Origin: an uncultured Desulfosporosinus sp.
GTDB lineage: Bacteria; Bacillota; Desulfitobacteriia; Desulfitobacteriales; Desulfitobacteriaceae
Direction: 5' to 3'
DNA length: 58,897 nt
Assembly (NCBI GenBank): GCA_927405585.1
Contig: CAKMJS010000005.1
Span: forward strand, 1-58,897
A program made the translations under genes and the position numbers. How positions within the stretch are numbered: the first letter of the stretch is position 1; each line of letters opens with the position of its first letter. The notes beneath the pieces were generated by a model. That model saw nothing but the letters and a program-made list of their open reading frames with translations. It ran no database searches and was not told the DNA's origin. Shown piece by piece: positions 1-58,897 of this stretch.

Positions 1-2
1 AA

Positions 3-776
3 GGCTTGGAGAGACGCTATCCTCAGTATATCTCCGGAGGGCAGCAACAGCGGGTAGCTTTGGCTAGGACACTCGTCACAGATCCCGAGTTGCTCCTCCT
101 AGATGAACCCTTTTCTGCTTTAGATAGTCAAGTGAAAAAGAAGATGGAAAAAGAAGTGATTCATGTAAGAGATGCTTTCTCCGGGACAATGATTTTAGTG
201 ACGCACAGCCTAGAAGAAGCGTTTCGGCTGTGCAATAATATTGCTGTCATGGACAATGGCAATATTATTCAGTTAGGTACTCAAGAGGAGATCATACATC
301 AGCCAGCGAACCGCACCGTGGCACGCCTTACTGAGACAGAAAACATTTTTGACGGGATAGTTGTTGAACGCAATGGACAGACGGCCCGACTGTGGGTAGA
401 AGAATTACAAGTGCATCTCACAATCTCCAATACGCTAAAGCAAGATGACCTTTCGCTAGGGATTCGGCCTGCCCGACTCATTGTTAAGCAGGAGCACTCC
501 ACTGAAGGTGGGGAACTCGACGTAGACAATCGTTTTCCTGGCCGAATTGTTCAAACCATTCCTACACCCGATGGTCAGCTTGTCTTTATCCAGTTAGTTG
601 GAGATCAGGCTGTTCTCGCCGATCCTGCTTCAGTAGCACATAGGCAACCTGACTACGATCTTCAGGCGTATGTCCCATTCGACTACGGACAATCGAACCG
701 TTGTTTCCTACAACCTGGAGAGCATTGTCATGTCATTTTCCCTATCTCTGCCATGGCGCTTTGGCCAACTTCTTGA
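3..776 (+). CDS. ABC transporter ATP-binding protein, C-terminal part (molybdate/tungstate-like), partial
   Basis: The gene is cut by the left edge of the window; about 257 codons of the 3' part remain. Visible are the ABC signature ISGGQQQR (about residues 10-17), Walker B LLLLDEPFSALD and the H-loop VTHS; Walker A lies outside the window. After about residue 105 follows a TOBE-like regulatory tail, as in ModC, PotA and CysA-type importer ATPases. It would energise uptake of a small anion or similar solute at the inner face of the membrane. The substrate cannot be fixed from this fragment; molybdate or tungstate is the first guess because of the tail layout. The gene ends 8 bp before a convergent small gene. 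Confidence 0.8.
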   Translation, partial: GLERRYPQYISGGQQQRVALARTLVTDPELLLLDEPFSALDSQVKKKMEKEVIHVRDAFSGTMILVTHSLEEAFRLCNNIAVMDNGNIIQLGTQEEIIHQPANRTVARLTETENIFDGIVVERNGQTARLWVEELQVHLTISNTLKQDDLSLGIRPARLIVKQEHSTEGGELDVDNRFPGRIVQTIPTPDGQLVFIQLVGDQAVLADPASVAHRQPDYDLQAYVPFDYGQSNRCFLQPGEHCHVIFPISAMALWPTS

Positions 777-784
777 GTTGATGA

Positions 785-1036
785 TTATATTTTATACAGA
801 TACCATTTGCAGGTGTTCAGTTCATATTTGAGCTCGAACAGCTTTAAGAGCCCGTCGATTTCGCTCTGACAACGAAAAATAAACATTCGATTTCCAGCAA
901 GTTTTTCTTCAGAGCGGGTTACCACTCGGTCAACTTTGACCACTATAGGGAAGGCATCCTCAGCCTTTATCTTATACCGAATGGGATTAGGAATTCCCTC
1001 TAGCGTAAACCACGCAATCATTTCGATTGGTTGCAT
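785..1036 (-). CDS. Small conserved-looking hypothetical protein
   Basis: This reads as an 83-residue soluble protein starting MQPIEMIAWFTLEG. An upstream in-frame ATG exists at 1048, but the start at 1036 has GAGGA at the right distance. The protein has a regular alternating beta pattern with clusters such as VVKVDRVV, FRCQSEIDG and FELKYELNTCKWYLYKI, which resembles small uncharacterised proteins common in Clostridia. No catalytic motif was recognised. It is convergent with the ABC ATPase gene, with an 8-bp gap. Function unknown. Confidence 0.6.
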   Translation of the reverse strand: MQPIEMIAWFTLEGIPNPIRYKIKAEDAFPIVVKVDRVVTRSEEKLAGNRMFIFRCQSEIDGLLKLFELKYELNTCKWYLYKI

Positions 1037-1071
1037 TAAAATCCTCATTCACATCACCAACTATCTACACT

Positions 1072-1098
1072 TAATACTAGTAATACTAGTAATACTAG
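1072..1098. repeat. Three tandem copies of a 9-bp unit
   Basis: The unit TAATACTAG occurs three times in a row, just upstream of a short repeat-element copy. It probably arose by replication slippage; no function is evident. Confidence 0.7.
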
Positions 1099-1118
1099 CT
1101 CTACTTGTTCATCCAATC

Positions 1119-1182
1119 GATTCCCACTTCTTCCAACGGAAGGGTTACACCAATATTCAACTTTAGTTGAACGAGTTCACTA
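1119..1182 (+). repeat. Short degenerate copy of the IS200/IS605-like dispersed repeat
   Basis: The copy begins with GATTCCCACTTCTT and ends with the palindromic tail TTCAACTTTAGTTGAACGAG followed by TTCACTA. These match the two ends of the longer copies near 10.8, 19.9 and 23.7 kb, but the middle is deleted. The rest of the stretch from 1183 to about 1385 is AT-rich and holds nothing I recognise. Confidence 0.55.
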
Positions 1183-1384
1183 AAATGGACTGTTGTTGGT
1201 ACGTAAACTTATGCGCTAATAAGCATAGTTTATCAGAACAAATGTTCTTAGTAAAGAGTATATATGTTTTAGGAGCAAAATATACCGTAATATTATTGTA
1301 TCGTAATAAATGGATAGTCTGACTGTTCCTGATGAACCACTTGAGGGATATAGAATAAGGAGATTTTTAAAAAAAAATGTGAAA

Positions 1385-1432
1385 TTATTACCAATTAAAG
1401 CAGGATTAATATTGCGAACGTGGAATATAATC
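1385..1432 (+). promoter_or_regulatory. Conserved box upstream of the first universal stress gene
   Basis: The block contains GCAGGATTAATAT, then AACGTGGAATATA, at the same spacing as in the block at 2027-2078 before the second usp gene. Shared upstream sequence outside the coding region points either to a common regulatory site or to a recent tandem duplication. The TATAAT in it could be a -10 element, but no good -35 sits 16-18 bp upstream. Confidence 0.45.
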
Positions 1433-1490
1433 TTACAGGATATACCATGATCAATAGTAAAGGAGGAGAGGCTTTATCTATAAAAAAATA

Positions 1491-1904
1491 TTGGTCCCAA
1501 CAGATGCCTCGGAATTCTCGCGTCGGGCGCTAACAGCTGCTTTAGAAATGGCAAGGATGTTCCAAGCGGAAGTGGTTCTTCTATTCGTCACGTACGTCCC
1601 GGAAGCGTATTGGGGTTATAATCCAGCGTATACTATTGAAATCTCAAAAGATGAAATCTCAGAAACAGGGAATCAGGTATTAAGGGACACCCTAGCGGGA
1701 ATCGATTTAGGTGACGTGCCTTTGAAGAAGAAATCAATTCCAGGACACCCATCGAGTGTGATTTTAGAAGAAGTTAGCAATGAAAATATAGACTTAATTG
1801 TCATGGGGAGCCATGGGTACGGGCCGATAGCTCGCGCTGTGTTGGGCAGTGTAAGCCAGCGCGTCCTCCGAAAATCAACGTGTTCTGTTCTAATCGTGAA
1901 GTAA
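1491..1904 (+). CDS. Universal stress protein, UspA family, with a damaged or unusual start
   Basis: This is a soluble Usp-domain protein of about 138-143 residues. It has the nucleotide-binding loop VMGSHGYGPIARAVLGS (G-2x-G-9x-G-S/T type) and ends VLRKSTCSVLIVK. UspA proteins of this type bind ATP and are made under stress or growth arrest. The paralogue at 2120 begins MYKRILVPTDAS. Here the same position, 7 bp after AGGAGGAG, is ATC (1476-1478) rather than ATG. The next possible start is TTG at 1491, which would remove most of the first beta strand. A stop codon at 1458 excludes an upstream start. Either ATC initiates translation, or the start has mutated, or there is a base error. Confidence 0.8.
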   Translation: MVPTDASEFSRRALTAALEMARMFQAEVVLLFVTYVPEAYWGYNPAYTIEISKDEISETGNQVLRDTLAGIDLGDVPLKKKSIPGHPSSVILEEVSNENIDLIVMGSHGYGPIARAVLGSVSQRVLRKSTCSVLIVK

Positions 1905-2026
1905 ATTAATGAGTGTCCATTCCTGTCAATTAAAAGCACTGAAGGAGTTCTGACTAGCGTATTTGCAACAGAACTCTTTCTGTTTTCACTTGGGATATTG
2001 AGGGGGCAGTTCACTAATATAATGTT

Positions 2027-2078
2027 GTAATTACTACCAAATTAAGCAGGATTAATATGTTTAACGTGGAATATATTC
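2027..2078 (+). promoter_or_regulatory. Conserved box upstream of the second universal stress gene
   Basis: This is the partner of the block at 1385-1432: ACCAAATTAAGCAGGATTA, then AACGTGGAATATATTCT. It lies about 40 bp before the start codon. The sites are probably promoters or operators shared by the two usp genes. Confidence 0.45.
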
Positions 2079-2119
2079 TCTAAGGAATATGCCATGGTGC
2101 AATAAAAAGGAGGATGGTT

Positions 2120-2548
2120 ATGTATAAAAGAATACTGGTCCCAACAGATGCCTCTGTATATTCGCGGCGAGCGTTAGTTTCTGCTTTAGAAATCGCCAGA
2201 AAATTCCAATCGGAAGTGGTGCTCCTTTTCGTCACGTATACCCCGGAAGCGTACTGGGGCTATAATCCGGCTTATACTATTGAAGTTTCAAAAGAACAAA
2301 TCGAAGAAACAGGGAATCATACGTTAATGGCCACACTTGAGGGTGTGGAGGTTGGTGATGTTCCTTTGAAGCAGAAGAAAATTTCCGGACACCCATCGAG
2401 TGTGATTTTAGAAGAAATTAGCAATGAAAACATAGACTTGATCGTCATGGGAAGTCATGGCTACGGACCAGTCGCTGGAGCCGTTTTGGGCAGTGTTAGC
2501 CAACGCGTCCTCCGAAAATCTACGTGTCCTGTGCTAATCGTGAAATAA
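2120..2548 (+). CDS. Universal stress protein, UspA family
   Basis: This is a 142-residue Usp-domain protein. The start MYKRILVPTDAS at 2120 lies 6 bp after AAGGAGG; an ATG at 2114 abuts the ribosome site and is less likely. The Walker-like loop VMGSHGYGPVAGAVLGSVS is intact, so it is expected to bind ATP. It is a close paralogue of the gene at 1491 along its whole length, and the upstream sequence is duplicated too, which indicates a tandem duplication. A hairpin terminator follows at 2571. Confidence 0.88.
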   Translation: MYKRILVPTDASVYSRRALVSALEIARKFQSEVVLLFVTYTPEAYWGYNPAYTIEVSKEQIEETGNHTLMATLEGVEVGDVPLKQKKISGHPSSVILEEISNENIDLIVMGSHGYGPVAGAVLGSVSQRVLRKSTCPVLIVK

Positions 2549-2570
2549 ATTAGCGCTATTAAATAATGTT

Positions 2571-2610
2571 AAAAAGTCTGTTGACGATTAAACCTCGTTA
2601 ACAGCTTTTT
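2571..2610 (+). terminator. Rho-independent terminator after the usp pair
   Basis: A stem of AAAAAG, CTGTT and ACGA pairs with TCGT, AACAG and CTTTTT. A T-run follows directly. Confidence 0.75.
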
Positions 2611-2705
2611 CCTTTATAAAGAAGACCTTATATAATAGGGAGTAGAAATGTTCATAAAATTAGAATGCAAAAAATTAAGTTTTAGCCGAAGGAGTGCACT
2701 AAGTG

Positions 2706-2745
2706 AAAAAAGCTGTTGTTGATCAAAATCGCTAACAGCTTTTTA
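2706..2745 (-). terminator. Hairpin terminator, probably for the YqfQ-like gene
   Basis: AAAAAGCTGTT pairs with AACAGCTTTTT, with A/T runs on both sides, so it can act in both directions. It lies just past the end of the minus-strand gene at 2769. It resembles the terminator at 2571, which suggests it was copied along with the usp duplication. Confidence 0.7.
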
Positions 2746-2768
2746 TTCAATTGACGGACACGTGGGAA

Positions 2769-3269
2769 TTAAAAGGGTAGCCCTATTCGTCGAATGAGCG
2801 CAAAACCTGCCCGTTTAGCGATGGGAAGAAAAACTCTGCGTAGAAGAGGAAGGCCAACACGACGAGCAAGGGGAATTCCAACTTTTTGTGCCAAAGGAGG
2901 ACCAAATTGCTGGGCGAGGGGGAGGCCTACTTTGCGGACTAGAGGTGGGCCAAATTGCTTCATTAGAGAAGGCCCATATTTTTGTATAAGACTTCTAGCT
3001 TGTTCTTGCCAGAGGTTAGAAGTTTCTGACGTAGCGGAAAAGGTCTGCAGTAAGGAATTAAGTTGATCTGGAATAGAAAATGGTTGGTTCAATTGAGTTT
3101 GTGGTTGATCTGTGGACTGTGTTGGTTGAGAAATTGGTTGAGAAATTGGCTGGTCAACAGATGGTTCTGGTACCTGCCACGGAACAGAGTTAGTACCCTG
3201 TCGTTGAATTGGCGAGAACCTGTTCTGTTGCCTTGGAAAGTAACCCCGTTGCCCCATCAACGATTTCAT
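2769..3269 (-). CDS. YqfQ/VrrA-like protein with C-terminal octapeptide repeats
   Basis: This is a 166-residue protein. The start ATG at 3269 follows AAAGGGGG by 7 bp; a TTG two codons upstream is less likely. The N-terminal half is low-complexity, rich in Q, P and S (QPISQPISQPTQ). A short helical section (about residues 67-98) follows. The last about 68 residues are eight or nine units of 8 residues of the form G-x-P-L-x-R/K/Q-R/K-V, for example GPPLVRKV, GLPLAQQF, GIPLARRV and GLPLLRRV. The layout resembles YqfQ (VrrA-like) proteins of spore formers, whose role is poorly known. Strong positive charge and regular prolines suggest binding to a surface or membrane; this is inference. Confidence 0.7.
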   Translation of the reverse strand: MKSLMGQRGYFPRQQNRFSPIQRQGTNSVPWQVPEPSVDQPISQPISQPTQSTDQPQTQLNQPFSIPDQLNSLLQTFSATSETSNLWQEQARSLIQKYGPSLMKQFGPPLVRKVGLPLAQQFGPPLAQKVGIPLARRVGLPLLRRVFLPIAKRAGFALIRRIGLPF

Positions 3270-3502
3270 GGGCAAACCCCCTTTACTTCAATGTGGAAAT
3301 ACTATGGTGTTAATACAATATATGTAAAAAATGTATTAATGTTCAATTACAAGTTAATGATACAAGTTTAGAGTGGTATTTTTTAATAGTCTCAACTTAT
3401 TAGAGGAGTTATTCCGGAAGATCTCGAAAGATATATGGCCTAGAGATTATTTATCTCAATAAATCCATAGTATGTAGAGCAAAAATCAGGAGGCAAGAAA
3501 AC

Positions 3503-4546
3503 ATGGCAGAAAATCTAGAAGGTGAAGCTCAAGAGGAAAAGGTTAGTTTTTTAAAACGCAAGAACATAATATTTTCAGTAAAACGATATGGTATTGATGC
3601 CTTAGGTGCAATGGCCTTGGGTTTATTCTCCAGTCTGATAGTAGGATTAATTCTTAAAGTCATTGGAGAGCAAGTCGGATTACAATTTCTGATTGACTTT
3701 GGTAAACAAGCCATGGGGATGATGGGTCCAGCGATCGGTGTCGCTGTAGCCTTTGGCTTAGGGGCTCCTCCACTCGTATTGTTTGCTTCTACTATTACGG
3801 GTATGGCAGGTGCTGCAGTCGGAGGACCCGTCGGTGCCTTTGTGGCAGCGGTCATTGGGGCTGAATTCGGAAAACTTGTGTCCAAAGAGACAAAAGTAGA
3901 TATTATTGTTACTCCTGCTGTTACCATCTTGATGGGTGTAGCTGCTGGGACTATAATCGGACCGCCCTTAGCAGAATTTATGAAGTGGCTGGGAGCAGTT
4001 ATCATGATGGCGACAGAACTGGCGCCCATTCCGATGGGTGCTTTGGTGGCTGTTCTGATGGGCGTAATATTAACGTTGCCAATTAGTAGTGCTGCTTTGG
4101 CTATGATGCTAGTATTAGGTGGTCCCGCTGCAGGAGCTGCGACCGTGGGTTGTGCTACACAGATGGTTGGGTTTGCTGTAGCGAGTTATCGCGAGAATGG
4201 ATGGGGTGGTTTAGTTTCCCAAGGGTTAGGGACATCCATGCTTCAAATACCCAATATTGTTAAAAACCCATTCATATGGATACCTGCCATACTAGCCAGT
4301 GCAATTCTAGGCCCCTTAGCGACAACTGTTTTGCCGATGTCCAACATCCCTGCTGGTGCTGGCATGGGGACCTCAGGGCTAGTGGGGCAGTTTGGGACGA
4401 TCAGTGCTATGGGCATGAGTTCGGGGGTCTTAATAAAAATTGCCTTATTACATTTTATTTTACCCGCTAGTCTAACTTTGGCAATTTCAGAGTTTATGCG
4501 TAAAAAAGGTTGGATCAAGCCTGGAGATATGAAATTAAATAGTTAG
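3503..4546 (+). CDS. PfoR-like membrane protein, PTS EIIC-2 family
   Basis: This is a 347-residue polytopic membrane protein with about 8-10 hydrophobic segments rich in Gly and Ala. It matches the family first named PfoR (perfringolysin regulator; COG3641, PTS_EIIC_2). Members look like the membrane component of a sugar phosphotransferase but lack EIIA/EIIB domains, and the true substrate is unknown. The start ATG has AGGAGG upstream. The cytoplasmic N-terminus is charged (EGEAQEEKVSFLKRK). It is a single-gene unit ending at a strong bidirectional terminator shared with ridA. Confidence 0.78.
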   Translation: MAENLEGEAQEEKVSFLKRKNIIFSVKRYGIDALGAMALGLFSSLIVGLILKVIGEQVGLQFLIDFGKQAMGMMGPAIGVAVAFGLGAPPLVLFASTITGMAGAAVGGPVGAFVAAVIGAEFGKLVSKETKVDIIVTPAVTILMGVAAGTIIGPPLAEFMKWLGAVIMMATELAPIPMGALVAVLMGVILTLPISSAALAMMLVLGGPAAGAATVGCATQMVGFAVASYRENGWGGLVSQGLGTSMLQIPNIVKNPFIWIPAILASAILGPLATTVLPMSNIPAGAGMGTSGLVGQFGTISAMGMSSGVLIKIALLHFILPASLTLAISEFMRKKGWIKPGDMKLNS

Positions 4547-4558
4547 TTTTCAAACACT

Positions 4559-4600
4559 AAAGGACCCCTAAAACTCAAAGTGAAGTTTTAGGGGTCCTTT
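4559..4600. terminator. Bidirectional terminator between pfoR-like gene and ridA
   Basis: A perfect 17-bp stem, AAAGGACCCCTAAAACT and its complement, with an 8-nt loop. A/T tracts allow use from both strands, serving the two convergent genes. Confidence 0.85.
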
Positions 4601-4631
4601 AGAAAACTTATTGTATTATTAGCTAAAAGAG

Positions 4632-5012
4632 TTACTCAGCGAGAGCGATTGCTTCAATTTCAACAATGGCGTCTTTAGGTAAGCGCGCAGCTTGTACAGC
4701 CGAACGAGCGGGTGGATTATTCGGGAAATAGGTGGCATAAACAGTATTCATCGCTACGAAGTCATTCATGTCTTTTAGAAAAACGACGGTTTTTATGACT
4801 TTGTCCATAGAAGAGCCTGAGGCTTCTAGAATTGCTTTGACATTATCTAAGGATTGTTTGGTTGCTCCTTCAATATCAGCGACCAATTCTCCACTTTGTG
4901 TGTTGATAGGGAGCTGTCCGGATGTAAAAATAAAATTTCCTACCTTAACTGCTTGAGAATAAGGGCCAATAGCGGCGGGAGCATTTTGAGTACTGAGAAT
5001 TTGTTTATTCAT
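4632..5012 (-). CDS. ridA: RidA family enamine/imine deaminase
   Basis: This is a 126-residue protein that matches RidA (YjgF/YER057c) in length and motifs: the start IGPYSQAV, FTSGQLPIN, and the signature AARLPKDAIVEIEAIA near the C-terminus. The conserved Arg (PARSAVQAARLP) that binds the substrate carboxylate is present. RidA hydrolyses 2-aminoacrylate and related enamines released by PLP enzymes, giving the 2-oxoacid and ammonia. The gene is divergent from the regulator of the nearby tryptophanase, an enzyme that forms aminoacrylate; a D-cysteine desulfhydrase-type enzyme also lies at 41.4 kb. The ribosome site is AAGGAGG. Confidence 0.92.
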   Translation of the reverse strand: MNKQILSTQNAPAAIGPYSQAVKVGNFIFTSGQLPINTQSGELVADIEGATKQSLDNVKAILEASGSSMDKVIKTVVFLKDMNDFVAMNTVYATYFPNNPPARSAVQAARLPKDAIVEIEAIALAE

Positions 5013-5265
5013 AGTGATCTACCTCCTTGAAAATTGTCATGGACTGGAGCATGACACTCTAATGTAAAGTATACTTGATTTTGTGGGAATAAACCAATTT
5101 AGAAATTAGATCTAGGTGAATGAGATTATTCTGCACTGATTCGGCCGATTTTATTAAACGTCGTTGGGGATTGAACTTTGCTTATGATATAATTCACTGT
5201 ACAAATTAATTCAATCTTTTGAGTTATTGACATTCACTTTTTCAAGTAGGATAGGGAGGTTGCCC

Positions 5266-6873
5266 ATGGGTTTTCTGGAGCGTGTGATTCAAATTGATTT
5301 CGAAGACCGCTTAGGCTTGGGTATGGAGATCTTTGAGGTTTGCGAAAAAATTGGGGTTGACAAGATTGGGATGGAAGTCATCCCTGATCAGGGCATGTTT
5401 ATTAAATTCTGTGGCACTTCTGAGGGACAGGTCCTAAGCTTAATCAGAGATTTAAAGGCAGTAAAAGGGGTTCTCTTTGTAATAATGCGCGATCAGATGC
5501 CGTATGAAGAAAGAGAACATGAGTTAAAGACGATTTTGAACTCTGTCAGCGAAGGGATTGTGGCGGTCAATAAACAAGGAGAAATCATTCAAATTAATGA
5601 TGTGGCCTGTAAAATATTTTGCTGTTCAATTGATGAGGTGATCGGGTCACACGCTGAGAAGCTGTTCCAAGAAAATGCTCCCATTCTAGAAACCCTTAGG
5701 ACAGGACTGCCCTATCGGCTCGAGGAACGAGAATTTAAAAAGGGAAATCAGATCATTCATTTTTTGACGACGGGTGTGCCGGTGCTCAATGCCAAAGGTC
5801 AAGTCATAGGAGCAGTTGCTACCATGAAAGATTTTCGTCAGGTTGAAGAGATTATTTCAAAGGTCGACCGTAAAAAGCAATTACTGTCGTTCGAGGGAAT
5901 TATATATCAGAGTGCAAAGATGCGTCATGTGATCGAAACGGCAAAAATGGTGGCCAAAGGTAGTTCAACGGTCTTATTGCGCGGGGAAAGTGGAACTGGA
6001 AAAGAGTTGTTTGCCCGAGCGATTCATTTGGAAAGCATGCGGAAGCAAGCTCCTTTTATTGTCATCAATTGTGCTGCCTTGCCGGATAGTTTACTTGAAA
6101 GCGAACTGTTTGGCTATGAAGAAGGTTCGTTCACAGGCGCAGCCAAAGGTGGGAAAAAGGGGCTTTTTGAACAAGCAGAACATGGAACTATCTTTTTAGA
6201 TGAAATCGGAGAAATCGCAGCTCGGGTTCAGGTTCGCTTGCTTCGAGTTTTGCAAGAAGGTATGATTCGACGGGTTGGAGGCGCCATGGAACTTTCGGTA
6301 GATGTCCGGATTGTTGCTGCGACGCATCGTAATTTAGAAGAAATGATCCAAACGGGACAATTCCGGGAGGACCTTTATTATCGCTTAAATGTGATCCCCT
6401 TGCGGATCCCGCCTCTTCGAGAACGACGAGAGGATATTCCGCTCATCGCTCAGCACCTGACACGCAAGATTTCAGAGAAGTTAGGGAAACCAGAGCTTCA
6501 TATCACAAAAGAGAGCATGGCCTTGTTGATGTCCGAAGCCTGGCCAGGAAATGTTCGACAGCTTGAGAACACACTGGAACGCATTATCAATGTGATGGAT
6601 GCTGGTGAAATTACGCCTGATCTTTTCTATGAGTGGACAGATTTAGGATCCCCTCCGCAGCCTTTTAAAGAGGATAAGGAAGATTTTCAAATTAAGATTT
6701 CGGTCAGTAAAGAGTGGCCCACCTTAAAGAAGATTGTGAGCGACGTCGAGAAACAAGTTCTCCTGCGGATCTTAAAAACTTATTCCTCTTCAAGAAAAGC
6801 GGGAAGAATACTCGGAGTTTCCAATACAACAATTTTAAATAAAATGAAAAGTTATGGAATTGACAGGAAATGA
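5266..6873 (+). CDS. TyrR-like sigma-54-dependent transcriptional activator (ACT-PAS-AAA+-HTH)
   Basis: This is a 535-residue enhancer-binding protein. Residues 1-70 look like an ACT domain, as in TyrR, which binds aromatic amino acids. Residues about 75-190 form a PAS domain. The AAA+ core has Walker A GESGTGKE, the sigma-54 contact loop GSFTGA (ESELFGYEEGSFTGA), Walker B TIFLDEIGE and the arginine-rich second region. The last about 50 residues are a Fis/TyrR-type helix-turn-helix (SSRKAGRILGVSNTTILNKM). The start ATG at 5266 follows GGGAGG; in-frame codons further upstream have no ribosome site. It sits before tnaA and a chemoreceptor that both carry sigma-54 promoters, so it most likely activates them in response to an aromatic amino acid. 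Confidence 0.9.
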   Translation: MGFLERVIQIDFEDRLGLGMEIFEVCEKIGVDKIGMEVIPDQGMFIKFCGTSEGQVLSLIRDLKAVKGVLFVIMRDQMPYEEREHELKTILNSVSEGIVAVNKQGEIIQINDVACKIFCCSIDEVIGSHAEKLFQENAPILETLRTGLPYRLEEREFKKGNQIIHFLTTGVPVLNAKGQVIGAVATMKDFRQVEEIISKVDRKKQLLSFEGIIYQSAKMRHVIETAKMVAKGSSTVLLRGESGTGKELFARAIHLESMRKQAPFIVINCAALPDSLLESELFGYEEGSFTGAAKGGKKGLFEQAEHGTIFLDEIGEIAARVQVRLLRVLQEGMIRRVGGAMELSVDVRIVAATHRNLEEMIQTGQFREDLYYRLNVIPLRIPPLRERREDIPLIAQHLTRKISEKLGKPELHITKESMALLMSEAWPGNVRQLENTLERIINVMDAGEITPDLFYEWTDLGSPPQPFKEDKEDFQIKISVSKEWPTLKKIVSDVEKQVLLRILKTYSSSRKAGRILGVSNTTILNKMKSYGIDRK

Positions 6874-6880
6874 TATGTTG

Positions 6881-6930
6881 AAAGTGACAAGTTTTTTTAT
6901 CAGTGATAAGAATACTTGTCACTTTTTCTT
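6881..6930 (+). terminator. Terminator after the TyrR-like regulator
   Basis: AAAGTGACAAGT pairs with ACTTGTCACTTT across a 21-nt loop, followed by TTCTT. It separates the regulator from tnaA. Confidence 0.75.
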
Positions 6931-6945
6931 ATCAACAACTGACTT

Positions 6946-7045
6946 GAACTCTTTCAACTAAAAGCTGACGTTGAGGCTTCAGTTGGAGACTCTACCCTAC
7001 CTGAAGTTTACGAAGACCCCACCCCCACCGAAGAATGGGGGTCTT
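6946..7045 (-). repeat. Degenerate copy of the IS200/IS605-like dispersed repeat
   Basis: Read on the plus strand it runs GAACTC, a decayed AGCT palindrome, TTGAGGCTTCAG, CTACCC, CTGAAG, ACGAAG and a final GGGGGTC. This is the same order of blocks as the copy at 23678-23784. It lies between the regulator's terminator and the tnaA promoter, where upstream activator sites would be expected. Confidence 0.55.
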
Positions 7046-7118
7046 GAAAACTGGATAAATTAATTTAAAAAATTAAGCTAAAAGCCTTAAATAGGTGCCG
7101 AGAATACTTCAACCTTAC

Positions 7119-7136
7119 ATGGCACGAATTTTGCAT
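7119..7136 (+). promoter_or_regulatory. Sigma-54 promoter of tnaA
   Basis: TGGCACGAATTTTGCA fits the -24/-12 consensus exactly: GG at 7121-7122, ten bases, then GC at 7133-7134. It lies about 80 bp before the tnaA start. The gene before it encodes a sigma-54 activator. Confidence 0.88.
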
Positions 7137-7213
7137 TTCATAGCTGGAATGAACTAGTTTACAATGAAGTGGGAGTCTTAAATGATAAAGATATTTGGGA
7201 GGTAACTATTATA

Positions 7214-8596
7214 ATGGCAAGAAAAGCTGAACCATACCGTATTAAAATGGTAGAATCCATGCGCATGATCTCTCGTGAAGAGCGTCTAATAAAACTTCAA
7301 GAAGCAGGGTATAATCCCTTTTTGTTAAAAGCAGAAGATGTATACATTGACCTTCTTACCGATAGCGGCACTGGCGCTATGAGTGATAAACAGTGGTCTG
7401 CCTTAATGCTCGGAGATGAGTCCTATGCGGGAAGCAAATCCTTCTTCAAAGTGCAAGATGCAGTGCGAGGGATTTTCGGGTATGACTATGTGATTCCAAC
7501 ACACCAGGGTCGCGGGGCAGAGCAAGTCCTCTTTCCCAATTTGAAAAAACACAATGGGCAATTTGTGCTCGGTAATATGCACTTTGATACAACCATGGCG
7601 CATATTGAAATGAATGGCATGGTCCCGGTGAACCTTGTTATCGAAGAGGCTTTCGATACACAGAAAGAACATCCGTTTAAAGGAAACTTTGATCTGGTAA
7701 AGCTGGAGGAATTCATTGTTGAAAAGGGTCCTGAAAATATTGCCTTCATTATTGTGACAGTAACTTGTAATTCCTCGGGTGGACAGCCCGTTTCCATGGA
7801 AAATTTCCGTGGAGTACGGAAAATTGCGGACAAATACTCCTTGAAGATCGACATTGACTCCGCTCGGTTTGCAGAAAATGCTTATTTTATCAAAAAACGT
7901 GAACCAGGATATGAGAATAAGAGCATTCAAGAAATTGTTCGAGAAATGTATGATCTGGGTGACTACTTCACGATGAGTGCCAAGAAAGATGCCATTGTCA
8001 ACATGGGCGGACTGATCGGCATTAAGAATGAAAAAGATGTGTACCAAAATGCCTGTACGACTTGCGTGCCAATGGAGGGCTTTATAACGTACGGGGGACT
8101 CTCTGGGCGGGATATGGAATGCTTAGCGGTTGGACTCTATGAAGGATTGGATTTTGATTATCTCGAAAGCCGAATTGGACAGGTGGAATATCTCGGAGAA
8201 GAACTTCGTAAGCGTGGTATTCCCATCCAGTGGCCCGTTGGTGGACATGCTGTTTTCGTCGATGCAGGAAAGTTTCTTCCTCATATTCCTGCCGAACAAT
8301 TTCCGGCTCAAGCCCTCAGTAATGAACTATATCTTGAGGCGGGTGTCCGCCCGGTAGAAGTAGGTTCTCTATTACTAGGCCGCGACCCAGAGACTGGAAT
8401 TCAAAAGAAGGCAGGAGTAGATTTCATGCGTTTGACTATTCCTCGCCGTGTCTATACTGATCGACATATGGATGTCGTTGTGGATGCTCTAGCAGCGATT
8501 TGGGAACGTCGGAATCAAATTAAAGGCTTGGAATTCACCTATGAACCGAAAATACTGCGTCACTTCCTTTGTAATCTGAAACCTATCGAAGGATAA
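7214..8596 (+). CDS. tnaA: Tryptophanase (PLP-dependent beta-eliminating lyase)
   Basis: This 460-residue enzyme splits L-tryptophan into indole, pyruvate and ammonia. It belongs to the TnaA/tyrosine phenol-lyase family: start [34 protein letters not shown], and the PLP lysine in MSAKKDA (Lys258). Tryptophanase is favoured over tyrosine phenol-lyase because of [21 protein letters not shown] and [15 protein letters not shown], which follow the tryptophanase pattern. The start [11 protein letters not shown] fits the family; GGGAGG is about 12 bp away, a rather long spacing, and an in-frame ATG-like codon near 7169 would add a non-family extension. Expression probably depends on sigma-54 and the TyrR-like activator. 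RidA nearby would clear aminoacrylate. Confidence 0.9.
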
Positions 8597-8648
8597 GGTT
8601 GAACGAATTCACAGTCTGGGGTTAAACTTATGTCCGGCTCTTATGACT

Positions 8649-8695
8649 ATACAGGAAACGGTGAGTTGTTATGACTCGTCGTTTCCTGTATTTTT
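8649..8695 (+). terminator. Terminator after tnaA
   Basis: ATACAGGAAACG pairs with CGTTTCCTGTAT, followed by TTTTT. The remaining stretch up to the next sigma-54 promoter (8696-8950) is AT-rich. It contains two short pieces resembling the repeat-element tail (GTTGAACGAATTCAC at about 8599, GAACTTGTTCAACTAAAG at about 8871), too short to call. Confidence 0.8.
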
Positions 8696-8952
8696 GCATT
8701 ATTTAATAATGTACAAATTTCACACTATGGGAGAAATTTATCATATAATAGGACTTAAGGGAGTTAATTATGACTTGACGGTCTTGAATCGACTTAAGTG
8801 ATTGCCACTATCCTTTGGCTGAAAGGCTTAAAAAGTAGTTCATAGTAACTTGGAAATAGAGAGTAATAGTGAACTTGTTCAACTAAAGATGAAATTTATG
8901 GATAATTAGCGAGTTTAAGAAAATATTTGCAGAGAACTAAATAAAATGTATT

Positions 8953-8970
8953 ATGGCATGGAATTTGCAA
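8953..8970 (+). promoter_or_regulatory. Sigma-54 promoter of the chemoreceptor gene
   Basis: TGGCATGGAATTTGCA: GG at 8955-8956, ten bases, GC at 8967-8968. It lies about 40 bp before the start codon at 9009. It is the second such promoter downstream of the TyrR-like activator. Confidence 0.85.
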
Positions 8971-9008
8971 TAAAAAAGTGAATGCGTTGGATTTTTAAGG
9001 GGGTTTTT

Positions 9009-10757
9009 ATGGTGAGATCAATCATTAATGAAAACAAGTTGCTGATAGTATTTGCTGGAATTATGGTTCTTGTAGGCTTAGTCTTCAGAAATTCCAATAC
9101 TCTTATAACCCTTTTCTTGGTGAGTATCTTTGGGTTACTGGTCATTGCGTTATTTCAGACCAACCGTAATACCAGATTATTAGCGATATCAATAGAATAC
9201 TTAAAAAGAGGTTCCCTTGGGGATTACTTGGTTTTAGAAAAGGGAGTGGAGGTTGCAAAAAACCTCCTCAATGAGTTGATCAGGATAAAGAGTACAGGTG
9301 ATGTGGATAGACAAGTGATTATTGACCTTCAAAAGAAGTTATTAAGCCAAAATAAAGGCTTACTATCGTTGAGTTCCTTTTGGGAACCTAATGCCTTTGA
9401 TGGAAAGGATAATTCCTTCACTAACTCGACAATGTATGATGAAGGGAAATTTACATCCTATGTCTATTGGGAAAACGATTCTATCGAAGTGGTTGCCTTG
9501 AAGAATGTATATACTGAGGCTTGGTATACGATTCCTAAAAAAAGTCGAAAGATTTCAATCATAGAACCTTATTACTATGAGGTTAATGGCGAAAATATCT
9601 TAATGACGAGTATCATGCTACCAATCATCCTTAATCGAAAGTTCATAGGTACGATCGGTATCGACATAGAGTTAAAAGAGATTAAAGAAATTCAAAGCGA
9701 TGTCGTGTTGTATGAGAATAAATACAAGCAGTTAAATAGTGAAAAGATTATGGAAGCGTTTGATGGACGAACGGATGAACTTGGCATACTTGGACAAGTC
9801 ATTAAGGCTACGAATAATAATCAAAGAGAAATTACCACTCGTTTATTACATACTGCCAGCCAGCTCAACAATACGTCTCAAGAACTAACCCTCATATCCC
9901 AAGAGTCAGCAAAAGCCGTTGAAGAGATAGCAAGAACTATCGAACAAATTGCTGGAAGCGCCACGGAACAAGCAAGGGATACAGAAAACGGCGTCAGTCA
10001 GATTCTTGAATTTGGAGTCATCATTGAAAAAGATCAAAAGTATCTTCACGATCTAAATAATTCAGCAGCAATAGTCGAAAAAATGAAAAATGAGGGCAGC
10101 GTATCAATCCTGGACTTAATGGAAAGAACCAAAGAACGAGAACTCTATATGGAGCGGATCCAAGAAGGAATTATTAAAACGAATCAAAGTGCTGAAAAAA
10201 TTAACTCCGCCAGTCAAATGATTCAAGCCGTAGCAGAGCAAACCAATCTATTGGCCTTAAATGCGGCTATTGAGGCAGCACGTGCGGGTGAAGCAGGCAG
10301 AGGTTTTGCTGTGGTCGCTGAAGAAATTAAAAAGTTAGCCGAACAATCCAGTAATTCAACCAAAGAAATTGATATGATCGTCAACGAGTTACAAATAAAC
10401 TCTCAAAATGCAGTTGAGATTATTAATAAAAGCGCATACATTGCCAAAAAACAAGAGGATAGTGTTATCATTACGGATGAACGATTTAAGGGGATCGCCG
10501 AAGCGGTAGAAAAAACCAAAGAAATTGTCGCCAATTTGAATATTTCTGGAAGAGATATGGAGACGAAAAAGAATCAAATCATTGATATACTAAAGAATTT
10601 AGCCTCCATTGCTGAGGAAAACGCCGCCAGTACACAGCAAGTATCTGCTGCCACGGAAGAACAAACCGCATCAATGATAGAAATAGCGAGTGCCAGTCAG
10701 GGTTTATCAAATTTAGCACAAGAATTACAGCAGGCAATCGATAAATTTTCAGTTTAA
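9009..10757 (+). CDS. Methyl-accepting chemotaxis protein with a probable cytoplasmic Cache-like sensor
   Basis: This is a 582-residue chemoreceptor. Two hydrophobic helices lie close together at the N-terminus (about residues 10-55, [16 protein letters not shown] and [18 protein letters not shown]). A Cache-like sensory region follows (about residues 105-230, with [21 protein letters not shown] and a [18 protein letters not shown] core). The C-terminal half is a long coiled coil with the conserved signalling tip [31 protein letters not shown]. With both helices before the sensor, the Cache region should lie in the cytoplasm. The start ATG at 9009 has AAGGGGG 5 bp upstream; an earlier in-frame ATG at 8982 lacks one. 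Shared sigma-54 control suggests it senses tryptophan, indole or a related compound (inference). Confidence 0.87.
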
Positions 10758-10766
10758 TTTTTATCC

Positions 10767-10850
10767 AACCGTAAGACTCCCACTTCTTTAAATGGGAGTG
10801 GGTCCCCCACCGAAGACTCGATGTTCAGCTTTAGCTGGACGAGTTCACTA
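10767..10850 (+). repeat. Copy of the IS200/IS605-like dispersed repeat (short form)
   Basis: It begins ACCGTAAGACTCCCACTTCT and ends with AGACTCGATG, the palindrome TTCAGCTTTAGCTGGA and CGAGTTCACTA. The ends match the copy at 19853-19965, while the middle hairpin is shortened. Confidence 0.65.
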
Positions 10851-10871
10851 CCTTAAGGTGTGGAGTTTAGG

Positions 10872-10913
10872 AAAACGCCAAGTCAACTTGCGACTTGGCG
10901 TTTTCTTTTTTTT
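10872..10913 (+). terminator. Hairpin terminator downstream of the chemoreceptor gene
   Basis: AAAACGCCAAGTC pairs with GACTTGGCGTTTT, followed by a T-rich run. It lies just beyond the repeat copy. Confidence 0.85.
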
Positions 10914-11052
10914 GTGGATATAATTAGCAGTATCACAATAAAGTAAAACATAAAAAATGGAGACTTAAGTAAGTTGCTTTGGATTTTAGCAGAGTATCGG
11001 GGTAAAATAAAGATAGTATAATATTACCATTGTAAAGGGGAGTGCTGAATTT

Positions 11053-12321
11053 ATGAGTTTAGTTTATTCAGTCTTCGTTCCGCATCCACCCATCCTCGTC
11101 CCAGAGATCGGACGGGGGGAGGAGCGTAAGTGTCAAGCAAGCTTGGAGGCCTACCAAGAGATAGCGAATCGACTCGTTCAAGCGGAGGTCGAGACGGTGA
11201 TCCTGATTTCCCCGCATGCGCCGCTCACCAAGGAAGGGATTACCCTTTTAACAGAGGAGGTTATCTGCGGGAATTTCGCTCAATTTGGAGCTGCGCAGGT
11301 AAGTTTATCCTTTGCAAGTGACCCTTTAATGATTGAGAAATTTCAGAAACATCTTCCTGGAGTCCTTTCTGTACAGGGACCCCTCGATCACGGTTCATTA
11401 GTACCCCTCTATTTTTTACAAAAAGCAGGGTGGAGCGGAAAGGTTGTGCTCTTAGGAATGCCCTTGGAGCGACCTGAAGAGTATGGTGTGCGTATAGGTA
11501 AAATCCTTGAAAGCTCACCTGAACGCTATGCGCTTGTGGCCAGTGGCGATCTTTCCCATCGCTTGAAGGAAGATGGTCCGTATGGATTAGATCCTGCTGG
11601 GCCAGAATTTGATCAATTCATCATAAAGGCGCTTCAGCAGGATACGAAAACCATCACTAGTTTGCCGACTGACCTTGTCGAAAGAGCTGGTGAATGTGGA
11701 TATCGTAGTCTTCTCTTGGCCTTGACCGCTAAAGAAGGAGCACCGGAAGTCCTGTCCTATGAAGGGACGTTTGGTGTAGGGTATTTGGTGGCAGACCTCT
11801 ATCATTCCTCACCTTTGCCGCAGTGGGCGCGACGTTGTCTAAAGGCTTATTTGGAGAAAGAAGACCCAAGTCGACTGGAATTACCCGACCTATCCTCATC
11901 TGGGCTAGGTGAGCGACGGGGATGTTTTGTAACACTAAAACAAAGCGGCCAACTGCGGGGATGTATCGGAACAACTGAGCCTTGGCAGGAAAATCTAGCC
12001 TTAGAAATTCAACATAATGCGATGGCTGCCGGAACCCAAGATCCGCGTTTTCGGCCAGTTCGAATAGAGGAGCTCGATACTCTGAGCTTTACAGTCGATG
12101 TCCTTGGCGAACTTGAAAAAATTACAGGACCTGAAGAGTTAGATCCTTGGAAGTATGGAGTTGTTGTTCGCCAGCGTGGGAAAAGTGGACTATTACTCCC
12201 CCATTTGGAAGGGATCGATACCGTTTCAGAACAAATCAGTATCGCGAAACAAAAGGCGGGAATTTCAGTGCAGGAGTCGGTGGAGCTTTGGCGCTTTGAG
12301 GTCAAGCGACATTATGAGTAA
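11053..12321 (+). CDS. AmmeMemoRadiSam system protein: MEMO domain fused to AMMECR1 domain
   Basis: This is a 422-residue fusion. Residues 1 to about 260 are a MEMO1/extradiol-dioxygenase-like domain (VFVPHPPILVPEIGRGEE, ISPHAP, GPLDHGSLVPLYFL, VASGDLSHRL), with the conserved His positions of that fold. Residues about 265-422 are an AMMECR1 domain (GCFVTLKQSGQLRGCIGTTEPWQ, the conserved LRGCIG motif). In many bacteria and archaea the two parts are separate genes. The next gene, overlapping by 8 bp, is the matching radical SAM enzyme. The system is conserved but its chemistry is not established to my knowledge. Confidence 0.9.
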   Translation: MSLVYSVFVPHPPILVPEIGRGEERKCQASLEAYQEIANRLVQAEVETVILISPHAPLTKEGITLLTEEVICGNFAQFGAAQVSLSFASDPLMIEKFQKHLPGVLSVQGPLDHGSLVPLYFLQKAGWSGKVVLLGMPLERPEEYGVRIGKILESSPERYALVASGDLSHRLKEDGPYGLDPAGPEFDQFIIKALQQDTKTITSLPTDLVERAGECGYRSLLLALTAKEGAPEVLSYEGTFGVGYLVADLYHSSPLPQWARRCLKAYLEKEDPSRLELPDLSSSGLGERRGCFVTLKQSGQLRGCIGTTEPWQENLALEIQHNAMAAGTQDPRFRPVRIEELDTLSFTVDVLGELEKITGPEELDPWKYGVVVRQRGKSGLLLPHLEGIDTVSEQISIAKQKAGISVQESVELWRFEVKRHYE

Positions 12322-13312
12322 TCTAAATGATTCTCCTCTGTCGATGACGAATGAGCATAAAGACACTTTGAGTGCGAGTTGTCTGTTGTGTCCCCAGCAT
12401 TGTCGATTACGGCATGGGCAGTCGGGGCGGTGTCATGCCCGCGAAAACCGCGAGGGAGAGGTCGTATCTCGAACCTATGGTGAAGTGGCCGCCTGGAATA
12501 TGGATCCGATAGAGAAGAAGCCCCTGTATCATTTCCATCCCGGTACCTGGATTTTCTCCGTGGGGGGCTTTGGGTGCAACTTAAGCTGTTCATTTTGTCA
12601 AAATCACGAGATATCCCAGCAACATCGAGTTGGGAAAAAAGTAACTCCTGCCGAGCTTGCAGAACTTGCTAGGCAGGAGCAGAAATCGTTGGGGATGTGC
12701 TTTACGTATTCAGAGCCGAGCGTGTGGTTTGAGATGATAAGGGACACCGCTCCCTTGGTACGAGCTCATGGGGGGAAGGTGGTTCTAGTGAGCAACGGAA
12801 CAATTGCTCCACGCTTTCTCGAGGAGCTGATTCCGTGGCTCGATGCGGTCAATATTGATATTAAAGCCTTCTCGGAGGATTTCTATCAACACTATTGTGG
12901 TGGAAAACTGGCTTGGGTTTTAGACAATGTTGAGCGTTTGGCTGGGCGGGTTCACTTAGAGGTGACAACGCTCGTCATTCCGGGTGCTAATGATGATCCA
13001 TCAGAACTTAGTGGATTAGCGCGATGGTTGCGCCAGCTCGAGGTTCCTCTAGCTTGGCATTTAAGTGGCTATCACCCGGCCTATCGACTTGCGGTTCCGC
13101 CCACAGATCGACAAACTTTAGAGCGATTATGGAACCTTGCTAAAGAGTATCTGCCCTATGTCTATCTCGGCAATGTTAGAGGAGGAAGTACGACCTTTTG
13201 TCCCCAATGTGGTGATGCTGTAATACATCGAGAACCTCTTCTGGTTAATCGCTTAGACCGAGGGAGTTGTCCGAAATGTGGAGAGAGCATTTTCGGAGTT
13301 GGTTTATTTTAG
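12314..13312 (+). CDS. amrS: AmmeMemoRadiSam system radical SAM enzyme
   Basis: This is a 332-residue radical SAM protein related to pyruvate formate-lyase activating enzymes. The [4Fe-4S] motif is CNLSCSFC (CxxxCxxC) in the context FGCNLSCSFCQNHEISQ. An N-terminal cysteine set (CLLCPQHCRLRHGQSGRC) and a C-terminal zinc-ribbon-like set (CPQCGD, CPKCGE) would bind further metal. The ATG at 12314 overlaps the 3' end of the MEMO-AMMECR1 gene and has no extra N-terminal sequence, so translational coupling is likely. The substrate is not known. Confidence 0.88.
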   Translation: MSNLNDSPLSMTNEHKDTLSASCLLCPQHCRLRHGQSGRCHARENREGEVVSRTYGEVAAWNMDPIEKKPLYHFHPGTWIFSVGGFGCNLSCSFCQNHEISQQHRVGKKVTPAELAELARQEQKSLGMCFTYSEPSVWFEMIRDTAPLVRAHGGKVVLVSNGTIAPRFLEELIPWLDAVNIDIKAFSEDFYQHYCGGKLAWVLDNVERLAGRVHLEVTTLVIPGANDDPSELSGLARWLRQLEVPLAWHLSGYHPAYRLAVPPTDRQTLERLWNLAKEYLPYVYLGNVRGGSTTFCPQCGDAVIHREPLLVNRLDRGSCPKCGESIFGVGLF

Positions 13313-13516
13313 CAATTTGATTGCAATGGCTATTCTGATAAGTTATAGTAAGATATCAATTGTTTCGTGCGGACATGATACCCTTAAGAATACCTGTAAA
13401 ATACACTGGCGTTTGTATTTTTATGTATTCTTAGTATGGTTTCGGTAAAGACTACATATTGGGTTATTCTTTACTAGGTTAATGGAAGACGACGACAAAC
13501 ATAAAAGGATTTAACT

Positions 13517-13580
13517 GGGGATAAGTAGCACTTAACAAGACCGGTGTCCTTCACCTGCTTGTTAAGTTATGACTATCCCC
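13517..13580 (+). ncRNA. Structured leader upstream of RNase J (candidate cis-acting RNA)
   Basis: The RNA would fold as one long hairpin with three stacked stems: GGGGATA with TATCCCC, CTTAACAAG with CTTGTTAAG, and GGTG with CACC around the loop TCCTT. An internal loop of 7 nt on each side separates the first two stems. No T-run follows, so it is not a simple terminator. It lies 66 bp before the rnjA start. The rest of the 13313-13645 gap shows nothing else I recognise. Confidence 0.45.
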
Positions 13581-13645
13581 TATTATTATGGGCCTAAATG
13601 CGTTTGAGTACCGGAGTCAATTAAAAAACAGGAGGTAGTATTCAC

Positions 13646-15307
13646 TTGACTAAAGAAAACAGACTACAAATTATCCCCCTTGGTGGACTAGGCGAAATCG
13701 GTAAGAATACCACGGCGATCCGTTATAATGATCAAATACTTATAATTGATGCAGGTCTCGCTTTTCCTGACGATGATATGTTGGGGGTTGACCTTGTTAT
13801 TCCAGATTATACATACCTCATTGAAAACAAACACCTGATCTTGGGAATCCTGATTACCCATGGTCATGAAGATCATATTGGGGGGCTACCCTACTTATTG
13901 AGACATTTGAACGTGCCAATTTTCGGAACACGCCTAGCCATCGGTTTAATTCAATATAAATTAACGGAAGCCAAATTGGGACAAGTAACGACCCAGATCA
14001 TTCAGCCCCGAGATACGATAAAACTGGGTTCGTTCACTATAGACTTTATCAATGTGAGCCATAGCATTCCTGGCGCTGTCGGTTTAGCCATTCATTCCCC
14101 CCTAGGTACTATTGTTCACACAGGGGATTTCAAACTGGATCATACCCCAGTCAGCGGGGGGATTCTTGATTTGCCTAAGTTTTCAGAGCTTGGCGACAGT
14201 GGAGTTCTTTGCCTCATGTCGGATAGTACGAATGTGGAACGCACAGGCTTTACAAAGTCTGAGCGACTCGTAGGAGAAAATATTGACAAGGCCTTTGCAG
14301 AATCAGAGGGGCGAATTATTTTCGCTAGCTTTGCTTCTAATGTCAATCGGCTACAGCAAGCGATCACCTCTGCCGCTAGATACCATCGCAAGGTGGCTAC
14401 CGTCGGTCGAAGTATGATCAATGTTGTGAGCATTGCCGCTGAGCTTGGGTATCTCGATGTCCCGGAAGGTACGCTCGTTGACGTTGACGAGGCTATGCGC
14501 TTACCAGGCAATGAGGTCTGTATCCTTACGACAGGTAGCCAAGGCGAGCCGATGGCTGCGCTGACCCGCATGGCAAACCATAATCATCGTCAGATTTCCA
14601 TTTATCCAGGGGATACTGTTATACTCTCTGCATCTCCTATCCCTGGCAATGAGAGAGCAGTCTCTCGGAATATTGATCAGCTCTTCAAGTTAGGTGCTAA
14701 AGTCATCTATGAATCTATCTCGGGGATGCATGTGTCGGGTCATGCCAGTGAAGAAGAGCTTAAACTGATGCTCAGTATGGTCAAGCCTAAGTACTTTATA
14801 CCAGTCCATGGGGAATACCGCATGCTCATGAAACATGCTGAGCTAGCAGTGGAACTAGGGATCCCACGAGAAAATATTTTCGTAGCTGAGACTGGCAATG
14901 TGATAGAGTTTACCAGCCAGGGGGCCAAGTTTGCTGAAAACGTTACCGCTGGCCGAGTATTTATCGATGGCTTAGGAATCGGAGATATTGGGAATAGCGT
15001 TATGAAAGATCGCACATTGCTATCTCAAGATGGAATCCTAATCATCATTTTAACGATTAACAGCGTAACCAACACAATATTAGCGGGTCCAGATATTGTT
15101 ACCCGCGGATTCGTTTATGTTCGTGAGTCAAATCTAATGCTCGACGAGGTCAAAGCGATCACGAAACAGACCATAGCCCGTAGTCTCCAGCAGGGTATCC
15201 ATGAAACCGCCGTTTTACAAAATCGCGTTCGAGATGTTGTGAGTAGGCATCTTTATGATAAGACTAAGAGGCGTCCCATGATCATTCCGATTTTTCAAGA
15301 AGTATAA
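13646..15307 (+). CDS. rnjA: Ribonuclease J
   Basis: This is a 553-residue metallo-beta-lactamase/beta-CASP nuclease. The zinc motif THGHEDHIGG is followed by the beta-CASP region (SDSTNVERTGFT, GSQGEPMAALTRMA) and the HASEEELK and PVHGEYRML motifs. RNase J processes and degrades RNA both as an endonuclease and 5'-to-3' exonuclease in Firmicutes. The start is TTG with AGGAGGT upstream. It forms a single-gene unit with a structured leader and a terminator at 15312. RNase J1 and J2 cannot be told apart with certainty here. Confidence 0.93.
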   Translation: MTKENRLQIIPLGGLGEIGKNTTAIRYNDQILIIDAGLAFPDDDMLGVDLVIPDYTYLIENKHLILGILITHGHEDHIGGLPYLLRHLNVPIFGTRLAIGLIQYKLTEAKLGQVTTQIIQPRDTIKLGSFTIDFINVSHSIPGAVGLAIHSPLGTIVHTGDFKLDHTPVSGGILDLPKFSELGDSGVLCLMSDSTNVERTGFTKSERLVGENIDKAFAESEGRIIFASFASNVNRLQQAITSAARYHRKVATVGRSMINVVSIAAELGYLDVPEGTLVDVDEAMRLPGNEVCILTTGSQGEPMAALTRMANHNHRQISIYPGDTVILSASPIPGNERAVSRNIDQLFKLGAKVIYESISGMHVSGHASEEELKLMLSMVKPKYFIPVHGEYRMLMKHAELAVELGIPRENIFVAETGNVIEFTSQGAKFAENVTAGRVFIDGLGIGDIGNSVMKDRTLLSQDGILIIILTINSVTNTILAGPDIVTRGFVYVRESNLMLDEVKAITKQTIARSLQQGIHETAVLQNRVRDVVSRHLYDKTKRRPMIIPIFQEV

Positions 15308-15311
15308 TGAT

Positions 15312-15346
15312 AACCCTTTGAAGAAATCCTTCACAGGGTTTTTTCA
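15312..15346 (+). terminator. Terminator after rnjA
   Basis: AACCCT and GAAG pair with CTTC and AGGGTT, followed by TTTTTC. Confidence 0.75.
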
Positions 15347-15390
15347 TTTTCTTTTATCCCGAATCGTAGTGAGGATGAGGTGGAGTAACC

Positions 15391-17148
15391 GTGAAACTCT
15401 TATTCCTAATGATTCAACAAATTGGCTTAATTGTAGCAATTGCCTTTATCCTAACGCGGCTAGCCACGTTTCGTAATCTTATCGATCATAAACTTGATCG
15501 TTGGACGATCATTCAACTTTCGATAGTATTTGGGTTATTCGGAATCGTCGGCACGTATACCGGAATTTCAATTCGCCCTAGTGAAAATTCTTTTCTTTGG
15601 ATTCCCCGGATAGATGCAATCGGCTTTGAAGAGGCTCTTGCAAATTCCCGGGTGGTTGGTGTCGTCATCGGAGGACTTTTAGGGGGGCCTTGGGTTGGGC
15701 TTGGAGCAGGGCTGATCGCCGGTATTCACAGAACTTTGCTTGGGGGCTTTACTGGACTAGCCTGTGGGATATCCACGGTGACGGCTGGGTTATTTGCTGG
15801 CCTAGTTTATCTTAAGATCGGGAATCGTAGAATCATCCCTACCTCAAAAGCACTATTGACCGGGGCAATTGCGGAGGCAGTTCAAATGCTGATCATCCTT
15901 CTTATCGCGCGACCCTGGGAAAGCGCGGTTGTCTTAGTTCAAGTCATTGCCCTGCCGATGATACTGGCTAATAGCCTCGGTATCGCACTTTTTGTCACAA
16001 TTATTCGATCTGTCATACATGTAGAGGACCGTATCGAAGCTAATCAGGCTCAAAAAGTCCTCCATATCGCCGATCAAATGTTGGTTCAACTCAGGAGGGG
16101 ACTCACTGAAGAGTCCGCAACCCAAATTTCTAAGCTTCTCTTAACAACAACCGGTGCTTCCGCAGTCTCGATTACGGATCCTGAAAAAATCCTATCCCAT
16201 GTCGGAATCGGGGATGATCATCATTTACCAGGGCACACCGTTTTGACTGAAGCCACCAAGAAAGTACTCAGAACTGGAAAACTATACATTCCCCAATCCG
16301 TAGATGAAATCCACTGTCCACAAAAGGGATGTCCGCTTGAGGTGGCAATCATTGTGCCCTTGAAAAAGTCCGATGATGTAATTGGAGTTTTAAAATTCTA
16401 TTTTTTAAGTCCTAAACAAATTAAACCAGTGGACGAAGAAGTAGCCCAAGGTCTAGGCAAACTTCTCTCGCATCAGCTTGAAGTAGTCGACGCACAGAAC
16501 CATGCTCAACTTATCAGAGAGGCCGAGATTAAAGCACTCCAAGCGCAGATGAACCCACATTTCTTGTTTAATTCCTTAAATACCATTGTTGCTCTCGTGC
16601 GTACACAACCCGATATGGCACGTAAACTTCTCATTCAACTCGGATATTTTTTTAGGCAGAACTTAAACGCCTCCCTTCACGAATTCGTCACCCTAAAGCA
16701 GGAACTCGACCATACCCGTGCATATTTGGATATTGAACAAGCTCGTTTCACAGAACGTTTAAGTGTAAAACTTGAAATTGATCCTTTGTACGAAAACGTC
16801 CTTTTACCGCCACTAACCCTTCAACCTCTTGTGGAAAATGGAATACGTCATGGCCTAAAAGGGCTGGAGAAAACCGGCGAAATCATCGTTCATGTTACAG
16901 AAAGCAAAGGGTACGTTCTAATTTCTGTGAAGGACAACGGAATAGGAATTTCCCCCGATCGAATTGAGGAACTCCTTCACAGTCGAATCGAATCTCAGGA
17001 AGGGACAGGCTTGGCCTTATATAATGTAAACCAGCGTCTTACGTATCATTTCGGTGAAGAATCCCAACTTCATCTCGATAGTGAATTGGAGCGTGGGACG
17101 TGTGTCTGGTTTAGAGTTCCGCTAGAACAGGGAGGGAGATTGGCTTGA
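15391..17148 (+). CDS. LytS-family sensor histidine kinase
   Basis: This is a 585-residue membrane kinase. About six hydrophobic segments (residues 5-200) form the 5TM-LYT sensor with the motif PRIDAIGFEEALANSRVVGVVIGGLLGGPWVGLGAG region. A GAF domain follows (about 220-370), then a HisKA_LytS region with the phosphorylated His390 in MNPHFLFNSLNT, and a HATPase with PLVENGIRHG and DNGIG. The start is GTG after GAGGTGGAG. It overlaps the response regulator by 4 bp. The nearest functional analogues are BtsS/YpdA, which sense pyruvate; the adjacent CstA-type transporter supports that role (inference). Confidence 0.9.
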   Translation: MKLLFLMIQQIGLIVAIAFILTRLATFRNLIDHKLDRWTIIQLSIVFGLFGIVGTYTGISIRPSENSFLWIPRIDAIGFEEALANSRVVGVVIGGLLGGPWVGLGAGLIAGIHRTLLGGFTGLACGISTVTAGLFAGLVYLKIGNRRIIPTSKALLTGAIAEAVQMLIILLIARPWESAVVLVQVIALPMILANSLGIALFVTIIRSVIHVEDRIEANQAQKVLHIADQMLVQLRRGLTEESATQISKLLLTTTGASAVSITDPEKILSHVGIGDDHHLPGHTVLTEATKKVLRTGKLYIPQSVDEIHCPQKGCPLEVAIIVPLKKSDDVIGVLKFYFLSPKQIKPVDEEVAQGLGKLLSHQLEVVDAQNHAQLIREAEIKALQAQMNPHFLFNSLNTIVALVRTQPDMARKLLIQLGYFFRQNLNASLHEFVTLKQELDHTRAYLDIEQARFTERLSVKLEIDPLYENVLLPPLTLQPLVENGIRHGLKGLEKTGEIIVHVTESKGYVLISVKDNGIGISPDRIEELLHSRIESQEGTGLALYNVNQRLTYHFGEESQLHLDSELERGTCVWFRVPLEQGGRLA

Positions 17149-17954
17149 TTTCTGTAGTTATTGCCGATGATGAACCACTCGCTCGAGATGAACTGACTTA
17201 TCTTTTAAAGCAATGTGAAGATATTGAAATTGTGGGAGAAGCCAGCCAAGGAACAGAAGCTTTAGAAAAAATCCTAGCCCTCAAACCTGATGTAGCTTTC
17301 TTAGATATCCACATGCCCAACCTCGATGGCTTAACCGTGGCGAGAAAATTACTTGAAGTTAATCAAACAATTATGATTGTTTTTGCTACAGCCTATGATC
17401 AGCATGCCATTCAAGCCTTTGAAGTCAACGCCGTAGACTATCTTCTCAAGCCTTTTGATGAGGATCGCGTCTTGAAAACGGTGGAACGAATTCGTCATAG
17501 GTTCAGTAGTCCAAATAACAATTCAGAGAATGAAAAGCTCAACAATTCCTTGGTTGAACTCCTGAAAAAGGTATCCGGAGAGAGCGTATCCCGGTCAGTA
17601 AGCCAATTCCAAGCTCCGATAATCTCAAAGCTGGCTGTCCAAGGCGAAGATAGTATCGTTTTACTCGATCCTAAGGACATTCTCTATGTTTACCGTGAAA
17701 ACCGGGATGTCTTTATCAAAACATCTATCAAGGTTTATTTAACGAAGTACTCATTACAAGCACTCGAAGAAAAATTAGCGAGCTATCCTTTTTTTCACGC
17801 CCACCGGAGCTACTTAGTGAATTTGAACTTTGCACAAGAACTGGTCCCTTGGTTTAATGGTGCCTATACTCTAATCTTAAATGATGAAGAACGTTCCCGA
17901 GTTCCTGTGAGCCGAGCTTATGTCAAGGCGTTAAAGGATGTACTAGAGATCTAG
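17145..17954 (+). CDS. LytR/BtsR-type response regulator with LytTR DNA-binding domain
   Basis: This is a 269-residue protein. The receiver domain (1-120) has the phospho-acceptor Asp54 in AFLDIHMPNLDG, the acidic pair DDEP and Lys in LLKPF. The LytTR domain (about 165-269) shows LAVQGEDSIVLLDPKDILYV and FFHAHRSYLVNL. The start is TTG, overlapping the stop of the kinase gene (TTGA). It is expected to bind tandem sites before cstA at 17991-18021. Confidence 0.92.
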   Translation: MISVVIADDEPLARDELTYLLKQCEDIEIVGEASQGTEALEKILALKPDVAFLDIHMPNLDGLTVARKLLEVNQTIMIVFATAYDQHAIQAFEVNAVDYLLKPFDEDRVLKTVERIRHRFSSPNNNSENEKLNNSLVELLKKVSGESVSRSVSQFQAPIISKLAVQGEDSIVLLDPKDILYVYRENRDVFIKTSIKVYLTKYSLQALEEKLASYPFFHAHRSYLVNLNFAQELVPWFNGAYTLILNDEERSRVPVSRAYVKALKDVLEI

Positions 17955-17990
17955 TTCACAACATAGTTACAAAACATGCGCAGAAAAATC

Positions 17991-18021
17991 ACATTTAGAC
18001 GTCATTTTCGACATTATAGAC
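17991..18021 (+). promoter_or_regulatory. Candidate tandem LytTR-regulator sites upstream of cstA
   Basis: ACATTTAGAC at 17991 and ACATTATAGAC at 18011 form a direct repeat with the TAGAC ends 21 bp apart. Two helical turns is the usual spacing for LytTR proteins. The repeat lies about 125 bp before the cstA start codon. A separate run of four CAGT units (18084-18099) lies closer to the gene. Confidence 0.5.
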
Positions 18022-18145
18022 TAAAATTCAACATATCTCTCTAGGCGTGATTTATACTAAGGACAATAGTTCAAACAGACGGACAGTCAGTCAGTCAGTG
18101 AACGTATATCCTTAGTCCTAATTTAAAGCTTAAGGGGGATTTATA

Positions 18146-19561
18146 ATGATTACTTTTTTACTTTCTTTTGTAGCACTTATCCTTGGTTACGTGATTTATG
18201 GTAGATTTGTCGAAAAGGTTTTTGGCATCAATGAAAACCTTGAAACTCCAGCCTATACCAAAGTGGATGGAGTCGACTATGTTCCGATGGACTCTAACAG
18301 AGGGAGTCTCGTCCAACTCTTAAACATCGCTGGTCTAGGCCCAATCTTTGGACCGATCGCGGGTGCTTTATGGGGTCCAGTCGCTTTTATCTGGATCGTT
18401 CTCGGAGGGATTTTTGCTGGTGCAGTCCATGACTATTTTAGTGGTATGCTTTCCGTGAGAAACGGTGGAGCGCAACTCCCGGATATTGTTGGTAAGTATC
18501 TTGGCCAAGGGATGCGTTATTTTGTTAATGTCTTTTCAGTGATACTCTTGCTTCTCGTGGGAACTGTTTTCGTTGCCGGTCCTGCCAAATTGATTGTCAC
18601 GCTTACGCCTGATTGGGTTGGTTTAAGCGTCGTGACAGCTCTGATTTTCGTCTACTATATCTTAGCAACACTTTTACCAATCGATAAAATTATCGGAAAG
18701 ATCTACCCCCTCTTTGGTGCTCTACTAATTATCATGGCTGTCGGCGTCGGTGCCGGACTGGTTGTTCAAGGATATCATATTCCTGAACTCACTTTAAGTA
18801 ATCTTCATCCTAAGAATTTACCCATGTGGCCTTTACTCTTCATCACGATTGCCTGTGGTGCGATTAGTGGATTCCATGCCACCCAATCCCCACTTATCGC
18901 CCGTACAGTACAAAATGAAAAATACGGCCGTAAAATATTCTATGGCATGATGATCGGAGAATCTGCTATCGCCCTCGTTTGGGCTGCAGCAGGAATGGCA
19001 GTCTTCGGTGGAACGGGTGGGTTACAAGAAGCTTTAGCAGTGGGCGGACCGGCTGGAGTCGTTCGCACAGTATCCATTACTATGCTTGGGGCCATCGGTG
19101 GAACGCTTGCCATTATTGGGGTTATCATTCTCCCGATTACTTCCGGGGATACCGCATTCCGTGGGGCTCGACTGATCATCGCTGACTTCTTTAAAATGAA
19201 CCAAAAGCCTTTCTCGAGACGATTGGCTATCTCCATTCCCATTTTCGCTATTGCTTACGGCTTAACCCAGATCGACTTTAACTTCCTCTGGAGATACTTT
19301 GGATGGGCGAACCAAACAACAGCTATGATCCTTCTTTGGACCGCTGCTGTGTACCTCGTTCAGGAAAAACGGTTTCACTGGATTGCTTCAATTCCTGCCG
19401 CCTTCATGACTGCAGTTACCTTCACTTATCTCTTACAAGCTCCAGAAGGCTTCGGTCTATCCGCTAGCATTTCCACTCCGGTCGGACTCTTAATTACCGT
19501 CGGAATCACGTTGCTCTTTGCCAATAAAGTGCGTAAAGCACACAAAATGGAAATCTCTTAA
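18146..19561 (+). CDS. CstA/BtsT-type carbon-starvation (probably pyruvate) transporter
   Basis: This is a 471-residue protein with about 13 membrane segments and CstA-family motifs: GYVIYGRFVEKVFG, GPIFGPIAGALWGP, HDYFSGMLSVRNGG and SGFHATQSPLIARTVQNEKYGR. This is the shorter form, compared with about 700 residues in E. coli CstA. CstA and BtsT take up pyruvate and peptides. Here the gene follows a LytS/LytT pair, the same association as BtsSR-btsT. The ATG has AAGGGGG upstream. A small gene follows after one base. Confidence 0.87.
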   Translation: MITFLLSFVALILGYVIYGRFVEKVFGINENLETPAYTKVDGVDYVPMDSNRGSLVQLLNIAGLGPIFGPIAGALWGPVAFIWIVLGGIFAGAVHDYFSGMLSVRNGGAQLPDIVGKYLGQGMRYFVNVFSVILLLLVGTVFVAGPAKLIVTLTPDWVGLSVVTALIFVYYILATLLPIDKIIGKIYPLFGALLIIMAVGVGAGLVVQGYHIPELTLSNLHPKNLPMWPLLFITIACGAISGFHATQSPLIARTVQNEKYGRKIFYGMMIGESAIALVWAAAGMAVFGGTGGLQEALAVGGPAGVVRTVSITMLGAIGGTLAIIGVIILPITSGDTAFRGARLIIADFFKMNQKPFSRRLAISIPIFAIAYGLTQIDFNFLWRYFGWANQTTAMILLWTAAVYLVQEKRFHWIASIPAAFMTAVTFTYLLQAPEGFGLSASISTPVGLLITVGITLLFANKVRKAHKMEIS

Positions 19562-19562
19562 G

Positions 19563-19862
19563 ATGGTCGCACCTCAAATAGACCTTCAAGTGAATTTGTC
19601 AGAACAGGCCATTAACTATATCAAAGAACATGGCGGAATCCTCACACTTGAAGAAGCTCCCCAAGCCGGATGTTGCACTAGTACCGTCTTCGTCGAGGCT
19701 CATCCCGGAAAGCCGAAAGGAGAAGGGTACTTCGGAGTGAAGGAACAAAACGGGATTCAAATTTATTATGATACGTTCATCATCAAGCAAGATAAATGTT
19801 ATGAAGTGGGTTTAGAAGGTTTATTGAAGTGGAAGACTCTTACGGTATTTCTAACCGTATGA
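19563..19862 (+). CDS. Small CC-motif (CC/Se family-like) protein, 3' end replaced by a repeat
   Basis: This is a 99-residue protein. It starts 1 bp after the cstA stop, so it is probably translated together with cstA. It has a double cysteine (EAPQAGCCTSTVFVEAHPG), as in the small CC/Se motif (seleno)protein group related to HesB-like folds; the role is unknown. The last residues VFLTV and the stop codon TGA (19860-19862) fall on the end of the dispersed repeat at 19853-19965, so the natural C-terminus may have been altered by insertion. Confidence 0.7.
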   Translation: MVAPQIDLQVNLSEQAINYIKEHGGILTLEEAPQAGCCTSTVFVEAHPGKPKGEGYFGVKEQNGIQIYYDTFIIKQDKCYEVGLEGLLKWKTLTVFLTV

Positions 19863-19965
19863 CTCCCACTTCTTGTAAGAAGTGGGAGAGTCCTTCGTCG
19901 CTTCAGTGGGGGTAGAATCCCCTAATGAAGTCTCGATGTTTAGCATTAGCTAAACGAGTTCGCTA
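19853..19965 (+). repeat. Full-length copy of the IS200/IS605-like dispersed repeat
   Basis: The order of blocks is: CCGTATGACTCCCACTTCTT with its hairpin partner AAGAAGTGGGAG; CTTCGTCGCTTCAGTGGGGG pairing with CCCCTAATGAAG; TCGATG; and the palindrome TTTAGCATTAGCTAAA ending CGAGTTCGCTA. The copy at 23678-23784 matches it closely in reverse orientation. Subterminal hairpins without a transposase fit a non-autonomous IS200/IS605 (PATE-like) element. Confidence 0.7.
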
Positions 19966-20082
19966 ATGCTTTAAATAAGGTGACTCAAGCAAATATGACC
20001 GTACTCGAAACAATCCCCAGTATTCTCAACCACTGCCCCTGAACAACGATAAAACAGTAAACTAAGCGTTTTTAACTAAGGT

Positions 20083-20130
20083 TAATCCGAAAAGGGGCAC
20101 GAGTTTTGACTCGTGACCCTTTTCGGATTA
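20083..20130. other. Long perfect hairpin without a T-run
   Basis: TAATCCGAAAAGGG and CACGAGT pair with ACTCGTG and CCCTTTTCGGATTA around a short loop. It lies between cstA and the minus-strand cooT. No T-run follows in either direction, so it is a weak terminator at best or part of a repeat. Nothing else is recognisable in 19966-20244 apart from the palindrome at 20144. Confidence 0.6.
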
Positions 20131-20143
20131 CTAAGAAATTATC

Positions 20144-20171
20144 GTAAGGGCAATTCATGAATTGAGCCTAC
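20144..20171. repeat. Short palindromic repeat, diverged copy
   Basis: GTAAGGGCAATTCA is followed by its near-complement. It is the same unit as at 49531 and 52369, with mismatches in the outer arms. Confidence 0.7.
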
Positions 20172-20244
20172 ATTTTGTTCATGAGGGTGCTTAGTGTGTT
20201 TATGGCTATGTGCGTGTGGTAAGCATTCTTCTTAGGCAGGAAAG

Positions 20245-20442
20245 TTATTTAGAATCTGTTTTTTCTAATAGGATACGGTGATTGAGAAGGGCCATGTCTT
20301 TAATTTTGGCTTGAATAAATTTTTGCTTACCAAAAATATCCATGAGTTTGAGGCCATTTTCATAGGGTTCAATGGTATCGACTGACTCCATGAATAGTAC
20401 TTCGTTGTCTCCATCCTTAAGATAGGCATTCGCTTCACACAT
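20245..20442 (-). CDS. CooT-family nickel-binding small protein
   Basis: This is a 65-residue protein starting MCEANAYLKDGDNEVLFMESVD, with the N-terminal Met-Cys-Glu start typical of the CooT family, whose Cys2 binds Ni(II) and which helps nickel delivery (known for CODH maturation). AAAGGAG lies 9 bp before ATG 20442; an in-frame ATG at 20478 falls inside the upstream gene and lacks a ribosome site. It follows fmdE in one transcript, under the leader RNA at 21029-21106. Confidence 0.82.
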   Translation of the reverse strand: MCEANAYLKDGDNEVLFMESVDTIEPYENGLKLMDIFGKQKFIQAKIKDMALLNHRILLEKTDSK

Positions 20443-20468
20443 ATTAAAATGCTCCTTTAATAAATAAT

Positions 20469-21002
20469 CTAAGACCATCCTCTTGAATAGTCTTTAAAGC
20501 AATCTAGGCATACCTTTTTCCCTTCATCGAGTCGCAGCTTATGCTCTGGAGCACCTTCCCCGCAAATCTCACAAACGAGCGTCGTAAAAATTCTGGCCTT
20601 TTCAGGCAATTCATAAGTTGGCTTCGAGAAATCAAAGAGTTCATCGATAGGGGAGTTCAGTATGTAGTCCTGACGCTGCTGGCGGTCAGTATCTCCGTTG
20701 AGAGGCTTCATGATCATTCTCAGGCTTTCGCCGGTGGACCTGTTATAAAAGCTAAAGGCCATTTTTCCGGTGCCTTTATAAAAAAGGTTCCCTTTCCCGA
20801 AGGTGCAGCCCGTGATTACCTGTATGGCATCGACTCCACAGGCATCGTTTTCGGTGACACATATGATCTCTTCATCGGGAGAAAAACGAATGCCCATTTT
20901 TTTAATAGCTGCCTCACAGACTTTATAACCGATCGCCAGCCCTGGGCATTCATGCCCGTGAAATTCTACTGATTTTTCCCATGGTGTTTTTTCTCTACAC
21001 AT
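20469..21002 (-). CDS. FmdE-family protein with C-terminal zinc ribbon
   Basis: This is a 177-residue protein. The N-terminal FmdE domain has WEKSVEFHGHECPGLAIGY and the motif ENDACGVDAIQVITGCTFGKGN, with conserved Cys and His that bind metal. The C-terminal part (CEICGEGAPEHK, CLDCF) is a zinc ribbon. The family is named after formylmethanofuran dehydrogenase subunit E, but in non-methanogens it is unassigned and often lies by molybdenum, tungsten or nickel genes. It is the first gene of the fmdE-cooT transcript. The ribosome site is GAAGGGAG. Confidence 0.85.
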   Translation of the reverse strand: MCREKTPWEKSVEFHGHECPGLAIGYKVCEAAIKKMGIRFSPDEEIICVTENDACGVDAIQVITGCTFGKGNLFYKGTGKMAFSFYNRSTGESLRMIMKPLNGDTDRQQRQDYILNSPIDELFDFSKPTYELPEKARIFTTLVCEICGEGAPEHKLRLDEGKKVCLDCFKDYSRGWS

Positions 21003-21028
21003 AACAATAATCTCCCTTCACTTTGAAA

Positions 21029-21106
21029 CCAAAAAAGACCGCAGAAAGTTGACTATCAAAGTCAGACCTCCATGGTCTATGCAAACACCTTCGTGGTCCT
21101 GCAGGA
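21029..21106 (-). ncRNA. Candidate riboswitch-like leader of fmdE-cooT (copy 1)
   Basis: Read on the minus strand the core is GGACCACGAAGGTGTTTGCA, then a hairpin AGACC-ATGGA-GGTCT, then TGACT and a closing strand GGTCTT followed directly by a T-run. AGGACC at the 5' end can pair with GGTCTT, making a stem that ends in the U-tract, as in a terminator. The same design with compensating base changes occurs before cbiM (23541-23612). It ends 26 bp before the fmdE start. I could not match it to a known riboswitch class. Confidence 0.6.
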
Positions 21107-21260
21107 TGTGTTTAATTTTAGTATTCAATAACTAGCGCATGAATTCCTGCTAGTTTGTGTCTAAAATGAATAAATTAATCCAAAATCATAGACAGCTTTC
21201 CAAGTGGTATAAAATAATGGCGTTTTGTGGAAGATAATCTCACATCAAGGAAGGGATGGG

Positions 21261-23387
21261 ATGGTTATAGCCATGAGCAAAACAGATCCGTTGAGTAATA
21301 CTGGAATAGACAGTCAGGTTATGAGCGCATCTCCTAGCGGAGATATTCTACTCGGTTCCGGCGGCGAGTTGCATCAGCTGGCTGGTGGAGAGCACGCCGC
21401 GCTTACCACGAACCAGGGCGTCGGGCTTTCCGATAATCAAAATTCGCTCAGGGCCAATCCAAAAGGCCCTACGCTTATGGAGGATTTCATATTTCGTGAA
21501 AAAATTACCCATTTCGATCACGAGCGCATTCCTGAGCGCGTCGTCCATGCGCGAGGGACGGGTGTGCATGGTTTCTTCGAGTTAACTGAATCGCTGAAAC
21601 AATATACCACCGCCCGGATACTCAGCGAGGTCGGTGAGAAGACACCTGTGTTTACTCGTTTATCAACGGTCGCAGGCGGCGCAGGTTCCGTCGATACCCC
21701 GCGTGACGTGCGTGGATTTGCCGTTAAGTTCTACACTAAGGATGGCAACTGGGACCTAGTCGGCAACAACATCCCGGTTTTCTTCATCCAGGATGCCCTT
21801 AAATTCCCGGATCTCATCCATGCTGTAAAAATGGAACCAGACCGCGGCTTTCCGCAAGCGGCCACCGCGCATGACACATTCTGGGACTTCATATCTCTCA
21901 CGCCTGAATCAATGCATATGGTGATGTGGATCATGTCAGACCGCACAATACCGCGTTCGCTAAGGATGATCGAAGGCTTCGGCGTGCATAGTTTCCGACT
22001 GATTAACGAGGCTGGCGAATCAACCTTCGTCAAATTCCATTGGCGTCCCAAGCTCGGCTTGCAGTCGACTATTTGGGATGAGACCGTCAAAATTTCCGGT
22101 GCTGATCAAGACTACCACCGGCGCGATATGTTCGAGGCCATCGCGATGGGTAATTTGCCCGAGTGGGAATTCGCCGTTCAGCTTTTCACGCAGGAGGAAG
22201 CGGATAAATTCCCATTCGACCATCTGGACCCGACTAAGCTGATTCCTGAAGAACTGGTGCCCTTGAAAGTGATCGGTCGTATGGTGCTGGATCGTTGGCC
22301 GAACAATTTATTCGCTGAAACTGAACAAGTTGCTTACTGTGCTTCTAATATCGTACCAGGCATTGATTTCTCCAATGATCCTCTGTTGCAAGGCCGTTTA
22401 TTTTCCTATCAAGACACGCAGCTTTCGCGCTTAGGTTCGCCCAATTTCCACCAGATCCCGATCAACGCTCCTAAATGCCCATTCACCAACCAACAACGCG
22501 ACGGACACATGCAGATGGAGCAACCCTCGGGCCGTGTTGCGTATGAGCCCAACTCCTTGTCTGTCAACTCGCCACGCGAAACGCCTGCCAACGGTTTTCA
22601 TAGCGCTACAGTCACTGAAACAGGCGAAAAAGGCCGCATCCGTGCCGAGAGCTTTAAAGACCATTATAGTCAGGCGCGGCAGTTTTATCTCAGCCAAAGC
22701 GTGTATGAACAAGCTCATATCGCCTCAGCCTTAGTGTTTGAGCTCTCCAAAGTCGAACATCTGCACGTGAGAAAAGCGATCGTCGGTCACCTGCGGCATA
22801 TCGAAGAAACTCTAGCCAGCCGAGTAGCCACGGGTCTGGCCCTCGACAAAATCCCCGACGCGCCAGTGGCCGCATCGCCCGTTAAGGAGATGCCCCCTTC
22901 GCCCGCACTGCAAATCATCGGTAAGATGAAATACACACTGATGGGGCGCGCAGTTGGCATCCTGATCACAGATGGTTCAGATGGCGCTGTGATCGAGACA
23001 ATTAAAAAGGCCGTGACAGATGCGGGGGCGGCAGTCACAATTATCGCTCCCAAAGTGGGGGGAGTGAAGCTTGCCGATGATTCGATACTAGTTGCGGATA
23101 AGCAACTAGCCGGGACTCCGTCTGTGCTCTTCGACGCGGTGGGAGTTATCCTCTCCGACGAAGGTGCAACGGCATTGTCCATGGAAAGTGCCGCCATCGA
23201 TTTTGTACGAGATGCTTTCGGTCACCTTAAAGCAATCGCCGTCGACAAAGGTGGCCAGGCGCTTTTGAAAACAGCCAATGTCGGACAAGACGAGGGCATC
23301 GTGAATACCAATGATAAAGACGCATTTATTATTGCGGCCAAGACCCGCCAATGGGAGCGGGAAAAATCCGTTCGAACCTTGGCATAG
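21261..23387 (+). CDS. katE: Large-subunit catalase, KatE/HPII type
   Basis: This is a 708-residue haem catalase. The core has the distal His in [12 protein letters not shown], the Asn region [18 protein letters not shown] and the proximal haem Tyr in [14 protein letters not shown]. Residues about 560-708 form the extra DJ-1/GATase-like domain ([15 protein letters not shown]) that marks large-subunit catalases. It converts H2O2 to water and oxygen. The ATG at 21261 lies 7 bp after GGAAGGG; an in-frame ATG at 21273 is also possible. The gene is visibly richer in GC than its neighbours and uses different third positions, which suggests transfer from another lineage. It sits alone between fmdE and cbiM. 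Confidence 0.95.
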
Positions 23388-23469
23388 ATACCTGTGAAGG
23401 GCTAATTTTGCCTATTCAAATATTTTTTTGTTTAGTCGGGCTATGGATTTCGTATATGATGAATATTGT

Positions 23470-23504
23470 TTTCCTTTGCAGGAAATCTAGGAATCATGTA
23501 GAAT
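23470..23504 (+). promoter_or_regulatory. Candidate sigma-A promoter and operator of the cbiM transcript
   Basis: TTGCAG at 23476-23481, a 17-bp spacer and TAGAAT at 23499-23504 form a promoter. A palindrome TTTCCT-TTGC-AGGAAA (23470-23485) covers the -35 region and may bind a repressor. Transcription from here would include the leader RNA at 23541. Confidence 0.45.
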
Positions 23505-23540
23505 GTAATATACTATAGAAATTAAAGATGATATTGCTGA

Positions 23541-23612
23541 GCAAGACCATGAAGGTGTTTGCAAAAAACCATGGAGGTTTGACTCATTAGGGTCTGCTTT
23601 TTGGTTTTTTTT
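23541..23612 (+). ncRNA. Candidate riboswitch-like leader of cbiMQO (copy 2)
   Basis: The core GACCATGAAGGTGTTTGCA is followed by the hairpin AAACC-ATGGA-GGTTT, TGACT and the closing strand GGTCTGC directly before TTTTTGG and a longer T-run. The second stem differs from copy 1 at two base pairs that both keep pairing (GC to AT), while loop ATGGA and the linker GTGTTTGCA are unchanged. The 5' GC(A)AGACC can pair with GGTCTGC to give a terminator-like stem. The nickel/cobalt nature of both downstream transcripts suggests metal or cofactor control (inference). Confidence 0.6.
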
Positions 23613-23677
23613 ATTATCTGAGATGAATGGCGCGAAAGCAATATTAATTAAAAAGACAAACCATACGATAAGGATGT

Positions 23678-23784
23678 ATAGTGAACTCGTTTAGCTTAAG
23701 CTAAACATCGAGGCTTCAGTAGGGGATTCTACCCCCACTGAAGCGACGAAGTACGCTCCCACTTGTAGAAGTGGGAGTCATATG
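23678..23784 (-). repeat. Full-length copy of the IS200/IS605-like dispersed repeat
   Basis: This is the same element as at 19853-19965 in reverse orientation, well conserved in all blocks, including CTACCCCCACTGAAGCGACG and the terminal AAGTGGGAGTCATATGG. It lies between the cbiM leader and the cbiM start codon, so the element is part of the cbiM 5' untranslated region. Confidence 0.7.
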
Positions 23785-23812
23785 GCTAGAGATATAATTG
23801 GAGTGATACATT

Positions 23813-24865
23813 ATGCATATGGCAGATGCCTTAATTTCACCGTTAGTCGGTGGAACCATGTGGGTTGCAACAGCGGGCGTTGCGGCTTATTCCATTAAAA
23901 AGATTCAAACTGAGATGGATGAAAAGAAAATTCCTTTAATGGGCGTCATGGGAGCGTTTATCTTTGCGTCCCAGATGATTAACTTCACGATACCAGGGAC
24001 AGGCTCGAGTGGTCATATCGGAGGAGGTTTAATTCTAGCCATATTACTGGGTCCTTATGCGGGCTTCTTAACTCTGGCATCCGTGCTCACTATTCAAGCG
24101 TTATTTTTCGCAGATGGAGGGCTGTTGGCCTTAGGCAGTAATGTTTTCAATATGGGCTTCTTCACCTGTTTTGTTGCCTATCCCTTGATCTATAAAGTGC
24201 TCATGGGAAAAGGTTATTCGACTAAGCGGATTATCGTTGTATCCGTTATTGCGGCTATCATTGGCCTTCAGCTGGGTGCTTTCGGAGTCGTACTAGAAAC
24301 GCTCTTTTCCGGTAAGACCGAGTTACCCTTTGGAACGTTCGTCCTCTTAATGCAACCTATTCATCTGGCCATTGGTGCAATAGAAGGCTTGGTCACAGCC
24401 GCTATTGTAACGTATATTTGGAACCAGCGCCCAGAAATAATTGAGAGGGCTGCCTCAGGAGAGGCGATTGGCAATGCCTCTATAAAGAAGGTTGCTTTAG
24501 GACTTATCTCGGTTGCGCTGATTACAGGAGCGGGATTATCTTGGTTTGCCTCTTCCAATCCAGATGGCTTGGAATGGGCGATAAGCAAGACGACTGGTAC
24601 CGCCGAACTTGAGTCGCCAGTTGGCCTTCATCAAAAGCTCTCTGACCTGCAGAGCAAAATTGCATTTCTGCCTGATTATTCGTTTAAGGCACCAGAAAGT
24701 GAAGCGGGACAAGGTGCTGGAGAAGGCGAAGAAGCTTGGCCTGCCGTAAGTGAAGGAACGAGTACGGCGGGATTAGTGGGTGGCGGGATGACACTGGCCT
24801 TAGCTGCTCTTGTAGGTGCAGGTATCAGTCTCCTGAAACGAAGAAAGTATAGAGCAAATTCATAA
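23813..24865 (+). CDS. Cobalt/nickel ECF transporter, substrate-specific CbiM-CbiN fusion
   Basis: This is a 350-residue membrane protein. It starts MHMADALISP; the exposed N-terminal Met-His segment binds the metal ion in CbiM/NikM. About seven membrane helices fill residues 10-245. The C-terminal part has SSNPDGLEWAI (the PDGLEW motif of CbiN/NikN-type domains), an extracellular linker and a last membrane helix with RRKYR. It therefore combines the S component with its partner subunit. Cobalt and nickel cannot be told apart by eye. It is the first gene of cbiM-cbiQ-cbiO. GGAG lies about 9 bp before the ATG. Confidence 0.9.
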   Translation: MHMADALISPLVGGTMWVATAGVAAYSIKKIQTEMDEKKIPLMGVMGAFIFASQMINFTIPGTGSSGHIGGGLILAILLGPYAGFLTLASVLTIQALFFADGGLLALGSNVFNMGFFTCFVAYPLIYKVLMGKGYSTKRIIVVSVIAAIIGLQLGAFGVVLETLFSGKTELPFGTFVLLMQPIHLAIGAIEGLVTAAIVTYIWNQRPEIIERAASGEAIGNASIKKVALGLISVALITGAGLSWFASSNPDGLEWAISKTTGTAELESPVGLHQKLSDLQSKIAFLPDYSFKAPESEAGQGAGEGEEAWPAVSEGTSTAGLVGGGMTLALAALVGAGISLLKRRKYRANS

Positions 24866-24892
24866 AAAATGTAAGTTGATTGGATTGTTGAT

Positions 24893-25702
24893 ATGGCAAA
24901 CATCATGAATTCATTGTATAATATGCGGCTGCTTGATGATCTAGCCAGGCAGGAAACTATCATACACAAGCTCCATCCTCTCATGAAATTATTAACCACA
25001 GTTAGCTTTTTAACTGTGGTTGTATCCTTTGGAAGATATGAAATTAGTGGTTTACTACCGTTGTTTGTCTACCCTGTGATGGTTTTTTCGTTGGCAGAAC
25101 TACCCTTGAAGCCGATCCTTTTAAGGATTTTGCTTGTTTCACCGTTCATTATTGGAATAGGTATCTTAAATCCTTTTTTTGACCAGCAAATCTATCGGCT
25201 GGGTGGAATGGAAATCTCAAGAGGGTGGCTCACCTTCCTTTCGATTTTGATCAAGAGTGGGTTAACTGTAACGGCGGCCCTACTACTAATTGCTTCCACG
25301 GGAATGGACCGATTAGCTGGGGCTTTAAGAATGTTGAAAATCCCCCGTATCTTTGTGCTCCAACTGCTCTTAACCTATCGATATATCTCTGTCTTGATGG
25401 AGGAGGTTGCTCGCACCTTAAGAGCGTATTCACTTCGGGCTCCAAATCAAAAAGGGGTTCATCGGAGCGCTTGGGGGTCACTGGCGGGACAACTAATACT
25501 GCGGACCTTTGATAGAGCCCAACGGATTTACGAAGCTATGTGTCTAAGAGGTTTTACTGGAGAGTACGAGACGGGGGGCTTCAAAGAAATTAGGGTCTGG
25601 GATATAGCTTATTGGGCAGGATGGATGTTATTCTTTGTAGCGGCAAGGCTATACAATATTCCGATGGTAATAGGTTCATTGATAACGGGAGTGATAAGAT
25701 GA
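24893..25702 (+). CDS. cbiQ: ECF transporter transmembrane (T) component CbiQ
   Basis: This is a 269-residue protein with about five or six membrane helices. The two coupling-helix motifs with A-R-G-like sequences are seen as LRAYSLRAPNQ and YEAMCLRGFTGEY. It joins the substrate-binding CbiM to the ATPase. Its stop overlaps the CbiO start codon (ATGA), so the two are coupled in translation. Confidence 0.9.
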   Translation: MANIMNSLYNMRLLDDLARQETIIHKLHPLMKLLTTVSFLTVVVSFGRYEISGLLPLFVYPVMVFSLAELPLKPILLRILLVSPFIIGIGILNPFFDQQIYRLGGMEISRGWLTFLSILIKSGLTVTAALLLIASTGMDRLAGALRMLKIPRIFVLQLLLTYRYISVLMEEVARTLRAYSLRAPNQKGVHRSAWGSLAGQLILRTFDRAQRIYEAMCLRGFTGEYETGGFKEIRVWDIAYWAGWMLFFVAARLYNIPMVIGSLITGVIR

Positions 25703-26457
25703 GTCATCATAAACTTGAGGCCAAGGATCTCCATTATAGTTATCCAGATGACCATGAAGCGGTCAAAGGGATGTCCTTTTGTATCCATCATGGAGAGTCC
25801 GTGGGAATCATAGGAGCCAACGGAGCAGGAAAATCGACGTTGCTGATGTTGCTCATGGGGGTGCTTTTTCCGAGCCAGGGTGAAGTTTGTGTGGGCGACG
25901 TTCATGTGACAAAAAAGACTCTTCCGATGATTCGGCAAAGGCTGGGTATGGTTTTTCAGGACCCAGACGACCAGTTATTTATGAGCACTGTCTATGATGA
26001 CGTCGCCTTTGGGCCTCGAAATTATAAGCTGGACGAAAAGGAAGTCGAAACGCGCGTCCTCCATGCTCTGGAATTGGTGGGAATCCTTCACCTAAAAGAT
26101 CGCGCGCCGTTTAAATTATCCGGTGGAGAAAAGCGGGCTGCGGCGATTGCCTCGGTGCTTTCAATGCACCCGGATGTCCTTGTGATGGATGAACCCACGG
26201 CAGCTTTGGATCCCAAATCTAGACGAAGGGTCATGAAACTGCTTACGAGCTTTAAACACACCAAAATTATCACCAGTCACGATCTGGACATGATTTATGA
26301 GATGTGTGATAGAACCATTGTGATCAAAAACGGAGAGATTGCGGCGGATGGGGTGACGTCAGAAATACTGGTCAATGCTCAACTGATGGATGAGTGCGGA
26401 CTTGAGGTGCCCTTAGCCATGCAAAATTGTCCAGTTTGCGGGTCGGCAAAAGAATAA
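25699..26457 (+). CDS. cbiO: ECF transporter ATP-binding protein CbiO
   Basis: This is a 252-residue ATPase with Walker A GANGAGKST, Q-loop MVFQDPDDQLF, signature LSGGEKRAAAIA, Walker B VLVMDEPTAALD and the switch His in TSHD. It drives cobalt/nickel uptake with CbiQ and CbiM. The ATG at 25699 overlaps the cbiQ stop. The last residues carry a CPVC motif (NCPVCGSAKE), unusual for this family and perhaps metal-binding. The transcript ends at the bidirectional terminator at 26482. Confidence 0.93.
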   Translation: MSHHKLEAKDLHYSYPDDHEAVKGMSFCIHHGESVGIIGANGAGKSTLLMLLMGVLFPSQGEVCVGDVHVTKKTLPMIRQRLGMVFQDPDDQLFMSTVYDDVAFGPRNYKLDEKEVETRVLHALELVGILHLKDRAPFKLSGGEKRAAAIASVLSMHPDVLVMDEPTAALDPKSRRRVMKLLTSFKHTKIITSHDLDMIYEMCDRTIVIKNGEIAADGVTSEILVNAQLMDECGLEVPLAMQNCPVCGSAKE

Positions 26458-26481
26458 TTGTTACAGAAGAGGCATTAACTA

Positions 26482-26520
26482 AAATAGCAAAGGGAACCCA
26501 TCGGGTTCCCTTTGCTATTT
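26482..26520. terminator. Bidirectional terminator between cbiO and pucR-like gene
   Basis: A perfect 18-bp stem, AAATAGCAAAGGGAACCC and its complement, with a 3-nt loop. Its right arm includes the stop codon of the minus-strand regulator gene. Confidence 0.85.
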
Positions 26521-28116
26521 CGCAATAACGTGTCGAATCATCAAGCCTAGCTGTAAGCGAAGCCGATCATCTGCGTTCGATAAATCGAGACCAGTGATTG
26601 CTTCTACTTTGTGCATGCGATACCGTAAAGTATGTCTGTGGATGAAAAGTTCGGCTGCGGAATCTTTAATATTCGTATTGCAGCGTAGATATATTTCGGC
26701 CGTTTTAACCAATTCACCTTGGTTTTTAAGATCCTTTTCAATCAGAGGGGCAACGGTTTCGTTGTAAAATAGTTTCAATTCACTTGAGGGTGTACTTATC
26801 AAAATCCGGTAAATTCCTAGATCATCGTAAAACGCCGAAAAGTCTTGTTTCCAAACACCCTTTGCCACGGATAGGGTATTGATTGCCTGCTGGTAGCTTT
26901 CAGGAATATCGGCTAGGTCGGAGTACAGTCGGCCAATGCCTATACTTGCGGTTAAGTGCTTAAGGGCTGTTCTTATTTCAAGGCGAAGGTAATCAACTAG
27001 ATCACGGACTGAAGCAATAGTTCCAGTGTCACTAATTTGCAAGAGAAGTACTAAGTCATCGCCTTTAACCTTCATGGTAGACTGATAACCCTTGCGAGTT
27101 ATTATTCGACTAACCACATCAAAAAGGGTTTGTTTTACAAATTGCACTTGCTCTTCGGTTCGTTCTTGAATAGACGCCCTAAAGAAGTCAAGGTTAATTA
27201 CCATGACCATAAACTTGGTTTCAAGGTTGTAGCCGAGAGCGCGTGCTCTTCTAGCTATTGCCTCCTTCGATGGAAAATTCCCGCTCAGCAAATCATCGAG
27301 AAAGTCACCCCGTATCCGAGTTTCAGCTTCAAAGATAGCCCTTTCCTTTAAAAGCTCTAGAGCGCAAACAGTTGATGCCCTGCTGATAGCAATTATGTCT
27401 AATTCACTCACCTCGTTTGAATTCTTTAAGACTGAAATATATCCGTACATCTTCTTACCAGCTAGTATTGGCGCAATGACTTGGGTAGGGGTAGTAACGG
27501 TAGTGCCAAGGTGGCAAAGGGTAAGTTGGGGTGTTTCCATTGGCCAACTTTGTAAAACACTGCCTGCGTCTGCCTCTGCTAGCACTTCGTGCGATTTGTC
27601 TAATATTCGAACGGGTAGATTAAGGAGTTGAGCTAGAACGGTGGCGACGGCTGGCAGTCCGCGATTATCCAAAATGACTTGAGTGAATTCCTTATGGATG
27701 CGTTCGGTGTATTCTAGAAGCTCGACTTGGCGAGCAACGATGAGTCTCAAGAGAGCTCTGGTCAAGTCACTAAAAGCAAGTTCTTTGGGCAATAGGAGGA
27801 GGGGGAAAGAGTACTGGTCTGCCTGTCGAAAAAAGATCTCTGGGATTTCGTTAACGTAATAACCTGTTTGAATGGCCAGACCTGCCAAACCTCGCTTGTC
27901 TAACTCGGGGATCAATTCATTTTGTAAATCCGGGTCTTCCATAAGGCCGAACGCAGTTGTGACAAGCAATTCACCCTCGTGAAGCCAACCGATATCATCG
28001 AGCACTTCTAGAATACTTACCCAGGTTATTTTACGTTCTAGTCCGTCGTGACCGGCTACAACTCGAATATCTCTCAAAACGTCAAGCTTGAGAGCCTCTC
28101 TTACGGTTAAGGACAT
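26515..28116 (-). CDS. PucR-family transcriptional regulator (CdaR-type helix-turn-helix)
   Basis: This is a 533-residue regulator. An N-terminal PucR domain (residues 1-120, LTVREALKLDVLRDIRVVAG) is followed by a GAF-like middle, a GGDEF-like CdaR region (about 285-410) and a C-terminal HTH_30 (DSAAELFIHRHTLRYRMHKVEAITG). AAGGAG lies 9 bp before ATG 28116; an ATG three codons earlier overlaps the ribosome site. PucR proteins control purine and amino-acid catabolism in response to metabolites. It is divergent from the lysine-fermentation genes, so it probably regulates them and itself (inference). Confidence 0.87.
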   Translation of the reverse strand: MSLTVREALKLDVLRDIRVVAGHDGLERKITWVSILEVLDDIGWLHEGELLVTTAFGLMEDPDLQNELIPELDKRGLAGLAIQTGYYVNEIPEIFFRQADQYSFPLLLLPKELAFSDLTRALLRLIVARQVELLEYTERIHKEFTQVILDNRGLPAVATVLAQLLNLPVRILDKSHEVLAEADAGSVLQSWPMETPQLTLCHLGTTVTTPTQVIAPILAGKKMYGYISVLKNSNEVSELDIIAISRASTVCALELLKERAIFEAETRIRGDFLDDLLSGNFPSKEAIARRARALGYNLETKFMVMVINLDFFRASIQERTEEQVQFVKQTLFDVVSRIITRKGYQSTMKVKGDDLVLLLQISDTGTIASVRDLVDYLRLEIRTALKHLTASIGIGRLYSDLADIPESYQQAINTLSVAKGVWKQDFSAFYDDLGIYRILISTPSSELKLFYNETVAPLIEKDLKNQGELVKTAEIYLRCNTNIKDSAAELFIHRHTLRYRMHKVEAITGLDLSNADDRLRLQLGLMIRHVIAK

Positions 28117-28228
28117 AGCTGTCATCTCCTTAATATTAGACCACTAATACAACAACCAAAGTCTACAGGAACGTTAGGAGAAGTCCTTTTGCATACATTC
28201 TCCTAAAGTGTAGCAAAATCCTTTTAAA

Positions 28229-28258
28229 TTGTTACTAATTTTATACATCATGTATAAT
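28229..28258 (+). promoter_or_regulatory. Candidate promoter with palindromic operator for the lysine-fermentation operon
   Basis: TTGTTA at 28229-28234, an 18-bp spacer and TATAAT at 28253-28258. The -10 region lies in the perfect palindrome TTATACAT-C-ATGTATAA (28241-28257), a good place for the divergent PucR-type regulator to bind. Nothing else recognisable lies in 28259-28421. Confidence 0.45.
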
Positions 28259-28421
28259 AATCAGCCTCAGATGTTGGCAGGGGCGAACATAGCAATAACT
28301 AATTAAACTTGATAGACTGTGATTAAGAATGTTATCAAAATTAGGGTTAATCAAAGGATGTTTGTTACTTGCTTCGTTTTGAAAGCTACTCACTATTATG
28401 GTTAAGAAAGGGGTCTTATTA

Positions 28422-29459
28422 ATGGCACTCGGCTGTCCGTTCGGAACACACCGTGTAATTGAACCTAAAGGAGTTCTTCCCCAACCAGCTCAGAGATTGG
28501 ATAATGACTTTTCGGTCTTGTATGATAACGAAATTCTCATCGATGTTGAGGTTCTCAACGTAGACTCAGCGTCCTTTACCCAAATAAAGTCTCAAGCAGA
28601 GGGAAACACAGAAAAAATCGGGGAAATAATATTGGAAACTGTCGCAACACGCGGTAAGCAACACAATCCGGTCACTGGTTCTGGTGGGATGCTTATTGGT
28701 AAGATCAAAGCTATAGGTGCCTTAGTTCAGGATAAAACATTAAAAGTTGGTGACCGAATTGCAACCTTGGTGTCACTTTCTCTGACACCCTTGCGAATTG
28801 ACAAAATACTCGCCGTGCATAAAGATGTGGACCAAGTTGAGATTCAAGGGGAGGCAGTCCTCTTTGCGAGTGGCATCTATGCTAAACTGCCGGATGATAT
28901 GCCTCAAAAATTAGCTTTGGCCGTTCTCGATGTCGCCGGAGCTCCAGCCCAAACCGCTAAACTAGTTAAACCTGGTGACATTGTAGTGGTGATTGGTGGG
29001 GGTGGTAAATCCGGACTTTTAAGCATGTATGAAGCTTGTAAGCGCGTAGGCATTACGGGTAAAGTCATTGGAATTAGTCATTCGGATCAAGGCATCGAGC
29101 GGATGAAGAAATCGGGTCTGAACGTCCTTACACTTAAGGGCGATGCGCGGGATGCCTTATGGGTAATGCGTGAAATAGAGAAACTAACCGACGGGAAAAT
29201 GGCAGATGTCACCTTGAATATGGTGAATATCCCTAATACAGAGATGGGGAGCATTCTAGCAACTCAAGATAAAGGGATTGTTTATTTCTTTAGTATGGCT
29301 ACGTCGTTTACTGCTGCTGCTCTGGGAGCCGAAGGGGTGGGTAGAGATGTTACCATGTTGATCGGAAACGGATACACCGAGGGACATGCGGAAGTAGCTC
29401 TACAAATAATGCGTGAAGCTCCGCAATTGCGTGAGATTTATGAACGAACCTACGCCTAA
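28422..29459 (+). CDS. kdd: L-erythro-3,5-diaminohexanoate dehydrogenase
   Basis: This 345-residue enzyme oxidises 3,5-diaminohexanoate to 5-amino-3-oxohexanoate with NAD(P)+ in lysine fermentation. The start MALGCPFGTHRVIEP and length fit Kdd. The middle has a zinc-free alcohol-dehydrogenase-like fold with a glycine-rich nucleotide loop (VVVIGGGGKSGLLSMYEA). AAAGGGG lies 8 bp before ATG 28422; the ATG at 28398 lacks a ribosome site. The next genes encode the aminomutase that makes its substrate. Confidence 0.9.
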   Translation: MALGCPFGTHRVIEPKGVLPQPAQRLDNDFSVLYDNEILIDVEVLNVDSASFTQIKSQAEGNTEKIGEIILETVATRGKQHNPVTGSGGMLIGKIKAIGALVQDKTLKVGDRIATLVSLSLTPLRIDKILAVHKDVDQVEIQGEAVLFASGIYAKLPDDMPQKLALAVLDVAGAPAQTAKLVKPGDIVVVIGGGGKSGLLSMYEACKRVGITGKVIGISHSDQGIERMKKSGLNVLTLKGDARDALWVMREIEKLTDGKMADVTLNMVNIPNTEMGSILATQDKGIVYFFSMATSFTAAALGAEGVGRDVTMLIGNGYTEGHAEVALQIMREAPQLREIYERTYA

Positions 29460-30459
29460 ATCTCAGGATGTATTAGAATTAATCCGGGTTAAAAGCCAAG
29501 CGTTCCCTCTGCTTGTTTTTGCAGGACTAGTAAAAAATGCGGGAAAAACTACGGCGCTGAACGTCATCAATTCACTTTGCCGTGAGGAATCTCTCGGGCT
29601 AACTTCGATTGGATATGACGGTGAGGCTCAGGACGCTGTATACAGACATCCTAAGCCTCCGATTCAGGTATTTCCGGGACAACTCATCCTGACCGCGGAA
29701 CAATTCCTACCTAAAGAATCAAGCGGGTATGAAGTTCTTGAACGCTGGGGAAGCCATGCTCAGTTTGGCTCTTGGCTTATAGTGAGGATCACCTCAGCCA
29801 CTCGCTTTCGCATGGCCGGACCAGCCAATCTTCCTGAACTGCGAGAAGGAATTATTCGACTTCAGCAAGCTGGGGCAAAGCGTATATTTATTGATGGAGC
29901 CCTGAACCGTCTTTCTCACGTTGCGTTTGACAAAGCAGGAATCATTCTCAGCACTGGAGCGGCCTTAGGAAATTCACTGGAAGAAGTTACCCAGCGCACT
30001 CAGTATGTGCTTCAACTGTTTCAACTTCCGGTAGCTGTTGGACCATTACCACCCTCCGGTCAAAACTTCGTTTTAACGGAAAATAACTGGTTCTCCTTAC
30101 CGAGGTTTCTGTGGAAAGAAGATCTTAAGCAAGTTCTAGCCCAGAAACCAGAGGCCCTCTATCTTCAGGGAGCTTTTACCGATAAGCTATATCTCTTGCT
30201 GCTAGAAACTAAACGATTGCCACACTACTTTGTGGTAGATACTCCCGCCCAAATTTTGCTTTCACAGCGTGTTTGGCAAGGCTTAAAAGCTCGGGGTATC
30301 GGTCTATTTCTCAGCACACGACCGGAGCTGATCATGCTTACTTTAAATTCATGGCACCCTTTGACACCGATTGCTACAGAGCAATTGGCTGAGGCTCTGC
30401 TCCCATACAGTCATATTCCCCTCGTAGATTTACAGCAGGGAACAATCTACTTGCCTTAA
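29440..30459 (+). CDS. P-loop protein of the lysine 5,6-aminomutase cluster (KamB-like)
   Basis: This is a 339-residue soluble protein with a nucleotide-binding P-loop near the N-terminus (FAGLVKNAGKTTALN). The rest has a conserved-looking core (RIFIDGALNRLSHVAF) without other known motifs. In lysine-fermenting bacteria, KamB and the MutS-like KamC accompany the aminomutase and are thought to help reactivate it. The position between kdd and kamD supports the KamB role here. No KamC homologue is present in the window. The gene overlaps kdd by 20 bp with only a weak ribosome site (GTGAG), so translation may depend on kdd. Confidence 0.65.
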   Translation: MNEPTPKSQDVLELIRVKSQAFPLLVFAGLVKNAGKTTALNVINSLCREESLGLTSIGYDGEAQDAVYRHPKPPIQVFPGQLILTAEQFLPKESSGYEVLERWGSHAQFGSWLIVRITSATRFRMAGPANLPELREGIIRLQQAGAKRIFIDGALNRLSHVAFDKAGIILSTGAALGNSLEEVTQRTQYVLQLFQLPVAVGPLPPSGQNFVLTENNWFSLPRFLWKEDLKQVLAQKPEALYLQGAFTDKLYLLLLETKRLPHYFVVDTPAQILLSQRVWQGLKARGIGLFLSTRPELIMLTLNSWHPLTPIATEQLAEALLPYSHIPLVDLQQGTIYLP

Positions 30460-30516
30460 TCACAATCGTTTTTTCCTTACTGTGAAACCTTAAAATTATT
30501 TCAGGAGGTGACGGCA

Positions 30517-32091
30517 TTGACACGTCCATATCTAGCAAATAAACTTCAGCTGGATCCAGTGCTCATTGCTGAAGCAAGAACCATTGCCAACGATATTGTA
30601 GCCCAGGTTACTCCATTTATTTTCTCCCATAGCACGGTAAGTGTTGAACGAACCATTGTTCGGATGTTTGGAGTCAATGGAGTTAATCCGGAAGGAATAC
30701 CGTTTCCAAACGTCCTAGTCGACCATATGCGCGAACAGGGTTTGATTGAGGATGGGGCGGCGAGCCTGATTGCCAAAGCGTGTCTTCATTATGGAAAAAA
30801 TCCTCAAAGCTTGGCGGAAGAGATAGATCGCAACGAACTCTCTTTGGAAAATTTGCCCGATTATCCGCTGGAAACACTTCATGAAATGGCACTTGGGCTT
30901 GCCCTTCCTGCTGTAACTCGGATTAAAGAACAAGGTCGTAATAGGGAAGCGATGATTGGTTCCTTGGGTCAGGGAGCGGAACCCTACCTCTATGCTATTG
31001 TGGCCACAGGTAATATTTATGAAGATATCATTCAGGCGCGTGCGGCAGTCCATCAGGGTGCTGATATCATTGCCGTTATTCGTTCTACGGGCCAAAGTCT
31101 GCTCGACTATGTGCCTTATGGCCCAACCACGGAAGGCTTTGGTGGTACCTTCGCCACACAGGCTAATTTCTCTATCATGAGGCAGGCTTTAGACGAAGTT
31201 GGCCAAGAAGTGGGTCGTTATATCCGTTTGACAAATTACTGTTCGGGACTTTGTATGCCGGAAATTGCCGCTATGGGTGCCCTGGAACGCTTAGACGTCA
31301 TGCTCAACGACTCCATGTATGGCATAATTTTCCGTGACATTAACATGCAACGAACGTTTATTGATCAATATTTCTCGCGTTTAATCAATGGATTTGCTGG
31401 GATTGTAATCAATACGGGTGAGGATAACTATTTAACAACAGCGGATGCTATGGAAGCAGCCCATACTGTTCTAGCCTCGGATCTAATTAATGAACAATTT
31501 GCCTTCTTGTCAGGGCTACCTGAAGCACAGCAAGGCTTAGGGCATGCTATGGAGATAAACCCAGACCAACCCGATGCATTTCTTTATGAAATTGCTCAAG
31601 CACAGCTAATTCGCGAGGTTTTTCCTCGTTCCCCGATTAAATACATGCCACCTACGAAATATATGACAGGCAACATCTTTCGCGCTCACGTTCAAGACAC
31701 GCTGTTTAACGTTGCGTCAATCATGACCGGTCAGAGTATCCACCTACTTGGTATGCTTACCGAAGCGTCTCATACACCCCTTATGCAAGACCGCTTTCTT
31801 AGTATAGAGTCAGCACAACTTGTGTTTCAATATATGCGAAATTTTGGAGATGAAATCACGTTTGCAGCCGATGGAAAGATTCAACAGCGTGCCCGAGAAA
31901 CGCTTCAAGCTGCTGTGAATATGCTCATTACAATTCGGGATACTGGCTTGTTTGGAGCTTTGGAAAAGGGTATGTTCGCCGAGATTTCCCGCAGTGCTTC
32001 CGGCGGACGTGGTCTTGACGGAGTCTTTGCCAAAGGTCCTAACTATCTTAATCCTTTTGTCGAGCTGTTTGGAGGTGATGCTAATGTCTAA
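30517..32091 (+). CDS. kamD: Lysine 5,6-aminomutase alpha subunit
   Basis: This is the 524-residue large subunit of the adenosylcobalamin- and PLP-dependent enzyme that moves the terminal amino group of L-beta-lysine or D-lysine. The sequence follows the family: LANKLQLDPVLIAEAR, GQGAEPYLYAIVATGNIYEDIIQARAAVHQGADIIAVIRSTGQSLLDYVPYG (TIM-barrel core) and YMPPTKYMTGNIFRAH. The start is TTG at 30517, 8 bp after AGGAGG; a GTG at 30508 overlaps the ribosome site. The end overlaps kamE by 8 bp, fitting a fixed subunit ratio. Confidence 0.93.
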   Translation: MTRPYLANKLQLDPVLIAEARTIANDIVAQVTPFIFSHSTVSVERTIVRMFGVNGVNPEGIPFPNVLVDHMREQGLIEDGAASLIAKACLHYGKNPQSLAEEIDRNELSLENLPDYPLETLHEMALGLALPAVTRIKEQGRNREAMIGSLGQGAEPYLYAIVATGNIYEDIIQARAAVHQGADIIAVIRSTGQSLLDYVPYGPTTEGFGGTFATQANFSIMRQALDEVGQEVGRYIRLTNYCSGLCMPEIAAMGALERLDVMLNDSMYGIIFRDINMQRTFIDQYFSRLINGFAGIVINTGEDNYLTTADAMEAAHTVLASDLINEQFAFLSGLPEAQQGLGHAMEINPDQPDAFLYEIAQAQLIREVFPRSPIKYMPPTKYMTGNIFRAHVQDTLFNVASIMTGQSIHLLGMLTEASHTPLMQDRFLSIESAQLVFQYMRNFGDEITFAADGKIQQRARETLQAAVNMLITIRDTGLFGALEKGMFAEISRSASGGRGLDGVFAKGPNYLNPFVELFGGDANV

Positions 32092-32845
32092 GGTAGATTT
32101 GACACAGGTTCGCCCCTATGGTGATACGCTTAATGATGGAATTGTCCAACTGTCCTTGACATTACCACTCCCTCTTAGTGCAGAAGCTCAGGAAGCAGCC
32201 AGACGTTGGGCCCTACAGAGTGGTTTTCAGGACCCAAAGGTAGTTCATAGCCAGGATTTAGGTGAAGGCTTTAGTTTTTTCGTTCTCTATGCCCGCTCCC
32301 CGGTCGCGGTAGACTTTTCAAGCATAAAAGTTCTCAAATCATCTCACAAAACCTTAGAGAAGGCGGAAATCGAAGCCCTAATTAGTTCAAAGCTTGGGCG
32401 AAAGCTCGTAGTGGTCGGGGCTAGCATTGAAAGCGACGCTCACACGGTCGGAATAGACGCCATTATGAATATTAAAGGCTATAATGGCCATAAAGGCTTG
32501 GAAAGCTACCATCAAATTGAGGCCTACAATCTCGGTGCCCAGGTAGCTTGTGAAGATTTGTTGGCCAGGGCGCTTGATGTTGGAGCGGACGCCATCTTAA
32601 TCTCACAAGTGGTAACCCAAAAAGATCTTCATCTTAGAAACCTAACTCGGATGGTTGAACTACTTGAACTTGAAGGAGTGCGTAACAACTTTCTCCTGAT
32701 TGTGGGGGGGCCTCGTATCAACTATGAATTAGCGAAAGAACTTGGATTTGACGCTGGGTTCGGCCCTGGTACGTTTGCGGAGGATGTTGCCAGCTTTATG
32801 ATCGAGCAGGTACTAATAAACAGAAAGGGTGATCACGATGTATGA
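32084..32845 (+). CDS. kamE: Lysine 5,6-aminomutase beta subunit (B12-binding)
   Basis: This 253-residue subunit carries the base-off cobalamin motif DxHxxG, seen as SDAHTVG. The Lys that binds PLP lies nearby in [16 protein letters not shown]. The C-terminal Rossmann part ends with [30 protein letters not shown], the usual B12-domain GG motif. The ATG at 32084 follows GGAGGTGATG inside the end of kamD. Cobalt import by CbiMQO, encoded 6 kb upstream, could supply B12 synthesis for this enzyme. Confidence 0.93.
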
Positions 32846-33236
32846 AAGTAAAATTCGCTTGAGAATAAGTGCAGGTGATGCCCACTACGGTGGTGGTCTG
32901 GTTGACGGCTCTCATATGTTGAAGCTTTTTGGGGATGTGGCCACTGAATTGCTCATTTACAGTGATGGTGATGAGGGCTTATTTGTTGCCTATGACAATG
33001 TTGAATTTCTAGCCCCGGTCTATGCAGGGGACTATATTGAAGCAACCGGTGTTATTACTCTCTATGGTAACACCTCACGAAAAATGAGTTTTCAAGCTAA
33101 TAAAGTTATTGCCCCGCTACCTAAGAGTAATTCGGCGGCTGAAATTCTGGAAAAATCTATCTTAGTCTGTCGAGCAACCGGAACCTGCATGGTACCAAAG
33201 GAAAAGCAGCGTTATCACCCTCCTCAGGGGTCCTAA
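32838..33236 (+). CDS. kal: 3-aminobutyryl-CoA ammonia-lyase
   Basis: This 132-residue hot-dog-fold enzyme removes ammonia from L-3-aminobutyryl-CoA to give crotonyl-CoA in lysine fermentation. Family features are the start [35 protein letters not shown] and [21 protein letters not shown]. The ATG at 32838 lies 6 bp after AAGGGTG and overlaps kamE. It is the last gene before a strong terminator at 33251. The cleavage enzyme Kce that should act between Kdd and Kal is not in the window. Confidence 0.9.
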
Positions 33237-33250
33237 GCTTTATCTATCCC

Positions 33251-33284
33251 AAATAAGGGGATTCCTTGCGGAATCCCCTTATTT
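33251..33284 (+). terminator. Terminator after the lysine-fermentation operon
   Basis: A perfect 15-bp stem, AAATAAGGGGATTCC and its complement, with loop TTGC. It separates the kal and sucC transcripts. Confidence 0.85.
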
Positions 33285-33464
33285 GTCGTGGAATTGTTTG
33301 AAGTACCATAATAATTGAAGCAAAAGACATTTACACACGCACCCTGCGTAATGCCTTATAAAATATTCACTTTGAGAAGGTATTCGCCCTTATGACATAG
33401 AAATACAAATAGTTAGAATGTTTGCATACTCAAGGATAAGGGGAAGTTGAAAGGAGCCATCAAG

Positions 33465-34583
33465 GTGAAACTGTATGAGTACATGGCCAAAGAAATTTTC
33501 AAGACGAATGGGATCCCAGTGCCCCAGGGACGAGTGTTTACCAGTGCCGAAGGAGTAGCGGATTTTGTTGCCCAAGTCGGTCCTGTCGCCATTAAATCCC
33601 AAGTTCTTTCAGGGGGGCGTGGTAAGGCTGGTGGAATCAAGTTTGCTTCGGACCCTTTAGAGGCTACTGACAAGGCACGGGAACTCCTGGCAACGGAAAT
33701 TAAAGGACTTAAGGTTGATATAATTCTTGTCGAGCAAAAGCTTCGCATTGAAAAAGAACTCTATTTGGCAATTACCTATGATGGGGCACGGCGAAAACCG
33801 TTGTTGATTGCCTCGGCAGCTGGAGGCGTTGAGATTGAACAAGTCGCTGAAGAGAAAATAATCAAACGGCTGATCGATATGAATGTCGGGTTACAACCTT
33901 ATGCCGCCCGCGAAATTACTCGACAGCTTGGCTTGACAGGTCAGATTGCTAAAGAGGTCGCCACGATTATGGTAAAACTTTATCAACTTTTCCGGAAGTA
34001 CGATGCAGAACTGATTGAGATCAACCCTTTGGTCGTTGTGGATTCTCACGCCCTAGCAGCCGATGGCAAAATGACGGTGGATGATGACGCTGCGTTTCGG
34101 TTTGGTAAAGACGTTCCCTTTGTCGAAGAAAAAACCGCCGTGGAGCAAAGAGCCGCTGAGCTGGGGATTTCCTATGTGGAACTGGATGGGGAGATCGGAG
34201 TGATGGCTAATGGGGCCGGGATCACGATGGCAACCCTCGACTTGATTCACGAATTTGGATCAAGTCCCCGTAATTTCATGGATGCAGGTGGAGGTTCGAG
34301 CAAGGAAGCAACAGCCGGCGCTTTAGAAATATTACTCTCTACTCAGCCGAAAGCCCTCCTCATTAATATCTTCGGAGGAATTACCCGTTGCGATGAGGTA
34401 GCCAAAGCTATTATTCAAGTGAAAGAATCTATAGATATAAAAGTTCCAATGGTCATCCGTTTGGTGGGCACCAACGAAGAAGCTGGAATAGCCCTTCTAC
34501 GCGAACATGGGATTGAATCGTATCGAAACATTGACGAAGCTGTTGCGAAAGTTGTCGCCTTCGTTAAAGTGAAGGGAGCGTAG
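33465..34583 (+). CDS. sucC: Succinyl-CoA synthetase (ADP-forming) beta subunit-like ATP-grasp protein
   Basis: This is a 372-residue ATP-grasp protein. The start KLYEYMAKEIFKTNGIPVPQGRV matches SucC. Visible motifs are KSQVLSGGRGKAGGIKFA (nucleotide binding), EINPLVV and ANGAGITMATLD, DAGGGSSKEATAGALEI, and NIFGGITRCDEVAKAI. The start is GTG at 33465, 8 bp after AAAGGAG. With SucD it would make ATP from succinyl-CoA. The neighbours are 2-oxoglutarate ferredoxin oxidoreductase genes, so succinyl-CoA is the likely substrate, but another acyl-CoA cannot be excluded. Confidence 0.87.
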   Translation: MKLYEYMAKEIFKTNGIPVPQGRVFTSAEGVADFVAQVGPVAIKSQVLSGGRGKAGGIKFASDPLEATDKARELLATEIKGLKVDIILVEQKLRIEKELYLAITYDGARRKPLLIASAAGGVEIEQVAEEKIIKRLIDMNVGLQPYAAREITRQLGLTGQIAKEVATIMVKLYQLFRKYDAELIEINPLVVVDSHALAADGKMTVDDDAAFRFGKDVPFVEEKTAVEQRAAELGISYVELDGEIGVMANGAGITMATLDLIHEFGSSPRNFMDAGGGSSKEATAGALEILLSTQPKALLINIFGGITRCDEVAKAIIQVKESIDIKVPMVIRLVGTNEEAGIALLREHGIESYRNIDEAVAKVVAFVKVKGA

Positions 34584-34588
34584 GACGT

Positions 34589-35470
34589 ATGACTATCATG
34601 ATCAATGAGACCACGAAGATCTTAGTACAAGGCATGACGGGCAAACAAGGGCAGTTCCATACCTCTCAAATGCTGGAAAGCGGTAGCAAAATCATCGGAG
34701 GAATTTCCCCTGGCAAGGGAGGACAAGTTGTCCACGGTGTGCCTATTTATGATACGGTGGAAGAAGCCATGATGGCAGAAATTGCTGAAGCTTCTGTGAT
34801 TTTTGTCCCGGCCAAACAAGTTAAAGATTGCGCCTTCGAGGCGATCGACGGCGGCATCAAAACCCTCGTGATTATTACAGAGCATGTGCCGTTACATGAT
34901 GCCATGGAAATTATGGCTTTTGCGGAAAGGAAACAAGTACAGGTCGTGGGGCCAAACACGTTTGGTCTGATTTCGCCGAGTAAAGCAAAGATCGGGATTA
35001 TGCCGAACAGTATTTTTATCCCCGGTTCCGTCGGAGTCGTAGCGCGAAGTGGGACGCTCAGTTATGAAATTGTCTCCCAGTTAACCAAGGCTGGAATTGG
35101 TCAATCAACGGTAGTTGGCCTAGGAGGAGACCGTGTGGTCGGCTTATCCTTTATTGATGTGTTGGCACAGTTTGAAGCGGATCCGGAAACAAATGCGGTG
35201 GTTTTGGTGGGGGAAATCGGTGGTAATGCCGAAGAAGAAGCCTCGTTATTCATTAAAACCATGAGTAAACCGGTGATCGCCTTCCTAGCCGGTAAAAGTG
35301 CTCCTCCTGGAAAAAGAATGGGCCATGCCGGTGCCATCATTGAGCGTGGCAAAGGAACCTATGACAGCAAAGTCGTCGCCTTAAAGGCAGCAGGAGCTTA
35401 TGTGGCGTCCCTTCCCTGGGAAGTGAGTGATCTGGTTAAAAAGGCACTGGCTGAGAAAAAGGAAGCATAA
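34589..35470 (+). CDS. sucD: Succinyl-CoA synthetase alpha subunit-like protein
   Basis: This is a 293-residue CoA-ligase alpha subunit with a CoA-binding Rossmann part (ILVQGMTGKQGQFHTSQMLESG), GPNTFGLISPSKAKIGIMP, and the phospho-histidine motif GKRMGHAGAIIERGKGTYDSK. It lies 5 bp downstream of sucC. Together they conserve energy as ATP by substrate-level phosphorylation. Usual SucD has GPNCPG, while here it is GPNTFG, a small deviation at the CoA site. Confidence 0.88.
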   Translation: MTIMINETTKILVQGMTGKQGQFHTSQMLESGSKIIGGISPGKGGQVVHGVPIYDTVEEAMMAEIAEASVIFVPAKQVKDCAFEAIDGGIKTLVIITEHVPLHDAMEIMAFAERKQVQVVGPNTFGLISPSKAKIGIMPNSIFIPGSVGVVARSGTLSYEIVSQLTKAGIGQSTVVGLGGDRVVGLSFIDVLAQFEADPETNAVVLVGEIGGNAEEEASLFIKTMSKPVIAFLAGKSAPPGKRMGHAGAIIERGKGTYDSKVVALKAAGAYVASLPWEVSDLVKKALAEKKEA

Positions 35471-35485
35471 GGAGATGTTTAGGTT

Positions 35486-35698
35486 TTGGTACTAGCAATA
35501 CAGACCACTAACGTACTGGTCAGTCAAGATTGGTGTAAGAAGTGCGGAATATGTGTAGCATTTTGTCCTAAAAAAGTGCTGGAAAGCGACGAGTTAGGAA
35601 GGGTTATCGTTGCGAAGCCAGACCAGTGCATAGCATGTAAGACTTGTGAACGACTTTGCCCAGACTTTGCGATTAATATCGAGGTGATAAAAGAATGA
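35486..35698 (+). CDS. korD: 2-oxoacid:ferredoxin oxidoreductase delta subunit (2x[4Fe-4S] ferredoxin)
   Basis: This is a 70-residue protein with two clusters of CxxCxxCxxxCP type: CKKCGICVAFCP and CIACKTCERLCP. It hands electrons from the TPP site to external ferredoxin. The start is TTG at 35486 with AAGGAG about 11 bp upstream; no ATG is available in this frame. It overlaps korA by 4 bp (ATGA). Confidence 0.9.
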   Translation: MVLAIQTTNVLVSQDWCKKCGICVAFCPKKVLESDELGRVIVAKPDQCIACKTCERLCPDFAINIEVIKE

Positions 35699-36810
35699 GT
35701 AAAGCAAGGTTAATGCAAGGCAATGAAGCCGTAGCAGAGGGGGCACTGGCGGCGGGAGTTCTATTCTACGCAGGTTATCCGATCACACCCTCAACAGAAA
35801 TCGCCGAAATAATGGCTGAGAGATTGCCGAGGATCGGTGGAACCTTCATCCAAATGGAGGACGAAATAGGAAGCATGGCAGCGATCATCGGAGCCTCCTT
35901 AACGGGAGTTAAAACACTGACGGCTACAAGCGGACCGGGCTTTTCCCTCAAACAGGAGAATTTAGGGTATGCCATTGCAACCGAAGTACCCTGTGTCGTT
36001 GTAAATGTCCAAAGAGGGGGACCCAGTACAGGGCTACCCACGGCGCCTGCCCAAGCAGACGTCATGCAAGCGAGGTGGGGCACTCATGGCGACCATCCGA
36101 TCATCGCCTTAACACCCTCCTCAGTGCAAGAGTGCTATGAACTGACGGTCAAAGCCTTTAATATGGCCGAAGAATTTCGGATTCCTGTGATTTTCCTGAT
36201 GGATGAAGTGATTGGGCATCTACGAGAAAAAGTCGTCTTACCTGACGAACTAACCCTCGTTAACCGGAAAAAGCCGACGGTACCGCCGGGGGAATACATC
36301 CCTTATGAAAACAATGAAAGCATGATTCCAGCCATGGCGAACTTTGGTGAGGGTTACCGCTACCATGTAACCGGGTTAACCCATACTGAAAAGGGCTTGC
36401 CAACCGGGAACCCGGAGGTAACTAGAAAGTTTATGCAGCGTCTAACCCAGAAGCTGGATCCTTATTTAGACCGGATCCAATTAGTCGAAGAGGTGCAGCT
36501 GGACGACGCAGACCTGATCGTAGTAGCTTACGGCTGTACTGCACGCTCAGTCTTAGAGGCTGTTCATATCGCTCGGAGTGTTGGCTTAAAGGTTGGACTC
36601 TTTCGCCCCATCACGATTTGGCCATTTCCTCAAAAACAGCTCGAAAAGTATGTTGACCGTAAGTACTTAGTCGTCGAGATGAACAACGGTCAATTAGTCG
36701 GCGAAGTCGAACGACTCTTTGGATATAAAGCCGTTGAGCGCCTGAACCGTATTGACGGAGAATTAATAACTCCCAAGGAAGTGTTAGACAGAATTCGGGA
36801 GGTTATCTAA
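35695..36810 (+). CDS. korA: 2-oxoglutarate:ferredoxin oxidoreductase alpha subunit
   Basis: This is a 371-residue subunit. The motifs are GNEAVAEGALAAGVLFYAGYPITPSTEIAE, ATSGPGFSLKQENLGYA and VQRGGPSTGLPTAPAQADVMQARWGTHGDH. These fit KorA, and the operon with sucCD favours 2-oxoglutarate over pyruvate or branched-chain substrates. The enzyme oxidises 2-oxoglutarate to succinyl-CoA and reduces ferredoxin; it may also run in the carboxylating direction. Confidence 0.9.
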   Translation: MSKARLMQGNEAVAEGALAAGVLFYAGYPITPSTEIAEIMAERLPRIGGTFIQMEDEIGSMAAIIGASLTGVKTLTATSGPGFSLKQENLGYAIATEVPCVVVNVQRGGPSTGLPTAPAQADVMQARWGTHGDHPIIALTPSSVQECYELTVKAFNMAEEFRIPVIFLMDEVIGHLREKVVLPDELTLVNRKKPTVPPGEYIPYENNESMIPAMANFGEGYRYHVTGLTHTEKGLPTGNPEVTRKFMQRLTQKLDPYLDRIQLVEEVQLDDADLIVVAYGCTARSVLEAVHIARSVGLKVGLFRPITIWPFPQKQLEKYVDRKYLVVEMNNGQLVGEVERLFGYKAVERLNRIDGELITPKEVLDRIREVI

Positions 36811-36811
36811 G

Positions 36812-37627
36812 ATGTTTAGTGATATAGCTCAATATTTTCGGACAGAAACATTACCACATATCTGGTGCCCAGGTTGTGGCATAGGAACGATTATGGCTGC
36901 CATCGTTCGGTCCATCAAAACCTTACAACTAGACCAAAATAACGTGATCTTTGTTTCTGGAATTGGCTGTTCCTCCCGTATGCCGGGCTACTTAGACTTT
37001 AACACCATTCATACGACTCACGGCAGAGCACTACCCTTCGCCACAGGCATTAAGGCCGCTCGTCCAGAGTTGGATGTCTTCGTAATCATGGGTGATGGAG
37101 ATTCAACGGCCATTGGGGGTAATCATTTAATTCATGCCGCTCGGCGCAATATCGATCTGACAGCCATCGTCGTCAATAACAGCATTTACGGTATGACAGG
37201 AGGTCAGACGTCCCCTTTAACCCCTCATGATAAACGAGGAACCACCTCACCCTTTGGCAACCTAGAGAGACCCTTCCAAATCTTGGACCTGGTCAAAGCA
37301 GCGGGTGGAACGTATGGAGCAAGAGCCACTGCTTACCATAATCAGCTCCTGACTAAGTTAGTCATGGACGCATATAACAATCCGGGTTTTTCGGTCGTAG
37401 AGGCCATTTCCCAGTGTCCTGTCTCCTATGGACGCCGCAATAAATTCAAAACCCCCGCGGATATGCTGCTCTGGCAAAAAGAGCACGCCTTCAAAGCCGG
37501 GCAAAAAAGAACTGCCCGCGATGAAGATTTCCAGATTGGCGAGATTTTCAAGTCAGAGGCACCCGAGTATACGCAAGAATACGAGAAGCTCAGACAGAAA
37601 TTAAGGGAGGTCAGTCTGAATGGCTAA
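36812..37627 (+). CDS. korB: 2-oxoglutarate:ferredoxin oxidoreductase beta subunit (TPP-binding)
   Basis: This 271-residue subunit binds thiamine pyrophosphate and Mg: WCPGCGIGTIMAAI, GIGCSSRMPGYL, and MGDGDSTAIGGNHLIHAARRN with NNSIYGMTGGQTSPLTP. GGGAGG precedes the ATG. It overlaps korC by 8 bp. Confidence 0.93.
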   Translation: MFSDIAQYFRTETLPHIWCPGCGIGTIMAAIVRSIKTLQLDQNNVIFVSGIGCSSRMPGYLDFNTIHTTHGRALPFATGIKAARPELDVFVIMGDGDSTAIGGNHLIHAARRNIDLTAIVVNNSIYGMTGGQTSPLTPHDKRGTTSPFGNLERPFQILDLVKAAGGTYGARATAYHNQLLTKLVMDAYNNPGFSVVEAISQCPVSYGRRNKFKTPADMLLWQKEHAFKAGQKRTARDEDFQIGEIFKSEAPEYTQEYEKLRQKLREVSLNG

Positions 37628-38198
37628 TCAAGAATTTCTGTTAACCGGAACCGGCGGCCAAGGCCTGATTTTAGCGGCGATCATGTTGGCAGAGGCAGGA
37701 ATCAGCGCTGGCCAGAATGTAGCTCAGAGTCAAAGCTATGGTCCCGAGGCTAGGGGCGGTGCCAGTCGGGCGGAAGTCATTATCGGAGACGCTGAGATTT
37801 ACTACCCTAAAGTAGAAAAACCGGACTTTGTCTTAACTCTCAGTCAAGAAGCCTATAAGAAGTACGGCTTGCATCTGACCGAAGAAGCCATCCTGATTGT
37901 GGATAATTCCCAGGTCTCAGACGTTAAGCCGCGCAGTAAGAATTATTATTCGTTACCGATCACGAAAACTGCCCGAACGCAATTTGGTTCCGAACAAAGT
38001 GCTAATGTCGTGGCGTTAGGAGTCGTAGCATCCCTAAGTGGCAACATCCCTTGGGAGAACGTTAGGCAAGCAGTCCAACAACGGGCTCCAAGAGGTACCG
38101 CGGAACGAAACATCAAAGCCCTGGAATTAGGGTGGCAAATGGGAATGGAAGCTGGGAAGGTGATGAACAGTGGAATTAATGAAGTGGGACTGGACTAA
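37620..38198 (+). CDS. korC: 2-oxoglutarate:ferredoxin oxidoreductase gamma subunit
   Basis: This 192-residue subunit has LTGTGGQGLILAAIMLAEAG and SQSYGPEARGGASRAEVIIGD, the two hallmarks of the gamma domain. It completes the DABC set. Its 3' end overlaps the next gene by 29 bp. Confidence 0.93.
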   Translation: MANQEFLLTGTGGQGLILAAIMLAEAGISAGQNVAQSQSYGPEARGGASRAEVIIGDAEIYYPKVEKPDFVLTLSQEAYKKYGLHLTEEAILIVDNSQVSDVKPRSKNYYSLPITKTARTQFGSEQSANVVALGVVASLSGNIPWENVRQAVQQRAPRGTAERNIKALELGWQMGMEAGKVMNSGINEVGLD

Positions 38199-39519
38199 AA
38201 ATGATTTAACCAGCTTAACGGAAAGCTTAGCGGCGGTATTATTAGAAGAGTGGGGCGGACCGAGAAGCCCTCTAGCCCTGAAATATATCAATGAAACGAT
38301 CATACCGGATCTCGTCCATTGTTTTTGTAATAATGCAGACATACTGACGAATTCTACCTTTGCCGAAATAATACAATGGAAGTTAAAAAACCAATTTGCC
38401 AATCCCTCCGCCGTCGTTGTGGATTTAGCCAACGACTTACTATTACCTGCGCAAAAGATCCTCAACCGACCTCAAATTACGGATCCGAAAGAACCCTGGC
38501 GCCGTATTTTTCGCCTTTGGATCGGGAACGAGTCCTTGCCCAATATCGCAGAGAGAACCGGTTACCCTTTAGATTATTTAGATTTACTGATCCTTAGATT
38601 AAAAAAACTCAAAGCGTTCACGGCTAATTCTAGGGTAAGCCTCTTAGAATGCCAGCAGAACATAGAGTTGAGAGACTTTGGCTTCGAACAGCTAAGTTTC
38701 CTCTACCAATTTCAGACAGCGTTCGCTGGAGAACCCTTATTTAAGGAACGTTTAATCTTAGAACAAGTGATTTGGGATCTGGGAATGCCCTTGCAAGTCC
38801 AGGATTTGGTGACACTGCTGGAAATAATTCATACTCATGAAGGCCAAATGAACGAAGAGTCATTAATATCTGCCATGGGCCATACGGCGGGACTTCTATT
38901 TTCCTGTGTCATCGATGGCTTGATTTCCTTGCACTACATTCAAAAGAACAAAGCCGGGAAATTAACCCTCAGTGAAAAAAGCGCCCGAACCATCGCTGGT
39001 TATCTACTCCCTAAACTGGGGGAACAGTTAAAGAGTGCGATAGCAATCCATGATATAGACTTGGCAAAAGGCGTTTTGCTCGGTCAAAATGAGGCGGTTT
39101 TAATTCGTCTCATTGATTGGACTGTGCGTGAGTTAAAGCAGGAACAAGCCTTTGAAGTCCTAAGTGGCATCTATCAAAAGGTGAGCAGACGGGTCGATAT
39201 CTACTTACTCAAAGTATTCTCTAACTATCCCATGGCTTTTGAGCTACTGATGAAATGCTTGAGTGATAATGACAGCTTAATCCGAGCAAGTGCCTGCGAA
39301 GCCTTAGGGCAACTGGGAAATAAGGCAGCGATCGATTCTTTAATCCGATTGCTGAGCGATCCAGTGGTTGGGGTGAAGGAAATGGCAGCTCAAGCACTTG
39401 GGGATATAGGGGCTGCTACAGCTGTCACAGAATTATTAAGAGTTGCAGAAGACTACGGTGAATCGATTAATGTTAGGGAGCGAGCCCGAGGGGCATTGCG
39501 TAAGATTGAAAAGGCTTAA
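38170..39519 (+). CDS. HEAT-repeat protein of unknown function in the kor operon
   Basis: This is a 449-residue soluble, mostly helical protein. The C-terminal 100 residues hold two clear PBS-lyase-type HEAT repeats (LIRASACEALGQLGNKAAID and VGVKEMAAQALGDIGAATAV). The N-terminal 300 residues are helical without a recognised domain. The start is GTG at 38170, with GGGAAGGTGA 6 bp upstream, inside korC; ATG at 38179 is an alternative. Translation is likely coupled to korC, so it may serve assembly or regulation of the Kor complex (inference only). Confidence 0.7.
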   Translation: MELMKWDWTKNDLTSLTESLAAVLLEEWGGPRSPLALKYINETIIPDLVHCFCNNADILTNSTFAEIIQWKLKNQFANPSAVVVDLANDLLLPAQKILNRPQITDPKEPWRRIFRLWIGNESLPNIAERTGYPLDYLDLLILRLKKLKAFTANSRVSLLECQQNIELRDFGFEQLSFLYQFQTAFAGEPLFKERLILEQVIWDLGMPLQVQDLVTLLEIIHTHEGQMNEESLISAMGHTAGLLFSCVIDGLISLHYIQKNKAGKLTLSEKSARTIAGYLLPKLGEQLKSAIAIHDIDLAKGVLLGQNEAVLIRLIDWTVRELKQEQAFEVLSGIYQKVSRRVDIYLLKVFSNYPMAFELLMKCLSDNDSLIRASACEALGQLGNKAAIDSLIRLLSDPVVGVKEMAAQALGDIGAATAVTELLRVAEDYGESINVRERARGALRKIEKA

Positions 39520-39535
39520 AGATGTAGGATAGATA

Positions 39536-39585
39536 AAATGACCACGACTGAAGTTCAAGTGAATCTCAGGTCGTGGTCATTTTTG
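39536..39585 (+). terminator. Terminator after the suc-kor operon
   Basis: AAAATGACCACGAC pairs with GTCGTGGTCATTTT, with a 20-nt loop and a following T-run. The stretch 39586-39824 holds no other feature I can support. Confidence 0.8.
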
Positions 39586-39824
39586 TTTGTAAGTCATCTC
39601 TTGAATCTGCGTCACTCTATTATTCTAGGTCCTACTGGATTGACGTTACAGGGGTTTAATCTTCTGCCTACGATGCTTGTAGCATAGTCTGTTCCACGTT
39701 TTCTTATACCTTGAATTATGATAAGATAATTACTAATAAGGAACGAAGCGGAATTAGAAATTAAGCCAATTAATCTAGTTAGAATTTTGTATGGTTTCAT
39801 TGACGAAAGAGAGCAGGTGGTCCA

Positions 39825-41456
39825 ATGCCTACTAAAAGAGATGTGGAGCGAGTTTTAGAAAACCGGGATTGGAAACAACTGAGAGTGTGGGCTAAAGAAA
39901 AAGAGAATAAGAAGATCTATCGACAATTTATGACTCGAATATATGTTAAGGATGGTCTTATTTTCTGGCGAGCAGTTGAGGCTTTGGGGGTGTTCGCCCA
40001 GCAAGTTGAACAGGATGATCCGAAATATGCTCTCGAATTGGTGAGGCGTTATTTTTGGATGCTCAACGAAGAGTCCGGCGGGACCGCTTGGAATGCCTCT
40101 GAGGCCATAGGAAGCCTACTGGCGCATTGCCCAATAACCTGCGGACATTTTAACTGGATGCTTTCTGGATTACTAGAAGATGAAAGCTTGAGCGATGGCG
40201 CGCTGTGGGGATTAGTACAATTAGCTCAGAGTGCTCCTCAATTAATCGATCCTCTTGAAGAGCGGATAAGACCCTGGCTAGAGTCCGAGGAGCCGTTCGC
40301 TCGGGGTTTGGCGGCATTAATCTATGCAATCATGCGTTTTTCTCAAAATGGTCTTGAACTTTACCGTAAAGATAAAGAAGGGCCGAAATGGAGTGTTCCC
40401 ACAGAGCTAGATACCCTTTTAAAGAACGATCAGACCGCAATAGAAATCTATCAAGACGGTAAATTTACTAGCTATCTCGTTCGCGAGCTTTGGAGCGCCC
40501 AAACTGTTGCTTTTTGGACGGAACGGATGACCATCAAAGACCTAGAGGTCGAGTTAACGGTTGCTTCAACTGCGCAGGGGTTGTGTTGGCTAGGCCTTGG
40601 ACCCTCTGTTGAGGAAGAACAGACCTTGCGAGCATGGGCGTCACGCTGGTTACCGAAATGCTTTTTAATTCGAAAGCGTGAACCGAATAGTGAAGTAATT
40701 CGTCAGCTTCAAGAGTATCTCTTAGAACAACGCCAGGAATTCACGATTCCACTTCATCAACTAGGGACACCGTTTCAGTGTCAAGTTTGGGAAGAACTTC
40801 TGCGGATTCCCTACGGAGAGACCCGTAGTTATGGAGAAATAGCCACAAAGGTTCAAAATATCAAAGGCCAGAGAGCAGTCGGTATGGCTAACCACAGGAA
40901 CCCAATTGGAGTTATTGTACCCTGTCATCGGGTGATCGGTAAAAACGGAAATCTGACGGGATATGCCGGAGGCTTAGACATTAAGCAAAGGCTCCTAGAG
41001 CTGGAAGGAGCTATCCTGCCCTTGATCAGTGAAAAAACTATGACTAAAAGTCTGGAGAGGGGAACTATGGAGAAACTGGAAAACGGACCGCTGTTTATGG
41101 GGGTCGAACATATCGGAATTAAAGCTTTGGATCTAGAAAAAGCAATACAATTTTATATAAATGCACTTGGTTTTAACTATTTATACCGGATTAAGCCCGG
41201 AGACGTAGAATTGGTATTTTTAGAATTAGGGGGTACGGTCGTGGAACTGGTCGAAGTGATCGATGGTCGACGGTATGAAGACGGGGTGGTCAATCATTTG
41301 GCCCTCCGAGTATTAGATATCTACAAAGCCATCGAGCACTTAAAAGCTCAGCAGGTGGAACTGACCTCTTCTGAGCCGATGGCATTAGGGGAAGGACGGT
41401 ATAATTTCTTCTTTCGTGGACCAAGCGGGGAAAGACTTGAACTGTATCAAGTGTAG
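39825..41456 (+). CDS. Fusion protein: HEAT-like DVU0298-type domain, O6-methylguanine-DNA methyltransferase, glyoxalase/VOC domain
   Basis: One open frame of 543 codons. Residues 1 to about 185 are helical and resemble the DVU0298 group of HEAT-like proteins. Residues about 225-395 are a methylated-DNA--protein methyltransferase with acceptor Cys367 in IVPCHRVIG, preceded by IPYGETRSYGEIA and GMANHRNP. It repairs O6-alkylguanine by moving the alkyl group to that Cys. Residues about 425-543 are a VOC/glyoxalase domain (GVEHIGIKALDLEKAIQFYINALGF, NHLALRVLDIYKAI, FFFRGPSGERLELYQV). An ATG at 41067 has GGAGAGGGG just upstream, so the VOC part may also be made as a separate protein. The 3' end overlaps a convergent gene by 10 bp. 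Confidence 0.8.
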   Translation: MPTKRDVERVLENRDWKQLRVWAKEKENKKIYRQFMTRIYVKDGLIFWRAVEALGVFAQQVEQDDPKYALELVRRYFWMLNEESGGTAWNASEAIGSLLAHCPITCGHFNWMLSGLLEDESLSDGALWGLVQLAQSAPQLIDPLEERIRPWLESEEPFARGLAALIYAIMRFSQNGLELYRKDKEGPKWSVPTELDTLLKNDQTAIEIYQDGKFTSYLVRELWSAQTVAFWTERMTIKDLEVELTVASTAQGLCWLGLGPSVEEEQTLRAWASRWLPKCFLIRKREPNSEVIRQLQEYLLEQRQEFTIPLHQLGTPFQCQVWEELLRIPYGETRSYGEIATKVQNIKGQRAVGMANHRNPIGVIVPCHRVIGKNGNLTGYAGGLDIKQRLLELEGAILPLISEKTMTKSLERGTMEKLENGPLFMGVEHIGIKALDLEKAIQFYINALGFNYLYRIKPGDVELVFLELGGTVVELVEVIDGRRYEDGVVNHLALRVLDIYKAIEHLKAQQVELTSSEPMALGEGRYNFFFRGPSGERLELYQV

Positions 41457-42442
41457 CGAAGAAGCTCAGTGTAGTAATGTTTGTCAAAGATAGCTGGTCC
41501 TCCCCCAGTGTGCCAAAACACAAAAGCTTCAGGATATTTTCGAGATTCATGTTGCATCAGGTGCTTAACAGCGACAACTCCTTTGGCGGTATAAACAGGA
41601 TCAAAGAGGATACCGTCAGTCCTAAAACATTCTATTAAAACCTTCGAAGACGCTGGTGTGGGTAAGCCATAGCCAGGTCCGACGAATTGGTCGACGATTT
41701 CAAAAGGTGCTAGAGGACAAGGGGCGTGGAGCAACTTTAAACTAGCCGTTGCAAGGGTTTCTACTTGAGGGCGTAATTGATTCGCACTCTGCCATACACT
41801 GACTCCCACTAAACGAAGAGGGTGAGGGAGCAGGGCATTCGCGGCGACGAGACCAGCGAGAGTGCCTGCACTACCTACAGAACAAACAAGAGTACTAGGC
41901 GTCCAGCCTTGCTCCTCTGCTTGCATGAGAAGTTCGAAAAAAGCCAGAAAGTATCCTAACGATCCGAGTGCATTCGAGCCTCCGAGAGGGATGGTGTAAG
42001 GCTGATAACCTTGTGTTTTCTTTTCAGAGGCAATGCGTGCCACGGCCTGATCAAGTGGTTCTTCACCACAAGCGATGATTTCCGCACCTGCTAAACGATC
42101 CAGAAGCAGGTTGCCTCCCCATTCAGTAGGGGTCTCACCAGGTATTACGATTACACTAGGAAGCTTCATCATAGTGGAAACAACGGCGGTCAGGCGAGCG
42201 TGGTTTGATTGGGGTCCACCGGAGGTGATGATGAGGTCCGCTTTTTGGCTTAGTGCTTCGGCCATGAGGAACTCAAGTTTACGAAGTTTGTTTCCCCCTA
42301 GGCCGTAGGGCGTCAAGTCATCGCGTTTCCAATATAACGAAGCATCACCCCAAGCAAGGCGACTTTTTTGAATGGGTGTAGGCCCGCCCATGAAGGGAAC
42401 ACGCGGGGGAAACGGTAAGCTTTCCAGTAATGCAGTAAACAT
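41447..42442 (-). CDS. D-cysteine desulfhydrase / ACC deaminase-type PLP enzyme
   Basis: This is a 331-residue PLP fold type II enzyme. The PLP lysine lies in YGLGGNKLRKLEFL; TSGGPQSNHARLTA binds the cofactor and substrate; SVGSAGTLAGLVA is the phosphate loop. Family members release ammonia from D-cysteine (giving pyruvate and H2S) or open 1-aminocyclopropane-1-carboxylate; the first is more likely in an anaerobe. The reaction passes through an enamine, a RidA substrate. AGGTAG precedes the ATG. Confidence 0.8.
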   Translation of the reverse strand: MFTALLESLPFPPRVPFMGGPTPIQKSRLAWGDASLYWKRDDLTPYGLGGNKLRKLEFLMAEALSQKADLIITSGGPQSNHARLTAVVSTMMKLPSVIVIPGETPTEWGGNLLLDRLAGAEIIACGEEPLDQAVARIASEKKTQGYQPYTIPLGGSNALGSLGYFLAFFELLMQAEEQGWTPSTLVCSVGSAGTLAGLVAANALLPHPLRLVGVSVWQSANQLRPQVETLATASLKLLHAPCPLAPFEIVDQFVGPGYGLPTPASSKVLIECFRTDGILFDPVYTAKGVVAVKHLMQHESRKYPEAFVFWHTGGGPAIFDKHYYTELLRYT

Positions 42443-42760
42443 GGTCTACCTCCAAAATAATCATCTTGATATATTATTTCATAATTGTAACACAGGAAGC
42501 ATGGTTAATTAGTTGATAAGGTTTCAACTATGCCCCCGTGCAAATTGTGAAACCCCTATCTTGATATAATAAAGCTACATGAGAAACCAGACCAATTATA
42601 GAAGTTATTATCATTGCTTTTTGTTTAGTCTTAACGAAATAGAATAAAGACAGCCACAAATATTGCAACAAAAAAGAAATCAAGAAATAGTTGCAAGCTA
42701 GACTTAATTCCAACGGCTCCAGATTGAGACAGAACTAAGTGAGAATTCGAAGAAATATTT

Positions 42761-42811
42761 AATGCGTTGGTTGAGATAGAAAATTCTCACGCCAACGCAT
42801 TTCGTTTTTGA
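42761..42811. terminator. Terminator-like hairpin in a 630-bp gap
   Basis: AATGCGTTGG pairs with CCAACGCATT, with an inner stem TGAGA/TCTCA, followed by TTTCGTTTTT. No gene reads into it from the left in this window. The rest of 42443-43071 is AT-rich with short spurious frames; I see no other feature. Confidence 0.5.
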
Positions 42812-43071
42812 GCTGAAAAGTGGGTTGAGGGTAGAGGAGGAGATAGAAGATAATATACCTTCTGTGTTCGATAATGACGGTAATAACTAGCTAGCGTCAA
42901 CATTCTATGAATAAGGAACTAGACTAAGCTAGTCATTGAGGTTTTTGTGCATTTTTAAGCCTATCCTGATCAATAAAAAGCATAGATTCGTTGCTTGAAG
43001 AGTAGTTTGAAGAATAACGTTCTGATGGTTTGAGAGATTTTGGGAATTCAGTGTTGTACGTAGCCCCCAGG

Positions 43072-44001
43072 CTATAACGAACAAGCAAAATTATTAAACT
43101 CCTCTGCCCATTTTCCGTAAAAGTCTTTATTAGTTGGAAAATGTTCAGCTCCATCCAATTTAACGTACTTCTTTTTCTCTGAACCTAACTTTTTAAAGGT
43201 TTTTTCAGTATATTTTACAGGAGTCATTCGATCAGACCCCGGTTGAACGATTAAAACTGGAAGTTTAAACTCGTTATGGGATATATCTGGTTTACTTTGA
43301 GTTACTAAACTCGCCGCTCCTTTAAGAGAAATATGTGTCCCTGCTTGCGGATCCTTCTTAACTAATGAATTCATTTCATATGAATCGGAAAGTGTTTCAT
43401 ATGAGACTAAAGTGTATGTCTTGAGTCTAATATTACCCATTACCGAACATAGAAGCTTAAAGATAGGAATAAGCAGATATGTAAACTTCTTTGTATTAGT
43501 TTCATTTAACATAAACTCTTTGTCACTAAAATCCCATAGACACCAACAAGCCAGTGCATCTATTCCTCCGAAACGGGCCGCTGTCGCATAAGCTAAAGGG
43601 CCTCCCATACTTGCTCCGCCTAAAATGATCTTTCCACTAAACCTCTGTTTTGCATAATTTATTGTGTCGGAAAGGTTTTGAAGATGAACATCCCACTCGA
43701 AATCACCTTTAAGTCCCTCACTATATCCAAATCCTTGCAAGTCAGGAGCAATAATATTGTACCCCTTTTCCCTTATTGGAATCAAAAAAGGCAATAGCAA
43801 TCGTGCATACCCGGCAATCCCATGAGCAAATATCAACGTTGGATTATTGGGGTTGCCAGCATCATAAATTTCTATATGCATTTTTCTATTATTTGATATA
43901 ATAGTTTCTTCAGTTACATATTTAGTCCATTTGCTAATTAGTTCTGCCCCAAACCAATTCTCCATATAATTCTTCCAAAAATCTTCACCTGAATATTTCA
44001 C
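43072..44001 (-). CDS. Alpha/beta hydrolase
   Basis: This is a 309-residue serine hydrolase-fold protein with the oxyanion segment FAHGIAGYARLLLPF, the nucleophile elbow GGASMGG, an acid in VQPGSDRMTP and the catalytic His in LDGAEHFP. The start is GTG at 44001 (VKYSGEDFWKN), 7 bp after AAGGAG; an upstream frame up to 44058 lacks a ribosome site. The substrate is unknown. AT-rich composition and decayed neighbours mark this as an accessory region. Confidence 0.82.
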   Translation of the reverse strand: MKYSGEDFWKNYMENWFGAELISKWTKYVTEETIISNNRKMHIEIYDAGNPNNPTLIFAHGIAGYARLLLPFLIPIREKGYNIIAPDLQGFGYSEGLKGDFEWDVHLQNLSDTINYAKQRFSGKIILGGASMGGPLAYATAARFGGIDALACWCLWDFSDKEFMLNETNTKKFTYLLIPIFKLLCSVMGNIRLKTYTLVSYETLSDSYEMNSLVKKDPQAGTHISLKGAASLVTQSKPDISHNEFKLPVLIVQPGSDRMTPVKYTEKTFKKLGSEKKKYVKLDGAEHFPTNKDFYGKWAEEFNNFACSL

Positions 44002-44152
44002 AAAAGCTCTCCTTAAAATTTTTATTAGAAATATTTGCATGAGGATTACGTATAACATTCTTCGAATTTGCGAGTCTGGTTATTACATTCATCATTGCTT
44101 AGATTTCTGCAAATTCGTTGTTATGCGCTGTTGACAGGCCCCGAAGTAATGC

Positions 44153-44490
44153 TTATATCCTGCCATCTTTGAACAGTTTCTCGGCTCGTAGTTTAATTCC
44201 TAACATGCACTTTCTCATCATAACAATATCTCCAATATCTAGTAATAGGGAAAAGATAATAGTCGGTGATAGCCATCTATAGCGGAGTCGTACTCGGGTA
44301 ACTAATCTGGTGTGGGCTGAATCTATAGGATAGAGACCCCAGCTCCAAGTACTATAATTCTCTTTGTCACCCCAAATTATCCACTTGGGCTCCGCGAAGT
44401 CTTTTACGTACATTCCCATTTTTCCATTGGGGCTGAATGGTATCAGCTGACCAACCTCGAAATGTTGGAACTCAGGAATGATACGCTCGA
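44153..44490 (-). pseudogene. SRPBCC-like protein remnant lacking its N-terminal half
   Basis: The frame reads ERIIPEFQHFEVGQLIPFS, then NGKMGMYVKDFAEPKWIIWG and on to RLVTRVRLRYRW and a C-terminal hydrophobic stretch. This is the C-terminal half of an SRPBCC/START-like lipid-binding protein with a membrane tail. The N-terminal half and start are missing: at about 44488-44492 the sequence changes into a ketopantoate reductase-like gene in another frame. A deletion is the simplest cause. Confidence 0.65.
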
Positions 44491-45021
44491 TATTGAAACA
44501 TGAAAACCTGCATGCAATAAAATATTTCTTAGCGTTTTTAATCGCTCTGTGTAATTTCCATCAATTTCCCCAATCGTTGTAGGTTGAATGAATGAAGATA
44601 CGATGTGGTAATGAACTATTCCATTTTCTCTCTTTCCACCTGCTCCAGGGAATCCCAGAATAATTCGTTCTCGCCCTAATTGTTCGATCCATTCTGAAGG
44701 GCCTAATGAGTTATTTACCATAAACAAGATGTTTTTTGATTTATTGTCTCTTAATACAGGCAAAACATTTTTCACCTGGTCTTTTCTCACTGTTACAAGT
44801 ATATAATCATAAATATCCTCAGGATCTAATTCAGGTATTATATTGACATTCGCTTTTTCGATATCTCTGCCTTTCATATGCTTTATGAGCAACCTATTTT
44901 CCTTCAGCTCTATAAGTCTTTTGTCCCTAGCAATGATAGAAACTTCATGGTGTTTACTATTAGCAATCTTTGCCGCATATAAAGAACCAATGACTCCAGC
45001 CCCATAAACAAGTATTCTCAC
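44443..45021 (-). pseudogene. 2-dehydropantoate 2-reductase-like (ApbA/PanE family) gene, 3' truncated
   Basis: The N-terminal NADP-binding part is intact (VRILVYGAGVIGSLYAAKIANS, with the GAGVIGS loop). GTG at 45021 follows GGGGGAGG by about 8 bp. The protein stops after about 192 residues, whereas the family has about 300; the helical C-terminal catalytic domain is lost. The frame reads LLHAGFHVSIS and then non-family sequence ending at 44443, where it overlaps the SRPBCC remnant. It is probably non-functional. Confidence 0.7.
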
Positions 45022-45253
45022 TAATGACTCCTCCCCCAAATCAGTGATTTCGGATAACAGATATATTACGAACTTCGTTAATTGTCTGTCTGGTAGGACT
45101 TAATGCGAACCAGTTCGTATATTTTACCTTTAAGGCACATCAAACTATCTTCTCCGTTATTATCCAAATTCCTCTCTGCTGCAAATTAGTCTTTATCTAG
45201 TTTCATTTTTCTGGTTCGTTTTCTACGAAAGATCTGAAGAGGGGATGCACATG

Positions 45254-45292
45254 AAGTAAGAGTTCTTTAACACACAGGAACTCTTGCTTTTA
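45254..45292. terminator. Orphan terminator-like hairpin
   Basis: AAGTAAGAGTTC pairs with GAACTCTTGCTT (one GU pair), then TTTA. It stands in a gene-free stretch from 45022 to 45851, probably left from a lost gene. Confidence 0.5.
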
Positions 45293-45634
45293 CCCGTCTT
45301 GTTATGGACTTTATCGTACAAAATCCACGTTTAATGGAGGTAATCCATATAATAAATATAGCTCTTTTGGGGTGACAGGGCACCTGGTGATGGTAGTAAG
45401 TATTAGTCATTCACAGCCTAAGAGTAGCTTGTGGTGCGGGTTTCGAAAATCGGGAGCAAATTGTACAACAATTTAGTAGGATGAAGGTTTGTGGGAACAT
45501 ATTTGTACAGTTAAGGTCAGATAGTTAATAATTAAATGAAGGGCAGGTCGTTCGGACGGCATAGCCTTTTTTAATTTTAGATTATTCCGCTCTTGAGAGC
45601 AATGGAACTCGAGTTAGTCAATCTGTAGTCACAA

Positions 45635-45677
45635 GAAGTGCCCCAAAACCTGGCGACGCAGGTCTTGGAGGCACTTC
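45635..45677. repeat. Long imperfect hairpin, possible repeat element
   Basis: GAAGTGCC pairs with GGCACTTC, and CCAAAACCTG with CAGGTCTTGG (one mismatch), loop GCGACG. There is no T-run. It may be a REP-like or transposon-end sequence. Apart from this and the hairpin at 45254, the 45022-45851 stretch shows nothing I can name. Confidence 0.45.
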
Positions 45678-45851
45678 TGACGCATGTGGACATAATTATT
45701 ATATGCTCTTCGCCGGATAATGCCTCTTTCAGCACTAAATTGAAGAGTATGAAAGTGGTTGCTCTATCGGAAGTTCGCCTTCTGCAGCAAAGTTTGATAT
45801 TCTATATGAAGTGGGATTAGTTAATAATTACTAATAGAATGGAATCAAACG

Positions 45852-46799
45852 ATGCAAAAAAAACGATATTATACCTTTAACGAACACTTACGTAATAAGT
45901 TCGAGACAAAAATATTCAAGGTCTCTTTGGATGCGGGATTTACCTGCCCAAATCGGGATGGAACTTTGGGGACAAGCGGGTGTATTTATTGTAGCGAACG
46001 GGGATCCGGAGATTTTGCCGGAGATAAGAGGACATCCATTCCGGATCAGTTTAAACAAGTGAAAGAACGGATGGAGAAAAAATGGCCGAAGGCTCAGTAT
46101 ATTGCTTATTTTCAAGCGTATACCAATACCTACGCCCCGCTTGAACGGTTGCGGGAGGTCTATGAAGAGGCCTTAGCAGAGGATAACGTGGTAGGGTTAT
46201 CGATTTCCACTAGGCCGGACTGCTTGCCTGAGGATGTGCTTAATTATCTTGAGGAACTGAATCAGAGGACCTATTTATGGGTAGAGTTGGGGCTGCAAAG
46301 TAGTCATGATCGAACCATGGAATGGATTGGTAGAGGGCATAACTATGCGCAATTTCTTAAAGGTTTTCAGCAGTTACACTCCAGAGGAATTCGGTTTTGC
46401 GCCCATATAATCCTGGGTCTGCCCGGAGAAACGAAAGCGGAGATGATGGAAACCGCGCAAGCGGTTGCCCAAATGCCGATACAAGGGATAAAAATTCATT
46501 TGCTCCATGTGTTGAGGGAAACCCCTTTGGCAACCCTTTATCAGCGGGAGCCTTTTGCTCTGATGACGAAGGAAGACTACGTTTCCCTCGTCGTTGATAT
46601 TTTGGAAATCTTACCGCCAGAGATGGTTATTCATCGCTTAACAGGTGACGGCCCACCCGATGATCTGATTGGACCTCTATGGAGTCGTAAAAAATGGGAG
46701 GTTCTTAATGCTATTGATGCTGAGCTTGAACAACGAGATACCTGGCAAGGAAAAAAAGACAAAATCAATAAAAAATTAGCGACCTCGAAAGATCGCTAA
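45852..46799 (+). CDS. Radical SAM protein, TIGR01212/YhcC family
   Basis: This is a 315-residue radical SAM protein. It starts KKRYYTFNEHLRNKFETKIFKVSLDAGFTCPNRDG. The cluster ligands are C-x9-C-x2-C (CPNRDGTLGTSGCIYC), the spacing typical of the YhcC/Elp3-like group. Other motifs are YFQAYTNTYAPLERL, GLSISTRPDCLP, VELGLQSSHDRTMEWIGRGH and HIILGLPGET. The family is widespread but its substrate is unknown; RNA modification is a guess. The 3' end contains a terminator used by the opposite strand. Confidence 0.87.
   Translation: MQKKRYYTFNEHLRNKFETKIFKVSLDAGFTCPNRDGTLGTSGCIYCSERGSGDFAGDKRTSIPDQFKQVKERMEKKWPKAQYIAYFQAYTNTYAPLERLREVYEEALAEDNVVGLSISTRPDCLPEDVLNYLEELNQRTYLWVELGLQSSHDRTMEWIGRGHNYAQFLKGFQQLHSRGIRFCAHIILGLPGETKAEMMETAQAVAQMPIQGIKIHLLHVLRETPLATLYQREPFALMTKEDYVSLVVDILEILPPEMVIHRLTGDGPPDDLIGPLWSRKKWEVLNAIDAELEQRDTWQGKKDKINKKLATSKDR
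46770..46799 (-). terminator. Terminator of the eam transcript, inside the end of the YhcC-type gene
   Basis: On the minus strand TTAGCGA pairs with TCGCTAA, followed by TTTTTTATT. It lies just beyond the small gene at 46817. Confidence 0.7.
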
Positions 46800-46816
46800 A
46801 GAGGAGACTATACTGT

Positions 46817-46999
46817 TCATGGCCTCAAAGTAGGCCTTGAGGACTCAGATGGAAAAATAAATGTCTTAGAACTGTTCGTAGTTTTTGGCTTAGGTGGAAT
46901 CGTTTTGAAGCCGGGAGCCAAGTTCAAATATCGTTTTAGATCTGAATTTGTATCCATGATCCGTTGGGTTACTTGCTCGTTATTAAGCCGCTCCATCAT
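46817..46999 (-). CDS. Small hypothetical protein downstream of eam
   Basis: This is a 60-residue protein, MMERLNNEQVTQRIMDTN and on, with a Pro/Lys-rich middle (KTIPPKPKTTNSSK). It has a good ribosome site, AAAGGAG, about 10 bp before the ATG. It starts 35 bp after eam and is followed by a terminator, so it is likely the last gene of the eam transcript. No family recognised. Confidence 0.55.
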   Translation of the reverse strand: MMERLNNEQVTQRIMDTNSDLKRYLNLAPGFKTIPPKPKTTNSSKTFIFPSESSRPTLRP

Positions 47000-47034
47000 G
47001 TTACACAGCTCCTTTCACTATTGATTTTCAAGTA

Positions 47035-48282
47035 TTAGGGTGTTTCATACTCGATGTATTTTCCTTCCCAAGTACGCAAAACCGCTTTGTTGTTATCAAG
47101 GGACACTAGATATTGAGGAGAAATGGGTGTCTTGCCCCCTCCTTTAGGAGCGTTAATAATATAAGTTGGCACAGCAAGACCAGATGTATGCCCTCGTAAT
47201 TGTTCCATAACTGCAATCCCATCTTGAATTCTGGGAACAAAATGACGGGTTCCTTTAACGTTTTTAGCATGGAAGATATAGTAGGGACGAACCCTTATTT
47301 TTAATAATTCTTGATTAAGTTTTTTCATCACATGGGGCTGATGATTTATTCCTTTGAGTAAAACAGCCTGATTCCCTAAGACCACACCTGCTCCAATGAG
47401 TTTGTCAGCCGCATTTTTTGCGTCCTGTGTAACTTCTTTCGGGTGGTTGAACTGAGTATTAATGTAGATGGGTGGGTATTTTGCTAGGACTGTACATAAT
47501 TCATCCGTAATACGCATGGGTAAGGTAACCGGAGCCCTTGTCCCGAGACGCTTAATTTCTACATGAGGGATGGCATGGAGTTCTCCGAGTAGCCAATCTA
47601 AGGTTAGATCACTAAGGAGTAAGGCATCTCCGCCGGTCACTAAGACATCTCGGATTTCGGGGTTGGCCCGAATGTATTCCAGTGCCTCTTTAAGCTGTGC
47701 TCGCGGAGAGTGGGTATCAGTTTCCCCAATATTACGTCTGCGCTGACAATGTCGGCAGTACATAGCACACATGTTGGTGACGTTGATGATTAAACGATCT
47801 GGATAACGCCGCGTTATACTAGGAGCAGGAGATGTTATTCCTTCTCCCATAGGATCTTCTTCGCCGAAATCATCAAATAGTTCTGCATGGGTGGGTAATC
47901 CTTGGAGACGGATGGGATCGAAGGGATCGTTGTCATCCATTAAACTCAGATAATAAGGAGATACAGCCCAGCGGAAGGTTTTCCCTACACGCTCTATTTC
48001 TACACGTTGCTTGGCAGTTAACGGTAGTAGTAAAGAAAGGACATGAGGATCTGATATTCTATGGGTCATTTGCCAATGCCAATTGTCCCAGTCTTCGAGT
48101 GTTGCATCGAAATAGTTTAGTATCTTTGCTCGACGAGCTTCGTACATTTCTGAATGTGAGAATCCCGTTGGAATAGTATTAGTTTGCTCTAGATAAGGGG
48201 TAACCATTTGCTTAAGTTCAGCAGCTCGACGTAATGCGTATTGACGAAATGCTTCTGGGCGACTTTGTAGTTGAACAGACAT
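47035..48282 (-). CDS. eam: Glutamate 2,3-aminomutase (radical SAM, PLP)
   Basis: This is a 415-residue enzyme of the lysine 2,3-aminomutase family. The cluster motif is CAMYCRHC (CxxxCxxC) and the PLP lysine is in NAPKGGGKTP. In lysine aminomutase two Asp residues (293 and 330) hold the epsilon-amino group: one in CDLS, one seven residues before the PLP lysine. Here those positions are Lys (FHAKNVKG) and Asn (IINAPKGGGK), the pair known from glutamate 2,3-aminomutase. The product would be L-beta-glutamate, an osmolyte. A lysine aminomutase (KamA) label would be wrong. It is divergent from a BusR-like regulator, with a promoter and operator between them. Confidence 0.85.
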   Translation of the reverse strand: MSVQLQSRPEAFRQYALRRAAELKQMVTPYLEQTNTIPTGFSHSEMYEARRAKILNYFDATLEDWDNWHWQMTHRISDPHVLSLLLPLTAKQRVEIERVGKTFRWAVSPYYLSLMDDNDPFDPIRLQGLPTHAELFDDFGEEDPMGEGITSPAPSITRRYPDRLIINVTNMCAMYCRHCQRRRNIGETDTHSPRAQLKEALEYIRANPEIRDVLVTGGDALLLSDLTLDWLLGELHAIPHVEIKRLGTRAPVTLPMRITDELCTVLAKYPPIYINTQFNHPKEVTQDAKNAADKLIGAGVVLGNQAVLLKGINHQPHVMKKLNQELLKIRVRPYYIFHAKNVKGTRHFVPRIQDGIAVMEQLRGHTSGLAVPTYIINAPKGGGKTPISPQYLVSLDNNKAVLRTWEGKYIEYETP

Positions 48283-48394
48283 TCATACCCCTCCTTTGAA
48301 ACAATCAAAATATAATAGCTCCCAAAGGGCACTAATGAATACGTTATCCTTTGGGAAAATAAATAGTTTAATATAACATAATCTACTAACATAC

Positions 48395-48425
48395 TAACAA
48401 CCTAATAGTAACATATAAGTTGTTA
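48395..48425. promoter_or_regulatory. Spaced inverted repeat covering the eam promoter (candidate operator)
   Basis: TAACAAC-N17-GTTGTTA is a perfect 7-bp inverted repeat that spans the -10 element and spacer of the eam promoter. Two half-sites this far apart suit a tetrameric GntR-type regulator such as BusR. A further GTAAC/GTTAC pair lies inside. Confidence 0.5.
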
Positions 48426-48433
48426 CCTGTCAA
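48405..48433 (-). promoter_or_regulatory. Sigma-A promoter of eam
   Basis: On the minus strand TTGACA (48433-48428), a 17-bp spacer and TACTAT (48410-48405). This is a near-consensus promoter about 120 bp before the eam start. Confidence 0.7.
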
Positions 48434-48555
48434 TAGCATGGTGCGGCCTGAAGTTGGCTATGTTATAATAGGATAGAATTCGATATTATATTCTCTTTTT
48501 TCGAACGACAAAACGACAAACCAAGAGCGACGATATTAGTAAGGGGTTGAGCGGA

Positions 48556-49158
48556 TTGGAGCAAGCACGTTATCAGGAAATTGCCATTGATATAGCTCAT
48601 GCGATCATGATGGGGGAATATCATGAAGGGGTAAAAATTCACGGACGTTCTACCTTAGCAGGACGTTATAATGTTTCACCGGAAACCATTCGTCGGTCCA
48701 TCGCAATTTTACAAAATGTTGGCGTAGTGATGGTTAGTCAAGGGGTAGGAATTACAGTAAACTCAAAAGCTATGGCAGAGAAATTTATTAAATCGTTTAA
48801 TCAAAAAGGAGAAATCCAACTCTTTCTCGAAGATTTAAAAGGTCTAATGGATATTAGGCGTGCAAATGATATAAAGATTGAAAGTCATCTTAATAAACTG
48901 CAGGGATATGCTGATCGCATAATGTCCCGTTGGCTGGATGTCGGGGAAATCGAGATTGGAAAGACCTCACCTGCGATTGGAAAAACCTTGCGGGAATTAC
49001 AAGTTCGGGAGCGTACGGGGACTACCATTATCGCGGTGGTTCGAGATGGCTTTGAACAGTTTTCACCGGAAGCAGGCTTTGTCCTCCGCGGACAAGATGT
49101 TCTACTGGCTGCAGGATCCCCGGAGGGACAAGACAAGTTGAGACAATTAATTGATTGA
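48556..49158 (+). CDS. GntR-RCK_C (BusR-like) transcriptional regulator
   Basis: This is a 200-residue protein. Residues 1-75 form a GntR winged helix (ARYQEIAIDIAHAIMMGEYHEG, STLAGRYNVSPETIRRSIAIL). A coiled linker follows, then a TrkA-C/RCK_C domain (about 125-200, IEIGKTSPAIGKTLRELQVRERTGTTIIAVVRDG). This architecture is that of BusR, which binds c-di-AMP and represses osmolyte uptake genes. The start is TTG at 48556, 9 bp after AAGGGG; a TTG at 48547 touches the ribosome site. It likely controls the divergent eam gene. Confidence 0.82.
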   Translation: MEQARYQEIAIDIAHAIMMGEYHEGVKIHGRSTLAGRYNVSPETIRRSIAILQNVGVVMVSQGVGITVNSKAMAEKFIKSFNQKGEIQLFLEDLKGLMDIRRANDIKIESHLNKLQGYADRIMSRWLDVGEIEIGKTSPAIGKTLRELQVRERTGTTIIAVVRDGFEQFSPEAGFVLRGQDVLLAAGSPEGQDKLRQLID

Positions 49159-49174
49159 TTTGGAGTTATGCAAA

Positions 49175-49531
49175 ATGTATCCTGGGATTGATATTATTGA
49201 AATAGAACGAGTGGCGACTGCGTTTAAACGGCGACCCAAGTTATATGAGCGTCTTTTCACGATCAGAGAACGGGAAAACTTAATAAACAAAGGCATCCAG
49301 AGTCATGCAGCCCGTTTCGCCGGAAAAGAGGCTATACTTAAAACCATGGGGACAGGGCTTCGAGGCTTGGCTTGGCATGATATCGAAATCTTAACTGATT
49401 CAACTGGAGAACCTCTGGTCTATCTCAGTTCTAGGGCTCTAGATTTAGTTTTGGCCCGCGGTGGGTCCCGAGTACGAGTCAGTCTATCTCATAACCGCAC
49501 GCAGGCGATCGCGTTTGCCATTTTATCGTAG
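49175..49531 (+). CDS. acpS: Holo-[acyl-carrier-protein] synthase
   Basis: This 118-residue enzyme transfers the phosphopantetheine arm of CoA to acyl carrier protein. Visible are GIDIIEIERV (metal-binding Asp), FTIRERENL and AARFAGKEAILKTMGTGLRG, and SLSHNRTQAIAFA. The ATG at 49175 lies 9 bp after GGAG; an in-frame TTG at 49151 overlaps the upstream gene. The stop codon touches a palindromic repeat at 49531. Confidence 0.93.
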   Translation: MYPGIDIIEIERVATAFKRRPKLYERLFTIRERENLINKGIQSHAARFAGKEAILKTMGTGLRGLAWHDIEILTDSTGEPLVYLSSRALDLVLARGGSRVRVSLSHNRTQAIAFAILS

Positions 49532-49558
49532 TAGGGGCAATTCATGAATTGCCCCTAC
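49531..49558. repeat. Short palindromic repeat after acpS
   Basis: A perfect 14-bp inverted repeat, GTAGGGGCAATTCA and its complement, with no loop. It starts on the last base of the acpS stop codon. Other copies are at 52369 and (diverged) 20144. A second GTCCC-type hairpin piece (AGACAGAGGAAACGTCCCTT, 49568) follows. Confidence 0.85.
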
Positions 49559-49614
49559 AGCCCGGGAAGACAGAGGAAACGTCCCTTGTCTAAGAGAGAA
49601 AGGGGGTGGGGAAA

Positions 49615-51237
49615 GTGCGCGTGGTCAATGCGGAACAGATGCGGCGAATCGAGGAAAAGGCCATTCATCATTATGGAATTCCAAGTGTGCTTCTAATGGA
49701 AAATGCAGCTTGGGCCGTTGTCGAAGAAATACGCCGTCATTTTACTCAGGAGAAGGTGGATTTAAGCGGTCGAAAAGCAGTGATCTTAGTTGGTAAGGGT
49801 AATAACGGCGGAGATGGCTTGGCTGTTGCTCGACATTTAGTTCTATTAGGTATGGATGTCACGGCCTTTTTATTTACAGGTAGTGAGGAATTTAAAGGCG
49901 ATGCAGCCTTGAATTTACGCCTTTTTCAAGGAACAACGGGAAAATGCTTTGTTATCGAAGGAGAGAAACAACGCCGTTTAACACGTTTAGCCCTGGCTCA
50001 AGCAGACCTCGTTGTGGATGCATTATTTGGCATCGGTATGCGTGGCGCGTTGCCTAGTTTAGTAGAAGAATATGTGGATGAAGTGAACTGTGCTCCAGGC
50101 TGGGTGGTTTCTATAGACATTCCTAGTGGGGTAGATGCTAATACTGGTAAGGTTTATCGTACGGCAATTCATGCTCAGACTACAGTCACCTTTGGACTTC
50201 CGAAATGGGGTCTTTTTCTGGTTGAAGGGCCAAACTTCAGTGGAAGGGTCGTTGTGGATCCTATATCGATTCCGTCATCCTATCTTGAGGATGAAAGTAT
50301 TTCCACGTTTGTCTTAACCGATGAGGATGTGCGCAAAATGCTCCCCATCCGAAAACTAAACGGACATAAAGGAACCCATGGCAAGGGAATTCTGGTGGCA
50401 GGATCAAAAGGAATGAGCGGGGCAGCTGTTTTAGCTGGACGGGGGGCTTTGCGAAGTGGGATCGGATTGTTGCAAATAGTTGTTCCCCAGGGAATCGCTA
50501 AAGAAGTGGATACGGCCATCACGGAGGCGACGATTTGGTCTGCTCCCGGAGATAAGTGTTTGAATGATGAAGCTTGGTCGGTGATCTTAAAACAATCTGA
50601 GAAGGCCCAAGCGCTTGCAGTGGGTCCAGGCTTAGCTCAAAATCTTGAGTTTATTTCAGTCATAAGGAAAATCGTTACAAGCCTAAGTTGCCCAGTGGTA
50701 CTGGACGCAGATGCCCTCAATCTGCTGGCACTAGAACCAGGTTTACTAGCGCCAGGTAATGGCCGGGGACGGTTGATTATCACGCCCCATCCGGGTGAAA
50801 TGGCTAGACTTTGCGAGTGCAGTGTCGAAGACGTTGAAAGCAATCGACTCGATATTGCAGTTGCGAAAGCGGTTGAATGGGAAGCGGTCGTTGTTTTGAA
50901 AGGATCTGTGACCATTGTTGCTGCTCCAGACGGTCGAGCTTTTTTCAACCCCACGGGTAATCCCGGACTTGGAACAGGGGGGACGGGTGATGTGCTCACA
51001 GGCAGCATTCTGGCTTGGTTGGCTCAAGGGGTTGCACCGCTTGAAGCGGCATGCCTGGGCGTATATTTGCATGGGAAATCAGCGGATGTCTTAGCGGGTG
51101 AGTATGGATGGTCGGGATTCACGGCAACTGAAGTAGCGGATACGCTCCCTAAAGTGCGGCGTGAGTTAGAACTTAAGCCAAAAATGGGGAAAGAGGGGAT
51201 GAGTTTATGGGGTTGCGACCGGTTTGGGCTGAGGTAA
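49615..51237 (+). CDS. nnrE-nnrD: Bifunctional NAD(P)H-hydrate epimerase / ADP-dependent dehydratase
   Basis: This is a 540-residue repair enzyme. The N-terminal YjeF epimerase domain (1-215) has VVNAEQMRRIEEKAI, VGKGNNGGDGLAVARHL and DALFGIGMRG. The C-terminal ribokinase-like dehydratase (about 230-530) has NGHKGTHGKGILVAGSKGMSGAAVLAGR, TPHPGEMARL and GTGGTGDVLTG. It restores NADH and NADPH from their hydrated forms. The GTG at 49615 is 9 bp after AAAGGGGG; a GTG at 49606 touches the ribosome site. It overlaps alr by 31 bp. Confidence 0.93.
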   Translation: MRVVNAEQMRRIEEKAIHHYGIPSVLLMENAAWAVVEEIRRHFTQEKVDLSGRKAVILVGKGNNGGDGLAVARHLVLLGMDVTAFLFTGSEEFKGDAALNLRLFQGTTGKCFVIEGEKQRRLTRLALAQADLVVDALFGIGMRGALPSLVEEYVDEVNCAPGWVVSIDIPSGVDANTGKVYRTAIHAQTTVTFGLPKWGLFLVEGPNFSGRVVVDPISIPSSYLEDESISTFVLTDEDVRKMLPIRKLNGHKGTHGKGILVAGSKGMSGAAVLAGRGALRSGIGLLQIVVPQGIAKEVDTAITEATIWSAPGDKCLNDEAWSVILKQSEKAQALAVGPGLAQNLEFISVIRKIVTSLSCPVVLDADALNLLALEPGLLAPGNGRGRLIITPHPGEMARLCECSVEDVESNRLDIAVAKAVEWEAVVVLKGSVTIVAAPDGRAFFNPTGNPGLGTGGTGDVLTGSILAWLAQGVAPLEAACLGVYLHGKSADVLAGEYGWSGFTATEVADTLPKVRRELELKPKMGKEGMSLWGCDRFGLR

Positions 51238-52328
51238 ACCTCCAAACGCTGAGAGAAAATTTCGTTAAGCTTCAGGCATATACTCGAAGCGAAATGATGC
51301 CAATCGTAAAGGCGGATGCTTACGGGCATGGAGTGATCCCTGTCGTAAAAACTCTGATGGCAAGTGGAGCTAACCGTTTTGGTGTCGCCTTAGTGGAAGA
51401 AGCATTAGAGATTAAAGCTGTTTTTCCTGAAGTAACTGTCATGGTCCTTGGGGCAACTGAGCTGGACCAGGCGGATACTTTAGTTAAGGAAGAGATCATC
51501 CCTGCGATTTTTCGGTTGTCCCAGGCGCAAGCGCTCTCTGAGGCGGCAGTGAAACAAAATCGTACAGCAAGATTACATATTAAAATTGATACGGGAATGA
51601 ACCGGATCGGATTTCGAGAGAGAGACTTTGCCGATATCATGAAAATTGCAGCATTACCGAATTTATTTATCGAAGGGATTTTCACTCACCTTGCTACGTC
51701 TGATCAAAGAGATCTCTCATTTGCCAGGGAGCAGCTAAACCGCTTTCAATCCCTTTATAATAGATTGAAAAAGGCCGGACTAACGATTCCGATTCGTCAT
51801 GCAGCAAACAGCGCGGCAATCCTCCAGTTCCCAGAATCCCATTTTGAGTTAGTTCGTGTGGGTATTAGCCTTTATGGTTTTTCCCCGTCTTCTCAGATGA
51901 GCGGGGCAGTCGATTTGGAACCAGTTATGGCTTGGAAAGCTAAAGTGTCTCACGTTAAAAGTATAAAAACAGGAGAAAGCGTAAGTTATGGCCGAACCTT
52001 TCAAGCTGCTTATCCTACGCGTGTTGCAACCATCCCAGTTGGGTATGCTGATGGACTGCGCAGGGCACTTTCCAATCAGGGTGAAATGCTAATGCACGGG
52101 AAACGTTCCAGCATGATTGGGCGGGTCTGTATGGATCAGACCATGCTTGAAGTCTCCAAGATACCGGGGGTACAAGTAGGCGATGTCGTAACGATTTTAG
52201 GGAAAGATGGTTACGATCACATTACTGCGACAGAAATGGCAGAATGGCTCGGAACGATCAGCTATGAAGTGGTGTGTGGAATCTCAAAACGAGTTCCACG
52301 GGTCTATCTTCAGCCAACGGGGGAATAA
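51207..52328 (+). CDS. alr: Alanine racemase
   Basis: This 373-residue PLP enzyme interconverts L- and D-alanine for peptidoglycan. The PLP lysine is in MPIVKADAYGHG; the second catalytic residue, Tyr, lies in ESVSYGRTF; GRVCMDQTM marks the family. The ATG at 51207 lies within the end of nnrED. In spore formers Alr can also affect germination, and the germination genes follow after 230 bp. Confidence 0.94.
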   Translation: MGLRPVWAEVNLQTLRENFVKLQAYTRSEMMPIVKADAYGHGVIPVVKTLMASGANRFGVALVEEALEIKAVFPEVTVMVLGATELDQADTLVKEEIIPAIFRLSQAQALSEAAVKQNRTARLHIKIDTGMNRIGFRERDFADIMKIAALPNLFIEGIFTHLATSDQRDLSFAREQLNRFQSLYNRLKKAGLTIPIRHAANSAAILQFPESHFELVRVGISLYGFSPSSQMSGAVDLEPVMAWKAKVSHVKSIKTGESVSYGRTFQAAYPTRVATIPVGYADGLRRALSNQGEMLMHGKRSSMIGRVCMDQTMLEVSKIPGVQVGDVVTILGKDGYDHITATEMAEWLGTISYEVVCGISKRVPRVYLQPTGE

Positions 52329-52368
52329 GAAGGAAAACGCGGAGAGTGAAACACCGTCCCCTGTTCAC

Positions 52369-52395
52369 GTAGGGCAATTCATGAATTGCCCCTAC
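52369..52395. repeat. Short palindromic repeat after alr
   Basis: GTAGGGCAATTCA with the complement TGAATTGCCCCTAC; one base shorter on the left arm than the copy at 49531. The copies flank the nnrED-alr pair. Confidence 0.85.
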
Positions 52396-52560
52396 AGGGG
52401 GTTGTTTCAGGGAACAAAGTGAGGATGTACCGAAATTTATTTCGTTACATCCTCACTTTGTGTTTCAAAGCCCTTTTAATAAAAATGAACAATGGGAGGC
52501 ATATTAGATAAAGATTACACTTAACTTCACAGACGAGTCGGAGTAAAGGAGAGGGGTACC

Positions 52561-53673
52561 ATGGAACAAAAAGTGAAAATCTCCGGAACCCAGCTTGCCA
52601 TGCTGTTATTTATCTTTGTTACTTCCACCTTGGTGATTTATGTTCCGGCGTTTACAGCAACCGAAGCAAAAGAATCCGCCTGGTTAGCGGCTTCCGTACT
52701 TCCCTTTACGTTCGGATATTTAACCCTTTGGGTAATTTATAAATTAGGAAGCAATTTTCCTACCCAGACGATCTTCCAATATGGTGGAATAATCGTCGGC
52801 AGATTTTTAGGCAAGGGCTTGGGAATAGCCTACATCATATTCTTGCTAGTCATGGATATTTTAGTTCTTAGAGAATTTTCGGATTTTTTGGCGATGACGA
52901 CGCTCCCTTTAACTCCAAGGCTTTGGGTCCTTTTCAGTATTGTTGGCGTGGCAACTTATGGAGCCTATCAAGGCTTAGAAGTAATTGTTAGGTCAGTTCA
53001 GTTCGTATTTGGGATTTATTTAGGAGGTTTCGCAACCGCTATCCTATTGGGTTTATCAAACTTTGAGTTCGGTCGATTATTACCCATTATGGAAGAAGGG
53101 CTTATGCCAATTATCCGAGGGTCAATAGTACCGTCATCCTGGTATGGGGAAATAGTCATACTTGCCATACTTTTTCCTTTAATCAACAAGCCAAAGGAAA
53201 TCAAAAAAAATGGACTTATCGCATTAGTGGCAATCACTGTATTTGTAACCGTCGACGTGGCTGTAACTATCGGGGTGCTCGGCTCAAAACTGACGAGCTC
53301 GTTTGCAGTTCCACTCTGGTCTATGGCGAGGAGTATCGAACTTGGTGAAGTAGTACAACGATTAGAAAGCTTTCTGTTAATTTTCTGGATAACAGGAGTC
53401 GTTATCAAAACCACCTTACTCACTTATTTAATCTGTTTGGGTTTCAACCAAGTCTTTGGATTTAAGAACAGAAAAGTGGTTTTAGGAGGGGTTGCAGTTT
53501 TCGAACTATTTATTGGGGAGTTCATGCTAGGGAATGCATCTCAGATGCACGTAATTTTACAAAAATTTTGGCCACCCTTCGGTATGGTATTTGAGTTGGG
53601 CATACCTGCTTTTTTACTAGCAATTATCAAGCTGAGGAAGAAGAATCCGAAACCAAAAAAGTCAGCGGGATAA
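52561..53673 (+). CDS. gerAB: Spore germination protein, GerAB family
   Basis: This 370-residue inner-membrane protein has ten hydrophobic segments, as in the APC-like GerAB/GerKB subunits that bind the germinant. It starts EQKVKISGTQLAMLLFIFVTSTLVIYVPAF. AGGAGAGGGG precedes the ATG. It is the first gene of a B-A-C ordered operon; many Bacillus operons are A-B-C. It is expected to be expressed in the forespore (sigma-G). Confidence 0.9.
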   Translation: MEQKVKISGTQLAMLLFIFVTSTLVIYVPAFTATEAKESAWLAASVLPFTFGYLTLWVIYKLGSNFPTQTIFQYGGIIVGRFLGKGLGIAYIIFLLVMDILVLREFSDFLAMTTLPLTPRLWVLFSIVGVATYGAYQGLEVIVRSVQFVFGIYLGGFATAILLGLSNFEFGRLLPIMEEGLMPIIRGSIVPSSWYGEIVILAILFPLINKPKEIKKNGLIALVAITVFVTVDVAVTIGVLGSKLTSSFAVPLWSMARSIELGEVVQRLESFLLIFWITGVVIKTTLLTYLICLGFNQVFGFKNRKVVLGGVAVFELFIGEFMLGNASQMHVILQKFWPPFGMVFELGIPAFLLAIIKLRKKNPKPKKSAG

Positions 53674-53725
53674 TCTAAAGAGGCTTATACTACTGGACTA
53701 GTTCTTTTCGGGAAGGGGCTTAATA

Positions 53726-55327
53726 ATGTTGAAGTCATTGTTCAAAAAGGTCCTTGGTTTTTCCGCGGAAAAAGGCTTGAAACAGGCCGATCAAAAGTCC
53801 CCCCAAAAACAGCCACTATCTAATTCATTAGACCAAAACACCGCCGAATTAGAAAAGAAATTCGAGCTATGTGCCGACATTGTCTTTCGAAAGTTTACGA
53901 TTAATTGTGAACCACCCATCAATGCTGTTGCCGTCTTTGCGGACACAATGATTGATGAAAAAATTGGCAGCAAGACGATACTAGGAGCAATCCTGCAAGA
54001 GACAACCTCTCTTCCAGTTGACGTGAAGATCACAAAGTCCAATGCCATTGAAATTCTAAAGAGCAGACTGCTGACGACCATGAGCATAAAAGAAACCAGC
54101 GATTTATTAGAATTCGAAGATTTTGTTCTTCAAGGGGGAGTTGCCATCGTCATTGATGGCTCACTCACTGCCCTTATTTGTTTTGTCGGTGGTCTTCAAG
54201 GGAGAGCCATCGACGAGCCGATCACTGAACCGGTTGTACGTGGTCCGAGAGATGGCTTCGTCGAGGATTACAAAACGAATATCTCGTTAATAAGGAGACG
54301 GATAAAATCCACAAGGCTAAAAGTGGAGTTGCTCCAAGTTGGAGAACTCAGTAAAACGACCGTAGCCATTTGTTACATCAAAGGAATTGTCCACGATCTC
54401 TTAATCGAAGAAGTTAAAACTAGAATTAGCAGGATCAAGATTGACGTTGCTATGGGTAGTGGTCCGATTGAGGAAATGATTGCAGATGAGCCCTTTAGTA
54501 TATTTCCTCTGATTGAGTATACAGAACGACCGGACAAGGTTGCTGGTTCCTTAGCAGAGGGGAGGGTCGCGATTATTGTCGATAACACTCCAATGACTCT
54601 GATAGTACCTACCACGTTTGTCTCTCTGGTGCAAGCCAGTGAGGATTATTACAATCACTTTATTTTTGCTTCATTTGTTCGCAGCATTCGGTTTGTAGCC
54701 TTGAATATTGCGTTGCTTTTACCCGCTGTAACCGTAGCCATCATGTCCTTTCATCAGGAAATTATCCCGGATAAACTATTGGGTATAATTATTTCAAATA
54801 GGAAGGAACTGCCGCTTCCAATTTGGGCAGAAGTCCTAGTCATGGAAATGTTTTTCGAGATATTAAGGGAAGCTGGAGTTCGGTTGCCTAGAACAATTGG
54901 GCAATCCGTCAGTATCGTAGGCGGTTTAGTGATTGGTCAAGCCACAATCGAAGCCGGCTTTGTAGGGTATATCCCGGTGATCGTTGTTGCGCTGACAGCA
55001 GTAGCCTCCTTTGCCATTCCTAATTATGGAGCAGGGACTACCATCCGTATTCTCAGGTTTGGTCTAATTATCTCGGCAACTTTGATGGGTTTAGTAGGAG
55101 TCATGCTCAGTTTGATGTTAATTTTGTTCTATCTCTGCGGGTTACGTTCGTTTGGGGTGCCATATTTATCACCGATTGCGCCCTTAATTCCAGGGGATTT
55201 GAAAGATACCTTCTTCCGTGCACCTTGGTGGGCTATGCTCACCCGTCCGCGTTTTACTGGAGCAAAGGAGCCTAGCAGAATGGATACGAATCAAGGTCCA
55301 ACTAAGCCAAGTAAAGGGAAAGAGTAG
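53726..55327 (+). CDS. gerAA: Spore germination protein, GerAA family
   Basis: This is a 533-residue protein. A soluble N-terminal half (about residues 40-310) with ISLIRRRIKSTRLKVELLQVGELSKT and FPLIEYTERPDKVAGSLAEGRVAIIVDNTP is followed by about five membrane segments (310-500) with LPLPIWAEVLVMEMFFEILREAGVRLPRTIGQSVSIVGGLVIGQA. These are hallmarks of GerAA. The protein forms an ion-channel-like receptor subunit in the spore inner membrane. Confidence 0.93.
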   Translation: MLKSLFKKVLGFSAEKGLKQADQKSPQKQPLSNSLDQNTAELEKKFELCADIVFRKFTINCEPPINAVAVFADTMIDEKIGSKTILGAILQETTSLPVDVKITKSNAIEILKSRLLTTMSIKETSDLLEFEDFVLQGGVAIVIDGSLTALICFVGGLQGRAIDEPITEPVVRGPRDGFVEDYKTNISLIRRRIKSTRLKVELLQVGELSKTTVAICYIKGIVHDLLIEEVKTRISRIKIDVAMGSGPIEEMIADEPFSIFPLIEYTERPDKVAGSLAEGRVAIIVDNTPMTLIVPTTFVSLVQASEDYYNHFIFASFVRSIRFVALNIALLLPAVTVAIMSFHQEIIPDKLLGIIISNRKELPLPIWAEVLVMEMFFEILREAGVRLPRTIGQSVSIVGGLVIGQATIEAGFVGYIPVIVVALTAVASFAIPNYGAGTTIRILRFGLIISATLMGLVGVMLSLMLILFYLCGLRSFGVPYLSPIAPLIPGDLKDTFFRAPWWAMLTRPRFTGAKEPSRMDTNQGPTKPSKGKE

Positions 55328-55354
55328 TGTAGAAGTACGTGGGGGGATAAAGCA

Positions 55355-56554
55355 ATGAGACGATTAATGAAGATTGCAATACTTGTCATAGTTCTTCAGG
55401 TGGTTTGTACTGGGTGCTGGGACCATAGAGATATAAATACCCTCGCTATTATTACGGTTATCGGATTCGATAAAATTACCGCTGAGGACGGGGTGGATCA
55501 ATGGCAAGTATCCGCTTATCTCATGCAAGCAGGCAAGGCAGGCGGAGAGACGGGTGGGAGTGCAGGTGGTCAAGAAGGTAGACCGGAAATCATATTAAAG
55601 GGGAAGGGGTTAACGATTTCTGAGGCAATTCTGGATTTTATCAAAAGGTCTCCCCGGATTCCCTTTTTTTCCGACGCTTATTCAGTGATCCTTGGTGAGA
55701 GAGTAGCTCAGGAAGAGTTATTGGTTGTGATTGATTATTTAAATCGACTTAGGGAGCAGCGACCAGGTGCCTTTGTAATGGTTGTTAAAGGAGCTGCCAG
55801 TGAAATATTCGAAGCAGAGCCTGAGGCTTCTATCTCAGTCTCTAGAGAATTAAAAGATCAATCTCAAAACGTGGCAGACGCTAAGGGGATTGCAAAAGGA
55901 ATTACACTCATTGATTTTACGGCAGATCTTTTGAGTACCGATCGGGATCCGGTGGCTTCACAAATAAGGCAAATTCAAACTGAAGAAAAACGGGGTGAAA
56001 AATTAGCGGGGCCTCCTAAAACGACCTTAGTTGAGGGGTTAGGGATTTTTAAAGATGACAAATTAGTGGGTTGGTTAAATGCAGAGGAAACAATTGGCTA
56101 TAATTTGCTTACGAGTAAGATTAGAGAAGGGGATGTCCTCATTCCAGTTGAAAAGGATGGTAAAGGCTTTGTATTTCTCATTGAAAAATCAAAACCTAAA
56201 ATTAAGGCCAAATTGACGGACGACAAGCTAAATATAAAAGTCGAAATCGAGCCCAGTGGTAGAATAACTGAAAATGATGACGTCAATCTGGCACCGAGCG
56301 ACATCGGAGCGGTGGAGCTGGCGGTCTCAGAAAAAATTGGAGCAATGGTTATGCATACTATAGAAACCGTTCGAGGGTATGAATCGGATTGCCTGGGCTT
56401 TTCAGAAGAATTACACCATTCTAGTTCAAAAGATTGGAAAAAGGTTAAAGAGCACTGGCGGGAAACGTTCTTAGATGCTAACGTAGAGGTTGAAGTGCGT
56501 GCTAAGGTCGAGAATACAGGTAGACTTGGACAAAAGTTGGAGATGAGTAAGTAA
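55355..56554 (+). CDS. gerAC: Spore germination lipoprotein, GerAC family
   Basis: This is a 399-residue lipoprotein. The signal peptide (RRLMKIAILVIVLQVV) ends in the lipobox VCTGC at about residue 22, followed by WDHRDINTLAIITVIGFD as in all GerAC proteins. The C-terminal domain is typical in length. It completes the germinant receptor. The transcript ends in a strong hairpin at 56567. Confidence 0.93.
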   Translation: MRRLMKIAILVIVLQVVCTGCWDHRDINTLAIITVIGFDKITAEDGVDQWQVSAYLMQAGKAGGETGGSAGGQEGRPEIILKGKGLTISEAILDFIKRSPRIPFFSDAYSVILGERVAQEELLVVIDYLNRLREQRPGAFVMVVKGAASEIFEAEPEASISVSRELKDQSQNVADAKGIAKGITLIDFTADLLSTDRDPVASQIRQIQTEEKRGEKLAGPPKTTLVEGLGIFKDDKLVGWLNAEETIGYNLLTSKIREGDVLIPVEKDGKGFVFLIEKSKPKIKAKLTDDKLNIKVEIEPSGRITENDDVNLAPSDIGAVELAVSEKIGAMVMHTIETVRGYESDCLGFSEELHHSSSKDWKKVKEHWRETFLDANVEVEVRAKVENTGRLGQKLEMSK

Positions 56555-56566
56555 GTTTATGTAAGA

Positions 56567-56616
56567 CAAGGGGACGTTTCCTGTTTCTTAGAAAAGACAC
56601 AGAAAACGTCCCCTTG
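56567..56616 (+). terminator. Hairpin at the end of the ger operon
   Basis: CAAGGGGACGTTT pairs with AAACGTCCCCTTG, with inner CTGT/ACAG. The GTCCCC arm resembles pieces near 49568 and 52353, so it is probably also a dispersed repeat. Confidence 0.7.
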
Positions 56617-56772
56617 CTTAGGTTCATACTATTTTCCATTTTATTCAGGATTAAAATGAGTTATTATTAACTTAAGAGTACGTTAAAATCGAAACCATAA
56701 CTTTCCCTTTTGGAACGCTGAAGTCAAAGTACTATCAAGAATACATTATATCTGATAAAAATAGGTATTCAT

Positions 56773-56792
56773 TTGTAAATTTTATGTTACAA
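56773..56792 (+). promoter_or_regulatory. Short inverted repeat upstream of gltB
   Basis: TTGTAA-N8-TTACAA lies 45 bp before the gltB start, in AT-rich sequence. It could be an operator. No convincing -35/-10 pair is visible in 56617-56836. Confidence 0.3.
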
Positions 56793-56824
56793 TTTTCATC
56801 ATAGAATTCTAAAGTCTCCAATAA

Positions 56825-58897
<2,073 letters not shown>

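Follow-up and report, generated by a model that had tools for sequence, protein, structure and literature searches.

The window, a stretch of 58,897 nucleotides from an uncultured Desulfosporosinus sp. (GenBank assembly GCA_927405585.1, contig CAKMJS010000005.1), carries an fmdE-cooT pair on the minus strand and a cbiM-led cobalt/nickel transporter locus on the plus strand. The gene names FmdE, CooT, CbiM, CbiQ and ABC ATPase were upheld by Pfam. An earlier note, made from the sequence alone, had described one leader element before both fmdE-cooT and cbiM; both copies were found, and they are conserved beyond chance. The features are listed below with the basis of each assignment; the true start of the CbiO-type ATPase probably lies further in than the start of its open frame, near position 25700.

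21104-21030, minus: whole element, fmdE copy (sequence)
21123..21148, minus: SigH-like promoter of the fmdE-cooT leader, AGGA 21148-21145 and GAAT 21126-21123 (sequence pattern)
21081..21102, minus: P1 of the fmdE-cooT leader, GCAGGACC-ACGAA-GGT(G)TTTGC (sequence and MFE fold)
21064..21078, minus: P2 of the fmdE-cooT leader, AGACC-ATGGA-GGTCT, its 5' half doubling as the terminator 5' arm (fold of the cut piece)
21051..21063, minus: P3 of the fmdE-cooT leader, GACT..AGTC, a small hairpin within the terminator loop (fold)
21031..21048, minus: terminator 3' arm CTTTCTGCGGTC and U-tract of the fmdE-cooT leader (fold, covariation)
20469..21002, minus: FmdE-family protein with a DksA/TraR-type zinc finger (Pfam PF02663, 3.4e-36)
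20245..20478, minus: CooT, CODH accessory protein family (Pfam PF10133, 7.7e-25; PDB 6fan CooT, 1.9e-16)
23539-23613, plus: whole element, cbiM copy (sequence)
23480..23504, plus: SigH-like promoter of the cbiM leader, AGGA 23480-23483 and GAAT 23501-23504 (sequence pattern)
23541..23562, plus: P1 of the cbiM leader, GCAAGACC-ATGAA-GGT(G)TTTGC (sequence and fold)
23567..23579, plus: P2 of the cbiM leader, AACC-ATGGA-GGTT (fold, covariation)
23581..23594, plus: P3 of the cbiM leader, GACTC..GGGTC (fold)
23597..23612, plus: terminator 3' arm CTTTTTGGTT and U-tract of the cbiM leader (fold, covariation)
23813..24865, plus: CbiM, S component of a cobalt/nickel ECF transporter (Pfam PF01891, 1.2e-57)
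24893..25702, plus: CbiQ (Pfam PF02361, 7.1e-27)
25612..26457, plus: CbiO-type ABC ATPase, open frame from TTG (Pfam PF00005, 2.4e-32)

Both promoters are named after what we take to be the SigH consensus; the pattern is enriched upstream of element copies and, where found, lies 31 to 78 nt from the element. Read 5' to 3', the window copies consist of the SigH-like promoter, P1 (GCARRACC-AYGAA-GGU-bulged G-UUUGC), a spacer, P2 (RACC-AUGGA-GGUY), P3 (GACU..AGUC), the terminator 3' arm and the U-tract. Sequence comparison within the window identified ACCAYGAAGGTGTTTGCA and RACCATGGAGGTY as common to the fmdE and cbiM copies, and the source genome holds four exact copies and one 1-mismatch copy of the shared sequence, every one followed by the second half. 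This anatomy differs from that first proposed at several points. The supposed invariant linker, GTGTTTGCA, is the 3' arm of P1, in which TTTGC pairs with the upstream GCAA or GCAG. The terminator tail, previously paired with the first RACC, belongs to the second, that of P2: in 23 of the 24 genus copies the variable tail base is Watson-Crick complementary to the P2 arm, compared with 11 for the P1 arm. In the cbiM copy, GGGTCT is not the final piece but the 3' arm of the inner hairpin GACTC..GGGTC, and the terminator arm, CTTTTTGGTT, follows immediately 3' of it. Comparison of the window copies also gave one compensated pair in the RACC/GGTY stem (G-C to A-T) rather than two. Throughout the 24 copies of genus set A2 the P1-P2 spacer is 1-3 nt long, and in 22 of them it is 2 nt.

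The terminator consists of the 5' arm and loop of P2 paired to the 3' arm, with P3 enclosed. Since the P2 5' arm and loop are also the terminator 5' arm, P2 and the terminator are mutually exclusive; P1 and P3 are compatible with both states. A leader peptide in the frame ATGAAGGTGTTTGCA..ATGGAGGTTTGA was considered and rejected, as changing spacing and an ACG in fmdE copies break the frame.

Spread of the element and the genes behind it

The shared 18-mer occurs in 39 contig stretches among 84,980 species genomes. All 23 stretches that also contain the second half are Desulfosporosinus records, and the other 16, from other organisms and without the second half, look like chance matches. A covariance model, R1, was built from 24 genus copies (two rows identical to others, L036 and L038, were excluded from A1, and A2 and R1 additionally omit L011 and L012). 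R1 matched 38 of 45 family genomes at E 0.01, with up to 16 matches per genome, and its weak matches revealed a broader core without P1. Model R2, trained on 32 copies picked by eye, had matches in 78 genomes of a phylum sample of 398, and model R3 (79 copies) had matches in 115 of the 398, with up to 13 matches per genome, a number that takes in antisense readings of near-palindromic copies. Model E-values are rough, and chance alone could account for about 4 of the 398 genomes at E 0.01. As a control, R3 matched none of the 16 genomes behind unrelated contig hits and both of two Desulfosporosinus genomes; of its ten matches in the source genome, two are those of the window and the other eight lie on a different contig. 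The covariance search proposed earlier finds the element in related genomes (38/45 in the family, 115/398 in the phylum); the absence from relatives that would have counted against the note was not observed.

Sixty distant regions were taken as a subset of the R2 phylum matches, many weaker ones being omitted and three (G067, G313, G072:C10) being excluded by eye as simple palindromes. From 107 distant R2 matches 84 were retained, those dropped being mostly antisense readings of the same place. The alignment A5 contains 79 copies, 62 distant (found by R2) and 17 from the family (found by R1); it required the loop pattern and excluded short palindromes, truncated copies and near-duplicates.

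The frames behind 182 copies, 173 of which had a frame, were clustered by BLAST and the representatives named by Pfam. We defined a metal set comprising CbiM, CbiQ, NikA-like SBP_bac_5, permease, Peripla_BP_2, FmdE and CooT, with CobN, ZnuA, CsoR/RcnR, ECF S component and CooC-like proteins as further members. Metal-set genes follow 109 of the 173 copies with a frame (57/91 family, 52/82 distant), as raw counts. By these clusters the other 64 copies have no metal-set gene; some of their frames weakly resemble NicO, a nickel transporter, or HycI, a hydrogenase protease, at scores below the cut-off. Among the recurring frames are a SAM methyltransferase, behind 26 copies, and DUF3842, behind 9. 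CooT frames stand behind 13 copies in the family set (of 91) and 4 in the distant set (of 82).

Pairing of P2, the terminator and the partner hairpins

The core hairpin P2 has the consensus N-N-CC-AYGRA-GG-N-N with paired arms. Across the 79 A5 copies, 88.4% of P2 cells are paired, and four of its six pairs show two-sided change; the two-sided cells number 53, against 23.1 in shuffles, and none of 500 shuffles was as high. P2 was absent from R2, the source of the 62 distant rows, and present in R1, the source of the 17 family rows. For the terminator, 96.5% of cells are paired and six pairs show two-sided change, with 91 two-sided cells (25.2 in shuffles, none of the 500 reaching 91), a count biased towards this pairing, which was already built into R2. 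P2 loop positions 2 (Y) and 4 (R) covary with the terminator arm in 22 and 27 two-sided cells, position 4 being A in 44 copies and G in the other 35. The genus copies alone show two-sided change in one terminator pair (10 cells) and none in P1 or P2 within set A2, whose copies had been selected by exact loop pattern, which accounts for the lack. The covariation check suggested by the earlier note is accordingly negative for P1 and P2 within the genus and positive for P2 once distant copies are included.

Folding gave the terminator in all 79 full copies; when truncated ahead of the 3' arm, 76 of the 79 folded into P2. The median gap was 11.9 kcal/mol. On folding, P2 is predicted to form first and then to be outcompeted by the terminator, so the default would be OFF, and ON when P2 is held.

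A second hairpin with an (A)NGRA loop is usual in distant copies and may stand on either side of P2. Such a partner, upstream (P1) or within the terminator loop (P3), occurs in 45 of 62 distant copies, against a mean of 5.0 and a maximum of 10 in shuffles, and was not detected in the other 17. P3 with an NGRA loop accounts for 19 of 62, against 2.0 in shuffles. Six permuted control loops scored 1-8 for P3 and 2-11 for P1, above the shuffles and below the observed 19 and 33. In the upstream hairpin of distant copies the loop (A)NGAA is constant and the stems differ widely, as in GGCATC-ATGAA-GATGCC, CCTGGC-ATGAA-GCCAGG, GCAACC-ATGAA-GGTTGC and ACATGTC-ACGAA-GGCATGT. Of 84 upstream stretches, 16 contain a C-ANGAA-G hairpin with at least 5 Watson-Crick pairs (0.01 in shuffles) and 5 contain one with the control loop AAGNA, a pattern that overlaps the first in AAGAA. 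With more loops allowed, the upstream hairpin was present in 31 of 79 against 0.2 in shuffles. In nine distant copies P1 lies within 7 nt of the third base before CC. The strict (A)NGRA partner test returned none of the 17 family rows of A5; it misses the family P1, which is bulged there, and many family copies are without P1 altogether.

How the leader may be read

The earlier note's view of a switch-like leader before nickel/cobalt genes has stood: P2 and the terminator are exclusive and covary, and metal genes lie downstream. We are confident that the element is a cis-acting transcription attenuator. Sequence comparison establishes that P2 has its 5' arm and loop in common with the intrinsic terminator, which allows one structure or the other. 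According to the folding model, P2 would form ahead of the terminator 3' arm and, alone, lose to the terminator, leaving the default OFF. The loop bases GRA of P2 may be the point at which the terminator 3' arm starts to pair, and a factor bound to the (A)NGRA loops, both that of P2 and that of its partner (P1 or P3), would block the terminator and allow the genes to be transcribed. Our preferred reading, to which we give a probability of about 0.5, is a protein-read attenuator of nickel/cobalt uptake and use, in which a factor grips the loops and blocks the terminator. The least certain step is that this factor may be an RNA-binding protein active in its metal-poor (apo) form; going by gene function, uptake genes need to be ON at metal shortage, so the factor should be active without metal.

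The riboswitch idea of the earlier note is partly supported, and a protein-read antiterminator fits at least as well, given the short hairpin spacing, the variable place of the partner and the copies with one recognisable hairpin. A true riboswitch is a possible explanation that we hold tentatively: the (A)NGRA hairpins themselves would be the binding site of a small ligand, be it Ni2+/Co2+, a metal chelate or some compound accumulating at metal shortage, and would thereby stabilise P2 and prevent termination. Constant loops on varying stems, as in guanidine-II, are consistent with it, and two P2-type loops could pair with each other, Y2 of each with G3 of its counterpart. None of the tested proteins is universal, which also speaks for it. 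We compared 40 element-bearing and 40 element-free genomes, hand-picked from the R3 survey, element-free meaning without an R3 match. CooT was present in 36 of the former and 9 of the latter (Fisher p 9e-10) and DUF3842 in 38 and 13 (p 4e-9), neither value being corrected for descent. CooT, DUF3842, ANTAR and CsrA are each absent from some of the 40 element-bearing genomes, which rejects each as a universal factor, and a 61-aa element-led gene is present in 1 of 40. G046 (99% complete, 220 contigs) lacks CooT and DUF3842, and G049 (99% complete) lacks CooT; both carry typical copies, which stand before a Peripla_BP_2 and an SBP_bac_5 gene, so neither protein is likely to be a required factor, and the candidates left are an unlinked protein or sensing by the RNA itself. 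Against a riboswitch, some copies have a single recognisable hairpin, the genus P1-P2 spacing is tight and the partner may lie on either side; moreover, if read-through is the outcome of hairpin binding, uptake would be induced by a metal ligand, opposite to what uptake genes need. That the element represents a new riboswitch class across much of the phylum, one or two (A)NGRA hairpins sensing nickel/cobalt status directly and acting on uptake genes in place of NikR, seems to us less likely than not.

That the protein is CooT itself, acting as an RNA-binding antiterminator with its own leader under its control, is unlikely. The protein has suitable properties, being described as a small dimeric beta protein whose homodimer binds one Ni (PMC6006190), and both its distribution and the CooT frames behind the element agree with the idea; however, the G046 and G049 copies occur without CooT, and shared nickel/CODH physiology and descent could explain the association. 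We regard a DNA operator for a metal-dependent repressor, with the terminator merely nearby, as quite improbable. GACC-ATGGA-GGTC is indeed an imperfect inverted repeat, highly conserved in the family, but the same P1 loop sits on stems of unlike sequence, P2 and the terminator covary through their common 5' arm, and the distance to the promoter pattern varies. NikR, the sole repressor searched, gave strong matches in none of the 40 element-bearing and 3 of the 40 element-free genomes and weak matches in two of each (element-bearing: G341 at 22.7 bits, cut-off 22, and G288 at 21.2), and a NikR regulon was rejected. ANTAR-type dual-hairpin antitermination, suggested by a similar layout and by the distribution of ANTAR proteins (34 of 40 genomes with the element, 23 of 40 without; p 0.013), is largely refuted and highly improbable, since the loops differ and six element-bearing genomes, including G217 and G382 (both 99% complete), lack the protein.

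The element is real, widespread and uncatalogued, and very probably an attenuator that serves nickel/cobalt genes across many members of one phylum; it marks more than 100 leaders and defines a regulon. It is relevant to the control of nickel/cobalt uptake where NikR is missing, as in nearly all element-bearing genomes tested. One survey reports NikR in less than half of the organisms with NikABCDE, and states that NikABCDE of Desulfitobacterium hafniense had been predicted to stand behind a B12 riboswitch (PMC2667541), a prediction which indicates that other control exists in this family. The element links little-known families (FmdE, DUF3842, CobN-like, small SAM methyltransferase) to nickel/cobalt, and so short an RNA is suited to direct ligand tests or to use as bait for a new RNA-binding metal sensor.

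Comparison with known RNA systems

An Rfam scan assigned the element to no catalogued class. Rfam 15 gave nothing at the gathering threshold in the window and nothing at E up to 10 over both copies; 16 further loci gave below-threshold overlaps only, two of them, and 20 more loci gave no family at the gathering threshold. Below threshold, trpB (RF04312) overlaps the L143 copy at 32.8 bits (threshold 59), an alignment that rests on the terminator hairpin, U-tract and A/U-rich flanks and in which the loop differs, and STnc150 overlaps the L107 copy at 21.2 bits (threshold 60). In literature on nickel/cobalt riboswitches, cbiM/CooT leaders and DUF3842, at the level of listings, the element is not described.

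The NiCo (czcD) riboswitch is similar in that its control is linked to Ni/Co. That RNA is larger and precedes efflux genes, whereas the element is much smaller and stands before genes of uptake and use; the earlier statement that the element is not NiCo agrees with the scan of the window copies, in which no Rfam family scored at E up to 10. CsrA/RsmA sites present ANGGA in hairpin loops, with GGA expected for CsrA regulation. The P2 loop of the window's family contains ANGGA, and a dimer could read two such sites; a CsrA-regulated leader was nevertheless rejected, as more than half of the copies (44 of 79) have A rather than G at loop position 4 and CsrA is absent from 7 of 40 element-bearing genomes (present in 33, against 29 of 40 element-free), including G341 and G404, both 99% complete. 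The TwoAYGGAY RNA motif (Weinberg 2010) reportedly has two hairpins with AYGGAY in the loops, as its name says; it gave no Rfam match over the window copies, and the element has AYGRA loops followed by a closing G.

ANTAR target RNAs, such as the eutP, nasF and amiE leaders, resemble the element in their small hairpins, conserved loops starting with A, variable linker and exclusion of a terminator. They are described as dual hairpins with hexanucleotide loops marked by A1 and G4, the second hairpin excluding the terminator (PMC3369931). This layout is shared by most copies, 17 of 62 distant ones being without a partner. The element differs in having an A-N-G-R-A pentaloop (G3, R4) or N-G-R-A tetraloop instead of the A1/G4 hexaloop, and its partner hairpin sometimes lies inside the terminator loop.

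The guanidine-II (mini-ykkC) riboswitch has two G+C-rich stems with ACGR tetraloops, and its 14-nt linker must span 49 A in docking (PMC5486947). Both RNAs have two hairpins with near-identical short loops, ACGR there and AYGRA here. The P2 loop of the element is one base longer (a five-base P2-type loop in 79 of 84 distant R2 matches, A5 rows being selected for such a loop) and permits U at position 2; its linker is often very short, the terminator is overlapped, and the downstream genes are of nickel/cobalt type rather than of guanidine metabolism or efflux. The earlier view that the element is not guanidine-II is borne out by both loops and genes. A P1-P2 spacer of 1-3 nt, as in the genus, leaves little room for end-to-end loop docking of the guanidine-II type, which favours a protein as the reader of the element.

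Promoter pattern and surroundings of the element copies

Upstream of 36 of 67 element copies, compared with 28 of 2520 random stretches, we found the pattern AGGAAW-(12-18 nt)-GAAT, which resembles the SigH promoter consensus. Control of metal uptake by a SigH-like sigma factor, if true, would be unusual. The pattern matches included:

window 21123-21148, minus strand: SigH-like promoter pattern, fmdE-cooT leader
window 23480-23504, plus strand: SigH-like promoter pattern, cbiM leader
L097-L116 (loci with element copies): SigH-like promoter pattern

The two element-led operons of the window are separated by a long catalase gene (window 21225-23387; Pfam Catalase, Catalase-rel, Catalase_C). In the stretch that separates the element from cbiM (window 23700-23785), inspection by eye alone showed two strong hairpins, GCTTCAGT..ACTGAAGC and CTCCCACTTGTAGAAGTGGGAG, which resemble the terminus of an IS200/IS605-type element.

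Some copies are located 100-240 nt downstream of 5S rRNA or tRNA genes, and may therefore be read from the rRNA or tRNA transcripts:

L149:86-200, copy behind 5S rRNA or tRNA gene
L173:22-137, likewise
L196:3224-3421, likewise

A small element-led protein

A protein of 60-61 aa is element-led in five loci of the genus Desulfosporosinus, including:

L097:8159-8341, element-led gene
L107:3697-3882, element-led gene

The window's genome has three copies of this protein, and 0 of the 39 other element-bearing genomes tested have one; the two copies scanned gave no Pfam match.

A subtype of the element and neighboring riboswitches

Members of one subtype have in common the inner part AGGCGGCA..GGCGCC, located between the core hairpin P2 and the terminator 3' arm, which may constitute a separate recognition module:

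L097:434-489, subtype copy
L107:4344-4402, subtype copy
L115:14343-14402, subtype copy

Known riboswitches were also observed near element copies: a Moco riboswitch upstream of the copy in L143 (L143:1784-1902), and two cobalamin riboswitches flanking an element-led DUF3842 gene (L147:9705-10855).
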